Part shown: positions 1-48,378 of the stretch, in pieces | Layout of the letters: the number at the start of each line of letters is the position of its first letter | Numbering within the stretch: position 1 is the first letter of the stretch | NCBI GenBank assembly: GCA_001767435.1 | Contig: MEKT01000180.1 | Span: forward strand, 9,389-57,766 | Length of the DNA: 48,378 nt | Source of the DNA: Acidobacteria bacterium RIFCSPLOWO2_02_FULL_65_29 | GTDB lineage: Bacteria > Acidobacteriota > Vicinamibacteria > Vicinamibacterales > CAVVIG01 | Direction of reading: 5' to 3' | The notes under the pieces: generated by a model | What the model saw: the letters and a program-made list of their open reading frames with translations, nothing else | Databases searched by the model: none | What the model was told of the DNA's origin: nothing | Program-made: the position numbers and the translations under genes

Positions 1-1548
1 GCCGGCGCCCGAGCCGCCGGTCAACCGCGCGCCCGTCAGGACCGTGCCCTGGAAATACGGCATGTCCGACGTGCCCGGCGGCGCTGGCATCAATCCGAGC
101 GTCGCAATCGAAGTTTGCGAGGCGATGAAGACCGTGTGCGTTTCGGGATCGTACGAGCCGCCCGGCCAGTTCGATGCCGCCGCCTGCGCGCCCATCGTCA
201 ACGTGGCGATGGGTCCCTCGGCCCGGCTCACCGATGGCGGCGTGAACATCGGCCCCAGCCGATAGCGTTCGACCGCCTTCACGGCTTCCGCGCGAAGCTC
301 CGGCGTGTAGTCGATCAGATCATCGATCGACAGTCCGAGGCCGTCGTACCTCGGCGGCTTGGTGGGGAAGGGTTGCGTCGGTGAGTACCACTCGCCGGGC
401 GTGTTGCCCTTGGGCACCGGCCGCTCTTCGATGGGCCAGATGGGTTCGCCGGTCTCGCGATTGAAGACGTAGAGGAATGCCTGCTTCGTGGGCTGCGCCA
501 GCGCCTTGATCGTGCGTCCGTTGATGGTGATGTCGGCCAGGATCGGCGCACACGGGATGTCCATGTCCCACAAGCCGTGATGCACCAGTTGGTAGTGCCA
601 CTTGCGCTGGCCGGTTGGAAGATCGACGGCCACGATGCTCTCGCTGAAGAGGTTCGCGCCAGGCCGCTCGCCACCGAAGTAGTCGTGCGTCGGCATTTCG
701 ATGGGGAGATACGCCAGGCCGAGCTCTTCGTCGATCGAGATCTGCGCCCATGAGCCCGTGTTGCCCGTGTACGCCCACGAGTCGTTCAGCCACGTCTCGT
801 TGCCGAACTCGCCCGGCCGAGGGATCGTGCGGAAGATCCACAGGCGTTTGCCCGTGCGCACGTCGAAGCCTCGGACGTACCCCTTCACGTTCGTCTTGCT
901 CTTTGGGTTCGCTCCTGTTTCGAAGGCCGCGCCGACGATGACCACGTCGCGCGCGATCATGGGCGTGGAATGGAGTCCCACGGCGGCGTTCACCAGATCG
1001 ATCTGCTGATCGAAATTCTGTTTCAGATCGACGGCGCCGCTCTGGCCGAAGCCCGCGATCGGCTGCCCCGTCTTCGCGTCGAGCGCGATGAGCCGGTACC
1101 CGGGGGTGACGTAGAGGACGCGTTCCTCCTTGCCGTCGGTCCAGTAGGAGAGGCCGCGTCCGGAGAGCTGGCGCGGCGCGGCGGCCCCTCGCGGGCCCTC
1201 GTGCTCGCTGTGCATCCAGAGCATCTCGCCCGTCGAAGCGTCGAGCGCCACGACGGCGCGGCGCGTCCCACCGGTGGAGAACACGCGGCCGTTGACCATG
1301 AGCGGCGTCGACTCGAGGTTGAATTCGGGTCGAGGACCGAGGCTGTCGGTCTTGAAACGCCAGGCGACCTCGAGCTTCTCGAAGTTGCCGGCGTTGATCT
1401 GCTCGAGCGGCGAGTAACGAGTGTGTCCGAGGTCGCCGCCGTAGGTGGGCCACTCGCCGTTTTTCGCGCCGACCTGACCGGCCACTCCAGCTGCACTCAG
1501 AGCCAGCACCGCGAGCACGACAAGCAGCCTAGACTTCATAGATTTCAT
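1..1548 (-). CDS. PQQ-dependent dehydrogenase (quinoprotein), 3' end cut by window
   Basis: This is a secreted or periplasmic beta-propeller quinoprotein, related to membrane glucose/alcohol dehydrogenases that oxidise sugars or alcohols with pyrroloquinoline quinone and feed electrons to the respiratory chain. The frame is open for 516 codons from an ATG at 1548 to the window edge. It begins with a signal peptide (KSRLLVVLAVLALSAAGVAG), followed by WPTYGGDLGHTRYSPL, typical of the first propeller blade. Repeated blade motifs of the type ALDAxTGExLW follow (VVALDASTGEMLWMHSE, LIALDAKTGQPI, FDVRTGKRLWIFRT, NRETGEPIWPIEERPVP). An in-frame second ATG at 1539 is possible. The cytochrome c domain found in some members would lie outside the window, so the substrate cannot be named. 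Confidence 0.9.
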   Translation of the reverse strand, partial: MKSMKSRLLVVLAVLALSAAGVAGQVGAKNGEWPTYGGDLGHTRYSPLEQINAGNFEKLEVAWRFKTDSLGPRPEFNLESTPLMVNGRVFSTGGTRRAVVALDASTGEMLWMHSEHEGPRGAAAPRQLSGRGLSYWTDGKEERVLYVTPGYRLIALDAKTGQPIAGFGQSGAVDLKQNFDQQIDLVNAAVGLHSTPMIARDVVIVGAAFETGANPKSKTNVKGYVRGFDVRTGKRLWIFRTIPRPGEFGNETWLNDSWAYTGNTGSWAQISIDEELGLAYLPIEMPTHDYFGGERPGANLFSESIVAVDLPTGQRKWHYQLVHHGLWDMDIPCAPILADITINGRTIKALAQPTKQAFLYVFNRETGEPIWPIEERPVPKGNTPGEWYSPTQPFPTKPPRYDGLGLSIDDLIDYTPELRAEAVKAVERYRLGPMFTPPSVSRAEGPIATLTMGAQAAASNWPGGSYDPETHTVFIASQTSIATLGLMPAPPGTSDMPYFQGTVLTGARLTGGSGAG

Positions 1549-1597
1549 CCGTGAAGTGTGACACCCGGGCCCGCGCCCGCACAAGGCCCTTTCTTCA

Positions 1598-2329
1598 TCA
1601 CAGCCCCAAGCGGACGTCCGCCACGAGCGGCAGATGGTCCGACGCCACGAGCGAGAGCCTCGTGCGCGCGAGCTGGACGCCAAGGATCTCGACGCGTCCC
1701 GCGTAGTAGATATGATCGAGGTGCAGGATCGGGAACAGGCCAGGATAGGTCCACCGGCGTTTGAGGTAGTTCCCGATATCGATGCTCTTCAGGTGCTGGC
1801 TCAGAAGCTTGGTCGTCAGCCCCCGCATCCACTCGTTGAAGTCGCCGAGGACGAGCTTTGGTCCGCGGACATGCCGGCTGGCGGCAATCGTTGCCAGGCG
1901 CTGGGCCTGATGGCGCCGCTCGAGGATGGCCGTGCCGAGGTGCACGTTGTAGATGTGAAGCGCGTGGCCGTTGACGTCGACGTCCACGCGCTGCAGGCGG
2001 CGCGCCTCGCACGTCTTCCACGTGAGGTCGTAGCCGGCGTGATGTCGAATGGGATGCCGGCTCAGCACGGCGTTGCCGAACTGACGGCCGCGAAGCTCGC
2101 GCGCCGGCGTCATCACCCAGCCCATGCCGAGCGCCGCCCCGATTTCCTCGATGTGGCTCGTGCCGCCGGGGCCCGCGCCGACCACTTCCTGCAGCGCGAC
2201 GACATCGGCGTCGATCGTGGCCAGCACCGCGGCGATGCGCTGCGGCTGCGTGCGCCGGTCCATGCCGCGGCAGCGGTGGATGTTGTAGGTGACGACCCTG
2301 AGAGTGGCCGGGCCGGCGTGAGAAGTCAC
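1598..2329 (-). CDS. Endonuclease/exonuclease/phosphatase (EEP) family protein
   Basis: This 243-residue protein has the EEP (DNase I-like) fold, which covers metal-dependent phosphodiesterases acting on nucleic acids, phosphoinositides or sphingolipids. The family signatures appear in order: VVTYNIHRC (metal/phosphate-binding Asn) near residue 13, LQEV (metal Glu) near residue 46, VLGDFNEW (Asp/Asn) in the middle, and ASDHLPLVADVRL at the C-terminus with the catalytic Asp-His pair. No signal peptide is visible, so it is probably cytoplasmic. Members with a GMDRR/GxD-type N-terminus are common beside phospholipase D-like or lipid genes, but no such partner is visible here. Specificity is unknown. 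Confidence 0.88.
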   Translation of the reverse strand: MTSHAGPATLRVVTYNIHRCRGMDRRTQPQRIAAVLATIDADVVALQEVVGAGPGGTSHIEEIGAALGMGWVMTPARELRGRQFGNAVLSRHPIRHHAGYDLTWKTCEARRLQRVDVDVNGHALHIYNVHLGTAILERRHQAQRLATIAASRHVRGPKLVLGDFNEWMRGLTTKLLSQHLKSIDIGNYLKRRWTYPGLFPILHLDHIYYAGRVEILGVQLARTRLSLVASDHLPLVADVRLGL

Positions 2330-2388
2330 TGCGATATGATAGACCGTCGTGCGAGAAGAAAATCTTCAACGCCGAGGACGTTAATCCC

Positions 2389-2435
2389 GGAAGGCACTTG
2401 TGTTGACATGTGTAGCGCAGGTCTGTAGACCGTGG
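2389..2435 (+). promoter_or_regulatory. Ribosome-binding site and hairpin repeat at a gene start
   Basis: A GGAAGG sequence at about 2390-2395 precedes two candidate non-ATG starts, GTG 2400 and TTG 2403, and is better spaced for the TTG. A short palindromic repeat (GCAGGTCTGTAGACC plus a GTAG flank, about 2412-2427) follows inside the predicted coding start, so it would encode the residues VAQVCRP of the downstream lipoprotein. Confidence 0.4.
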
Positions 2436-2828
2436 CGAGTTCCTCGGTGGTGGCGAGCGTTGGCGATCATGGCGCTGGCCGCCCTTGTCGCCCCGGGCTG
2501 CGGGGAGCGGCGGGCTGATCCGTTGCAGCTCGATGGCAACCTGCTGACGGCGATGAACCAGAGCGGGAGCGACTGGACGGACGTGGAGATCTGGATCAAC
2601 CGGCAGTTTCGCGTCACGGCGCCGAAAATCGCCGCCAACCAGGCGTTCCGCGCGCCGCTCGATCACTTCGTGACCGGCTACGGCCAGCGATTCAACTTCA
2701 GCCGTATGCAGATTCGGGATGTGCGGCTGATGGCCAAGGGGCCCGCCGGCGCGGTGGTCGAGATCCGCAAGCAGTTCCAGGGAGACGCCCTGTCGGAGGT
2801 CCTAAAGGGCGTGGGAGGACAACGCTGA
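2400..2828 (+). CDS. Small predicted lipoprotein of unknown function
   Basis: The product is 142 residues from GTG 2400, or 141 from TTG 2403. The N-terminus has a basic stretch (RPWRVPRWWR), a hydrophobic run and a lipobox-like LVAPGC near residue 34, so I predict export and lipidation. The mature part contains WTDVEIWINRQFRV and an Arg/Lys-rich end, resembling small acidobacterial proteins with no known activity. ATG 2469 is in frame but would leave no basic n-region. It overlaps the next gene by one base (TGATG), suggesting translational coupling. I do not recognise a domain. Confidence 0.6.
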   Translation: MLTCVAQVCRPWRVPRWWRALAIMALAALVAPGCGERRADPLQLDGNLLTAMNQSGSDWTDVEIWINRQFRVTAPKIAANQAFRAPLDHFVTGYGQRFNFSRMQIRDVRLMAKGPAGAVVEIRKQFQGDALSEVLKGVGGQR

Positions 2829-3130
2829 TGGCGCGGTTGAAATCGGAGCTCGAAGTCGTCTGCCCGTGCTGCCAGTCGGCGCTCATCATCGATGTCAACC
2901 TCGGGCGCGTCGTGTCGCACAGCGAGCCGGAGCGGGGCAACAAGCCGGAGCTGTCCGACGCGCACCGCCTGCTCGCCGAGGAGGCCGCCCGCCGTGAGGC
3001 GATCTTCCAGCAGTCGGTCACTAACGAGAAGACGCGCGGCGACGCGCTGTCGCGTCGCTTCGAAGAAGCCCTCAAGCAGGCGAAACAGGAACCAATTACC
3101 AAGCCCACTAGAGACTTTGATCTCGACTGA
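2828..3130 (+). CDS. Small zinc-ribbon-like hypothetical protein
   Basis: This is a 100-residue protein that starts in the stop codon of the preceding gene. The N-terminus has one CPCC cluster (residues 13-16) followed by a short beta-rich stretch (SALIIDVNLGRVVSH), resembling half of a zinc ribbon. The rest is a charged, probably helical or coiled-coil region (AHRLLAEEAARREAIFQQS) ending in an acidic tail DFDLD. It could bind metal and partner with another protein, but that is inference. No enzymatic motif is visible. Confidence 0.6.
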   Translation: MARLKSELEVVCPCCQSALIIDVNLGRVVSHSEPERGNKPELSDAHRLLAEEAARREAIFQQSVTNEKTRGDALSRRFEEALKQAKQEPITKPTRDFDLD

Positions 3131-3136
3131 AGACAA

Positions 3137-3847
3137 TTACCCGATGAACTCTGATGGCAGCTCGGTCCAACGATCTCGACGCTTGTAGTAGATCGGTTTC
3201 CTGCCGTCGTGCGCGGCGCGGTAGGCGCGGTAGCGCGCACGAAGACGCTCGAAGCGCGCGTCCGAGGTTCGGAGGCGCCGATGCGGTGTCTCGAGCAGCA
3301 GGCGCTCGACTTTCCAGACGTTGGTCTCGGCCAGCCGCCAGTCGTAAGCACCGAGCACGCGCAGATCGACCACCGCGTAGCCCTTCACCCGTCCGGTGTT
3401 GTCGACGTACGGATCGACATAGCTCCTCGCCAGCGCTCGCGGCGTCGCGAACACCGGTTTCCGGCCGTGCAGTCCCGGATCGCGCGATCGCGCCACCGAT
3501 CCCCAGCGCCCGCGTCGCTTGTAGACGAAGATCACGTGATCCAGCTGATCGATCGATTCGAAGCTGAGCACGAGCGGCGGCCATCCGTGCTGCTCCAGCA
3601 CGGTTGCGGCAAACACGGCTGCCTCCAGGCAGTGTACGCAGCCCGCGCGGACCACCCGGCGAAAGCTGCGCAGCGTGGCGCGGCCGGGCGGTGGCTCCAT
3701 GTTGTAGGGGAGGCGATTCAGAAAGCGCTGGACGTCGAGCGGCGTCCGCAGCCGGGCGATCAGGCGCCGTTCAGGCGGTGTGAACCCACGAATTGCGGAG
3801 TGTGGGGCGGAGCCCCACGTGAGTTGGATGTCAGCTCCCTGTGACAA
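3137..3847 (-). CDS. Transglutaminase-like domain protein
   Basis: The product is 236 residues. A Cys-containing segment (VRAGCVHCLEAAVFAATVLEQHG) followed by LDHVIFVYKRRGRWGSVARS gives the Cys...His order of a transglutaminase/cysteine-peptidase fold. The downstream YVDPYVD may supply an Asp. A region rich in Arg and Tyr closes the protein. Its start overlaps the 3' end of the SCO gene by 17 bases, so the two are probably co-transcribed. The first residues (LTWGSAPHSA) are encoded by a GC-rich palindrome at 3802-3818, so the native start may have been altered by a repeat. Substrate unknown. Confidence 0.65.
   Translation of the reverse strand: MSQGADIQLTWGSAPHSAIRGFTPPERRLIARLRTPLDVQRFLNRLPYNMEPPPGRATLRSFRRVVRAGCVHCLEAAVFAATVLEQHGWPPLVLSFESIDQLDHVIFVYKRRGRWGSVARSRDPGLHGRKPVFATPRALARSYVDPYVDNTGRVKGYAVVDLRVLGAYDWRLAETNVWKVERLLLETPHRRLRTSDARFERLRARYRAYRAAHDGRKPIYYKRRDRWTELPSEFIG
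3802..3818. repeat. GC palindrome (family P4) at a gene start
   Basis: GTGGGGCGGAGCCCCAC forms a 7-bp stem around a CGG loop. Related GGGGTGGGGCCCC elements occur at 18050-18063, 35161-35175, 35209-35226 and 45373-45390. Here it encodes the N-terminal residues TWGSAPH of the transglutaminase-like protein. Confidence 0.6.
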
Positions 3848-4694
3848 CGCGCTGGAGGTCGGCGAGCACCTGTTCGGGAAGCCATTCGTTGCCTGTGTAC
3901 GACTTCACGAACACACCCTTGGCGTCCACGATGGCCGTCCGAAGGTTGTGGGTGATGTTCACCGGGTCGGTCATGTCGCGCGCAATCGAGACGCCGAACC
4001 GCATGGCGAACTTGTCGATCTCGTCGCGATCGCCCGTCAGAAACGTCCAACGCGCCGGGTCGGCGCCCAGCCCACCCGCGTGCATCTTCAGGACCTGCGG
4101 CGTGTCCGTGGCGGGATCGAAGCTCACGCTGACCAGGTGCACGGTCGCGAGCGCCGCGTCCGCCTTGACCTTCTCCTGGATCGCCTTGAAATGGCGGTCC
4201 ATCAGCGGGCAGAACGTCGGCATCGGGCACTTCGTGTAGATGAAGGTCAGCAGGACGACAGAGTTCCCGAACGACGCGAAGTCGCGGATCTTGCCGTCCT
4301 GATCGATGAAGACCGTATTGGGCACCTGCTCGCCTGGATTGAGCAGCTCGAATCCCGAAGACGCCGCCGCCGGCGCGCTCTCGAGCGGCGCTTCGCCGAC
4401 TTTCTTCACATCCTTCAAGTACGCGTCGTTGCTCACGACGACGAGCGTGGACGTGATGAGGTCGCCAGGCTTCAGGTCGGCAAACTCGGCCGCGTCCCTC
4501 ACCTTGTAGGGCATGGTCATCGCCGGCATGAAGCCCGTGATCTCCTCATGCTTCACGTTGGCTTCCTTGCGATCGGCGGCGACCGACAGAATCTGGCCCT
4601 GCAGGGTGTACTCGTGTCGAGGGCCAGGACCGAAGCACGCGGCGGTCGCCAGCGCACCAGCCAGCGTGATGGCGGATAGGATTCGAGCGCGCAT
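3831..4694 (-). CDS. CusF-SCO1/SenC copper-chaperone fusion lipoprotein
   Basis: This 287-residue protein combines an N-terminal CusF-like copper-binding segment (HEEITGFMPAMTMPYKV, residues about 49-65) with a C-terminal SCO1/SenC thioredoxin-like domain. SCO proteins deliver copper to, or reduce, the CuA centre of cytochrome oxidase. The metal-binding Cys pair lies in CPMPTFC (Cys156 and Cys162), with the expected His in NITHNLRTA. A lipoprotein-type signal ends at LATAAC (Cys20). The Cys spacing is five residues rather than the usual three, an arrangement I associate with acidobacterial SCO proteins. The transglutaminase-like gene overlaps its 3' end. Confidence 0.9.
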   Translation of the reverse strand: MRARILSAITLAGALATAACFGPGPRHEYTLQGQILSVAADRKEANVKHEEITGFMPAMTMPYKVRDAAEFADLKPGDLITSTLVVVSNDAYLKDVKKVGEAPLESAPAAASSGFELLNPGEQVPNTVFIDQDGKIRDFASFGNSVVLLTFIYTKCPMPTFCPLMDRHFKAIQEKVKADAALATVHLVSVSFDPATDTPQVLKMHAGGLGADPARWTFLTGDRDEIDKFAMRFGVSIARDMTDPVNITHNLRTAIVDAKGVFVKSYTGNEWLPEQVLADLQRVVTGS

Positions 4695-4711
4695 ACGTTG
4701 GGTTTCAGTTT

Positions 4712-4853
4712 ACAGTAACTGTCGACGGATAGCAGTCGACAGTTAATAGTCCACAGTTGACAGTTGAACCATCTGACCGTCGCCGTTATCGCCGCCGGTG
4801 ACTGGCGACTTGCGACTCGACCTGCGACTAACGACTAACGACTAACGACTGCC
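4712..4853. repeat. Two heptamer word arrays between SCO and DUF72 genes
   Basis: Positions 4712-4767 read as consecutive 7-nt words (CAGTCGA, CAGTTAA, TAGTCCA, CAGTTGA, CAGTTGA). Positions 4801-4850 contain GACTTGC and three copies of GACTAAC. The words differ between the two arrays but the period of 7 is the same. The second array runs up to the ATG of the DUF72 gene, so it forms that gene's leader. No clear promoter or ribosome-binding site is visible in it. Confidence 0.75.
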
Positions 4854-5555
4854 ATGATCTGGATCGGCACCTCCGGCTACAACTACCCCGAGTGGAAGGG
4901 CAGCTTCTACCCGTCCGATCTGCCCGCGGCGAAAATGCTGCCGTACTACGCCGCACGATTTCCGACCGTCGAGATCAACTACACCTTCTACCGGATGCCG
5001 AACGAGAAGATCACGAGCGGCTGGGCGGCGCAGACGCCGTCGCCCTACAAGCTGACGCTCAAAGCGCCGCGGCGCATCACGCACGACAGCCGGCTGAAGC
5101 ACTGCGGAGAGCTCGTGGGCGCATTCTGCCGTGTCGCCCGGACGCTCGGTGACAAGCTCGGCGCGCTTCTGTTCCAGCTCCCGCCGAACCTGAAGAAGGA
5201 CCTCGCGCTCTTCGACGCGTTTCTCGCCGAGCTTCCGCCGAGGGTATGCGCCGCGTTCGAGTTCCGGCACGTCTCGTGGCTGGACGACGAGGTGGCCGAG
5301 CGGTTGTCGAAGCGGAACCTCGCGCTCTGCATCGCCGACAGCGAGAAGCTGTCGACGCCGGTGCGGGTCACGGCCGACTACGCGTATTTCCGTCTCCGAG
5401 ACGAGGGCTACACGCCCGACCACATCGCGCGGTGGGCCGACACCATCGCGCGCGAGACCGCTCGATGCAGGGACGTCTTCGTCTACTTCAAGCACGAAGA
5501 AGAAGGGAAGGGACCGGCGTTTGCCCGCCTGCTGATGGATCGGCTCGCTGTGTAG
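4854..5555 (+). CDS. DUF72 family protein
   Basis: This 233-residue DUF72 (YecE-like, TIM-barrel fold) protein begins MIWIGTSGYNYPEWKGSFYP, the family's diagnostic N-terminus. Other conserved stretches are FPTVEINYTFYRMP, LLFQLPPNLKKD, FEFRHVSW and the C-terminal VFVYFKHEEEGKGPAFA, which matches the family's usual Asn/His-containing end. Its role is unknown; it is a cytoplasmic protein of wide distribution. The gene stands alone between a heptamer array and a convergent hydrolase gene. Confidence 0.93.
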   Translation: MIWIGTSGYNYPEWKGSFYPSDLPAAKMLPYYAARFPTVEINYTFYRMPNEKITSGWAAQTPSPYKLTLKAPRRITHDSRLKHCGELVGAFCRVARTLGDKLGALLFQLPPNLKKDLALFDAFLAELPPRVCAAFEFRHVSWLDDEVAERLSKRNLALCIADSEKLSTPVRVTADYAYFRLRDEGYTPDHIARWADTIARETARCRDVFVYFKHEEEGKGPAFARLLMDRLAV

Positions 5556-5679
5556 TTGCGACTGCGGCTTCGCGCATCCCGGAGCCAGCTCCTCAAAGCA
5601 CTGAACTGGTCCCGTACAGTGCGTGAGCGCTCGAAACACCTTGGACCGCATTCGTCGAGTACGCTCCACGAAAGGGCGA

Positions 5680-6672
5680 TCAGAAGTGAGCGGCGGCGAA
5701 CTCCACAATCTGCCGCTCCGCCCAGTAGCCGTCGTCCTCGCCGTTGCTGGGCCCCACGAACGAGCAATGCCCGCCGTAGGTAGAGAGTTTAAGCGTGATG
5801 TGCGAGTGTCCCGTGACCTTCACGTCGCGGAACGGATCGGGGGGCACGAACGGGTCGTCTTCCGCGCTGATGACGAGCGCAGGCACACGAATACGGTCGA
5901 CCACGCGCATCGCGCTCGCGCGGTGATAGTAGTCTTCGGCGTCCTTGAACCCGAAGTGCGGCGCCGTGTATGCGTCGTCGAATTGCCGGACGGTGCGAAC
6001 CAATCGCAGTCTGGCGAGATCGTACCGGCCCGGCCAGAACTGGTCTTTGCGCCGCATCCGCCGCTTGAGGTCCCGCACGAAGTTCCATTGGTACACGATG
6101 TTTCCAGGGCGCTCGAGCGCATGCACGCACTGGCTGATCTCGAGAATGGGCGAGACGGCCGCAACGGCGCGAAGCGCCGGAGGCGGAGCGTCGCCGTACT
6201 CCCCCGCGAGCTTCAGCGCGAGATTGCCGCCAAGGGAGTAACCCGCCACGCCGACTGCCGTGATGCCGTCCACGTTCGTCAGCTCGTCGACCACGAACTT
6301 CGCGTCGTGGGTGAGTCCGGAGTGAAAGAGGCCCGCCGACAGGTGTTCGGTATTGCCGCAGTTCCGCTGGTTCAGGCGGACGACGTTCAGGCCGCGCGCG
6401 AAGGCCTTGGTGGCGACGCCCTTCATATAGTGCGCGTCGCTCGACGCGTTCAAGCCGTGCAGCAAGAGGAGCGCCGGATGCTCCCAGGGCCTGCTCTGCC
6501 AGTGGCAATGGGCGAGGACGCGCGCGTCGCGATCGACGTCGAAATAGCGGACGATCGGCGCCGGCAGCCGGGGAAAGTACCGGGGGTTGCCCCACCCGTA
6601 CAGGGTCATCCTGTGTCCGCTCCGGAGCGAGGGACGCGGAACGAAGGTGTCGTTTAAGATGGAGTCGCTCAT
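5680..6672 (-). CDS. Alpha/beta-fold hydrolase, YheT (AB-hydrolase 4) family
   Basis: This 330-residue hydrolase carries the family's N-terminal motif [15 protein letters not shown], which fixes the start at ATG 6672 rather than the later Met. The nucleophile is Ser in GYSLGGN, and the rest of the triad is probably Asp in [10 protein letters not shown] and His in YGGHCSFV. An oxyanion-hole motif [15 protein letters not shown] precedes them. YheT-type enzymes are predicted carboxylesterases of poorly known substrate. Its first codon overlaps the start of the divergent DctA-type gene, so its promoter must lie inside that gene. Confidence 0.9.
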
Positions 6673-6681
6673 GCCGACTCC
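6661..6681. promoter_or_regulatory. Palindrome centred on two overlapping divergent start codons
   Basis: Perfect 7-bp arms GGAGTCG (6661-6667) and CGACTCC (6675-6681) flank a 7-base spacer CTCATGC. The spacer holds the ATG of the transporter (6671) and, on the other strand, the ATG of the hydrolase (6672). It could be an operator controlling both genes or an mRNA hairpin masking each start; the palindrome is seen, the role is inference. Confidence 0.5.
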
Positions 6682-7981
6682 GAAATTCTATTCGAACCTC
6701 CTCGTTCAGATCCTCGCCGCCATCGCGCTCGGGGTGCTCTTCGGCATCGTCGATCCGGAACGCGCGGCGGCGATGAAGCCGCTCGGCGACGGCTTCATCA
6801 AGCTCGTGAAGATGCTGATCGCGCCCATCGTGTTCACGACGGTGGTCGTCGGCATCGCGCACATGGGCGCCATGAAGGACGTTGGCCGCATCGGACTGCG
6901 GGCGTTCGTCTACTTCGAGGTCGTCTCCACCGCCGCCCTCGTCATCGGCCTCGTCGTCGCCACGATTCTCGAGCCCGGAAGCGGCGTGGGCTTCGACCCG
7001 GCGACGGCTGATGTGAGCGCCGTCGCGCAGTACACCTCGGCGTCGGTGCAGCTCAGTACGGTGGAGTTCCTGCTGAACATCATCCCCGACACGGTCGTCG
7101 GCGCGTTTGCAAGGGGCGAAGTGCTGCAGGTCCTGCTGTTCGCTGTGCTCTTCGGACTGGCGCTCCTCCGACTCGGCCCCCGCGTGAACAACCTCGTCGG
7201 CGTGATCGCGTCGGCTTCCGACGCGCTCTTCAACGTTGTGGGCATCATCATGCGGCTGGCCCCGATAGGCGCGTTCGGCGCGATGGCCTTCACGATCGGG
7301 CGCTACGGGCTCGGATCGCTTGTGTCGCTTGGCAAGCTGATGCTCGGCGTCTATGTGACGTGCTTCTTCTTCGTGTTCGTCGTGCTCGGCGCGATCGCCG
7401 CGTGGGCCGGCTTCAGCATCGTCAAGTTCCTGAAGTACATCGGGGAAGAGATCCTGATCGTGCTCGGCACCTCTTCGTCCGAGTCGGCGCTGCCGCGGCT
7501 GATGGCCAAGCTCGAATACCTGGGATGCGCGAAGCCGGTCGTCGGCCTCGTCGTGCCGACGGGGTACTCATTCAACCTGGACGGCACGTCCATCTACATG
7601 ACGATGGCGGCGGTGTTCGTGGCGCAGGCGAGCGGCGTCGATCTCTCGCTCGGCCAGGAGATCGGCATGCTCGGCGTCCTGCTGATCACGTCGAAGGGGG
7701 CCGCCGCCGTGACCGGTAGCGGGTTCGTCACGCTGGCCGCGACGCTCGCGGCGTTTCCCGCGATTCCCGTCGCCGGGCTGACACTGCTGCTCGGCGTCGA
7801 TCGGTTCATGTCCGAAGCCCGGTCGATCACGAACCTGATCGGCAACGCCGTCGCGACGATGGTGGTGGCGAAGTGGGACGGGGTGCTCGACCTCGAGCGC
7901 GCGCGCCTGATTCTGGACGGTGGCGTGCCGGCGGAAGTCGTTGTCGAAGTTGTCGCGGTCGAGTATGTCGAACGCCGGTAG
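6671..7981 (+). CDS. Dicarboxylate/amino acid:cation symporter (DctA/GltP family)
   Basis: This 436-residue DAACS-family secondary transporter imports dicarboxylates or acidic amino acids with Na+ or H+. Its sequence shows the re-entrant loop [14 protein letters not shown], the TM7 signature [13 protein letters not shown], and the second hairpin [14 protein letters not shown] with TM8 [16 protein letters not shown], where the Arg/Asp pair binds substrate carboxylates. Eight hydrophobic segments are visible. The start is ATG 6671 or the in-frame ATG 6659; the first helix begins soon after the former. The C-terminal tail is acidic and hydrophobic ([16 protein letters not shown]). Substrate choice between succinate-like acids and glutamate is not decidable. 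Confidence 0.93.
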
Positions 7982-8050
7982 CGCGTCTACCGCCGAGAGC
8001 GCCGAGGAATAGTGAATGGTCCGCTGCGTCCTCTGCGGGGATCGTCGTTG

Positions 8051-10423
8051 ATGGTTGTCGTGCTGCAACGTACTCGTGGTCTCACGCGCGCGGGCGCGCT
8101 CGGGCTCGTCGCCGTTGTCGCGTGCGGAAGAGCGCCCGAGGCGCCTCGTGTCGCTCAGCCGGCCCAGGTAGCGGGCACGCTGGTGGCGGTTGGCCTCGAG
8201 GCGGCGGTCCGCGTCGTGCGCGATCGCTGGGGCGTGGCGCACATCAGGGCCGAGAACCAGAACGATCTGTTCTTCGCGCAAGGATTCATCCAGGCACAGG
8301 ATCGCTTGTTCCAGATGGATCTCTGGCGGCGATCGGTCCAGGGACGGCTGTCGGAAGTGCTCGGCCCGAACTTCATCGAGCGCGACGCCATGACGCGGCG
8401 CGTCCAATATCGCGGCGATCTCGACCAGGAATGGGCGAGCTACGGCCCGCACGCGAGGGCCATCGCGACGGCGTTCACTCGCGGCATCAATGCGTGGATT
8501 CGCGTCGCCAGCGATCCGCCGCCCGAAGAGTTCCGGCTGGCCGGCTGGGCGCCCGAACTGTGGCGGCCCGAGGATCTGCTGAACCGCACCGATGCGTTTC
8601 TGGCGAGCGCCGACGCACAGGCCGAAGTGTTTCGCGCTGGGCTCACGGCCGCGCTCGGCGCGGGGCGCGCCTCCGCGCTCCTCCAACTCCAGGGGGAGCC
8701 GCTCGTGGTGCCCCCCGGCCTCGACTTGGCTGCCATCAGTCCGGTCGTCGGCGACATCTTGCGGCGGGTCGGAACGCCCCCGTTCTTCATGGGGTTGGCC
8801 GCGCCCATGAACGTCCGCCTAGGCGCCGACATCACCGAATCGCAGGTCGGTAGTGTCCGGCCTCAGCCGGACCTTGCGGGTAGTGTCCGGCTTCAGCCGG
8901 ACCATTTCGGCAGCAACGCGTGGGCCGTCGCGCGCGGCGATCGCGGCGCGCCGCTCCTGGCCAGCGACCCGCACACCCCGCTGGCCAATCCTTCCTTGCG
9001 CTATCTCGTGCACCTCGAGGCGCCTGGCTGGCGCGTGATAGGTGCCACCTCGCCGTGGCTGCCCGGCGTGGCCATCGGCCACAACGATCGCGTGGCCTGG
9101 AGCATGACGGCGTCGAGCGCCGACACTCAGGACCTCTACGTCGAGCGCCTGAATCCCAACAATCCGCGCCAGGTGCTCGACCGCGGCCGGTTCGTCGACA
9201 TGGCGGTCGAAACAGACGCTATCGCCGTCAAAGGACGTGCCGAACCGTTCGAGTACGAGCGGTTCTACACCACGCACGGCGTCGTCGTGGCGCTCGATCG
9301 CGAACGACAGCTGGCGTTCACGCTTCGATGGAGCGGCACGGAGCCGGGCGCGGCAGCCGAACTTGGCGCGCTGGCCATCGGTCGCGCCGGATCCGCGGCG
9401 GAGTTTCGACGGGCGCTCGCGGCGTGGAGGATGCCAGCGGCAGAGTTCGTCTACGCAGACGTCGACGGGCACGTCGGCCGTCAGGCGGCCGCGCTTGCGC
9501 CCGTGCGGTCCGGGTGGAACGGCGCGCTGCCCGTGCCGGCGGAAGACGGCCGCTATGAGTGGGGCGGCTGGTTGACGCTCGACGCGCTTCCTCACGAGGA
9601 CGATCCCGGGACCGGACTCGTGGTGTCGGCCAACGACAGCCAAGCGAGGTGGAGCCGCATCGCCGACGTGCTCGCGGCGCCGGGCGCCCGCAGCCTCGAC
9701 GGGTTCAAAACGCTTCAGCACGACGTCGTGTCTTGGAACGCCGGACGGCTCGTCCCGCTGCTCGAACGGGTGAAAGGCGATCGCGAGGACGTTGAAAGGG
9801 CGCGGCTGCGGCTGCTTCGATGGGATCGGCGAGTGACGGTGGACTCCCAGGAGGCTGCGCTCTACGCTCGTTGGGAAGCCCGCTTGCGGCAGGAGTTGGC
9901 GGCCCTTCGTGTTCCAGCCGCGTTGGTCGACGAACATGTTGAACACGGCCGGGCCGTCCTCGTGCCGTCGCTCGTCGGCCCCTCGCGCGCCTGGTTCGAG
10001 GGCAACGTCGCGCGCGCGCGTGACCGCCTGCTCGTGTCCGCTCTCGGAGCCGTGGTCAACATGACGACAGACAACCGCGATCGCGTGGTGACGTTTGCAC
10101 ATCCCCTGGGCGTGTCCGATCCGTCGCGGCGACGGTTCAATGTGGGAGGGTTCGCTCTGCCGGGGTACGACGAAACCGTTCTGTCCGTTCGGGTCGCCGG
10201 ATCGAATCGCGTGATCGGTCCCTCGTTGCGCGTGGTGATGGAGGCGGGCGACTGGGACCGGTCGGTGGCCACCAACGCGCCCGGGCAGTCGGGTTCAGCC
10301 GGCAGCCGGCATTTCAGCGATCTGGCGGAGCCGTGGGTCGGAGGCGAGTACTTCCCGCTGGCGTTCGGTGACGAGGCGATTCGGTCCAACACGGAATCAG
10401 TGTTGATCCTCAGGCCTCGCTGA
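8051..10423 (+). CDS. Penicillin acylase family protein (Ntn hydrolase) with repeat-derived insert
   Basis: This 790-residue precursor belongs to the N-terminal-nucleophile amidases, which cleave themselves into alpha and beta chains and hydrolyse amides such as acyl-homoserine lactones, beta-lactams or acylated peptides. The start at ATG 8051 gives a lipoprotein-like signal ending VAVVACG. The alpha chain contains WGVAHIRAENQNDLFFAQGFIQAQDRLFQMDLWRR (quoted here only as WGVAHIRAENQNDLFF). The beta chain begins at Ser288 in FGSNAWAV. Supporting residues are DPHTPLANPS and the later Asn in VVNMTTDNRDRV. Directly before Ser288 two hairpin repeats encode SVRPQPD and SVRLQPD in frame, in the spacer peptide. 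Confidence 0.9.
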   Translation: MVVVLQRTRGLTRAGALGLVAVVACGRAPEAPRVAQPAQVAGTLVAVGLEAAVRVVRDRWGVAHIRAENQNDLFFAQGFIQAQDRLFQMDLWRRSVQGRLSEVLGPNFIERDAMTRRVQYRGDLDQEWASYGPHARAIATAFTRGINAWIRVASDPPPEEFRLAGWAPELWRPEDLLNRTDAFLASADAQAEVFRAGLTAALGAGRASALLQLQGEPLVVPPGLDLAAISPVVGDILRRVGTPPFFMGLAAPMNVRLGADITESQVGSVRPQPDLAGSVRLQPDHFGSNAWAVARGDRGAPLLASDPHTPLANPSLRYLVHLEAPGWRVIGATSPWLPGVAIGHNDRVAWSMTASSADTQDLYVERLNPNNPRQVLDRGRFVDMAVETDAIAVKGRAEPFEYERFYTTHGVVVALDRERQLAFTLRWSGTEPGAAAELGALAIGRAGSAAEFRRALAAWRMPAAEFVYADVDGHVGRQAAALAPVRSGWNGALPVPAEDGRYEWGGWLTLDALPHEDDPGTGLVVSANDSQARWSRIADVLAAPGARSLDGFKTLQHDVVSWNAGRLVPLLERVKGDREDVERARLRLLRWDRRVTVDSQEAALYARWEARLRQELAALRVPAALVDEHVEHGRAVLVPSLVGPSRAWFEGNVARARDRLLVSALGAVVNMTTDNRDRVVTFAHPLGVSDPSRRRFNVGGFALPGYDETVLSVRVAGSNRVIGPSLRVVMEAGDWDRSVATNAPGQSGSAGSRHFSDLAEPWVGGEYFPLAFGDEAIRSNTESVLILRPR
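8850..8903. repeat. Two hairpin repeats (family P1) inside the acylase gene
   Basis: Two copies of GTAG-TGTCCGGC-YTCA-GCCGGAC occur at 8850-8873 and 8880-8903. The same hairpin is found outside genes at 22108-22133 in opposite orientation, next to a variant (GTCCGCCTTTAGGCGGAC) at 22085-22102. The inserts keep the reading frame. Confidence 0.85.
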
Positions 10424-10445
10424 AATTTCAGCCCCGCGATCTCGG

Positions 10446-10877
10446 CTACATCAGCCGATCGGGCGGGCCGCCCTTGCCGTTCGCGCCGGACTCGACTTTC
10501 TCCAGTCTATCGACCGGGCTCGTCACGATCACCCGGGCGCCGTCGGAGATCTCCATCCGGAAACCGGGGTAGATGCCGTGGAGCTTGAGGAAGCTGCCGC
10601 CGAGCGAACTGCCCGCGACGCGGGCGCGCGCGAAGTCGGGGAAGAACGCGCCGCCGCGCACCAGGACCTCGGCGCACTCCGGCGCGATGACGATGAACTC
10701 GTACGTGCTGTTTTGGGTACGGACCGTCAGGTGATCGAAGGCCAGAAGACGGTTGACCAGCACGCCGTCCGCCCACGCGTGCGCGCTCCACGTGTCCAGC
10801 AGTGCGGCAGACGGCACCCGGTCGTCCGGGCGATCGAGTTTCGTCGTGGTCGTCGTGACTGTCGGCGTAGTCTTCAT
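10446..10877 (-). CDS. Hypothetical protein
   Basis: This 143-residue protein starts MKTTPTVTTTTTKLDRPDD, a low-complexity Thr stretch, and has no signal peptide. The body (RLLAFDHLTVRTQNSTYEFIVIAPECAEVLVRGG, partly shown as LTVRTQNSTYEFIVIAP) looks like a small beta-rich domain with a GGxFFPDF turn. A following segment contains GSSLGGSFLKLHGIYPG and ends VTSPVDRLEK. I do not recognise the family. It is convergent with the acylase gene and 22 bases from its stop. Confidence 0.65.
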   Translation of the reverse strand: MKTTPTVTTTTTKLDRPDDRVPSAALLDTWSAHAWADGVLVNRLLAFDHLTVRTQNSTYEFIVIAPECAEVLVRGGAFFPDFARARVAGSSLGGSFLKLHGIYPGFRMEISDGARVIVTSPVDRLEKVESGANGKGGPPDRLM

Positions 10878-10928
10878 CTCGCCCTTTATCCTAACGCGAA
10901 CATTCGACCCGGCGCCAGTTGAGCTGCT

Positions 10929-11089
10929 AGTGGCCTGTCCGCGTCAGTTGTGCAGCGGATTTCGGAGCGCGGCGCCCGGATGGCAAGGCGCGACGACCGA
11001 GAATACCGGGAGTATTTGAGGGAGAAGCAACGCCGCCAGCCGGGATGCCCCGCCCGAAAGACGCTGTAAAATGACGTGGACAGGCCACT
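10929..11089. mobile_element. MITE-like element with 18-bp terminal inverted repeats
   Basis: The left end AGTGGCCTGTCCGCGTCA (10929-10946) and the reverse complement of the right end (11072-11089) match at 17 of 18 positions. The 161-bp element has no coding capacity and holds an internal hairpin (AATAC-CGGGA-GTATT, near 11011-11025). No convincing target-site duplication is visible. It lies between the hypothetical and the SnoaL-like genes. The size and termini fit a miniature inverted-repeat transposable element or a structured multicopy repeat; a source transposase is not in the window. Confidence 0.65.
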
Positions 11090-11103
11090 GGGCCTCGCAC
11101 CGA

Positions 11104-11535
11104 CTACGCTGTCTTGGCCTTGAGCACGCCCATTTGAATGAGCCTGCCGGTGAAGTCGTAAATCCGCCGCTCCGACGCGATGCGGCCGTCTTTGAGTGTC
11201 ATGATGAACGCGACCTGGCTCTCGATGCGGCGGCCGCTCGCCGGCATGCCGAAGATCGGGCCGCGATGAGTGGACTGGGCCATCCAGACGAGCGCCGCCC
11301 GCCCGCCACCGTCGCTGTCGATGATCATGTCGTTGACGCGGATGCTGTAGTCGCTGAAGGCTTGAAAGAGGTCGCGAAACGAGGTCTCGACCTCGGCCCG
11401 TCCGCGCAGCGTGTGGAAGATTGGGCTGACAACCTCGCAATCCTCCGCGTAACACGCCGAGAGCGCCGCAACGTCGCTTCGCTCCCACGCCTTGGCGAAT
11501 CGCTCACAAAACGCTCGAATCTCGGCGCTCGTCAT
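11104..11535 (-). CDS. SnoaL-like / nuclear transport factor 2-fold protein
   Basis: From ATG 11535 the product is 143 residues. The N-terminus MTSAEIRAFCERFAKAWERSDVAALSACYAEDCEVVSP is the helix-turn and first strand typical of NTF2/SnoaL folds (short form: AWERSDVAALSACYAEDCEV). The later stretch AFIMTLKDGRIASERRIYDF is the family's last strands. Longer in-frame starts run into a heptamer array, so I chose 11535. Members include ketosteroid isomerases, polyketide cyclases and many orphan hydrolases; the function here is unknown. Confidence 0.85.
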   Translation of the reverse strand: MTSAEIRAFCERFAKAWERSDVAALSACYAEDCEVVSPIFHTLRGRAEVETSFRDLFQAFSDYSIRVNDMIIDSDGGGRAALVWMAQSTHRGPIFGMPASGRRIESQVAFIMTLKDGRIASERRIYDFTGRLIQMGVLKAKTA

Positions 11536-11906
11536 GCCGTGACTGCCTTGGGTAATTCTACTCTCGACTATCTGCTGTCGAGTCTGAAAATCTGAAGTCT
11601 GCACTCTGAACTCTGAAATGTCATTCATCTTTCCGTTGGCGCGATACGCTTCAGCTCGTCGAAGAAGTTGAAGATGATGACGACCTCGGCACGCACCGCC
11701 GCGGTCGTTCGGAGCATCGCCGCGGGTAGGCAGGACTGAAGTCCTGCGCTACTCTCCGGCGCAAAGCGCTCTAGCGGTATGGGCTCGGGGGCGTCAATTG
11801 GGTCGGATTAGAGCCGACGGACGAACGGCAAATCACCGGCAGGAGTCCGCGTGGCAGAAATGTAGTGCGGGTCTTCAGACCCGCCGAGCGCGCGCCTGGC
11901 GCCCGC
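11536..11906. other. Gap with heptamer array, hairpin repeats and a gene remnant
   Basis: Positions 11581-11620 are a 7-nt array (CTCTGAA, CTCTGAA and variants). On the minus strand, 11625 to about 11717 encodes a C-terminal-looking fragment (TTAAVRAEVVIIFNFFDELK, then RIAPTER and stop), which resembles the end of acidobacterial kinase/beta-propeller proteins, though this is a weak match from memory. It is cut off upstream by the palindrome CAGGACTGAAGTCCTG (11731-11746). A second palindrome of the same family, CGGGTCTTCAGACCCG, lies at 11868-11883. I see no intact gene. Confidence 0.5.
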
Positions 11907-12237
11907 CTATCGTCCGCTCGCGCGGAGCATGTAGCTGAGCAGGGCTCCCACCGCCGCAACCTGACCGATCCAGAACAAGAACGACCACTTCAGCAAGTCG
12001 GACTTCGTGGTCACGATCTCCTTTCGGACATCGGTCAGGCCTTCCTGAAGCGTGCAGTGAAACTCGGTACGCAGTCCGGAAATCTCCTCGATGAGCCGCC
12101 GCTCGAACCGCTCGGTCGCCCGGTTCAGCACCTGTTCAACTCCACATGGTGTTGGCGGATTCGAACATATCGATCAGACCAAACGTGGCTTCGTCGCCAA
12201 TACGGTCGCGAATCGCCTTTGAGACATGAAGAGGCAT
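11907..12237 (-). pseudogene. DUF1640/CCDC90-like membrane protein, frameshifted
   Basis: From ATG 12237 the minus strand encodes MPLHVSKAIRDRIGDEATFG-LIDMFESANTMW and then meets TGA. Removing one base restores VEQVLNRATERFERRLIEEI and the rest down to a single membrane helix (LLKWSFLFWIGQVAAVGALL) and the end MLRASGR at 11907. The full protein of about 110 residues is a coiled coil plus membrane anchor, as in DUF1640 proteins. A GTG at 12131 could start the second part alone, so a shortened product is possible. It could also be a single-base assembly error. Confidence 0.75.
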
Positions 12238-12424
12238 AGCGCCCCCCTTTCTAAAAGTGGGCCTGACCTCCTCACGGACGACGATGTCATCGTCTCCCAG
12301 CGCTTGTCAACTGTGACTCGTTCGTCGTGCTCGGTTCGACGTGCGGCGTTCTCTTGCGTTCGGTGTTCTTCGTTCTGCGTGCGGCGTGTGGGCTCGCTTG
12401 AATGAGAAGGCCGCGCGGAGCACG
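12238..12424. repeat. Heptamer array in the DUF1640-XDH gap
   Basis: Positions about 12343-12392 read as 7-nt words based on CGTTCTG (GCGTTCG, GTGTTCT, TCGTTCT, GCGTGCG, GCGTGTG), degenerate but in phase. The rest of the gap shows no gene. Confidence 0.5.
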
Positions 12425-14875
12425 TTAGAGGTGTGCCGTCAGCGCTTCGTGGGTGCGCCGTCCCGCTTCGAGCGACGTGAGAATGATGTCGGCCGTGACC
12501 GGCGCGCGACGGAACACGTCTTCGCCCACGGCACTGGCAATCGCATTCAGGACCGATCCGTATCCGGCGCCCACCGGCGGCTCGCCGACGCCTCGCGCGC
12601 CGACCGGCGTTTCCGGATCCGCGATGCCCAACGCTTCGGCGTGCATCGTCGCGGGAATGTCGAGAATGGTCAGCGGCTTGGTGTGATAGAACCGCTTGGC
12701 GAGCGGCACGCCGTAGTGCTGGTCGTAGACCCATTTCTGCATCAGCGCGTGGCCCACGCCCAGACAGCTCCCGCCCAGAAGCTGCCCGTGGAGACTTCGA
12801 GGGTTGACGACCGTGCCCACGTCTCCCACTGCGAGATAGTCGACCAGACGAATCTGTCCCGTCTCGACGTCCACTTCGACTTCGGCAAACCCGGCGACGA
12901 ACGAATACGTGTCGCCGTCGCGCGGGTAGTTGTCTTTCGCCACGCCCATCAGGCCGAGCCCCGCGAGCGCCGCGGCCGACGCCTTGGTGAACGGGTGAAT
13001 GTCTTCTGGCAGTTCGTGGCCGTCATACCGGGCCCCAAGCTCGAGGGCGCGTCTGGCGGCCTGCGCGTAGCTCAAGCCGCGCGACGGGTTGTCTCGGCGG
13101 TGCACACGTTGATCAGCCAGCACGTAGTCGGCGGGTGCGCCGCCCAGATCCTTCGCCGCGATCTCCTGCAGCTTACGCTTCGCGTCTTCGGCGCCCGCCA
13201 GGTTGGCCCGCGTCATCGCGTGAATCGTCTGGCTGCCGACCGAGAGGCAGCTCCACGGAATGTGCTGCGCGGTGTTGCCCCAGACGACTTCAACTCGTTC
13301 CCAGGGCATGGCGAGGGTGTCGGCCGCGACGCGCGCGACGTCAATCACGGAGTGCGTACCCAGGTTGCCGATGCCCGACTGCACGTACAGCTTGCCGTCG
13401 GGGCGAATGGTCATCAGGCCGTCATAGCCAATCGATCCCGCTCCGTGCGGTCCAACCGCGACGCCCACACCGCGGATCTTCGACCCCACGGGTTTGCCCG
13501 CGCGCCGAACGCGCTCGTCCCACTTGAACACGGCGGCGCCGCGATCGAGCGCCTGCTTCACCGATGCGAACGTGACGTGGCGCCGCTCGCCGCGCGCCGC
13601 CGGAGGACCGTACACGGCTTTGCCTTCCGGCGAGTTGATCCGCCGAATCGCGACCTGATCGAGCCCGAGCGCGTTGGCGGCTTTCGTCACCACGCCTTCC
13701 ATGATGGCGTTGGACTGCATGGCGCCGGGCGACCGCTGCTGAGAACGCGGCGGTGTGTTCGTGATCACCGCGACACCGCGCCATCGCATGGCGAGCGGCT
13801 GCCAGATGAGCGACGCCGCGCTCGCCGCCGAGCGGTGGTCGCCCATCGGTCCGTACGGCCCGTTGTCTTCGACGATGAAGAGGTCGAGCGCCGTGATGCG
13901 GCCGTCTTTCCGGAACCCTGCCCGGGCGCGGCCGACCATCCCCGTGCGCGCCCGCCCGATGTAGTGCTCGTCGTCGCGCGTGATGCGCATCAACACCGGC
14001 GCGTTTGCCTTCTTCGACAGGAGCGCGGGAATGGCCATCGACACCGCGCCGCCCCCCTTGCTGCCAAAGCCGCCTCCGGTGTATTCGCTGATGACCACCA
14101 CTTGCGACGGGTCGATGCCGACCCAGCGCGCCACAGGGTCGACCGTGCGGACGACGCTCTGCGTCGAGCCGTACAAATACAGCTTGCCATTCTGCCAATA
14201 CGCCATCGCGCTGCGCGTTTCCATCGGCTGGTGGCCCGTGGACTGCACCACGAAGGTCTCATCGACGACGACGGCGGCATCCTTGAATCCGTCCTCGAGG
14301 CTGCCGTACGACCATTCCTCGGGCGCTTGGCCCATGGGGAGCTGGCCGTCGGGGGCCGCCGCGAAATCCTCGGCCGTCCACTTGAGCGTCTCGATTTTCG
14401 GCCGCGGCGGCGGTTGGCCGCTGCCGGATGCCGCAGGCGGCGCCGGAAACCAGACGTTGCCTTCGACGCGCCCATTCGCGCCGTCGGGGCGCAGGCTCTG
14501 CACCGGATCGACGACCGACGGCAATGGCTCGTATTCGATGGCGATCCGCTCGATCGCTTCGGTCGCCGTCAGCTCGTCGACCGCGGCCAGCGCCAGAACC
14601 GGCTCGCCCTGATAGAGCGGTTCGTTGGTGAGCGCTCGCTCGCCGCCGCCAAGGTCGGGAAGATCGTCGGCCGTGAGGATCGCTTTCACGCCGGGCATCG
14701 CGAGCGCCGCGGCCGTGTCGACGCGCCGCACGCGCGCGTGCGGCAGCGGGCTCAGCAGAAGCTTGCAGAAGAGCATGCCGTCGGCGCGGTAGTCCTCCGC
14801 AAACTTCGCGCGCCCGGTCACCTTCGCCACCAGATCCGGCGTCGTGTAGTTTCGGCCAACCAGTTTTTCAGGCAT
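12425..14875 (-). CDS. Xanthine dehydrogenase/aldehyde oxidase family molybdopterin-binding subunit
   Basis: This 816-residue large subunit binds the molybdopterin cytosine dinucleotide cofactor and hydroxylates N-heterocycles or aldehydes. Family marks are TGRAKFAEDY at the N-terminus, GGGFGSKGG near the middle, the substrate-domain SNAIMEGVVTKAA, and GARGVGEPPVGAG near the end with the catalytic Glu. The start is ATG 14875, preceded by AAGGA about six bases upstream; a GTG at 14878 is also in frame. It has no adjacent small (2Fe-2S) or FAD subunit. The only such genes in the window are broken and lie 14 kb away at 28863-29720. Confidence 0.93.
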   Translation of the reverse strand: MPEKLVGRNYTTPDLVAKVTGRAKFAEDYRADGMLFCKLLLSPLPHARVRRVDTAAALAMPGVKAILTADDLPDLGGGERALTNEPLYQGEPVLALAAVDELTATEAIERIAIEYEPLPSVVDPVQSLRPDGANGRVEGNVWFPAPPAASGSGQPPPRPKIETLKWTAEDFAAAPDGQLPMGQAPEEWSYGSLEDGFKDAAVVVDETFVVQSTGHQPMETRSAMAYWQNGKLYLYGSTQSVVRTVDPVARWVGIDPSQVVVISEYTGGGFGSKGGGAVSMAIPALLSKKANAPVLMRITRDDEHYIGRARTGMVGRARAGFRKDGRITALDLFIVEDNGPYGPMGDHRSAASAASLIWQPLAMRWRGVAVITNTPPRSQQRSPGAMQSNAIMEGVVTKAANALGLDQVAIRRINSPEGKAVYGPPAARGERRHVTFASVKQALDRGAAVFKWDERVRRAGKPVGSKIRGVGVAVGPHGAGSIGYDGLMTIRPDGKLYVQSGIGNLGTHSVIDVARVAADTLAMPWERVEVVWGNTAQHIPWSCLSVGSQTIHAMTRANLAGAEDAKRKLQEIAAKDLGGAPADYVLADQRVHRRDNPSRGLSYAQAARRALELGARYDGHELPEDIHPFTKASAAALAGLGLMGVAKDNYPRDGDTYSFVAGFAEVEVDVETGQIRLVDYLAVGDVGTVVNPRSLHGQLLGGSCLGVGHALMQKWVYDQHYGVPLAKRFYHTKPLTILDIPATMHAEALGIADPETPVGARGVGEPPVGAGYGSVLNAIASAVGEDVFRRAPVTADIILTSLEAGRRTHEALTAHL

Positions 14876-14886
14876 CACGAATCCTT

Positions 14887-15166
14887 CAGCTGACAGTCAA
14901 CAGTTAACAGTCGACAGTCCGTCGGCCCGAGTCCCAAGCCCCGAACACGACAATCACCGCATCCCTCGACAGGCTCGGGATGCCCTGAGCTTGTCGAAGG
15001 GCAGAGACCGCAGAGATCGCAGAGAAATTCTTGTACAACCCTCGCGTCCCGAGTCCCCACCTCCGCTCGCCTGATCGTTGCGAGCTACGGCGGGCAGGCC
15101 CAGCCCCAAGCCCTCCGGTCTTTGCCCAGTGTGCCCTCTGCCCTCTGCCCTCTGCCCTCTGCCCTC
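14887..15166. repeat. Composite gap: four short-period arrays and a hairpin repeat
   Basis: In order: CAGCTGA CAGTCAA CAGTTAA-type heptamers (14887-14921); GCCCGAG TCCCAAG CCCCGAA heptamers (14925-14945); a pair of P3 palindromes (14963-14980 and 14981-15002, the latter TGCCCTGAGCTTGTCGAAGG); a 9-nt array GCAGAGACC GCAGAGATC GCAGAGAAA (15002-15027); and five TGCCCTC heptamers (about 15131-15166). No gene is visible in the 293-base gap. Confidence 0.8.
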
Positions 15167-15168
15167 TG

Positions 15169-16086
15169 CTAATTCACCCTGTGGCAATGGTAACAGCCGA
15201 TCGCGAAACGCGTACGGTTGTATTCGTAGCTTCGCGTGAAATCGTACGGGGGGCGATGGAGCAGCCGCGCCATGCCCGGCACGACGACCTCGCGCATGTA
15301 CGCCGCTTTGGCCTGCTTGTCGGATTCGGCCAGATAGCCGTACAACGCGTTGCGCATCTGGGCATCCATGCCCACGCCGGCGCCGTAGCCGTCCCATCCG
15401 ATCTGCCGGAACTGGGGCTCGGGGAGGCGCCCGACTGACGGCATCCGCCAGTCGCGCGACGGCGCACCGGTGCCGTGGCACGTCGCGCAAGTGACGCGAT
15501 CCTCGCCGCCCGCGACAGGCGCCAGCGCGCGGCGCGCCCACGGCATCACCGCGGTCTCCATGAACTGCACGATCGCTTCGCGGTCGCGTTTCCGCCCCGC
15601 CGGGTAAATCGCATCGTCGGCGGGATACGAGATGGCTTCGACATCGCCGCCGAAGGTGATCGCCGCGGCCAATAGCGCGACTGGCGCCGCCGCCAGCATG
15701 GCCACGCCGTTGCGAAGACCGCGATCGACACGCTGGGGCTCCCACCGCAGCGCCTCCCGCACGGCGACGTCGTCGATGGACGCGCGCGGATCGGTGGCGA
15801 GCAGCTCGAGCAAGGCCGCAAGCTGCGCGCCTCGGCGCACCCCCCGCAGCACCAGCGGCGAGGAGCGAGATCCGCGCCGTTCAATGTTCAGCGTTGACGT
15901 GCCGGCGGCGCGATCGAGCCAGGATTCGGACCGATGAATCTCCGACATGTCCTGAAGCGCGATTTCGTCGGAACGCTCGTCGTCGATGACGACGAGGCGC
16001 ATGTCGGTGAGGACGTAGCGCCGCCAAGGGGCAATCCAGGCACGCGCGCTCCAGAGCTGTCGTTCCCAGGGAAGGGGGACGTCCAC
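15169..16086 (-). CDS. PH-domain protein fused to a di-haem cytochrome c-like region
   Basis: The GTG at 16086 lies one base past the LemA stop and gives 305 residues. The N-terminal part (WRRYVLTDMRLVVIDDERSD, IALQDMSEIHRSESWLDRAAG, STLNIERRG) matches a bacterial PH (bPH_2/DUF304-type) domain. A single membrane helix follows (NGVAMLAAAPVALLAAAITF). The C-terminal half has a haem motif CATCHGTG, a methionine-rich stretch, and a second motif CYHCH three residues before the end. The arrangement suggests a membrane-anchored periplasmic cytochrome with a PH domain on the other side, coupled to LemA. Function unknown. Confidence 0.75.
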   Translation of the reverse strand: MDVPLPWERQLWSARAWIAPWRRYVLTDMRLVVIDDERSDEIALQDMSEIHRSESWLDRAAGTSTLNIERRGSRSSPLVLRGVRRGAQLAALLELLATDPRASIDDVAVREALRWEPQRVDRGLRNGVAMLAAAPVALLAAAITFGGDVEAISYPADDAIYPAGRKRDREAIVQFMETAVMPWARRALAPVAGGEDRVTCATCHGTGAPSRDWRMPSVGRLPEPQFRQIGWDGYGAGVGMDAQMRNALYGYLAESDKQAKAAYMREVVVPGMARLLHRPPYDFTRSYEYNRTRFAIGCYHCHRVN

Positions 16087-16087
16087 G

Positions 16088-16657
16088 TCACGGCCGCGTG
16101 AAGTTGACCGTCGGCACTTGTCTGGCTTCCGGAGGCGCCTCGAACAGGGGATAGTCCTGGAAGCGAAACAGCTTGGCCGTGACCAGGGCCGGGAACCGAC
16201 GGCGCGACGTGTTGTATTCCTGGATCTTCTCGTTGTACCGCATCCGCTCGACCGCAATTCTGTTTTCGGTGCCGGCGAGCTCGTCCATCAATCGATTGAA
16301 TTGCTCGTTCGCGCGCAGCAGCGGATAGTTCTCGGCGATGGCCAGCAGGCGGCCCAGCGCGGAGGTCTGCTGGTTGGCCGCCTCGATCTGCTCGCCCGGC
16401 GACTTGGCCGCCAGCAGCTTCGCGCGCGCGTCGGCGATCGCCGTGAACACGCCTTCTTCGTGCGCGGCGTAGCCCTTCACCGTTTCGACCAGATTGGGAA
16501 CGAGATCGTTTCGGCGCTGCAGCTGGCTCTGCACCTGGGCCCATTGCGCCTTCACGGCTTCTTCCTGAGTGACGAAGCGGTTGTAGGAGCAGCCGGTCAG
16601 GGGAAGGGCGAGCCCAAGGACGACCAATCTCATGGCGGCTCTACGTGACATGTTCAT
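16088..16657 (-). CDS. LemA family protein
   Basis: This 189-residue LemA protein has a lipoprotein signal (LVVLGLALPLTGCSYN) and the family core QLQRRNDLVPNLVETVKGYA, followed by the helical stretch AANQQTSALGRLLAIAENYP and RFPALVTAKLFRF. LemA proteins are membrane-anchored helical bundles of poorly known function, often next to TPM or PH-domain partners. The PH-cytochrome gene follows almost without a gap, so the two probably form an operon. Confidence 0.93.
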   Translation of the reverse strand: MNMSRRAAMRLVVLGLALPLTGCSYNRFVTQEEAVKAQWAQVQSQLQRRNDLVPNLVETVKGYAAHEEGVFTAIADARAKLLAAKSPGEQIEAANQQTSALGRLLAIAENYPLLRANEQFNRLMDELAGTENRIAVERMRYNEKIQEYNTSRRRFPALVTAKLFRFQDYPLFEAPPEARQVPTVNFTRP

Positions 16658-16748
16658 CGTAAAATCCTCGCTCGATTAGTGTAACAGTCAGCGTACGTCA
16701 AAGATTCTTCTTCGTGTTTTCGTGCTTTCGTGGCCACAATGTCGTCGA

Positions 16749-17720
16749 ATGCGCCTTCGCGTCCTCAAGGTGGGCTGCTTCGGCGGCGGCACCGGTCTCC
16801 CCAGTCTGCTCGGCGGTCTCAAGAACAATCCCTGGGTCGACCCCCATGCGGTCGTCACGATGTTCGACAGCGGCGGCAGCTCGGGCGTGCTGCGCGACGA
16901 GCTGGGCGTGCTGCCGCCTGGCGACGTGCTCAAGTGCGCGTTGGCGCTCTCGCGCAACGCGCGCGAGGCGCGGCGCGTGCTCCTTGCGCGGCTGCCGACC
17001 CTCGAGCACGCTCGACTTGGCGGGCACACCGGCGGCAACCTGCTGCTCTCGATGATGGAGCAGTACAGCGGCGACTTCATCGATGCGATCGACGGTCTGC
17101 GCGCGCTCCTGGGCTGCCGGGGCCGCGTGTGGCCCGTGTCGGTCCAGCAGGCGTCGGTCTGCGCCGAGTACGGGGACGGATCGGTGACGCGCGGCGAGGT
17201 CGAAGTGGATGCGGGACAGTCCTCGGGCCGCTTCGTCCGGCGGATCTGGCTGGAGCCGTCGGCCGAGATCCATCCGGCGGTTGCCGCGGCGATTGCGGAG
17301 TTCGACGCCATCACCGTCGGTCCCGGCAGTTTCCACACCAGCTTGATGCCGATCTTTCTCGTGCGCGGCGTGGCCGAGGCGCTGCAGAGGATGAAGGGCC
17401 CGGTGATTCTGGTCGCCAATCTCCTGACCGAAGGGCGCGGGATGAGCGGCTTCACGGCCGCCGACGCGATCGCGCGGATCGAAGAAGCGATCCAACGCCC
17501 CGTCGACGTTGTCATCACCAACATGAAATGGCCGTCGACGAAGGTGCTGAGCCGCTACGCGCTCGAGCACAAGGAGCCGCTCGCGCCGGGCGACCTGCCG
17601 GATCACTGCGAGATGGTGGGCGGGGAGTTCTGGACGAGCGAGATCGCGCGCCACGACCGGCTGCGGCTCGCCTATGCCTTGTGGAGCGTCCTGTCGCGGC
17701 GGTTGCTCGGCGAGGCGTAG
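16749..17720 (+). CDS. YvcK/CofD-like family protein
   Basis: From ATG 16749 the product is 323 residues. It has the nucleotide-sugar-binding glycine motif GCFGGGTGLPSLLGGLK at the N-terminus, VTMFDSGGSSGVLRDELGVLPPGD, GHTGGNLLL and FDAITVGPGSFHTSLMP (each quoted in part), the order seen in YvcK. YvcK-type proteins bind UDP-GlcNAc and are needed for normal cell-wall synthesis under gluconeogenic growth. A RapZ/WhiA partner is not nearby. The upstream leader (16709-16735) is an 8-nt array (TTCGTGTT, TTCGTGCT, TTCGTGGC). Confidence 0.9.
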   Translation: MRLRVLKVGCFGGGTGLPSLLGGLKNNPWVDPHAVVTMFDSGGSSGVLRDELGVLPPGDVLKCALALSRNAREARRVLLARLPTLEHARLGGHTGGNLLLSMMEQYSGDFIDAIDGLRALLGCRGRVWPVSVQQASVCAEYGDGSVTRGEVEVDAGQSSGRFVRRIWLEPSAEIHPAVAAAIAEFDAITVGPGSFHTSLMPIFLVRGVAEALQRMKGPVILVANLLTEGRGMSGFTAADAIARIEEAIQRPVDVVITNMKWPSTKVLSRYALEHKEPLAPGDLPDHCEMVGGEFWTSEIARHDRLRLAYALWSVLSRRLLGEA

Positions 17721-18083
17721 CCACGACGATCAACGCGGAGACCGACGAGCGCGCAGAGAGACAGTCCAAAGGCAACCACGAAGTCACGAAGTCACGAAGA
17801 AGACCACGACTGGAAAGACAGCTGCGTCACGACGATCAGCGCAGAGACCGCGGAGTCCGCAGAGAGACAGTCCACAGGCAACCACGAAGACGTGAAGGCA
17901 CGAAAAGATCCGGACACTGCGCTCGACGCAGAGGCCGCGGAACACGCAGAGACAGGACTGTCACAACGGCGGGAGCCGACCCTTCGACGAAGCTCAGGGT
18001 CGACCTGAGCATGTCGAAGGTCGAGGCGTCAGCGTCAGAACGCGCTGGGAGTGGGGCCCCAGCGCCAGTGCAAGAAACGCTGA
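17721..18083. repeat. Repeat-filled gap including copy 1 of a 117-bp interspersed repeat
   Basis: The gap holds three CACGAAGT-type 8-mers (about 17779-17803), a 9-nt array GCAGAGACC GCGGAGTCC GCAGAGAGA (about 17839-17866), and a block at 17968-18084 nearly identical to 45294-45409. That block contains a P3 hairpin (CCTTCGACGAAGCTCAGG), its near mirror, and a P4 palindrome (CTGGGAGTGGGGCCCCAG). The block extends into the 3' end of the LigD-like gene. No intact gene is visible. Confidence 0.85.
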
Positions 18084-18872
18084 CTAGCGGCGTCTTCTCT
18101 GCGGTCTCCGCGAGCTCTGCGGCGATCGTCGTGATGCTGCGCGCCGAGTGGGTGTCTTGGTTGCGGCGCGCTCGGTTCTCAGCCTCGCCGCTTTTTCGAT
18201 AATCTCCGCCAGCATCGCGCCCGTCTCGCCGCCCACGGCCGGCCTGGCCGGCTTGTTCGTCACCCAGACGGCGGGCGTGTCCTCGGCCAGGATGTCCTCG
18301 AAGTCCCCGTTGCCTTTGACGCTCTTGGGCGCGAACTCGGTGATGTCCAATTCTCCCGACCAGTCGTCGCGATGCTTGATGAGCAGCCACGTCCGGCTGG
18401 CGCCGTCTTTCGCGCTCGACCCGCCGCGTGCGCCGGGAAACCGGCCGCTCGTGCGCACGAGCACCCACGAGCCCTTCAGCTTGTAACCCTCGAGCGTGAA
18501 TTTGAGGTCTCCTTTCTCGAGCGCGGCGTCCACATCCTCGTTGTCGGGCGTCCACGTGCCCCGGTCCCAGAGCATGACGATGCCCGCGCCGTAGCCTTCG
18601 GGAATCACGCCCTCGAATTCGCCGTACTCGAACGGGTGATCCTCGGTGTGCATCGCGAGCCGCTTGGTCGTCGGATCGAGCGACGGCCCCTTGGGCACCG
18701 CCCACGAGAGGAGCACGCCGTTGTGCTCGAGCCGGAAGTCGTAGTGGAGATGACTAGCGAGGTGTTTCTGGACGCAGAAGAACCGCGCGCGACCCTTGCG
18801 CGCCGCGACCGTGCCGGCAGGCTCGGGCGTCTTGCTGAAATCTCGTCTTTTCTTGTAGTCCTCTAATGCCAT
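18084..18872 (-). CDS. LigD-type DNA repair 3'-phosphoesterase domain protein
   Basis: This 262-residue protein is a stand-alone version of the phosphoesterase domain found at the N-terminus of bacterial DNA ligase D, which trims 3' ends during non-homologous end joining. Signatures are FFCVQKHLASHLHYDFRLEH, LLSWAVPKGPSLDP, MHTEDHPFEYGEFEG and VMLWDRGTW, with the conserved His, Asp and Glu residues of the metal site. WLLIKHRDD closes the domain. The last 35 residues are Arg/Ser/Ala-rich (TPTRRAASRRSPQSSRRPQ) and are encoded by intergenic-type repeat DNA, so the C-terminus may have been extended. No Ku or ligase gene is in the window. Confidence 0.9.
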   Translation of the reverse strand: MALEDYKKRRDFSKTPEPAGTVAARKGRARFFCVQKHLASHLHYDFRLEHNGVLLSWAVPKGPSLDPTTKRLAMHTEDHPFEYGEFEGVIPEGYGAGIVMLWDRGTWTPDNEDVDAALEKGDLKFTLEGYKLKGSWVLVRTSGRFPGARGGSSAKDGASRTWLLIKHRDDWSGELDITEFAPKSVKGNGDFEDILAEDTPAVWVTNKPARPAVGGETGAMLAEIIEKAARLRTERAATKTPTRRAASRRSPQSSRRPQRRRR

Positions 18873-18881
18873 CGCGAAATG

Positions 18882-18985
18882 TCAGAGTTCAGACCTCAGA
18901 GTTCAGATTGTTTCAGATCTCAGACTTCACCGCGCCCGCATTGTGCATGTCAATCTGGACTGCAACTCTGAACTCTGAACTTTCA
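18882..18985. repeat. Heptamer arrays between LigD-like and POT genes
   Basis: TCAGAGT TCAGACC TCAGAGT and later TCAGATC TCAGACT (18882-18927), then ACTCTGA ACTCTGA (18964-18977), which is the reverse complement of the first word. This gives an inverted pair of arrays. The same word appears at 11581-11620. Confidence 0.75.
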
Positions 18986-18987
18986 GG

Positions 18988-20496
<1,509 letters not shown>

Positions 20497-20567
20497 GCCG
20501 GCAGTCTAGCAGACCTGTGACATGATTGACGGTGACCACGGGCTGCCAGGTCGCCGCTTCGCCGATC

Positions 20568-22016
20568 ATGCCCATGCCCTCAGCGCTCCTCATTTCAACG
20601 TACGAGCTCGGCCACCAGCCATTCGGCCTGGCGTCTCCCGCAGCCTGGCTCCGGGCCGACGGCATCGAGACCCGCCTTCTCGACCTTGCGAAAGATCCAC
20701 TGGACGAGTCGGCCGTCCGATCGGCCCGTCTGATCGCCTTCCATCTGCCCATGCACACGGCCACGCGGTTGGCCGCGCCTGTCATCAAGAAGGCCCGCGC
20801 CGCCAATCCAGGAGCGCGCATCTGTGCCTACGGCCTCTATGCGTCGCTGAATGCGGGGTGGCTCCGATCGATCGGCGTCGATGACGTGCTCGGCGGGGAG
20901 TTCGAGGCAGAACTGGCCGCCATCGCGCGCCAAGCGTGTGGCGCGGAAATGGCGGGTCCGAGGACTGATCTGGCGGGTCTAAAGACCCGCGCTACTGATT
21001 CGGCGGGTCTAAAGCCCCACCCTCCATCCGGCAACCTTCCGCGGCTGCGGTTCCTTGTGCCCGATCGGGCCGGCCTGCCGCCGCTCGAGCGGTATTCGAC
21101 CCTGCGGCTCGCCGACGGCACGCGACGCGTCGTCGGGTACACGGAGGCGAGTCGTGGGTGCCGGCATCTCTGTCGTCATTGCCCGGTCGTGCCGGTCTAC
21201 AACGGTCAGTTCCGCGTCGTCTCGTCGGACGTCGTGCTGGCCGACATCGCCGCGCAGGTCGCGTCGGGCGCGGAACACATCACGTTCGGCGATCCGGATT
21301 TCTTCAACGGTCCCACCCATGCCCTGCGCATCGTCGAGGCACTGCACGTGGCGCATCCGGCGCTGACGTATGACGTCACCGTCAAGGTCGAGCACCTGTT
21401 GCAGCATCGCGACCTGCTGCCGACGCTGAGGCACACGGGTTGTCTCTTCGTGACGAGCGCCGTCGAATCAATCGACGATCGCGTGCTCGCGCTCCTCGAC
21501 AAGGGCCACACGCGTCGGGATTTTCTCGACGTCGTGTCACTGTGCCGAGACGCGGGCGTCACGCTGCAGCCGACGTTCGTCGCGTTTCATCCCTGGACGA
21601 CGATCGAGAGCTACTGCGAGCTGCTGGACATCATCGAGGGGCTCGATCTCGTCGATCACGTCGCGCCCATCCAACTCGCGATACGCCTTCTGGTTCCCGA
21701 AGGATCGCGACTCCTGGACGTGGAAGCGCTGCGCGTTCTGGTCGATGCGTTCGATCCGACGACGTTGACCTACAGATGGGTGCACGTCGATCCCCGGGTG
21801 GACGTGTTGCAGCGCGACGTCGCCGCGATCGTGGGGCGGCGGCTGGTATCGGACCGGCGCGTAGTCTTCGATGAGATCAGCGCGGTTGCGCACGAGCGAG
21901 CCGGGCTCCCGCGTGTCGCGCCACGGGCTTCGAGCGAACGCGCCTTCGTGCCGTACCGCGACGAGCCGTGGTACTGCTGCGCGGAGCCGAATCCGGAGCA
22001 GCTCACGCTTGTGTAG
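20568..22016 (+). CDS. CCAEP-tail radical SAM protein with repeat-derived insert
   Basis: This protein of about 482 residues has an N-terminal B12-binding-like Rossmann region (ALLISTYELGHQPFGLASPA), a radical SAM core with Cys198, Cys202 and Cys205 in SRGCRHLCRHCP, and the C-terminal tail WYCCAEPNPEQ. The tail defines a family that I recall as CUAEP/CCAEP-tail radical SAM (seleno)proteins. Both positions are TGC here, so this is the all-cysteine form. Two P2 hairpins at 20972-21022 encode LAGLKTRATDSAGLKP in frame between the first domain and the core. Start could be ATG 20568 or 20574. The reaction is unknown; an ATP-grasp gene follows. Confidence 0.85.
   Translation: MPMPSALLISTYELGHQPFGLASPAAWLRADGIETRLLDLAKDPLDESAVRSARLIAFHLPMHTATRLAAPVIKKARAANPGARICAYGLYASLNAGWLRSIGVDDVLGGEFEAELAAIARQACGAEMAGPRTDLAGLKTRATDSAGLKPHPPSGNLPRLRFLVPDRAGLPPLERYSTLRLADGTRRVVGYTEASRGCRHLCRHCPVVPVYNGQFRVVSSDVVLADIAAQVASGAEHITFGDPDFFNGPTHALRIVEALHVAHPALTYDVTVKVEHLLQHRDLLPTLRHTGCLFVTSAVESIDDRVLALLDKGHTRRDFLDVVSLCRDAGVTLQPTFVAFHPWTTIESYCELLDIIEGLDLVDHVAPIQLAIRLLVPEGSRLLDVEALRVLVDAFDPTTLTYRWVHVDPRVDVLQRDVAAIVGRRLVSDRRVVFDEISAVAHERAGLPRVAPRASSERAFVPYRDEPWYCCAEPNPEQLTLV
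20972..21022. repeat. Two hairpin repeats (family P2) inside the radical SAM gene
   Basis: GCGGGTCTAAAGACCCGC with GCTAC flank (20973-20995) and a decayed copy GCGGGTCTAAAGCCCCAC (21003-21020). The loop CTAAAG is shared with P1 variants. Intergenic P2 copies are at 2412-2427, 11731-11746 and 11868-11883. The inserts keep the frame. Confidence 0.8.
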
Positions 22017-22082
22017 AGACGCGTCGCCTTCAGCTCTCAGCGTCTGTGAAGAAATCGCGGCCCGTCACTCGTTGGATGCGTC

Positions 22083-22133
22083 GTGTCCGCCTTTAGGCGG
22101 ACCGTGAAGTCCGGCTGAAGCCGGACACTACGT
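22083..22133. repeat. Intergenic hairpin pair (family P1)
   Basis: GTCCGCCTTTAGGCGGAC (22085-22102) and GTCCGGCTGAAGCCGGAC plus ACTAC (22110-22132). The stems differ but are both fully paired, and loop tetramers are TTTA and TGAA. A heptamer stretch (GCTGATG GCTGATA GCCGAGG) follows at 22181-22201, leading to the TTG start of the ATP-grasp gene. Confidence 0.8.
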
Positions 22134-22206
22134 CGATTTGTCGCGGCTCTCGGATCAACCAGACGGCCGAGAGCTTCAGAGCTGATGGCTGATAGCCGAG
22201 GATTTC

Positions 22207-23544
22207 TTGCCCCGAGTTCTTCTTCTAGCGACGACGACGGGATATCAGACACGCGCGTTTGACGACGCGGCCGAGCGCCTGGGTGTCGAGCTCGTCCGTG
22301 CAACCGATCGCTGCCACGTGTTGGACGATCCGTGGCGCGACCAGGCCGTGCCCGTCCGCTTCTATGACGACATCGAATCGGCCAACGAGATTCTCGAGTT
22401 CTCACGCAAGACGCCCCTTAGCGGCGTGCTGGCCGTGGGCGATCGCCCGACCGTCGTCGCGGCCCGGGTGCTCGAGGGCCTGGGGCTCCCTGGCCATCCG
22501 CCGGCGGCCGCAGCCGCGGCGCGCAACAAGCTGGCGAGTCGCGAGAGGCTGCGCGACGGCGGTCTTGCTGTCCCGTATTTCACGCCGGTTCATGTGGCGG
22601 AGGACGCCCGTGCCCTCTCTCCCTCGGTCCCGTTCCCCTGCGTCGTCAAGCCGCTCGCCCTGTCGGGCAGTCGCGGCGTGATGCGCGCCGACAATACCGA
22701 AGAATTGGTTGCGGCGTTCGACCGGCTCCGATTGCTCCTGCTGGCGCCCGACATCAGGGCCGAGCGTCGCGAGGCCGACGATCTGGTCCTCGTCGAAGGA
22801 TTCATCGCGGGACACGAGTTTGCGGTCGAGGGCGTGATGAACCATGGCGTGTTGCACGCGCTGGCCATCTTCGACAAGCCCGATCCGCTCGACGGACCGT
22901 TTTTCGAGGAGACAATTTACATCACGCCGCCCGAGATCGCGCCGGATGTTCAGGGAGCGATTGTGGACGCCGTCCGGCGCGCGGCGCTGGCGCTCGGGCT
23001 TCATCACGGCCCGATCCACGCCGAATGCCGTGTCAACCCTTCGACCAGCTCAGGGCGGGGCCCTTCGACCAGCTCAGGGCAGGGCGCGGTGCTCGTGCTC
23101 GAAGTTGCCGCCCGGCCGATCGGCGGCCTCTGTGCCAGCGCCCTGCGATTTGCGAAGGCAGGGGACGGGAGTCGGGACGGGAGTCCGCTGATTTCGCTCG
23201 AGGAGCTGCTGCTGCGACATGCCCTTGGCGAATCGTCCGAGGGTTGGGAGCGGGAGCGCGCGGCTTCGGGTGTGATGATGATCCCCATCCCACGCCGCGG
23301 CATCTTCCGCCGCGCGTCGGGTCTCGAAGAGGCGCGGCGCGTCGCCGGCGTGGAAGACGTACGCATCACGGCCAAGCCCGACCAGGTGCTGGTGCCGCTC
23401 CCCGAAGGCGCGAGCTATCTCGGCTTCATTTTCGCGCGGGCGGACGATCCGGGAACCGTCGAGCGCGCCCTGCGGCTCGCGCACGGCCGGCTGAACTTCA
23501 TGATCGATCCCGAGCTGCCGGTGGTACAATCCCGTCATGGCTGA
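22207..23544 (+). CDS. ATP-grasp domain protein with repeat-derived insert
   Basis: This 445-residue ATP-grasp ligase starts at TTG 22207 and opens with a Rossmann-type segment (PRVLLLATTTGYQTRAFDDA). The ATP-grasp core follows: ARNKLASRERLRDGGLAVP, PFPCVVKPLALSGSRGV (ATP-binding Lys and flexible loop), VEGFIAGHEFAVEGVM, and VLEVAARPIGG (metal ligands). Two P3 hairpins at 23037-23080 encode PSTSSGRGPSTSSGQG in frame between IHAECRVN and AVLVLEVAARP, a turn between two strands. Such enzymes join a carboxylate to an amine or thiol. The flanking CCAEP radical SAM and YggX genes suggest one unit. The substrate is unknown. Confidence 0.85.
   Translation: MPRVLLLATTTGYQTRAFDDAAERLGVELVRATDRCHVLDDPWRDQAVPVRFYDDIESANEILEFSRKTPLSGVLAVGDRPTVVAARVLEGLGLPGHPPAAAAAARNKLASRERLRDGGLAVPYFTPVHVAEDARALSPSVPFPCVVKPLALSGSRGVMRADNTEELVAAFDRLRLLLLAPDIRAERREADDLVLVEGFIAGHEFAVEGVMNHGVLHALAIFDKPDPLDGPFFEETIYITPPEIAPDVQGAIVDAVRRAALALGLHHGPIHAECRVNPSTSSGRGPSTSSGQGAVLVLEVAARPIGGLCASALRFAKAGDGSRDGSPLISLEELLLRHALGESSEGWERERAASGVMMIPIPRRGIFRRASGLEEARRVAGVEDVRITAKPDQVLVPLPEGASYLGFIFARADDPGTVERALRLAHGRLNFMIDPELPVVQSRHG
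23037..23080. repeat. Tandem hairpin repeats (family P3) inside the ATP-grasp gene
   Basis: CCCTTCGACCAGCTCAGGG occurs twice, at 23037-23055 and 23061-23079. Intergenic relatives are at 14963-15002, 17979-18020 and 45305-45350, and a degenerate copy is inside the kinase gene at 45757-45800. Confidence 0.85.
23525..23536 (+). promoter_or_regulatory. Candidate -10 box for a near-leaderless YggX transcript
   Basis: TACAAT at 23525-23530 lies six bases before ATG 23537. If used, transcription would begin at or next to the start codon. It lies inside the end of the ATP-grasp gene. No clear -35 is visible. Confidence 0.35.
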
Positions 23545-23866
23545 AGGTTGTGGACACACGGCGCCTCCGCGGATCTCTGGCGGCAACAAGAGCGGCCGCA
23601 AGGTGTTTTGCCTCAAGTTTCAAAAGGAGTTGCCCGGCCTCGACACGTCGCCGTGGCCCGGCGATCTCGGCAAGAGGATCTTCGAGAGCATCTCGGTCGA
23701 CGCCTGGAAGCTCTGGGAAGACCGGATGAAGATGATCTTGAACGAGTACCGGCTCATGCCGTGGCAGAAGGAGGCGCAGGATCTCGTCGCCAAGCACATG
23801 GAAGACTTCTTCTTCGGCGAGGGTGCCGCCCTGCCGCCTGGATACGTGCCGCAACAGGCGAAATGA
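23537..23866 (+). CDS. Fe(2+)-trafficking / oxidative damage protection protein (YggX family)
   Basis: This 109-residue protein matches YggX, a small cytoplasmic protein linked to iron handling and protection of Fe-S clusters. The match covers VFCLKFQKELPGLDTSPWPG, LGKRIFESISVDAWKLWEDR, MILNEYRLMPWQKEAQDLVA and the end MEDFFFGEG. The conserved Cys is Cys25 in VFCLKF. The N-terminus is about 20 residues longer than in enterobacteria (MAEGCGHTAPPRISGGNKSG). It overlaps the ATP-grasp gene by eight bases, so it may be translated with it, and may serve the upstream Fe-S radical SAM enzyme. Confidence 0.92.
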   Translation: MAEGCGHTAPPRISGGNKSGRKVFCLKFQKELPGLDTSPWPGDLGKRIFESISVDAWKLWEDRMKMILNEYRLMPWQKEAQDLVAKHMEDFFFGEGAALPPGYVPQQAK

Positions 23867-23867
23867 G

Positions 23868-23954
23868 CAGCTCTCAGCCGTCAGCCATCAGCTTTCGGCC
23901 TTCAACTGGAGCGCTGACGAGCTGATAGCCGATAGCTGACAGCTGATAGCCGAA
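23868..23954. repeat. Heptamer array after YggX
   Basis: CAGCTCT CAGCCGT CAGCCAT CAGCTTT, then AGCTGAT AGCCGAT AGCTGAC AGCTGAT AGCCGAA. The second part is close to the reverse complement of the first, so it could fold as a long imperfect hairpin and might terminate transcription. Confidence 0.75.
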
Positions 23955-24178
23955 TGCCTGTTCCCGTCCGGGAGTCACGCCATCGCTCCTGTTGGTATAG
24001 CCGCCGGACGCCCGACATTCCCGTCGATATCGGCTTTCACACAATAGAAGATGGACAGTTGCTCTACTGTGCGCACCCGATGTGGTTTCCGGTCGTCGGC
24101 TACCAGTTCGACGTGCGTAATTGCGACAATTGTGAGCTCTTCCGGGTCCACCGGAAGGCAGACAGTACTCCCAGCTAG
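23954..24178 (+). CDS. Small cysteine-containing hypothetical protein
   Basis: This is a 74-residue protein with five cysteines, including NCDNC (a CxxC pair), and a compact centre (IGFHTIEDGQLLYCAHPMWFP, shown in part). The Cys pairs could bind zinc or an Fe-S cluster. There is no signal peptide. The ATG is the first one after a heptamer array and no clear ribosome-binding site is visible. It could be a small partner of the upstream genes, but that is inference. Confidence 0.45.
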   Translation: MPVPVRESRHRSCWYSRRTPDIPVDIGFHTIEDGQLLYCAHPMWFPVVGYQFDVRNCDNCELFRVHRKADSTPS

Positions 24179-24246
24179 CATCCCGTCCACCTCGACCGGT
24201 TCTGCGTCTTACTCCAAGACCGACTAAGTCTAGGGAGGACCGAGCC

Positions 24247-24468
24247 ATGGCCGCTGAACGAAAGGGACGCAAGGGATTTGCGGTGATGTCACCTGAAAAG
24301 CAGCGCGAGATCGCCAGGAAGGGCGGACGGGCCGCTCACGAAAAAGGCACGGCGCACGAGTGGACCGCTGATGAGGCGCGTTCGGCCGGCCGCAAAGGCG
24401 GACAAGTCAGCCGCGGCGGCCGCGGTCGGCTCCTCGAGTCCGTCGACATGACAAGGGCGAACCCGTAG
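24247..24468 (+). CDS. KGG domain / stress-induced protein (YciG-like)
   Basis: The 73-residue product is rich in Lys, Arg and Gly and carries two KGG-type repeats: MSPEKQREIARKGGRAAHEK and GRKGGQVS. YciG-like proteins are small, hydrophilic stress proteins of unclear mechanism. A strong GGGAGGACC ribosome-binding site precedes the ATG (24233-24241). Confidence 0.88.
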   Translation: MAAERKGRKGFAVMSPEKQREIARKGGRAAHEKGTAHEWTADEARSAGRKGGQVSRGGRGRLLESVDMTRANP

Positions 24469-24511
24469 GCTGTGGGCTGTGTCCCAGCCCCGAGCCCCCC
24501 GCCTCCGCTGG

Positions 24512-24595
24512 TTTCGAATGCAGGCGAGCCTCGGCGTGGCACATTCGAAGCGCCTTCTGCGCGAAGGCGGCGAATCCCGAGCCCCGAGTCCCGAG
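24512..24595. repeat. Palindromes and heptamers upstream of the BamA-like gene
   Basis: An inverted repeat (TTTCGAATG at 24512 with CATTCGAAG at 24542), a hairpin CGCCTTCTGCGCGAAGGCG at 24551-24569, and heptamers TCCCGAG CCCCGAG TCCCGAG at 24575-24595. The hairpins might end the KGG transcript; there is no T-run, so a rho-independent terminator is not supported. Confidence 0.5.
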
Positions 24596-24615
24596 TGTCG
24601 TTCTATGCTGTCTTG

Positions 24616-26472
24616 ATGCATCGGATCGCCTGGCCTCTCCTTGCTGCTGCGCTCGTGGCCACCAGCGGCTGCAGAGAAGAGGGCGTGGTCACGGTCCGAT
24701 CCATCGAGTTTGTCGGCGTCATCTCGGTCGATCACGCCCAGATCAAGGCCGTGTTGGCCACGCGCGAGAGCGCGAAGCTGCCGTGGGGCCGCAAGTTTCC
24801 GTTCGATCGATCCAGATTCGACGCCGACCTGAAACGCATCGAGGCCTTCTACGCCGATCACGGGTTCCCGGATGCGCGTGTGACGGGCGTCGAGGTGACG
24901 CCGAACCGCGCACAGGACGCGGTGAACGTGACGATCACTCTCGCCGAAGGCGACCCGGTGGTTGTGACGAGCGTCGAGCTGACCGGCTTCGACGTGATCC
25001 CACCCGATCGCGTCGAGTCGCTCCGCCGCGGCCTGCCGATCGTGGAGGGTCGGCCCCGCGATCGCCAGCAGGTACTCGCGGCTCGGGATCTTGCCGCCAA
25101 CGAGCTGCGCGATCACGGATACCCGTATGCGCGTGTGTCGGCCGGAGAAACGGGCGGAAAAGACGTCGCGCTGACGTTCACGGCGGTGCCGGGCCCGCTC
25201 GCGCACTTCGGCGACGTGGACATTTCGGGGAACACGACGGTGGGCCGCCGCGTGATCGAGCGGCAGCTTACATTCACGCCGGGAGATCTCTACCGCCGCA
25301 GCCTCGTGCTGGACTCGCAGCGGCGGCTGTACGGGATGCAGCTCTTTCAGTTCGTGAACATCGAGACGCTCGAGCCCGATCGGCAGGATCCGATCGTGCG
25401 CATGCGCGTGACGGTGGCCGAGGGGCGGCACCAGCGCGTGAACCTGGGCGTCGGGTACGGAACCGAAGAGAAGGCGCGCGTCGACGCGGGCTATCATCAC
25501 GTGAACGTGCTTGGCGGCGCGCGGACAGCCGGCGTCCGGGGACGCTGGTCGGCGCTCGATCGCGGCGTCCGTCTCGAGTTCAACCAGCCGTACCTGCTTG
25601 CCCCCCATGTCTCGGCGGGTGCGGAGGGCCAGCATTGGCGTACGGTCACGCCCGCGTATCAATCCGTGATCACCGGCGGACGCTTGTCGCTCAACCATCG
25701 CGAAAGCCAGTTCACGTCGTGGGCGATCTCGTTTCTGAACGAGCGCGTGAACAGCACGATTGCCGACGAGACGCGCGACGACCCGCAGTTGAGAAACGAT
25801 CTCATCGCGCTCGGCCTGGATCCGGAAACCGGTCATCAGGACGGCACCCTCAACGCGCTGGCGTTTGATCTGCAGCGCACGACCGCCGACAGCCTGCTCG
25901 ACGCCAGGCGCGGGTACCAGGTGGCGCTGCACGGAGAGCTTGCCGGCACGTTCATGCTGGGCCGGTATCACTACGACGCTTTCACGGCCGACGGACGGCA
26001 CTACGTGCCGCTCGGCACCCACTTCACGGTGGCCAACCGTCTCCAGTTCGGCAGCATTGACGCGCTCGATGACGACCCGGGCAACGTCCCGTTTTCGAAG
26101 AAGTACTTCCTCGGCGGAGCGTCGAGCATTCGCGGCTGGGGCCGGTACGAGGTGAGCCCAGTCGGCACCTCGGGTCTCCCAGTGGGCGGCAACACGATGT
26201 TCGCATTCAATTCTGAGCTGCGTGCGACGCTCCCGGGACGTGTCGGCGGTGTGGTGTTTCTCGACGGCGGCAACGTGTGGGAGCGGGGATGGTCGGTGGA
26301 CCTGCGCCATCTTCGGTATGCCGTGGGCATCGGACTTCGATATCCAACGCCCGTCGGGCCCGTTCGCTTCGACGTCGGCCAACAGCTCGAGCCCATCGAC
26401 GGCCTGCTGGTCGACGGGAAACCGCAGAAGCGCTCCTGGCGCATTCACTTCAGCATCGGGCAGGCCTTTTAG
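24616..26472 (+). CDS. BamA/TamA family outer-membrane protein (POTRA + Omp85 barrel)
   Basis: From ATG 24616 the product is 618 residues. A lipoprotein-like signal (LLAAALVATSGC) is followed by about three POTRA domains with the usual turn motifs (AFYADHGFPDARVT, VVTSVELTGFDVIP, FGDVDISGNTTVGRRVI). The barrel carries the Omp85 marks KKYFLGGASSIRGWGRYEVS (the GxxSIRG loop) and ATLPGRVGGVVFLDGGNVW, ending in Phe (IHFSIGQAF). Such proteins insert barrels or autotransporters into the outer membrane. A Cys after the signal is uncommon for BamA itself, so TamA or an accessory Omp85 is more likely. Confidence 0.9.
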   Translation: MHRIAWPLLAAALVATSGCREEGVVTVRSIEFVGVISVDHAQIKAVLATRESAKLPWGRKFPFDRSRFDADLKRIEAFYADHGFPDARVTGVEVTPNRAQDAVNVTITLAEGDPVVVTSVELTGFDVIPPDRVESLRRGLPIVEGRPRDRQQVLAARDLAANELRDHGYPYARVSAGETGGKDVALTFTAVPGPLAHFGDVDISGNTTVGRRVIERQLTFTPGDLYRRSLVLDSQRRLYGMQLFQFVNIETLEPDRQDPIVRMRVTVAEGRHQRVNLGVGYGTEEKARVDAGYHHVNVLGGARTAGVRGRWSALDRGVRLEFNQPYLLAPHVSAGAEGQHWRTVTPAYQSVITGGRLSLNHRESQFTSWAISFLNERVNSTIADETRDDPQLRNDLIALGLDPETGHQDGTLNALAFDLQRTTADSLLDARRGYQVALHGELAGTFMLGRYHYDAFTADGRHYVPLGTHFTVANRLQFGSIDALDDDPGNVPFSKKYFLGGASSIRGWGRYEVSPVGTSGLPVGGNTMFAFNSELRATLPGRVGGVVFLDGGNVWERGWSVDLRHLRYAVGIGLRYPTPVGPVRFDVGQQLEPIDGLLVDGKPQKRSWRIHFSIGQAF

Positions 26473-26566
26473 AGCTGTCGGCCATCGGCTTTCAGCTGTC
26501 AGCTCCGAAGCCGGCCGTGAGGCTTGAAGCCGAAAGCTGATGGCTGAGAGCTGATGGCTGAGAGCT
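26473..26566. repeat. Heptamer array between convergent genes
   Basis: Words AGCTGTC GGCCATC GGCTTTC AGCTGTC AGCTCCG AAGCCGG, then AAGCTGAT GGCTGAG AGCTGAT GGCTGAG AGCTTTA. The two halves are roughly reverse-complementary and could act as a bidirectional terminator, though this is inference. The word matches the arrays at 23868-23954 and 22181-22201. Confidence 0.75.
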
Positions 26567-28624
26567 TTACGCCGTGGCGAGCGAGCCGACCTGCACCCGG
26601 GCGTCGTTGAAGCACGCGCCGCCGCCGAGATCGGTCAGCGTGTCGGGCGTGAGCGCCGTCGTGGTGAACCCGTTGCGCGTGCTGCGGCGCCAGAGACCTT
26701 TCGGCAGGCTGACGGTGCCCGGCCGGACAGCCGCCGTGACGCTCAGCTCGCAGTGCACCTCGCCGAGCTCGTTGAAAACCCGCACGAGGTCCTTGTCGAC
26801 CAACCCGCGGGCGGTGGCGTCGGCCGGGTGCATGAGCAGCTTCACATCGGGGCGCGGCAGCTCGCCGAGCGTCGAGCTGATCGTGCGATCGCTTGCGGGC
26901 GAGATGAGCGCCAGCGGGTACTGCCGGGTCGCCGGATCGGGTTGGTATCGATAGAGGCCCCGCGGCGCGGAGGCCTCGAGCGCCGCGGAGAAGAGGTCGA
27001 CTCTTCCGTCCGAGGTGTTGGGGAACACGTCGACGAACTGGATCGGCCTGGATCCGAAGGGCGGCGCCGGTCTGGCGCCCGTGCGAATATCGGCGCCGAT
27101 CGCGCCGGGCAGCGAATCGAGCACGCGCACGAGCAGATCCAGCTCGCCCGCGGGCTCCTGCTCGCCCAGCACCCCGAGCCGCGAGGCCAACTCGCCGAAC
27201 ACGTCGGCGTTCGATCGCGACTCCCCGACCGCGTCGACGACGGGGCGGCCGAGCTCGAGGCTGATCGGACCGTACGCGCGCGCGAAATCGTACCCTTCGA
27301 GAAACGTCGTCGCGGGCAGCAGGACGTCGGCGTAGAGTGCCGTGTCGGTCATCACCTGCTCGAAGACCACGGTGAAGAGGTCGTCGCGCCCGAGACCCTC
27401 GAGGACACGGCGCTGATCGGGCACTGTTGCCGCCGGGTTGCAGTTGTACACGAACAGCACGTCGACGGGCGGGTCGCGGTACTCGGTGAGCGCGCGGCCG
27501 AGGTGATTCATGTTGACGAGCCGTGTGTCGGGTTCCGGCGCGCCGATCCACGTGCGATCGATGTTCCACGACGCCGAGTTGCTCATCGAGTAGCCGCCGC
27601 CCCTGACGCCGAACTTGCCGCCGACCGCAGGCAGCGCCAGCACGGCCATCGCCGCGTTGCCGCCATTTCGGTTTCGCTCGAGTCCCCATCCGCATTTGAC
27701 CAGCGCGGGTGAGCTCGACGCGTAGAGCTCGGCCACGTGCTCGAGCGTGGCGGCGTCGACACCTGCCACGCTCGCCGCTCTCTCGAACGTCCATTCCGCG
27801 GCGCGCTCGCGCAATTGTTCCGCGCCTCTCGTGTGCTCGCGGAGAAACGCTTCGTCGGCCCGCCCGGTGGCGAACAGATGCCGGTGCATCGCCAGCGCGA
27901 CGACGACATCCGTCCCGGGATTGACGGCGAGGTGCACGTCGGCCGATCGCGCGAGCGGTGTCGTTCGCGGGTCGACGACCACGAGCGTCGCGCCGCGCGC
28001 TTGCGCGTCACGCACGTACGGGATCAGATGAATGCCCGACGCCGACGGATTGACGCCCCAGAGCACGATCAGCTTGGCCTCGGGATAGTCCTGATAGGTG
28101 ATCGACGGCATCTTGCCGTAGAGCGCCATATTGGCCGCGCCCGTGGGTGCCGCGCACAGCGTCCGCGCCAGGCGCGAGGCGCCGAACCGGCGCCAGAGCG
28201 TCGCGTCCAGATTGTCCTGGGTGAGGAGACCGTTCGAGCCGCCGTACGAGTAGGGAAGGATCGATGCGCCGCCCCATTTCGCTTTCGCCGCCCGCATCCG
28301 ATCGGCGACCAACGCGAGGGCTTCGTCCCAGGTGACGCGCGTGAACTTGCCGTCGCCCTTGCGGCCTTTCCGCACGGCGGGGTGGAGCAGGCGGTCGGGT
28401 CCGTAGACGCGCTCGCCGAACCTGCGGACCTTCGCGCAAATGAAGCCGCCGGTCACCGGATTGTTCTCCGATCCGTCGAGCGACATGACCGTGCCGTGAT
28501 GAACCGTGACCGCCAGGCTGCAGGCATCGGGGCAGTCCAGCGGACACGCCGTGTCGACGACGGTTGCCGGGCCGCCGAGAACGGCCTTCTTCCCGGGCCG
28601 CTCGGCCTTCGCAGGAGACGCCAT
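26567..28624 (-). CDS. Molybdopterin-dependent oxidoreductase (DMSO reductase family)
   Basis: This 685-residue enzyme has a [4Fe-4S] motif of Cys27, Cys31, Cys35 and Cys63 (CPLDCPDAC and GGFICAK), followed by RLLHPAVRKG and FTRVTWDEALALVADR. The Mo-bis-MGD domains follow (AKLIVLWGVNPSASGIH, LVVVDPRTTPLA, FGVRGGGYSMSNSA). The C-terminal dinucleotide-binding barrel includes LLMHPADATARGLVDKDLVR. There is no twin-arginine signal, so it is probably cytoplasmic. The family includes formate dehydrogenase-like and orphan oxidoreductases; no electron-transfer subunit is adjacent, so its substrate is unknown. Confidence 0.9.
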   Translation of the reverse strand: MASPAKAERPGKKAVLGGPATVVDTACPLDCPDACSLAVTVHHGTVMSLDGSENNPVTGGFICAKVRRFGERVYGPDRLLHPAVRKGRKGDGKFTRVTWDEALALVADRMRAAKAKWGGASILPYSYGGSNGLLTQDNLDATLWRRFGASRLARTLCAAPTGAANMALYGKMPSITYQDYPEAKLIVLWGVNPSASGIHLIPYVRDAQARGATLVVVDPRTTPLARSADVHLAVNPGTDVVVALAMHRHLFATGRADEAFLREHTRGAEQLRERAAEWTFERAASVAGVDAATLEHVAELYASSSPALVKCGWGLERNRNGGNAAMAVLALPAVGGKFGVRGGGYSMSNSASWNIDRTWIGAPEPDTRLVNMNHLGRALTEYRDPPVDVLFVYNCNPAATVPDQRRVLEGLGRDDLFTVVFEQVMTDTALYADVLLPATTFLEGYDFARAYGPISLELGRPVVDAVGESRSNADVFGELASRLGVLGEQEPAGELDLLVRVLDSLPGAIGADIRTGARPAPPFGSRPIQFVDVFPNTSDGRVDLFSAALEASAPRGLYRYQPDPATRQYPLALISPASDRTISSTLGELPRPDVKLLMHPADATARGLVDKDLVRVFNELGEVHCELSVTAAVRPGTVSLPKGLWRRSTRNGFTTTALTPDTLTDLGGGACFNDARVQVGSLATA

Positions 28625-28654
28625 TGGCGTAACTTACCACGATCAACGCGGAGC

Positions 28655-28845
28655 AGTAGCGAAGCGTCGCCTCAAACCGCCGAGTGACGGGCCCCATCGG
28701 CTCGAACGGCGAATCTTCGCTACCAGGCGGCCGCTTTGCGGCCGCACTAAGACAGCTTCTAAAGCTGGATACTTGCCGCATTCGCATGGATATCGGCTTA
28801 GAAGATGTCTAGTTTCGTGTTTTCGTGTTGTCGTGGCAGACATTT
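28655..28845. repeat. Gap with hairpins and a 66-bp inverted-repeat element
   Basis: A GC hairpin (GCGGCCGCTTTGCGGCCGC, 28727-28745) is followed by an imperfect inverted repeat whose arms are CTAAGACAGCTTCTAAAGC (28747-28765) and the reverse complement of CTAGACATCTTCTAAGCCG (28794-28812). An 8-nt array TTTCGTGT TTTCGTGT TGTCGTGG follows (28813-28836). No gene is visible. Confidence 0.5.
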
Positions 28846-28862
28846 CGTGGTGATCGTGTCCT

Positions 28863-29276
28863 ATGTTCTTCACCCTCAACGCGGCAAACGCCGGACCGTC
28901 GCTGCGCATCCGATGAAGCGGCTGCTGGACGTGTTGCGAGAGGACTGCGGCTGACGGGCACCAAGGAAGGGTGCGGCGAAGGCGAGTGCGGCGCCTGTAC
29001 GGTGCTCATCGACGGCGCGCCGGTCAACAGTTGTCTGGTGCCGTTCGCGCACGTCGACCGAACACGGATCGAAACCATCGAAGGCCTGGGCGGCGGCCAT
29101 CCGCCGCAGCAGGCGTTTGTCGAGCACGGCGGCGCTCAGTGCGGCATCTGCACGCCGGGCATGATCATGGCCGCCGTGGCGCTCGGTCCAGGGCCGTCGC
29201 TCGCCGAGATGCGGACGGGCCTGGCGGGAAATCTGTGCCGCTGCACCGGGTACTCGGCGATCTATCGATCGATCCA
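28863..29276 (+). pseudogene. Xanthine dehydrogenase small (2Fe-2S) subunit, two frameshifts
   Basis: The three frames together spell a CoxS/XdhC-type subunit. ATG 28863 opens MFFTLNA; a one-base loss then gives KRRTVAAHPMKRLLDVLRED; a second one-base loss near 28945 gives LRLTGTKEGCGEGECGACTV and the rest. Both [2Fe-2S] motifs survive (GCGEGECGAC and C...CGICTPGM...NLCRCTGY). The long open frame hides the breaks because its first 40 codons are non-native. It ends in a heptamer array instead of its own stop. It is either a pseudogene or two single-base assembly errors. Confidence 0.8.
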
Positions 29277-29345
29277 AAGGGCAAAGGGCAAAGGGCAGAG
29301 GGCAGAGGGCATAGAGCGAAGGGCGAAGGGCAAAGGGCAAAGGGA
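29277..29345. repeat. Heptamer array at a gene-fragment junction
   Basis: AGGGCAA AGGGCAG AGGGCAG AGGGCAT AGAGCGA AGGGCGA AGGGCAA AGGGCAA. It sits exactly between the end of the 2Fe-2S domain and the surviving C-terminal part of the FAD subunit. The complementary word TGCCCTC occurs at 15131-15166. Confidence 0.85.
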
Positions 29346-29351
29346 TCTGAG

Positions 29352-29720
29352 ATGCTCGGAACGATTTCGAACCGCCAACTGCTGCAGCCGCGGTCGCTCG
29401 CCGACGCACAGTGGTTCCGGAAGGTCGGGACGCGGGCGGCCCAGGCCATCTCCAAGGTCGTCATGGCCGGTGTGGCCGGCGAGCGGCCGCGGGTCGCGCT
29501 CGGCAGCGTCGCGCCGACGGTCGTGCGATTGCGGAAGACAGAAGGTGTCCTCGCCGCGGGCGAGTCCATCGAGGCGGCCCAGGCCGCGCTCCAAGCCGAG
29601 ATCGCGCCGATCGACGACCTGCGATCGACGGCCGAGTATCGGCGTCGCGTGGCCGCGAATCTCCTCGCCCGCTTCGCCCTCGAGTGCCTCGGCCGCCGCG
29701 GGCGGCGCTGGTCGAAGTAG
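29352..29720 (+). pseudogene. FAD-binding subunit of xanthine dehydrogenase, C-terminal fragment
   Basis: This 122-codon open frame from ATG 29352 matches only the C-terminal domain of CoxM-type FAD subunits: WFRKVGTRAAQAISKVVMAG, VALGSVAPTVVRLRKTE and STAEYRRRVAANLLARF. A complete subunit is near 290 residues, so the FAD-binding half is missing. The frame is intact and a short product could be made, but it could not bind FAD by itself. Together with the broken 2Fe-2S gene it marks a deleted molybdoenzyme locus. Confidence 0.8.
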
Positions 29721-29768
29721 GCGGTGAGCATCCACAGAGGTATAGTAGCTTTCGGTTCCACCTCGAAC

Positions 29769-31043
29769 ATGCGCGCCGCCGTCGTTGTCGTTGGGGATCT
29801 CGGACGGAGTCCCCGCATGCAGTATCACGCACACGCGCTCGCCGCCAGCGGCGCGGACGTGGACGTGATCGGCTATGAGGGTGCGCCGCTCCCGAAATTC
29901 CTCACGACCGATCCACACGTGACCGTCCATCGCCTCGCGGAGCCGCAGCTGCGCTTTCGCGTGGGACGCTCGAAACTGCTGTATGGCGTCGCCGCGGCGA
30001 TCGACGCGCTGCGCGCGGCCCTGCGCCTCGGCGTGACGCTTCTGCGGATCCCGAAGCCCGATCTGATCCTCGTGCAGAACCCGCCTACGATCCCGACGCT
30101 CCAGCTGGCGTGGCTCGTCGCGCGGCTGCGCGGCGCGAGGCTCGTGATCGACTGGCACAACCTCGGATATACGATCCTGGCGCTTCGACTCGGCCGCCGC
30201 CACGTCGTGGTCCGGCTGGCACGATGGCTCGAGATGATCGGCGGGCGTCTGGCCGACGCGCACCTGTGCGTGTCGCGGGGATTCTCGAGGTTTCTCGCCG
30301 ATCGCTTCAAGCTGATCGACACACCCGACAGGCCCGTGCGCGTGCTCTACGATCGGCCCGCGTCGGCCTTTGTGCCCATCGATCGCATCGAGCGCGAGCA
30401 GATCCGGCAGGCGCTCTTCGTGCGCCTCGGCATCCGGCACACCGGCACGGTCGGCTTCATCGTGTGTCCGACGAGCTGGACGGCCGACGAGGACTTCGAT
30501 CTCGTGATCGACGCGGTCCGCGACCTCGAAGACCGCATCCGGGGCTGGGAAGCCGGCCGGTCGTCGCGCCGCTTTCCGGATCTGGTGATCCTCGTGACCG
30601 GCGAAGGCCAGCGCCGCACCGAGTTCGAACGGCGGTTCGCAGGGCTGCCGGCTCGCCGAGTCCAACTTCGCACGCGCTGGCTCGAGCCCGAGGACTACCC
30701 GCGCATCGTCGGCAGCGCCGACCTCGGGCTGTGCCTCCATCGGTCCTCATCGGGCGTGGACATTCCAATGAAAGTCGTCGACCTGTTCGGCGCGGGCGTT
30801 CCGGTGTTCGCGCTCGACTACGGTGCGTGTCTGGCCGAGCGCGTCCGGCACGGCGTCAACGGCCGGCTGTTCTCGAACAGCGGCCAGCTTGCCGAGCTGC
30901 TGTTCGACGTGTTCGAGACGTTCCCCGGCGAGTCCTCGGAGCTCGATCGGCTGCGGACTGGCGCGCGGCGATCGGCGCGTCCCACATGGGAGGAAGGGTG
31001 GTCGAGCGAGGCGCGCGCGGTCTTGATGCTCGAGCAGAAGTGA
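29769..31043 (+). CDS. Alg1-like (GT33-type) glycosyltransferase
   Basis: This 424-residue protein resembles eukaryotic Alg1, which adds the first mannose to the dolichol-linked chitobiose of N-glycans. The resemblance includes VVVGDLGRSPRMQYHAHALA, VDVIGYEGAPLP, LVQNPPTIPTLQLAWLVARL, LVIDWHNLGYTILAL and ALFVRLG. The C-terminal donor domain has SSGVDIPMKVVDLFGAGVPV, the usual Alg1 end motif. The start is ATG 29769. As in Alg1, a GT-B fold on the cytoplasmic side of the membrane is expected, probably acting on a lipid-linked sugar. Bacterial members are orphan enzymes to my knowledge. No other glycan genes flank it. Confidence 0.88.
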   Translation: MRAAVVVVGDLGRSPRMQYHAHALAASGADVDVIGYEGAPLPKFLTTDPHVTVHRLAEPQLRFRVGRSKLLYGVAAAIDALRAALRLGVTLLRIPKPDLILVQNPPTIPTLQLAWLVARLRGARLVIDWHNLGYTILALRLGRRHVVVRLARWLEMIGGRLADAHLCVSRGFSRFLADRFKLIDTPDRPVRVLYDRPASAFVPIDRIEREQIRQALFVRLGIRHTGTVGFIVCPTSWTADEDFDLVIDAVRDLEDRIRGWEAGRSSRRFPDLVILVTGEGQRRTEFERRFAGLPARRVQLRTRWLEPEDYPRIVGSADLGLCLHRSSSGVDIPMKVVDLFGAGVPVFALDYGACLAERVRHGVNGRLFSNSGQLAELLFDVFETFPGESSELDRLRTGARRSARPTWEEGWSSEARAVLMLEQK

Positions 31044-31090
31044 GCCCGATTCCTTAGTCCCGAGCCCCGTACGTCTCGTTTTCGTGTGCG

Positions 31091-31120
31091 TATAATGGCG
31101 TTTTCCCTGGCGGGAAGGAG
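31091..31120 (+). promoter_or_regulatory. -10 box and strong ribosome-binding site of the mmsA-like gene
   Basis: A consensus TATAAT at 31091-31096 is followed by GGAAGGAG at 31113-31120, seven bases before GTG 31128. This decides the start: longer in-frame starts (GTG 31086, ATG 31095) would lie in or before the -10 box. No convincing -35 box is visible. Confidence 0.6.
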
Positions 31121-31127
31121 TCGCGCC

Positions 31128-32603
31128 GTGCCGCAGGTCGCCGATCGCCCCGACGTGCAGATGCTCGACAACTTCATCGGCGGCCGATGGGTGAAGGCGC
31201 AGACGGACGCGTGTTTCGACGTCCACAACCCGGCTGTCGGATCGGTGATCGGGCGGACGCCGCTGTCGACGGCAGCCGACGTCGACGCCGCCGTCGAGGC
31301 GGCTGCACGCGCGTTTCCCTCGTGGCGCGACACGGCGGTGAACGCTCGCGCTCAGGTGCTGTACAAGTTCAAGGCGCTTCTCGAGCAGCATGTCGATGAG
31401 ATCGCTCGCCTCGTGACGACCGAGCACGGCAAGACGCTCGACGAAGCGCGCGGCAGCGTCCGGCGCGCCATCGAGTGCGTGGAGGTGGCGTGTGGCGCCC
31501 CGTCGCTCTTGCAGGGCGCGGCCCTCGAGGACATCGCCTCCGGCATCGACTGCCACGTCGTGCGCCAACCGCTCGGCGTCGTCGCGGCGATCGCGCCGTT
31601 CAATTTTCCCGCGATGGTGCCGATGTGGTTCCTGCCTTTCGGCATCGCCAGCGGCAATACGTTCGTCCTGAAGCCGTCGGAACAGGTGCCGTGGTCGCAG
31701 CGCAGGATGACGGATCTCCTGCAGCAGAGCGATCTACCGCCAGGGGTCGTCAATCTGGTGAATGGCGGGAGCGACGTGGTCAATGCCATCTGCGATCACC
31801 AGGGTATTCGCGCCGTGTCGTTCGTCGGCTCGACCGCGGTGGCGAAGCACGTGTATCAGCGCGCGACCCATGCGGGCAAGCGCGTCCAGGCCCTCGGCGG
31901 CGCCAAGAATTTCATCGTCGTGATGCCGGATGCGGACCTCGATCGATCGATCGGCGTGATCAGCGAGTCGTTCTATGGCTGTGCGGGCGAGCGCTGCCTG
32001 GCCGGCAGCGTCCTCGTGCCAGTTGGCGGCGTCCACGCCGAGGCGCGCGACCGGCTCGTGGCGGCGGCGAAGGCCTTGAAGGTGGGTGATGGCGCGCAGC
32101 CGGGCGTGACGATGGGGCCCGTGATCAGCGCGAAGCACCGGGACCGCGTGCTGAGCTACATCGACCGGGGCGTCGCGGAGGGCGCGTCGCTGCTCGTCGA
32201 CGGACGCGGGACGCGTGTCGAGAATCGGCCCGACGGATACTTCGTGGGTCCGACGGTGTTCGATCAGGTGTCGCCGCGCATGGCGATTGGCCGCGAGGAG
32301 ATCTTCGGGCCGGTGGCGTCGATTTGTCCGGTGAAGTCGCTCGACGAGGCTCTCGGGCTCATCGAGTCGCACCCGAACGCGAACGCGACGTCGATCTTCA
32401 CGAGCAGCGGAAAGGCCGCGCGCGAGTTCGCGAAGCAGGCCACGGCGTCGATGGTGGGCGTGAACATCGGGGTGGCCGCGCCGATGGCGTACTTCCCGTT
32501 CGGCGGCGCGAAAGACAGCTTCTTCGGGGACCTGAAAGCACACGGCCGCGACGCCTGGGAGTTCTACACCGACAAGAAGGTGACGATCAGCAGGTGGTTC
32601 TGA
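31128..32603 (+). CDS. mmsA: CoA-acylating (methyl)malonate-semialdehyde dehydrogenase
   Basis: This 491-residue aldehyde dehydrogenase turns malonate semialdehyde into acetyl-CoA, or methylmalonate semialdehyde into propionyl-CoA. MmsA-specific stretches are IAPFNFPAMVPMWFLPFGIA, KPSEQVPWSQRRMTDLLQQS, ALGGAKNFIVVMPDADLD and GCAGERCLAGS with catalytic Cys290. The end FGGAKDSFFGDLKAHGRDAW also fits. It is 13 bases upstream of the dihydropyrimidinase gene, so the pair is probably an operon. In this context it would finish beta-alanine and beta-aminoisobutyrate breakdown from uracil and thymine. Confidence 0.92.
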   Translation: MPQVADRPDVQMLDNFIGGRWVKAQTDACFDVHNPAVGSVIGRTPLSTAADVDAAVEAAARAFPSWRDTAVNARAQVLYKFKALLEQHVDEIARLVTTEHGKTLDEARGSVRRAIECVEVACGAPSLLQGAALEDIASGIDCHVVRQPLGVVAAIAPFNFPAMVPMWFLPFGIASGNTFVLKPSEQVPWSQRRMTDLLQQSDLPPGVVNLVNGGSDVVNAICDHQGIRAVSFVGSTAVAKHVYQRATHAGKRVQALGGAKNFIVVMPDADLDRSIGVISESFYGCAGERCLAGSVLVPVGGVHAEARDRLVAAAKALKVGDGAQPGVTMGPVISAKHRDRVLSYIDRGVAEGASLLVDGRGTRVENRPDGYFVGPTVFDQVSPRMAIGREEIFGPVASICPVKSLDEALGLIESHPNANATSIFTSSGKAAREFAKQATASMVGVNIGVAAPMAYFPFGGAKDSFFGDLKAHGRDAWEFYTDKKVTISRWF

Positions 32604-32616
32604 CTGATAGAGACGT

Positions 32617-34002
32617 ATGAGAACTCTCATCACACACGGAACGATTGTCACCGCGTCCGATCTGTACAAGGGTGACGTGCTCATCGAGGACGAGAAGATC
32701 GCTGTCATCGGGACGACGCTCGATGACATCGTCTCCATGGCCGACAAGGTGATCGACGCGTCCGGCAAGTACGTGTTGCCGGGCGGCATCGACGTCCATA
32801 CGCATCTCGACATGCCGTTTGGCGGCACGACGTCGGCCGACGACTTCGAGTCGGGCACACGCGCGGCGGCCTTCGGCGGGACGACGTCCGTCGTGGATTT
32901 CGCCATTCAGTACCGCGGCCAGACGCTTCACCACGCGTGGGAAACGTGGATGAAGAAGGCCGAGGGCAAGGCGGTCATCGACTACGGGTTCCACATGATC
33001 ATGACCGACCTGAACGATCACACCGAGGGCGAGATGGATGCGCTCGTGCGCCAGGGCGTGACGTCGTTCAAGCTGTTCATGGCATACCCGGGCGTGTTCA
33101 TGCTCGACGATGGGAGCATTTTCAAGGCGCTGCTCCGGACGGGAGCCAACGGCGGGACCATCTGCATGCACGCCGAGAACGGCGGCGTGATCGACGTGCT
33201 CGTGCAGCGCGCGCTCGCCGAGGGAAAGACGGCGCCGAAGTATCACGCGCTCACGCGACCCGCGCGGGCCGAGGCCGAAGCCACGCACCGGGCCATCGCG
33301 CTTGCCGAGATCGCCGACGTGCCGATCTACATCGTGCACCTGTCGGCCGCCGAAGCGCTCGAGATGGTGACGGAAGCGCGCGACCGCGGGCTGCCGGCCT
33401 TCGCGGAAACGTGTCCGCAGTACCTCTTTCTGTCCTACGACAACTACGAGGAGCCAGATTTCGGCGGGGCGAAATACGTCATGAGCCCGCCGCTCCGGGA
33501 GAAGCGCACGCAGGACCAGCTCTGGCGCGGCCTGGCGTTCAACGACCTGCAGTGCATCTCCACCGATCACTGTCCCTTCTGTATGAAGGAGCAGAAAGAG
33601 ATCGGCAGGAACGACTTCTCGAAAATCCCGAACGGCGCGCCGGGCATCGAGACACGAATGAGTTTGGTCTACGACGGCGGCGTCAGGGCAGGCCGCATCA
33701 CGCTCAACCGGTTCGTGGAGCTCACCTCGACGTCCCCGGCGAAGATCTTCGGGCTCTTTCCACGCAAGGGGACCATCGCGCCAGGCTCGGACGCCGACAT
33801 CGTCGTCTTCGATCCACACCGTACGATCACGCTGTCGGCCGAGACACTCCACATGAAGGTCGATTACAGCCCCTATGAAGGGCGGCGGGTCACGGGCGCC
33901 GCCGACACGGTTCTGTCGCACGGGCGCGTGGTGATCGAGGACGGACAATTCGTCGGGCGCGTCGGGGCGGGGTCGTTCCTGAAACGATCCCCTCGTTCTT
34001 GA
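32617..34002 (+). CDS. hydA: Dihydropyrimidinase / D-hydantoinase
   Basis: This 461-residue cyclic amidohydrolase opens the ring of dihydrouracil and dihydrothymine to N-carbamoyl-beta-amino acids. The metal ligands are His61 and His63 in GIDVHTHLD, the carboxylated Lys152 in SFKLFMAYPG, and later His in YIVHLSAAEAL and Asp in CISTDHCPF. SPPLREK and NGAPGIETR also match family sites. It sits between the mmsA-like dehydrogenase and the decayed urate genes, and PreA, which makes its substrate, is 2 kb downstream. A beta-ureidopropionase gene for the next step is not in the window. Confidence 0.94.
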   Translation: MRTLITHGTIVTASDLYKGDVLIEDEKIAVIGTTLDDIVSMADKVIDASGKYVLPGGIDVHTHLDMPFGGTTSADDFESGTRAAAFGGTTSVVDFAIQYRGQTLHHAWETWMKKAEGKAVIDYGFHMIMTDLNDHTEGEMDALVRQGVTSFKLFMAYPGVFMLDDGSIFKALLRTGANGGTICMHAENGGVIDVLVQRALAEGKTAPKYHALTRPARAEAEATHRAIALAEIADVPIYIVHLSAAEALEMVTEARDRGLPAFAETCPQYLFLSYDNYEEPDFGGAKYVMSPPLREKRTQDQLWRGLAFNDLQCISTDHCPFCMKEQKEIGRNDFSKIPNGAPGIETRMSLVYDGGVRAGRITLNRFVELTSTSPAKIFGLFPRKGTIAPGSDADIVVFDPHRTITLSAETLHMKVDYSPYEGRRVTGAADTVLSHGRVVIEDGQFVGRVGAGSFLKRSPRS

Positions 34003-34019
34003 ACAATCTGTGCGACGCT

Positions 34020-34135
34020 CGAGAACGCTCCACCACGGAGGACACCGAAGACACACACGGAGGAGGAATCGATTGGGATCCCTACCGATCGAACCTCCGT
34101 GTCCTCAGTGTCCTCGGTGGTGGCGAGGATAATTC
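34020..34135. repeat. Inverted 9-nt arrays at the 5' end of the broken allantoicase
   Basis: CACCACGGA GGACACCGA (34032-34050) is mirrored by CCTCCGTGT CCTCAGTGT CCTCGGTGG (about 34095-34124). The two could pair into a long hairpin. The second array occupies the place where the first part of allantoicase should be. Relatives are at 35830-35930 and around 2440-2455. Confidence 0.7.
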
Positions 34136-34169
34136 TTGCTGGCGGCGAGTGTGATTCTTCGTAGCACCC

Positions 34170-34852
34170 GTGTCGTCCTGCCCGAGAGCGCCCGGCCACG
34201 ACTGGTGCATCGTGCGATTGGGCGCGCCGGGGGTCGTCGGTGGCGTCGACGTGGAGACCACGCATTTCAAGGGCAACTTCCCTGAATCGCGCGCGCTGGA
34301 CATCTGTGATCTCGGTGGGTTGGGCTCGGCGAGCGAGCTTGAGCAGGCACCGTGGCAGGAGGTGCTCGCGCCGGTCGGGCTCGAGGGCGACGCCCACAAC
34401 TGGTTCGCGATCGAGCGGGCGACGAAGGCGACACATGTCCGGCTTCGTATTCTTCCAGACGGCGGCGTCGCGCGACTCCGCGCGTACGGCGAGGTGTCGG
34501 CCGACTGGGCGCGTCCGTGCGGCCGAGGTCAGATCGATCTGGCGGCGGCCGGGGGCGTGGTCCTCGCCTGCAGCGACATGTTCTTCGGATCACGGCACAA
34601 CGTGATCATGCCGGGGGACGCGCGCAGCATGGCCGACGGGTGGGAAACGAGGCGGCGCCGCGGCCCCGGACACGACTGGAGGATCTCCTGCCGACGACGC
34701 CGCTCCAGCCGCACGCGCGGCACACATTCGAGCGCGAGCTCCGGCCGGTTGGCGACGTCACGCACGCGCGCTTCAACATTTTTCACGATGGCGGCGTCGG
34801 GCGCCTGCGGTTGTTCGGGCGGCCCAGGGCAAAGAGGGACAGCCTGGCGTAG
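34170..34852 (+). pseudogene. Allantoicase, truncated and internally deleted
   Basis: Allantoicase hydrolyses allantoate to ureidoglycolate and urea, and consists of two similar domains. Here the N-terminal 80 or so residues are missing: the frame opens at RAPGHDWCIVRLGAPG in domain 1. Domain 2 begins normally ([31 protein letters not shown]) and then jumps in another frame to [20 protein letters not shown] and [17 protein letters not shown] stretch of about 70 residues has gone between GPGHDW and EDLLP. Both defects fall at the same PGHDW motif. It abuts UraD, with the stop TAG at 34850-34852. Confidence 0.8.
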
Positions 34853-34863
34853 TGGCTCCCTCT

Positions 34864-35493
34864 ATGCGGCTTGCCGGCCTGAACGCGCTACCGCGGGATG
34901 CGGCCGTCGGCGAGCTCCTTCGCTGCTGCAGCTCGACCACCTGGGCGCGGCGGATGGCCGAGCGAAGGCCGTTTGCCTTGGTGGACGAGGTGCGGCAGAC
35001 TGCCGACGACATCTGGCGGTCGCTCGGCCCCGCCAACTGGCGTGAAGCGTTTGCGGGTCATCCGCGTATCGGGGACACAGGTCAGAGACGTCCTGTTCTT
35101 GATACGCGCGAGGGCAGCGCCCGCGGCTCGAGCGAGCGCGAACGCGCGAGCGAGGCGAGCGGGGGTGGGGCCCCGCGAGCGTTGAGAAATGCCCCGAGCG
35201 CGTCTGGCGTGGGGGTGGGGCCCCACGCGAGTAGAGAATTGTCCGCGACCGAGCAATCAGGGATGGCGTTGGCGAGCGTGGATGTTCGGGAGCGGCTGGC
35301 GCGCGAAAACCGCGACTACGAGACGCGATTCGGATACATTTTCATCGTGTGTGCGACAGGGCGGTCGGCCGCCGAGACGCTCGGCCTCCTCGAGAGCCGG
35401 CTGCCGAATGCGCCGGCCGAGGAACTGGCGATCGCCGCGGAAGCGCAGCGACGTATCACACACCTCCGTCTGACGAGGCTTCTCGCATCATGA
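34864..35493 (+). CDS. uraD: OHCU decarboxylase (UraD) with repeat-derived insert
   Basis: UraD turns 2-oxo-4-hydroxy-4-carboxy-5-ureidoimidazoline into S-allantoin in urate breakdown. From ATG 34864 the product is 209 residues, about 40 longer than usual. It has LNALPRDAAVGELLRCCSST, the catalytic His in FAGHPRIGD, and RENRDYETRFGYIFIVCATG. Between HPRIG and SATEQSG lies an insert of about 45 residues (REGSARGSSERERASEASGG and following), encoded by palindromic repeats at about 35105-35235. The normal linker here is a short loop, so the fold may survive. It overlaps UraH by four bases (ATGA). Confidence 0.88.
   Translation: MRLAGLNALPRDAAVGELLRCCSSTTWARRMAERRPFALVDEVRQTADDIWRSLGPANWREAFAGHPRIGDTGQRRPVLDTREGSARGSSERERASEASGGGAPRALRNAPSASGVGVGPHASRELSATEQSGMALASVDVRERLARENRDYETRFGYIFIVCATGRSAAETLGLLESRLPNAPAEELAIAAEAQRRITHLRLTRLLAS
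35105..35235. repeat. Palindromic repeats (family P4) inside uraD
   Basis: GGGGGTGGGGCCCCGCGAGC (35161-35180) and GTGGGGGTGGGGCCCCACG (35209-35227) with GCGAGCGAGGCGAGC-type words between. The core GGGGTGGGGCCCC is shared with 18050-18063 and 45373-45390, and the GCGAGCGAGCGG words with the kinase-gene insert at 45805-45830. All of it is in frame. Confidence 0.8.
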
Positions 35494-35825
35494 TTACGAC
35501 TCACGTGCTCGACACTGCCAGGGGCAGGCCCGCCGCCGGCGTGACGGTCATTCTCGAAATGCGCCACCAGCACGACTGGATTCCCGTTGGGCGTGCCTCG
35601 ACGGACGAAAATGGCCGGGTCAACCTGACGGAAGAGAATTATCCGTTGTCGGTCGGCACGTACCGCCTGACCTTCGACACCGGCACGTACCATCAGGAGC
35701 AAGGCATCGTCGCGCCATTTTTCCCTGTGGTGAAGATTACGTTCAACGTCGAATCGGCCGACGAGGGGGTTCACGTGCCGCTGCTCGTGAGCCCCTTCGG
35801 GTACTCGACGTACAGAGGATCCTAA
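35490..35825 (+). CDS. uraH: 5-hydroxyisourate hydrolase (transthyretin-like)
   Basis: This 111-residue transthyretin-fold enzyme hydrolyses 5-hydroxyisourate to OHCU, the step before UraD. It starts MITTHVLDTARGRPAAGVTV (catalytic His), contains GRVNLTEE and YRLTFDTGTYH, and ends in HVPLLVSPFGYSTYRGS with the C-terminal YRGS active-site motif. The length is standard. The ATG overlaps the uraD stop, so the two are coupled. The next gene in the pathway, uricase, survives only as a remnant downstream. Confidence 0.95.
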   Translation: MITTHVLDTARGRPAAGVTVILEMRHQHDWIPVGRASTDENGRVNLTEENYPLSVGTYRLTFDTGTYHQEQGIVAPFFPVVKITFNVESADEGVHVPLLVSPFGYSTYRGS

Positions 35826-35829
35826 ATAC

Positions 35830-35935
35830 GCTCCACCACTGTGGAGACGGACACGTACGGAGGGCACAGGAACACCCCATGTGATGACCGCGACCTCCGC
35901 TCGTTCACTGTGGCCTCCGTGTCAGCGCCTTGAGC
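35830..35935. repeat. 9-nt array where most of the uricase gene should be
   Basis: Words based on CACCACTGTGGAGACGGACA and CCTCCGTGTCA flank the remnant; the second is roughly the reverse complement of the first. It resembles the array at 34020-34135. No gene is visible. Confidence 0.6.
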
Positions 35936-35937
35936 CG

Positions 35938-36033
35938 ATGACTCTTGTCTCGAATCGCTACGGCAATCCGAACGAGATTTTTGTGGCGACCGATCAGCCC
36001 TTTGGCGTGATCGAGGCGACGGTGAAGCGGTAG
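35938..36033 (+). pseudogene. Uricase (urate oxidase) C-terminal remnant
   Basis: A 31-codon frame ends in NRYGNPNEIFVATDQPFGVI and then EATVKR and stop. This is the conserved C-terminus of cofactor-free urate oxidase (NPNEVFVxTDxPxGxIExT-type). The remaining 250 or more residues are absent, and repeat DNA precedes the fragment directly. It lies between uraH and preA, where a uricase gene would be expected in a urate operon. Confidence 0.8.
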
Positions 36034-36058
36034 CGCGAGTCCGGTCCAGGAGATGCTC

Positions 36059-37192
36059 ATGTCTGTTGATCTGTCCACGACCTTCACCGGTCTTCGTTTT
36101 CGAAACCCGTTCCTGCTGTCCTCGGCGCCGCCGACCGAATCGGAGTCGAACATCACGCGTGCGTTCGACGCCGGCTGGGGTGGAGTGGTCACCAAGACCA
36201 TCGGCCTCCACCCGGTCGTGAACGTGGTCGGGCCGAAGACAAAGTTCCTGCGTGCCGACGCCGATTCGCCGCATCTCTCGATGAAGAAACGGCCGAACAC
36301 GGCGCTCCATTCCTCCTGGAACTGGGAGCTCATCTCGGACAAGGCGCTCGACTGGTGGGTGCCGCGGCTCGGACGCATCAAGAAGGCGTTTCCCGATCAC
36401 GTTCTGGTGGCGTCGATCATGGCGGGTTCCGGCAACGACACCGAGCTCAGGCACTGGCAGACGCTGGCCCTCGCGTGCCAGAACGAGGGGTGCGACGCGC
36501 TCGAGATCAATCTCTCGTGTCCGCATATGGACCGCGAGGACATGGGATCGAACATCGGCAAGGATCGCGAGCTCGTGTCGGTGGTCACCAAGGTCGTGAA
36601 GGAAGTCTCGCGGGTCCCTGTCTGGGCCAAGCTCACGCCCTCGACGACCGACATCGTCGTCGAGGCGCGCGGCGCGTTTCTCGGCGGAGCCGACGCGATC
36701 TCTTCGTCGAACACGTTCACCTCGCTGCCGCTCATCGACGCCGAGACGCTCGAGTTCGAGGTGCATGTCGACGGCCTGGTGTCGACCGGAGGCCTGGGCG
36801 GGCCGGCCATTCTGCCGCTGTCGCTCGCGAAGATGTCGCAGCTGACGCAGGCGTTTCCCGACCGCAGCTTCTCGGGGATCGGCGGCATCTCGAATTTCGA
36901 GCATGCCCTCAGCTATTTTCTGCTCGGATGCGGTACCGTCCAGATTTGCACGGCCGCGATGCTCGATCACGCGGTGGGCCCCAACGTGATCAAGGAGCTC
37001 ACGGCCGGGCTGACGCGCTTCCTCGAGGCGCACGGCGACAGGGGGTGGACGCGCGTCGCCGACTTTGTCGGCCGGCACCGCGACCGCATTGTCGCCCAGT
37101 CGCAGATCCGCCGGCCCGACGAGAAAGAGTACCACGGCGGTCACGACGGTGCGGAGGGCTATGCCGCCCCGGAGGAAGCTGTCCGAAGCTGA
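36059..37192 (+). CDS. preA: Dihydropyrimidine dehydrogenase subunit PreA
   Basis: PreA is the FMN subunit that reduces uracil and thymine to the dihydro forms with NADH, together with PreT. The 377-residue product has FRNPFLLSSAPPTESESNIT, the general-acid Cys154 in INLSCPHMDRED, WAKLTPSTTDI and GLGGPAILPLSLA. The C-terminal ferredoxin domain of full-length PreA is lacking, as in many short bacterial forms. AGGAG at 36047-36051 fits ATG 36059 better than ATG 36053. PreT is not in the window. Confidence 0.93.
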   Translation: MSVDLSTTFTGLRFRNPFLLSSAPPTESESNITRAFDAGWGGVVTKTIGLHPVVNVVGPKTKFLRADADSPHLSMKKRPNTALHSSWNWELISDKALDWWVPRLGRIKKAFPDHVLVASIMAGSGNDTELRHWQTLALACQNEGCDALEINLSCPHMDREDMGSNIGKDRELVSVVTKVVKEVSRVPVWAKLTPSTTDIVVEARGAFLGGADAISSSNTFTSLPLIDAETLEFEVHVDGLVSTGGLGGPAILPLSLAKMSQLTQAFPDRSFSGIGGISNFEHALSYFLLGCGTVQICTAAMLDHAVGPNVIKELTAGLTRFLEAHGDRGWTRVADFVGRHRDRIVAQSQIRRPDEKEYHGGHDGAEGYAAPEEAVRS

Positions 37193-37202
37193 TCGTTCGT
37201 TG

Positions 37203-37610
37203 ATGGCTCCTGTCTTGCTCTACGACGGCGCGTGCGGCTTCTGCGCTGAAAGCGTCCAGCTGGTTCTGAGGCACGACCGGCGCGGCGTGGCGCGGTTCGC
37301 GCCCGTGCAGGGTGCGTTCGGGACGGCTCTGGTCGCGCGGCATCCCGAGCTGCAATCGGTCGATTCGATGGTCTGGGTCGAGTCCTCGGCCGGCGGGTCG
37401 GAGCGGGTGTTTGTCCGGTCCGCCGCGGCGCTGCGGGTGGCCCGGTATCTGGGCGGCATCTGGCGCGTGCTGGTCCTGGGGTACGTGCTGCCGGCTGCCG
37501 TGCGCGACCGACTCTACGATTTCATCGCCCGCCATCGCCATCAGATCATGGGTGCACGCGACACGTGCCTGATCGTGCCGCCGGAGCTTCGCTCACGATT
37601 TCTTCCGTGA
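37203..37610 (+). CDS. DCC family thiol-disulfide oxidoreductase-like protein (DUF393)
   Basis: This 135-residue protein carries the family signature VLLYDGACGFCAESVQLVLR (DGxCxxC at residues 8-14), then FAPVQGAFGTAL and a putative membrane-associated segment YLGGIWRVLVLGYVLPAAVR, ending DTCLIVPPELRSRFLP. DUF393 proteins are small thioredoxin-like proteins of unknown substrate. It starts 10 bases after preA, so the two are probably co-transcribed. Confidence 0.92.
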   Translation: MAPVLLYDGACGFCAESVQLVLRHDRRGVARFAPVQGAFGTALVARHPELQSVDSMVWVESSAGGSERVFVRSAAALRVARYLGGIWRVLVLGYVLPAAVRDRLYDFIARHRHQIMGARDTCLIVPPELRSRFLP

Positions 37611-37693
37611 GCCTAGTGTGGAACGCGGTGCGATTTTTACGGTAAATTCGCAGCCTGCTCTTAGAAACGTTTCGTTCGTTTTGGCGTCCAACT

Positions 37694-37765
37694 GTCGAGC
37701 ACCGAAGCACCCATGCACCCTGGCACGCTGCACCCGAGCGCCCTTGCACCTAAGCACCCGTGCAC
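37694..37765. repeat. 8-nt array running into a gene start
   Basis: GCACC recurs every 8 bases for nine units with one 7-base step. The array runs through ATG 37713 and would encode HPGTLHPSALAPKHP, so the signal peptide of the downstream gene is preceded by repeat-coded residues. Confidence 0.7.
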
Positions 37766-38548
37766 CCGCGCTTGTCTTGTCGCCGCTCTCTGTCTCGCGG
37801 CGATCCCGGTGTGCCACGCGACTGCGCAAACGCCGGACGCCGGCCTCGTCCTGGCTGCTGCCCGGGACGCGCTCGGCGGCGAGAAACGTCTGTCGGCGGT
37901 CCGCAGCGTTGTCGTAACCGGGCGGACCCGTCAGGTGCGCGGCGAGAGCCTGGTGCCGATCGAGTTCGAGATCTCGTTCGAGCTGCCCGATAAGCACGTC
38001 CGCCGCGACGAGATTCCGGCGCAGGAGAGCGGCCCGACGACCATCGGCTTCAACGGCGGAGCGCTCATCCAGATACCAGTTCCTCCGGCGCCCGTTCTTC
38101 CCGTGCGGACGGGCGGGCCTCCGGCGCCAGGACCCGCTCAGCTCGAGGCCACGCGCAACGCGCGGGTGACCGTCGTGAAACAGGATTTCGCGCGTCTGGC
38201 GCTCGGCATGTTTGCGGCGTCATTCGGCGGCTATCCGCTCACGTTCACGTACGTCGGTGAATCCGAAGCGCCACAGGGCAAAGCCGACGTGATCGACGTG
38301 ACAGCCTCCGGGCCGCCGGAGCCCGATCCACCGTTCCCGAGCGTGGCCAGGCTCCGCCCGAGGGGGCGCGCGGCCGGGGTCCCGCGCCAGGCCCTACCAA
38401 CTTCTTGGCGCGCTTCTTCGTCTACAGGGATACGCACCCGCCCATCATGTTGAGCTACAGTGGCACGCTCACGTCTCCGTTGTTCGGCGTGCCGACGCTC
38501 GTCGTCAACCCACGCAAAGTGGACCTCGGACTCGGCTTCAACTTCTGA
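37713..38548 (+). pseudogene. Secreted hypothetical protein, frameshifted
   Basis: The first frame encodes a signal peptide (CLVAALCLAAIPVCHATAQ) and a conserved-looking domain (AAARDALGGEKRLSAVRSVV, LGMFAASFGGYPLTFTYVGE, KADVIDVTASG). It loses sense after about 38330. In another frame, from about 38396, the text resumes TNFLARFFVYRDTHPPIMLS and runs to VNPRKVDLGLGFNF and a stop at 38548. A one-base loss would join them. In such acidobacterial proteins the sensor part is normally followed by the xHLPLMLS-type strand, which is what the second frame supplies. No function is assigned. Confidence 0.6.
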
Positions 38549-38570
38549 ACTTGTGCCGGGCGACCCCTCG

Positions 38571-40142
38571 ATGCCCGATCGCGCCGCGGCCGATATCGTC
38601 CTGATCAACCCGCGCTTCGAGGCGTCGTACTGGGGCCTCGAGCACGCGCTGCCGCTCTTCGGCAAGCGGGCGGCAATGCCCGTGGCCAGCCTTCCGCTTC
38701 TTGCCGCTCTGACGCCGTCCGAGCACCGTGTCACGATTCTCGACGAGAACGTCGAGACGCTCGACTTCGATCGGATCGCACGCGCCGACATCGTGGGCCT
38801 GACCGGGATGAGCGTGCAGCGCGCGCGGATGCGCGCGATCCTCGCCGAGCTGAAGGGGCGAGGCGTGTTCACGGTCGTGGGCGGCCCTTGGGTGAGCGTG
38901 CACGAGACGTATTTCTGCGACCTGGTGCGGACGATCTTCGTCGGCGAGGCCGAGGAGACGTGGCCGCAATTTCTCGAGGACTGGCGCGCTGGTCAGCCGC
39001 GCCGCCGCTACGAGCAGAGCGGGCGGACGGACATGACCCTGGTGCCGCTGCCGCGCTACGACCTGCTCGACATGCGGCAGTATCTGTTCGGCAGCATCCA
39101 GTTCTCGCGCGGCTGTCCGTTTCAGTGCGAGTTCTGCGACATCATCGTGACGTTCGGCCGCCGCCCACGGCTGAAGACGCCGTCACAAATCATTCGAGAG
39201 CTCGCGACTCTGCGCACGCTCGGCACCGAGATCGTGTTCATCGTCGACGACAACCTGATCGGCAACAAGAAGGCGATTCGGCCGCTGCTCGAGGCGCTCG
39301 GCGAGTGGCAGGAAAGCAACGGCTTCCCATTCATCTTCGTGACCGAAGCGTCGCTCGATCTGGCGGAAGACGAGGGCCTGATGCGCCTGATGCTCGATGC
39401 CAACATCCTGAGCGTCTTCATCGGCATCGAGAGCCCGAACGAGGCGTCGATAGTCGAGACGCTGAAGCATCAGAACGTGAAGGCCGATCGCAGCATGGTC
39501 GATCGAGTTCGGGCCGTGCAAGAAAGCGGACTCGAGGTGTGGTCCGGCATGATCCTCGGCTTCGACAACGACGATGAGAAGATCTTCGCGGCGCAACGTC
39601 AGTTTCTCGAGGAGGCGAGGATTGCGCAGGCCATGATCGGCATGCTTTTCGCTGTTCCGAAAACGCCGCTGCACGCCCGGCTCAGCAGGGAAGGCCGGCT
39701 CGATCCCGAGGACGACTCGCCGTTTGGAACGAACGTGATCCCCGCGCGCCTGAGCCGCGAGGCGCTTCGCGACGGCTACGTTCGGTTGATGGAAGACGTC
39801 TATCAGCCTGACGCGTATTTCGAGCGGCTGGCGGCCGGGCTCGGCGATGGCTCGCGGCCGTTCGCGCCGGCCCGCGCGCGCTACTGGCTGCGCCACCCGA
39901 TGGCGCGCCTGAAGGGACAGTCGATCAACATGGCCCGTGCTGTCGTGCTGTACGCGCGTCTGATGCGTCGGGTCGAGGAGGCCACGCTCCGCCGACGTTA
40001 TCGCCGCGAGCTCCGCCGGCAGTTCCTCTCGCATCGCGATCCCGGGTATCTGCTCGGGTATCTCATCAGGTGCGCGATGCACTACCACCACTACAAGCTG
40101 ACCCGCGAGATGGCAGGCGCTCGCGCAATCAACTCCATCTGA
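38571..40142 (+). CDS. B12-binding radical SAM protein (DUF4070-type C-terminus)
   Basis: The 523-residue product has an N-terminal cobalamin-binding-like fold (IVLINPRFEASYWGLEHALP, VGLTGMSVQRARMRAI, VVGGPWVS), a radical SAM core with Cys182, Cys186 and Cys189 (SRGCPFQCEFCD), and a C-terminal helical region (RLSREALRDGYVRLMEDVYQ and following) typical of DUF4070. Family members include the hopanoid C-2 methylase HpnP, but I see nothing to fix the substrate. ATG 38571 follows the previous frame by 22 bases. It has no biosynthetic neighbours. Confidence 0.85.
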   Translation: MPDRAAADIVLINPRFEASYWGLEHALPLFGKRAAMPVASLPLLAALTPSEHRVTILDENVETLDFDRIARADIVGLTGMSVQRARMRAILAELKGRGVFTVVGGPWVSVHETYFCDLVRTIFVGEAEETWPQFLEDWRAGQPRRRYEQSGRTDMTLVPLPRYDLLDMRQYLFGSIQFSRGCPFQCEFCDIIVTFGRRPRLKTPSQIIRELATLRTLGTEIVFIVDDNLIGNKKAIRPLLEALGEWQESNGFPFIFVTEASLDLAEDEGLMRLMLDANILSVFIGIESPNEASIVETLKHQNVKADRSMVDRVRAVQESGLEVWSGMILGFDNDDEKIFAAQRQFLEEARIAQAMIGMLFAVPKTPLHARLSREGRLDPEDDSPFGTNVIPARLSREALRDGYVRLMEDVYQPDAYFERLAAGLGDGSRPFAPARARYWLRHPMARLKGQSINMARAVVLYARLMRRVEEATLRRRYRRELRRQFLSHRDPGYLLGYLIRCAMHYHHYKLTREMAGARAINSI

Positions 40143-40272
40143 CTCCTCTCGCGCAGCTCACGCCCCATGCTGAACGTCGAACGTCGTGTCGAGCGTGCAG
40201 CACGTTGCACGTCGCACGCACAGAACGCCGCACACCGCACGTAGAACGCAGAACGGCCCTCGCCGGCGACCG
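40143..40272. repeat. Heptamer array after the B12 radical SAM gene
   Basis: GAACGTC GAACGTC, GCACGTT GCACGTC GCACGCA, and GCACGTA GAACGCA GAACGGC (about 40173-40262). The words are in phase over long parts. Confidence 0.65.
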
Positions 40273-40605
40273 TCACGTTCGTCTGTTTTCGAGGATTCTG
40301 ACGAACGACTTGCCCCGCAGCTCGTCGACTGTCAGACCGCTCAGCTCCAGCGCTTCGGCTTCCGTGATGGATCCGCAGTTCCGCGCGCGCAGAAAATAGT
40401 TCAGCGGGCCCTGTCCGGGTTGATCGTGTCCTCGTTGCTGGTGTCGTTGGACCACAGCAGCCTAGCCGTCGGCGTGTGCTCGTCCAACTTGATCATGCGT
40501 GCGCCGCTGTAACGCCACTGCCTCCGCCGCGACTCTGGAGCGAGGCAGGCGCGGATTGGAGACCCAACGCGAGCACGGCGGCCAGCGCAGGAGCGGCGTG
40601 CGCAT
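40273..40605 (-). pseudogene. Small secreted protein, multiply frameshifted
   Basis: On the minus strand GAGGAGG (40611-40617) precedes ATG 40605 by five bases. Joining frames gives MRTP, then a signal-peptide-like APALAAVLALGLQSAPASLQ, then WRYSGARMIKLDEHTPTARL and LWSNDTSNEDTINPDRA, then PLNYFLRARNCGSITEAEAL and ELSGLTVDELRGKSFVRILE to a stop at 40273. Three one-base shifts are needed in 330 bases. The good ribosome-binding site and signal peptide suggest a once-functional gene. I do not recognise the family. Confidence 0.5.
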
Positions 40606-40747
40606 GCGAACCTCCTCGATCAGGGTGGGCGGAGCCTAGCAGAAGACAGCACGAGCCCCAAACGGATTCCGATACCGCCGATCGCGCGTTCAGCCCGCGT
40701 CATCGGCGGAACCGAGAGAGTGGTAGACTGCGGCCACCGGAGGCGCC

Positions 40748-41998
40748 ATGTCACGCTTTACGCTGGTCTGTGGGCTTTCAACTCTCCTTGTGTCGGCCGT
40801 CCTCCTGCAGCCGAGCGTGTCGTCGCAGGCACCGGCGCCGACGCGTACCGCTGAATTCTTGAAGCAGCGGGCCGAGGATTTCACCAAACGGTCGAACGCC
40901 CTTGAAGCATCCGGCCTCGCGCAACCGTTCCAAGGCATCACGGCGAACGGGCAGGTCGAATCGGGCCTGTTTGCGATTCGCTCGACCGGTGTCTCGACCG
41001 AGCCGGTCCGCAAGGCGGCCGACACGTTTCTGGCCGCGCTCACGAAGCCGCAGCGCGACAAGACGGTTTTTGGCGTCGACGATCCCGAGTGGCGCAGGTG
41101 GATGAACCAGGATTTCTACATCCGCCAGGGCGTGAGCTTCCTCGAGATGACCGAGGTGCAGCGCGACGTCGCGATCGGGCTGTTGCGCGCCTCGCTGAGC
41201 GCGAAAGGGCTGAAGCAGACGCGCGACATCATGCGGCTCAATCACACGCTCGGCGAGCTGAACGAGAACGACTTCGATCGCTACGGCGAGTGGCGGTATC
41301 ACATCACGGTGATGGGTACGCCCTCGGCGAGCGAGCCCTGGGGCTGGCAGCTCGATGGCCACCACGCCATCATCAACTACTTCGTGCTGGGCGATCAGGT
41401 CGCCATGACGCCGGTCTTTGCCGGATCGGAGCCGGTCACGGCACAGGCAGGCAGGTTCAAGGGCACGACGGTGTTGCAGGATGAGCAGGGCGCAGGCGTC
41501 GCGCTGGTCAACGCGCTCACGGCGGATCAGCGCCGGAAAGCGATTCTCAGGGTCTCGAAAACCGGGAACGAAAATCTCACCGAAGCCTGGAAAGACAATG
41601 TGGTGCTCGACTACGCGGGCCTACGCGTCTCGGAGATGACCGACCGACAGCGACAGCAGCTGCTGGATCTGGTCGCGCTCTACATCAACAACATGGACGA
41701 TGGCCACGCTCGCGTGAAGATGGACGAGGTGCGGCGCCATCTGGATCGGACCTGGTTCGCGTGGGTCGGCGCCACAGGCCCAGAGGGCGTCTTCTACTAC
41801 CGCGTCCACAGCCCGTCCGTCCTGATCGAGTTCGATCACCAGGTGCCCGCGAACCTGAGACAGTACGCGAAGGATCCCAACGCCCCGAACCACGAGCACA
41901 TCCACACCGTCGTTCGCACGCCGAACGGGAACGATTACGGGAAGGATCTGCTGCGGCTGCACTACGCCCAGCACCCGCACTCCACCGCTCAGCCCTGA
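40748..41998 (+). CDS. DUF3500 domain secreted protein
   Basis: This 416-residue protein has a signal peptide (LVCGLSTLLVSAVLLQPSVS) and the DUF3500 body: GVSFLEMTEVQRDVAIGLLR, LGELNENDFDRYGEWRYHIT, GWQLDGHHAIINYFVLGDQV, MDDGHARVKMDEVRRHLDRT and FYYRVHSPSVLIEFDHQVP. Several conserved His, Asp and Trp residues suggest a metal or ligand site, but the role is unknown. A CGGAGGCGCC ribosome-binding site precedes ATG 40748. A TAGACT -10-like box lies about 20 bases upstream of the start. Confidence 0.92.
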   Translation: MSRFTLVCGLSTLLVSAVLLQPSVSSQAPAPTRTAEFLKQRAEDFTKRSNALEASGLAQPFQGITANGQVESGLFAIRSTGVSTEPVRKAADTFLAALTKPQRDKTVFGVDDPEWRRWMNQDFYIRQGVSFLEMTEVQRDVAIGLLRASLSAKGLKQTRDIMRLNHTLGELNENDFDRYGEWRYHITVMGTPSASEPWGWQLDGHHAIINYFVLGDQVAMTPVFAGSEPVTAQAGRFKGTTVLQDEQGAGVALVNALTADQRRKAILRVSKTGNENLTEAWKDNVVLDYAGLRVSEMTDRQRQQLLDLVALYINNMDDGHARVKMDEVRRHLDRTWFAWVGATGPEGVFYYRVHSPSVLIEFDHQVPANLRQYAKDPNAPNHEHIHTVVRTPNGNDYGKDLLRLHYAQHPHSTAQP

Positions 41999-42003
41999 AC
42001 ACG

Positions 42004-42366
42004 ATGGGTCTGACGTTCGTCAAGGTCAGAGTGGGCAATCCGGCCAACGTCATCGCGCTGACGCCGAAGAGGTCACTGCCTCGTCGATTCGGGCGCCGTG
42101 TATTCGCTGATTCCCCGACGCGTTCTGCAGAAGCTCGGCATCAAGCCGCACTCCATCCGCGAGTTCGTGCTCGCCAACGGCGAGGTCATTCGCCGGCGCC
42201 TGGCGACGGCGACCTTCGAATAGGAGGGGCGGCGCCGCGACTCCATGGTCATTGTGGGCGAGCCGGGCGACGCGCGCTCCTCGGCGCGACGACGCTGGAA
42301 GGCTTCGGGCTGGTCTTGGATCCCTTTCGGCGAGAGCTTCGGCCGATGAAGCTCCCGCTCAAGTAG
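42004..42366 (+). pseudogene. Clan AA aspartic protease, degenerate
   Basis: The frames together spell a single-domain retropepsin-like protease. MGLTFVKVRVGNPANVIAL is in one frame; a second frame has CLVDSGAVYSLIPRRVLQKL with the catalytic DSG, then HSIREFVLANGEVIRRRLAT and TFE. A TAG stop replaces the expected Tyr codon before EGRR. The C-terminus LLGATTLEGFGLVLDPFRRE is in a third frame. One nonsense codon and at least two frameshifts make it a pseudogene, six bases after DUF3500. Confidence 0.8.
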
Positions 42367-42391
42367 TAGGTGCGGAGGTGGCGGCGCTCTC

Positions 42392-42937
42392 CTATTGCGG
42401 CATCGCCAGCAGATGATCCGGGTCGACGCGGAACACGAGATACTCGATCCCTCCAGCGTCGATGGACGTAAACCCGTGCGCGACGCCCGGCGGGATGATC
42501 TGGATGTCGCCGGGGCCGAGCTTCGTGCTCTTGGCGTTCTGAATCGGGCTGTTGCTGCTCATGCTCGGGCCGATCGTCCTGGACACGGTCGCGCCTCGTG
42601 TGCCGCCAGCCATGGTCCCCGTCACCTGCGTTCCCGTTCCCCTGAGGACGTAGTAGATCTCGGTGATCGTGTCGTGGCTGAGCGAGTTTTGGAATGTTCC
42701 GGCGGGCCTGGCGACCACAGCCACTGCAACGTTGTATCCACCCTCGTCTTGCAGGCTGATGATCCGGTCGTTGACCGTCACGCCTGGTTTCAGCGCCTGC
42801 AAGGCCTTCTGCACGGCCTCTTGGATGGCCGGGTTCATGACCTCAACAGACTTCGTCGGTGTCTCCCCCTGCGCAAACGCGCGCGCGGGCAACAGCGCGA
42901 CAACCACTGCGAGCATCCAGGGCGTAGCGTTCCGCAT
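42392..42937 (-). CDS. Secreted cupin domain protein
   Basis: This 181-residue protein has a signal peptide (LAVVVALLPARAFAQG) and a cupin-like barrel. The first cupin motif is degenerate: SLSHDTITEIYYVLRGTGTQ contains the Glu and Tyr of the usual G(X)HxH...E...G pattern. The second is LGPGDIQIIPPGVAHGFTSI with the conserved PxGxxH. The metal-binding set seems partly changed. It could be a sensor or a small-molecule isomerase; no function is assigned. It is followed by the toxin-antitoxin pair in the same direction. Confidence 0.8.
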   Translation of the reverse strand: MRNATPWMLAVVVALLPARAFAQGETPTKSVEVMNPAIQEAVQKALQALKPGVTVNDRIISLQDEGGYNVAVAVVARPAGTFQNSLSHDTITEIYYVLRGTGTQVTGTMAGGTRGATVSRTIGPSMSSNSPIQNAKSTKLGPGDIQIIPPGVAHGFTSIDAGGIEYLVFRVDPDHLLAMPQ

Positions 42938-42955
42938 GTCGGTCTCCTTCGGTTA

Positions 42956-43285
42956 TCAGAGCACTTTCAACTCGGGCCAGTCGAGGACGTACCCCACCGC
43001 ACGCTTCACTTCCCGCGTGCGGAAGGCAGCGAGGGCGCCGATACGAGTGCCGACGAGCGCCTTGGCAATCACGTGGATGTTGTCGAAGTTGATGGCGGAG
43101 GGACGCTTGAGGCCTTCCTCGATGCCCACGGCGATCTCCTGCGGGATCCCGCGCAGAGTCGACGTCACTTCAGCGACCACGACCTTGTTCAGATACGTGT
43201 AGGCAGGGGTGCGCGACATCAACAGAACAGGGCGTCGTCCAATTGGCTTGGGCATGTTGGCCCAGCGAATCTCGTACTGCGTCAC
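42956..43285 (-). CDS. MazF/PemK family toxin
   Basis: This 109-residue protein starts at GTG 43285, overlapping the antitoxin stop by four bases (GTGA), as is usual for such pairs. The MazF features are YEIRWANMPKPIGRRPVLLM, VVVAEVTSTLRGIPQEIAVG and SAINFDNIHVIAKALVGTRI. MazF toxins cut mRNA (or tRNA) at short sequences when the antitoxin is degraded. The longer frame to 43327 would overlap the antitoxin too far. The RNA target sequence is unknown. Confidence 0.9.
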   Translation of the reverse strand: MTQYEIRWANMPKPIGRRPVLLMSRTPAYTYLNKVVVAEVTSTLRGIPQEIAVGIEEGLKRPSAINFDNIHVIAKALVGTRIGALAAFRTREVKRAVGYVLDWPELKVL

Positions 43286-43527
43286 CGCTGAACCTTGCGG
43301 CGCGTTGCCCGGGGCGCCGGCTCCCAAACCGCCGAATCTACGTAGACGTCACGGCCAGCATCAGGCTGGCGTCGATACGCCTGGGCCGTCGCCTGCTCTT
43401 CAAGCTCCCACAGGGCTCGTCGCAGGGCAGCACGGATGAACTCCGACCGACGGCGCACGCGACTCGGCGCCACGCGCTCCAGCCGCGCTGCCGTGTCGTC
43501 GTCCAACTCGACCAGCACTTTGATCAT
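43282..43527 (-). CDS. Ribbon-helix-helix antitoxin of the MazF-like pair
   Basis: This 81-residue protein begins MIKVLVELDDDTAARLERVA and continues SRVRRRSEFIRAALRRALWE, the strand-helix-helix of a MetJ/Arc-type DNA-binding domain. The C-terminal half (YRRQPDAGRDVYVDSAVWEP) would bind and neutralise the toxin. It is translated first, as usual, and probably represses its own promoter. An AT-rich stretch just upstream (ATATACTTGTCTATATG on the minus strand) probably holds the promoter and operator. Confidence 0.88.
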   Translation of the reverse strand: MIKVLVELDDDTAARLERVAPSRVRRRSEFIRAALRRALWELEEQATAQAYRRQPDAGRDVYVDSAVWEPAPRATRRKVQR

Positions 43528-43545
43528 ATAGACAAGTATATGGAG
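43527..43545 (-). promoter_or_regulatory. AT-rich operator-like site upstream of the antitoxin gene
   Basis: CATATAGACAAGTATATGG is an imperfect palindrome (CATATA...TATATG) directly before the antitoxin ATG. It is the most AT-rich stretch in the neighbourhood and fits a self-regulated ribbon-helix-helix operator overlapping the -10 region. Role inferred from position and symmetry. Confidence 0.55.
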
Positions 43546-43639
43546 GAAGGTTCCAATGGTGCAAGGCCGCCCACCCGCCCAGGCGCATCGGCGACGAGCG
43601 AGTTGCGCACCCTATCCTGGGTGCCCCGTCTGATCCTCG

Positions 43640-43652
43640 TATAATCCGGCCG
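43640..43652 (+). promoter_or_regulatory. Candidate -10 box for a leaderless permease mRNA
   Basis: TATAAT at 43640-43645 lies seven bases before ATG 43653, so transcription would start at or beside the start codon. No Shine-Dalgarno sequence is present. No matching -35 box is visible at 16-18 bases. Confidence 0.45.
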
Positions 43653-45122
43653 ATGTCCAACGAACGACGCCTCGCCGACGGACGCGTCGAGCTGGTCGAC
43701 ACCTCGCGCGTCGAGGCGAGCGCCCTCTACAACCACGACCTCGCGCCGGTGCCGCTTTCGCGCCGTAACTGGACCACGTACAACTACGCCGCGCTCTGGG
43801 TGAGCATGGCGCACTGCATCCCCACCTACATGCTGGCGTCGGGACTGATGACGTCCGGCATGAGCTGGTCGCAGGCCCTGTTCACGATCCTCCTCGGCAA
43901 CACGATCGTTCTGATACCGATCCTGCTGAACTCGCATCCGGGCACGAAGTACGGCATTCCGTTCCCCGTGTTCGCGCGCGCGGCGTACGGCACGCTCGGG
44001 TCGAACGTGCCGGCGCTGATGCGCGCGCTCGTCGCCTGCGGCTGGTTCGGCATCCAGGCGTGGATCGGCGGGGAAGCGCTCCAGACGATGTTCAGCGCGA
44101 TCATTCCCGGCTGGCCGACGCTGCTCGGCTCGGGGTTCGGCGGGCATACCACGACGGCATGGGTGTCGTTCATGCTGTTCTGGAGCCTGAACATCTACAT
44201 CATCTATCGCGGCATGGATCTGCTGCGCGCGGTGGAGAATTGGGCCGCGCCGTTCGTCCTCATCATGACCGGCGCACTGCTCTGGTGGGCGGTCTCGCGC
44301 GCGAACGGGTTCGGGCCGCTGCTCGCCCAGGAAGGGAAGTTCCGCACGTTCGGCGAGTTCCTGCCGGTCTTCGTGCCGTCGCTCACGGCGATGATCGGCT
44401 ACTGGGCGACGCTCTCGCTCAACATGCCCGACTTCACGCGCTTCGGCCGCAGCCAGCGCGAGCAGATGATCGGCCAGGTCGTGGCGCTGCCGACGACGAT
44501 GTCGGTGTTTGCGGCGATGGGCGTGATGATCACGAGCGCCACGGTGATCATCTACGGTGAATCGATCTGGGATCCGGTGCAGCTGGTCGGCCGGTTCACA
44601 TCGCCAGTGGTCGTCGCGATCGCCATGTTCACGGCCGTCGTGGCGACGCTCGCCGTCAACATCGCCGCCAACGTCGTCTCTCCGGCGAACGATTTCGCGA
44701 ATGCGTTTCCGCGGTTGATCAGTTTCAAGACCGGCGGGCTGATCACGGGCATCCTCGGCATCGCCATCATGCCGTGGAGACTTCTGGCGGATCCCTCGGG
44801 TTACATCTACACGTGGCTCCTCGGGTATTCGGGCGGCCTCGGATCGATCGCCGGAGTGTTGATTGCGGACTACTGGATTGTGCGGCGCCGCGAGCTGAAG
44901 TTGGAGGATCTCTACCTGCCGGACGGCGCCTACCGGGGGTCGAACTGGGGCGCCATCGGGGCGACGGCGCTCGGCTGCGCGTTGGCGTGGGCCGGGCTCG
45001 TGATTCCGGCGATGAGGCCGCTCTACGACTATGCCTGGTTCGTCGGGTTCTTCGCCGCGGGGCTGGCCCACGTTGCGCTGGCGACCGGCGCCCCCCCAGC
45101 CGCGGCGGTCCAGCGCGTCTAG
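43653..45122 (+). CDS. NCS1 family nucleobase:cation symporter
   Basis: This 489-residue permease of the NCS1 family imports hydantoin, allantoin, uracil or related compounds with Na+ or H+. The family marks are LYNHDLAPVPLSRRNWTTYN, WVSMAHCIPTYMLASGLMTS, GTKYGIPFPVFARAAYGTLG, SLNMPDFTRFGRSQREQMIG and NIAANVVSPANDFANAFPRL. Twelve hydrophobic segments are visible. It closes the nucleobase-catabolism island and would supply substrate to PreA and dihydropyrimidinase. Substrate is not decidable from the sequence. Confidence 0.93.
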   Translation: MSNERRLADGRVELVDTSRVEASALYNHDLAPVPLSRRNWTTYNYAALWVSMAHCIPTYMLASGLMTSGMSWSQALFTILLGNTIVLIPILLNSHPGTKYGIPFPVFARAAYGTLGSNVPALMRALVACGWFGIQAWIGGEALQTMFSAIIPGWPTLLGSGFGGHTTTAWVSFMLFWSLNIYIIYRGMDLLRAVENWAAPFVLIMTGALLWWAVSRANGFGPLLAQEGKFRTFGEFLPVFVPSLTAMIGYWATLSLNMPDFTRFGRSQREQMIGQVVALPTTMSVFAAMGVMITSATVIIYGESIWDPVQLVGRFTSPVVVAIAMFTAVVATLAVNIAANVVSPANDFANAFPRLISFKTGGLITGILGIAIMPWRLLADPSGYIYTWLLGYSGGLGSIAGVLIADYWIVRRRELKLEDLYLPDGAYRGSNWGAIGATALGCALAWAGLVIPAMRPLYDYAWFVGFFAAGLAHVALATGAPPAAAVQRV

Positions 45123-45139
45123 CGATGTTTCCGCTTGCC

Positions 45140-45175
45140 GGACTGCCGCAATTCTGCAATTCTGCACTGCCGACG
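45140..45175. repeat. 8-nt array after the permease gene
   Basis: ACTGCCGC AATTCTGC AATTCTGC ACTGCCGA, a four-unit period-8 array in a gap that otherwise holds only the kinase remnant and the second copy of the 117-bp repeat. Confidence 0.6.
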
Positions 45176-45204
45176 CCAGCCGCTCTGCGGCACCCGGTCC
45201 CGCC

Positions 45205-45273
45205 ATGCCTCTCTTGATCAGCTCACGTCTCGGCCCATACGAGATCCTCGGGCTCGTGGGCAGCGGCGGGATG
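45205..45273 (+). pseudogene. Severed N-terminus of a second Ser/Thr kinase
   Basis: ATG 45205 opens MPLLISSRLGPYEILGLVGS followed by GGM, the first strand and Gly-rich loop of an acidobacterial Ser/Thr kinase. The frame then runs into repeat DNA at 45274. It parallels the intact kinase start 214 bases downstream ([20 protein letters not shown]) but differs in sequence, so it is the head of a diverged neighbour that has lost the rest of its gene. Confidence 0.8.
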
Positions 45274-45293
45274 ATCGCCGGCGGCCATGCCGA

Positions 45294-45409
45294 GGCGGGA
45301 GCCGACCCTTCGACGAAGCTCAGGGTCGACCTGAGCATGTCGAAGGTCGAGGCATCATCGTCAGAACGCGCCGGGGGTGGGGCCCCGGCGCCAGTGTAAG
45401 AATGTTGAC
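45294..45409. repeat. 117-bp interspersed repeat, copy 2
   Basis: This block matches 17968-18084 at all but about ten positions, including a P3 hairpin pair (CCTTCGACGAAGCTCAGG, then CCTGAGCATGTCGAAGG) and a P4 palindrome (CCGGGGGTGGGGCCCCGG). Where the central palindrome differs from copy 1, both sides of the stem differ together (A/T to G/C pairs). It ends 9 bases before the intact kinase ATG. Confidence 0.9.
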
Positions 45410-45418
45410 CCAGAGCCC

Positions 45419-48136
<2,718 letters not shown>

Positions 48137-48248
48137 CTCCAAAACCTCCGGCCCCTAGCCTCCAGCCTCCTAGGGACTCGAGGCTCGGGAGTCGGGGCTC
48201 GGGGAATACCGGATAGATTCTTCATGCGACCGCCTTCTACTCTTTGAC
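48137..48248. repeat. Heptamer array between kinase and LysR genes
   Basis: CCTAGCC TCCAGCC TCCTAGG, then GGGACTC GAGGCTC GGGAGTC GGGGCTC GGGG (48173-48203). The second array is the reverse complement of the CCCGAGT/CCCGAGC words at 24575-24595. The last 40 bases are more AT-rich and may hold the LysR promoter. Confidence 0.7.
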
Positions 48249-48378
48249 ATGGACCTGAGACAGCTCGAAATCCTCCAGGCCATCGCCGAGACCGGCTCGT
48301 TCACCGCGTGCGGCAAGAAGCTGAACGTCTCGCAGTCGGCCATCTCGCGCCAGATCTCGCTGCTCGAAGACGAGCTCG
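48249..48378 (+). CDS. LysR-type transcriptional regulator, N-terminal part
   Basis: The first 43 codons are visible and the gene runs off the window. MDLRQLEILQAIAETGSFTA, then KKLNVSQSAISRQISLLEDE is the winged helix-turn-helix of LysR regulators. The recognition helix sits in SQSAISRQISLLE. LysR proteins usually control a divergent or adjacent gene; here the upstream neighbour reads in the same direction, so its target is probably beyond the window. Confidence 0.93.
   Translation, partial: MDLRQLEILQAIAETGSFTACGKKLNVSQSAISRQISLLEDEL

Follow-up and report, generated by a model that had tools for sequence, protein, structure and literature searches.

Repeat units ahead of a predicted acylase nucleophile

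The stretch of DNA that we analyzed (48,378 nucleotides of an Acidobacteria contig, referred to here as the window) carries a gene of the penicillin acylase family in which two short palindromic units, copies of a REP element, lie in frame directly upstream of the codon for the predicted nucleophile. The features are as follows:

8051..10423, forward strand: penicillin-acylase-family gene, 790 amino acids from the ATG at 8051; the reading frame is open from a GTG at 8012
8850..8872, forward strand: REP copy 1, encoding GSVRPQPD (residues 267 to 274), with 1 mismatch to the consensus
8880..8902, forward strand: REP copy 2, encoding GSVRLQPD (residues 277 to 284), with 0 mismatches to the consensus
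8912..8914, forward strand: codon of Ser288, the predicted nucleophile and beta-chain N terminus, based on solved beta chains and near invariance in 36 homologues

The open reading frame at 8012 to 10423 on the forward strand (803 amino acids) matched the Pfam family PF01804 (Penicil_amidase) over residues 66 to 791 (E value = 3.2e-166), and the best solved relative of its product was the D-succinylase of PDB entry 7eby (E value = 1.8e-106; Foldseek TM = 0.85). The serine at position 301 from the GTG, or 288 from the ATG, aligned with the first residue of the solved beta chains of related acylases and was almost invariant in an alignment of 36 homologues. The PF01804 domain contains this Ser after a Gly as well as the catalytic Asn (S288 and N528), the gene keeps an open frame together with GSN, DPH, and GHN, and codon use is coding-like on either side of the insert. 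These observations indicate an intact penicillin-acylase-family gene with Ser288 as its predicted self-cleavage site. The gene shares with penicillin and cephalosporin acylases and D-succinylase, which are Ntn hydrolases, a common fold, the Gly-Ser nucleophile, the Asn, and a variable spacer ahead of the Ser, but its spacer additionally holds mobile repeat units; we found no earlier case of such units in an Ntn acylase spacer in the literature searched.

The two copies are 23-nt palindromes placed head-to-tail and 30 nt apart, and the 30-nt units are identical at 25 of 30 positions. Read in frame, they encode GSVRPQPD-LA-GSVRLQPD-HF-GS, copy 1 already showing a change from L to P, and the second unit is followed by H285, F286, G287, and S288. 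The repeat insert that the first-pass annotation had placed in the spacer, just ahead of the predicted nucleophile, is confirmed; two residues plus Gly separate the end of the repeat from Ser288. When up to 3 mismatches were allowed, the 23-mer had 3 matches in the window compared with a mean of 0.00 in 100 dinucleotide shuffles, and a chance palindrome was ruled out by zero controls for the shuffled window, the window's own genome, and its relatives. Both units folded as hairpins (−13.7 and −13.4 kcal/mol; z = −3.2 and −2.7) with a 7-bp stem, GTCCGGC/GCCGGAC, in keeping with the stems of about 6 to 13 bp and short loops of GTAG REPs. The 6 nt on the 3′ side of the repeat were also considered as part of the element; they vary among copies, and their inclusion was unsupported. 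In an AlphaFold2 model of the acylase built with 36 sequences (pLDDT, 88.9; pTM, 0.89), residues 260 to 285, which include both units, formed the only long internal stretch with a pLDDT below 50. This low confidence supports flexibility of the stretch, but a thinly aligned insert could also lower the pLDDT.

A GTAG-tagged repeat family and its likely transposase

Both window copies open with GTAG. The window's own genome (5.5 Mb in 239 contigs, 97% complete, with gaps possible) contains 19 perfect 23-mers, the core sequence at 43 places, and 73 matches to the 23-mer at up to 3 mismatches (41 and 32 by strand, some copies matching on both; control, 0). At up to 1 mismatch, the 23-mer was present in 28 of 60 relatives, with a maximum of 396 matches in one genome of another genus (G013) and control counts of 0 throughout. 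The family includes a second repeat type, TCCGCC/GGCGGA, which the window contains in the following feature:

22080..22131, no single strand: inverted pair of the element, with 22080-22102 on the forward strand (TCCGCC type) and 22109-22131 on the reverse strand (TCCGGC type)

This pair (locus L021) folded as one hairpin (−35.6 kcal/mol, z = −5.9) and was judged by a simple codon-usage test to lie outside genes. Inverted pairs are present at sites in the own genome, whereas the acylase pair is head-to-tail, the rarer pair type among GTAG REPs in the excerpts of Di Nocera et al. 2013 (PMC3733652, cited from excerpts throughout).

Copies adjoined a Y1_Tnp gene in 6 of 20 regions fetched from relatives (G013, G021, G023, G010, G012, and G038) and flanked it on both sides in 5 of these 6; the other 14 regions were free of copies. 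Because copies adjoin a Y1-type transposase gene in six relatives, we classify the element, by its sequence, as a GTAG-tagged REP with a REP-associated Y1 transposase (RAYT), a mobilizer known from relatives alone, in an arrangement of the class described in PMC3733652. Searches of the 97% complete own genome for a RAYT or other PF01797 protein, or for a match to the G023 RAYT, found none, which may mean that the copies there are orphans or that the RAYT gene falls in an assembly gap. According to the excerpts of PMC3733652, GTAG REPs do not require a RAYT in every genome.

The element has in common with the GTAG REPs of PMC3733652 the GTAG end, a short GC-rich palindrome, high copy number, inverted pairs, a RAYT beside copies, and some in-frame copies within genes, repair genes included. 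The excerpts place those REPs in Proteobacteria, Cyanobacteria, Chloroflexi, and the PVC group, and Acidobacteria are not among the groups named there; Acidobacteriota would thus join the phyla with GTAG REPs. Rickettsia palindromic elements (RPE) are likewise in-frame palindromic inserts in seemingly functional proteins, but intragenic RPE-4 and RPE-6 belong to a CGTC-tagged group without a known transposase, in contrast to the GTAG tag and RAYT of the acidobacterial element, in which a CGTC tag and RPE-1 type sequence were absent. Repeats of another kind, with a CnGA foot, are reported for Solibacter in the part of PMC6006769 consulted. No description of the element was found in the literature searched, where PMC3733652 covers the class and from which subscription papers were mostly missing, and the absence is therefore weak evidence that the element is new; the same search returned no paper on the peptide VRLKPDTT.

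Copies within genes and interdomain linkers

At up to 2 mismatches, the own genome yielded 62 copies in 51 loci. By a simple test of codon usage, 36 of these copies fell outside genes altogether, 15 fell within 12 genes (3 of them weak calls, L016, L031, and L033), and 11 were at gene edges or just outside; because the loci had been selected by matches to the first repeat type, the second is undersampled. In 20 stretches from G013, 50 of 84 copies were in no gene and 7 were inside genes. Four of the six reading frames of the element are without a stop, and 21 of the 22 internal copies lie in these open frames, the remaining copy being in a closed frame with a mutated stop. Use of the open frames would therefore lengthen the protein instead of breaking the gene. 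The internal copies are read as VRLKPDTT (8), SVRLQPD (5), PAxAGHY (4), VVSGFSRT (4), and one other; a single preferred frame was rejected, since none of the four open frames was clearly favored.

Pfam searches with 10 copy-bearing genes placed the copy in MutL at residues 392 to 400, in the gap between one domain that stops at 342 and another that begins at 416; those in LigD at 358 to 390, between domain limits at 340 and 436; and the copy in a biotin-carrier protein ahead of its domain. Insertion is not confined to linkers, since the copy in an aminoacyl-tRNA synthetase fell inside a domain match. The 27 genomes of the family were searched for MutL and LigD, and the genes retrieved were screened for the element. 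For MutL, 5 of 30 loci (some genomes contributing two fragments) held 6 copies, all of them in the linker at query positions 385 to 416. Because these copies are forward in G023, G006, and G013 and reverse in the own genome and G026, the MutL linker was hit more than once. For LigD, 9 copies were counted in 3 of 25 loci, and 8 of the 9 were in the linker; the other, at query position 557 with 4 mismatches, is inside a domain and probably a chance match. Control matches were zero in the MutL, LigD, and acylase-clade sets. Probabilities calculated from the copies were given no weight, since they assume that copies are independent and apply limits set once the data were known. The carriers of linker copies belong to several genera (L025 for MutL, L078 for LigD, and the orthologues L257, L260, L262, L275, L288, and L305), and repair genes have previously been named as REP carriers (PMC3733652). 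Same-site insertion is described there for recB of two Xanthomonas, compared with three genes across genera for the acidobacterial element. Intragenic REPs are thus already known, and what is new is an acidobacterial member that clearly recurs in the same linkers.

Among acylases, 5 of 20 genes of the window gene's clade held 9 copies, 6 of which were in the spacer of 4 genes, and the element was absent from all 20 acylase genes outside the clade (the scan covered 41 genes, with 20 from the clade, one clade duplicate, and 20 others). Measured from a fixed anchor up to the nucleophile, the spacers of 24 aligned genes were 26 to 81 residues long, and the majority of orthologues had a variable spacer without the repeat. 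Repeat-free spacers in orthologues had been named as the outcome that would refute the earlier reading; their presence marks the repeat as an insertion but has no bearing on whether it is discarded. No empty-site genome of the window's genus was seen. The G013 orthologue (L037, the same gene as L137) contains one perfect copy in the same frame, and in both genes the repeat is followed by 6 nt and then by GGCAGC, the Gly-Ser codons. In a tree built without the spacer, in which some nodes were weak, the two genes were not sisters. The shared offset reflects either an old insertion lost several times or one point that was hit twice.

Within the clade, 5 of 19 genes, including the window gene, keep both the GSN motif and the catalytic Asn, and 14 lack both. 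Ten of these 14 also lack most of residues 545 to 690, although one of the ten (L074) may run off its contig. The genes without GSN and Asn (L038 to L041 and L065 to L074, all from the same bacterial family) are, judging from their sequences, likely noncatalytic homologues. One of them, L073 of G026, has no nucleophile Ser and holds four copies, with copies in the former spacer and one in the opposite orientation. A short Ser-less gene lies within a few kilobases of a second acylase homologue on one contig in each of five genomes (G010:C325, G009:C758, G014:C54, G017:C210, and G025:C264), as if the two were kept as a pair.

Origin and fate of the insert

Taken together, the observations very probably reflect RAYT-driven insertion of a REP into the acylase spacer, tolerated through an open frame and low constraint, with the insert probably lost along with the spacer. 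In this reading, a RAYT would have multiplied a GTAG-tagged REP of Vicinamibacteria, which inserted in frame between the alpha and beta parts of the acylase precursor and is now a tandem pair there. With stop-free frames, each unit would add about ten hydrophilic residues and leave the gene unbroken, and the insert would survive because the stretch is flexible and little constrained, as are the interdomain linkers of MutL and LigD. We infer that the insert arrived by transposition and has survived because constraint is low. Several points count against this reading: no RAYT was found in the own genome, the offset shared by the window and G013 genes is disfavored under simple random insertion, no empty site was seen within the genus, and the low pLDDT may stem from thin alignment of the insert.

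That equal offset in two non-sister lines would be expected if one unit had entered a common ancestor of the acylases and been lost or worn in most lines, with the window copy doubling later. By eye, the same register can be followed in the spacers of L036 (ARAWPDQTGS) and L041 (TRLQPGRIGS), but their DNA matched the repeat at only 14 and 13 of 26 positions, not above background. An unselected old copy should moreover have decayed, whereas the window and G013 genes share a perfect 23-mer at 55 to 58% protein identity, and the reversed copy in L073 also speaks against common descent; we consider such an old insertion rather doubtful. The same frame and 6-nt offset could instead mean that the peptide is functional, setting spacer length or local structure and hence the rate of self-cleavage, and being kept for that. 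Shortened-spacer mutants of cephalosporin acylase and of MacQ have been studied, the MacQ one uncleaved, as far as the titles of the PDB entries tell. A functional peptide is nevertheless improbable, given its absence from orthologues that keep Ser and Asn (L036, L044, and L064), the equal presence of the element in linkers of unrelated proteins, and the L-to-P change in copy 1. Insertion as part of the decay of the gene would fit the frequent loss of GSN and Asn in the clade and the four copies in the Ser-less L073; the motifs, open frame, and flanking codon use of the window gene make it highly improbable here. A broader reading, which we consider unlikely, is that linkers needing length but no particular sequence, such as Ntn spacers and the interdomain linkers of MutL and LigD, serve throughout Vicinamibacteria as permanent targets of a single RAYT-driven element. 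The element would then have become a steady supplier of peptide to such linkers, and in the acylase it would also tune spacer length and self-cleavage.

Under RAYT-driven insertion, the insert would probably be excised together with the spacer at maturation. Characterized acylases remove their spacers after the cut before the Ser (54 residues in Escherichia coli, 37 in A. faecalis, and 9 in T. thermophilus, according to excerpts of PMC3461476), so removal of at least part of the window insert is likely; when the E. coli enzyme was produced in P. pastoris, part of the spacer was retained on some alpha chains (PMC2845550, in excerpt). The first-pass annotation had proposed that the insert may be discarded, which would explain its tolerance, or may alter processing. 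Removal does appear likely, but it is not needed for tolerance, because MutL and LigD, in linkers that are not excised, and Ser-less homologues such as L073 keep the repeat peptide.

With a likely mobilizer, a presence in many genera, and repeated insertion into the same linkers, this single element offers a naturally run test of where proteins can take up a foreign peptide. For Ntn enzymes, it supplies spacers that differ in nature by having no, one, or two added units next to the cleavage site. For annotation, VRLKPDTT, SVRLQPD, VVSGFSRT, and PAKAGHY in acidobacterial proteins should be read as mobile DNA and not as domains.

The window contains other repeats as well. A 109-nt direct repeat occurs at 17968-18076 and 45294-45402 (94% identical, 27 kb apart), and a 77-nt repeat pair lies at 17722-17904. 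Units of 7 nt of the GCCCTCT kind are found at 15132-15169 and 29275-29344, and 14-nt units of the AGCTGATGGCTGAT kind are found at 22178, 23918-23950, and 26533-26565.
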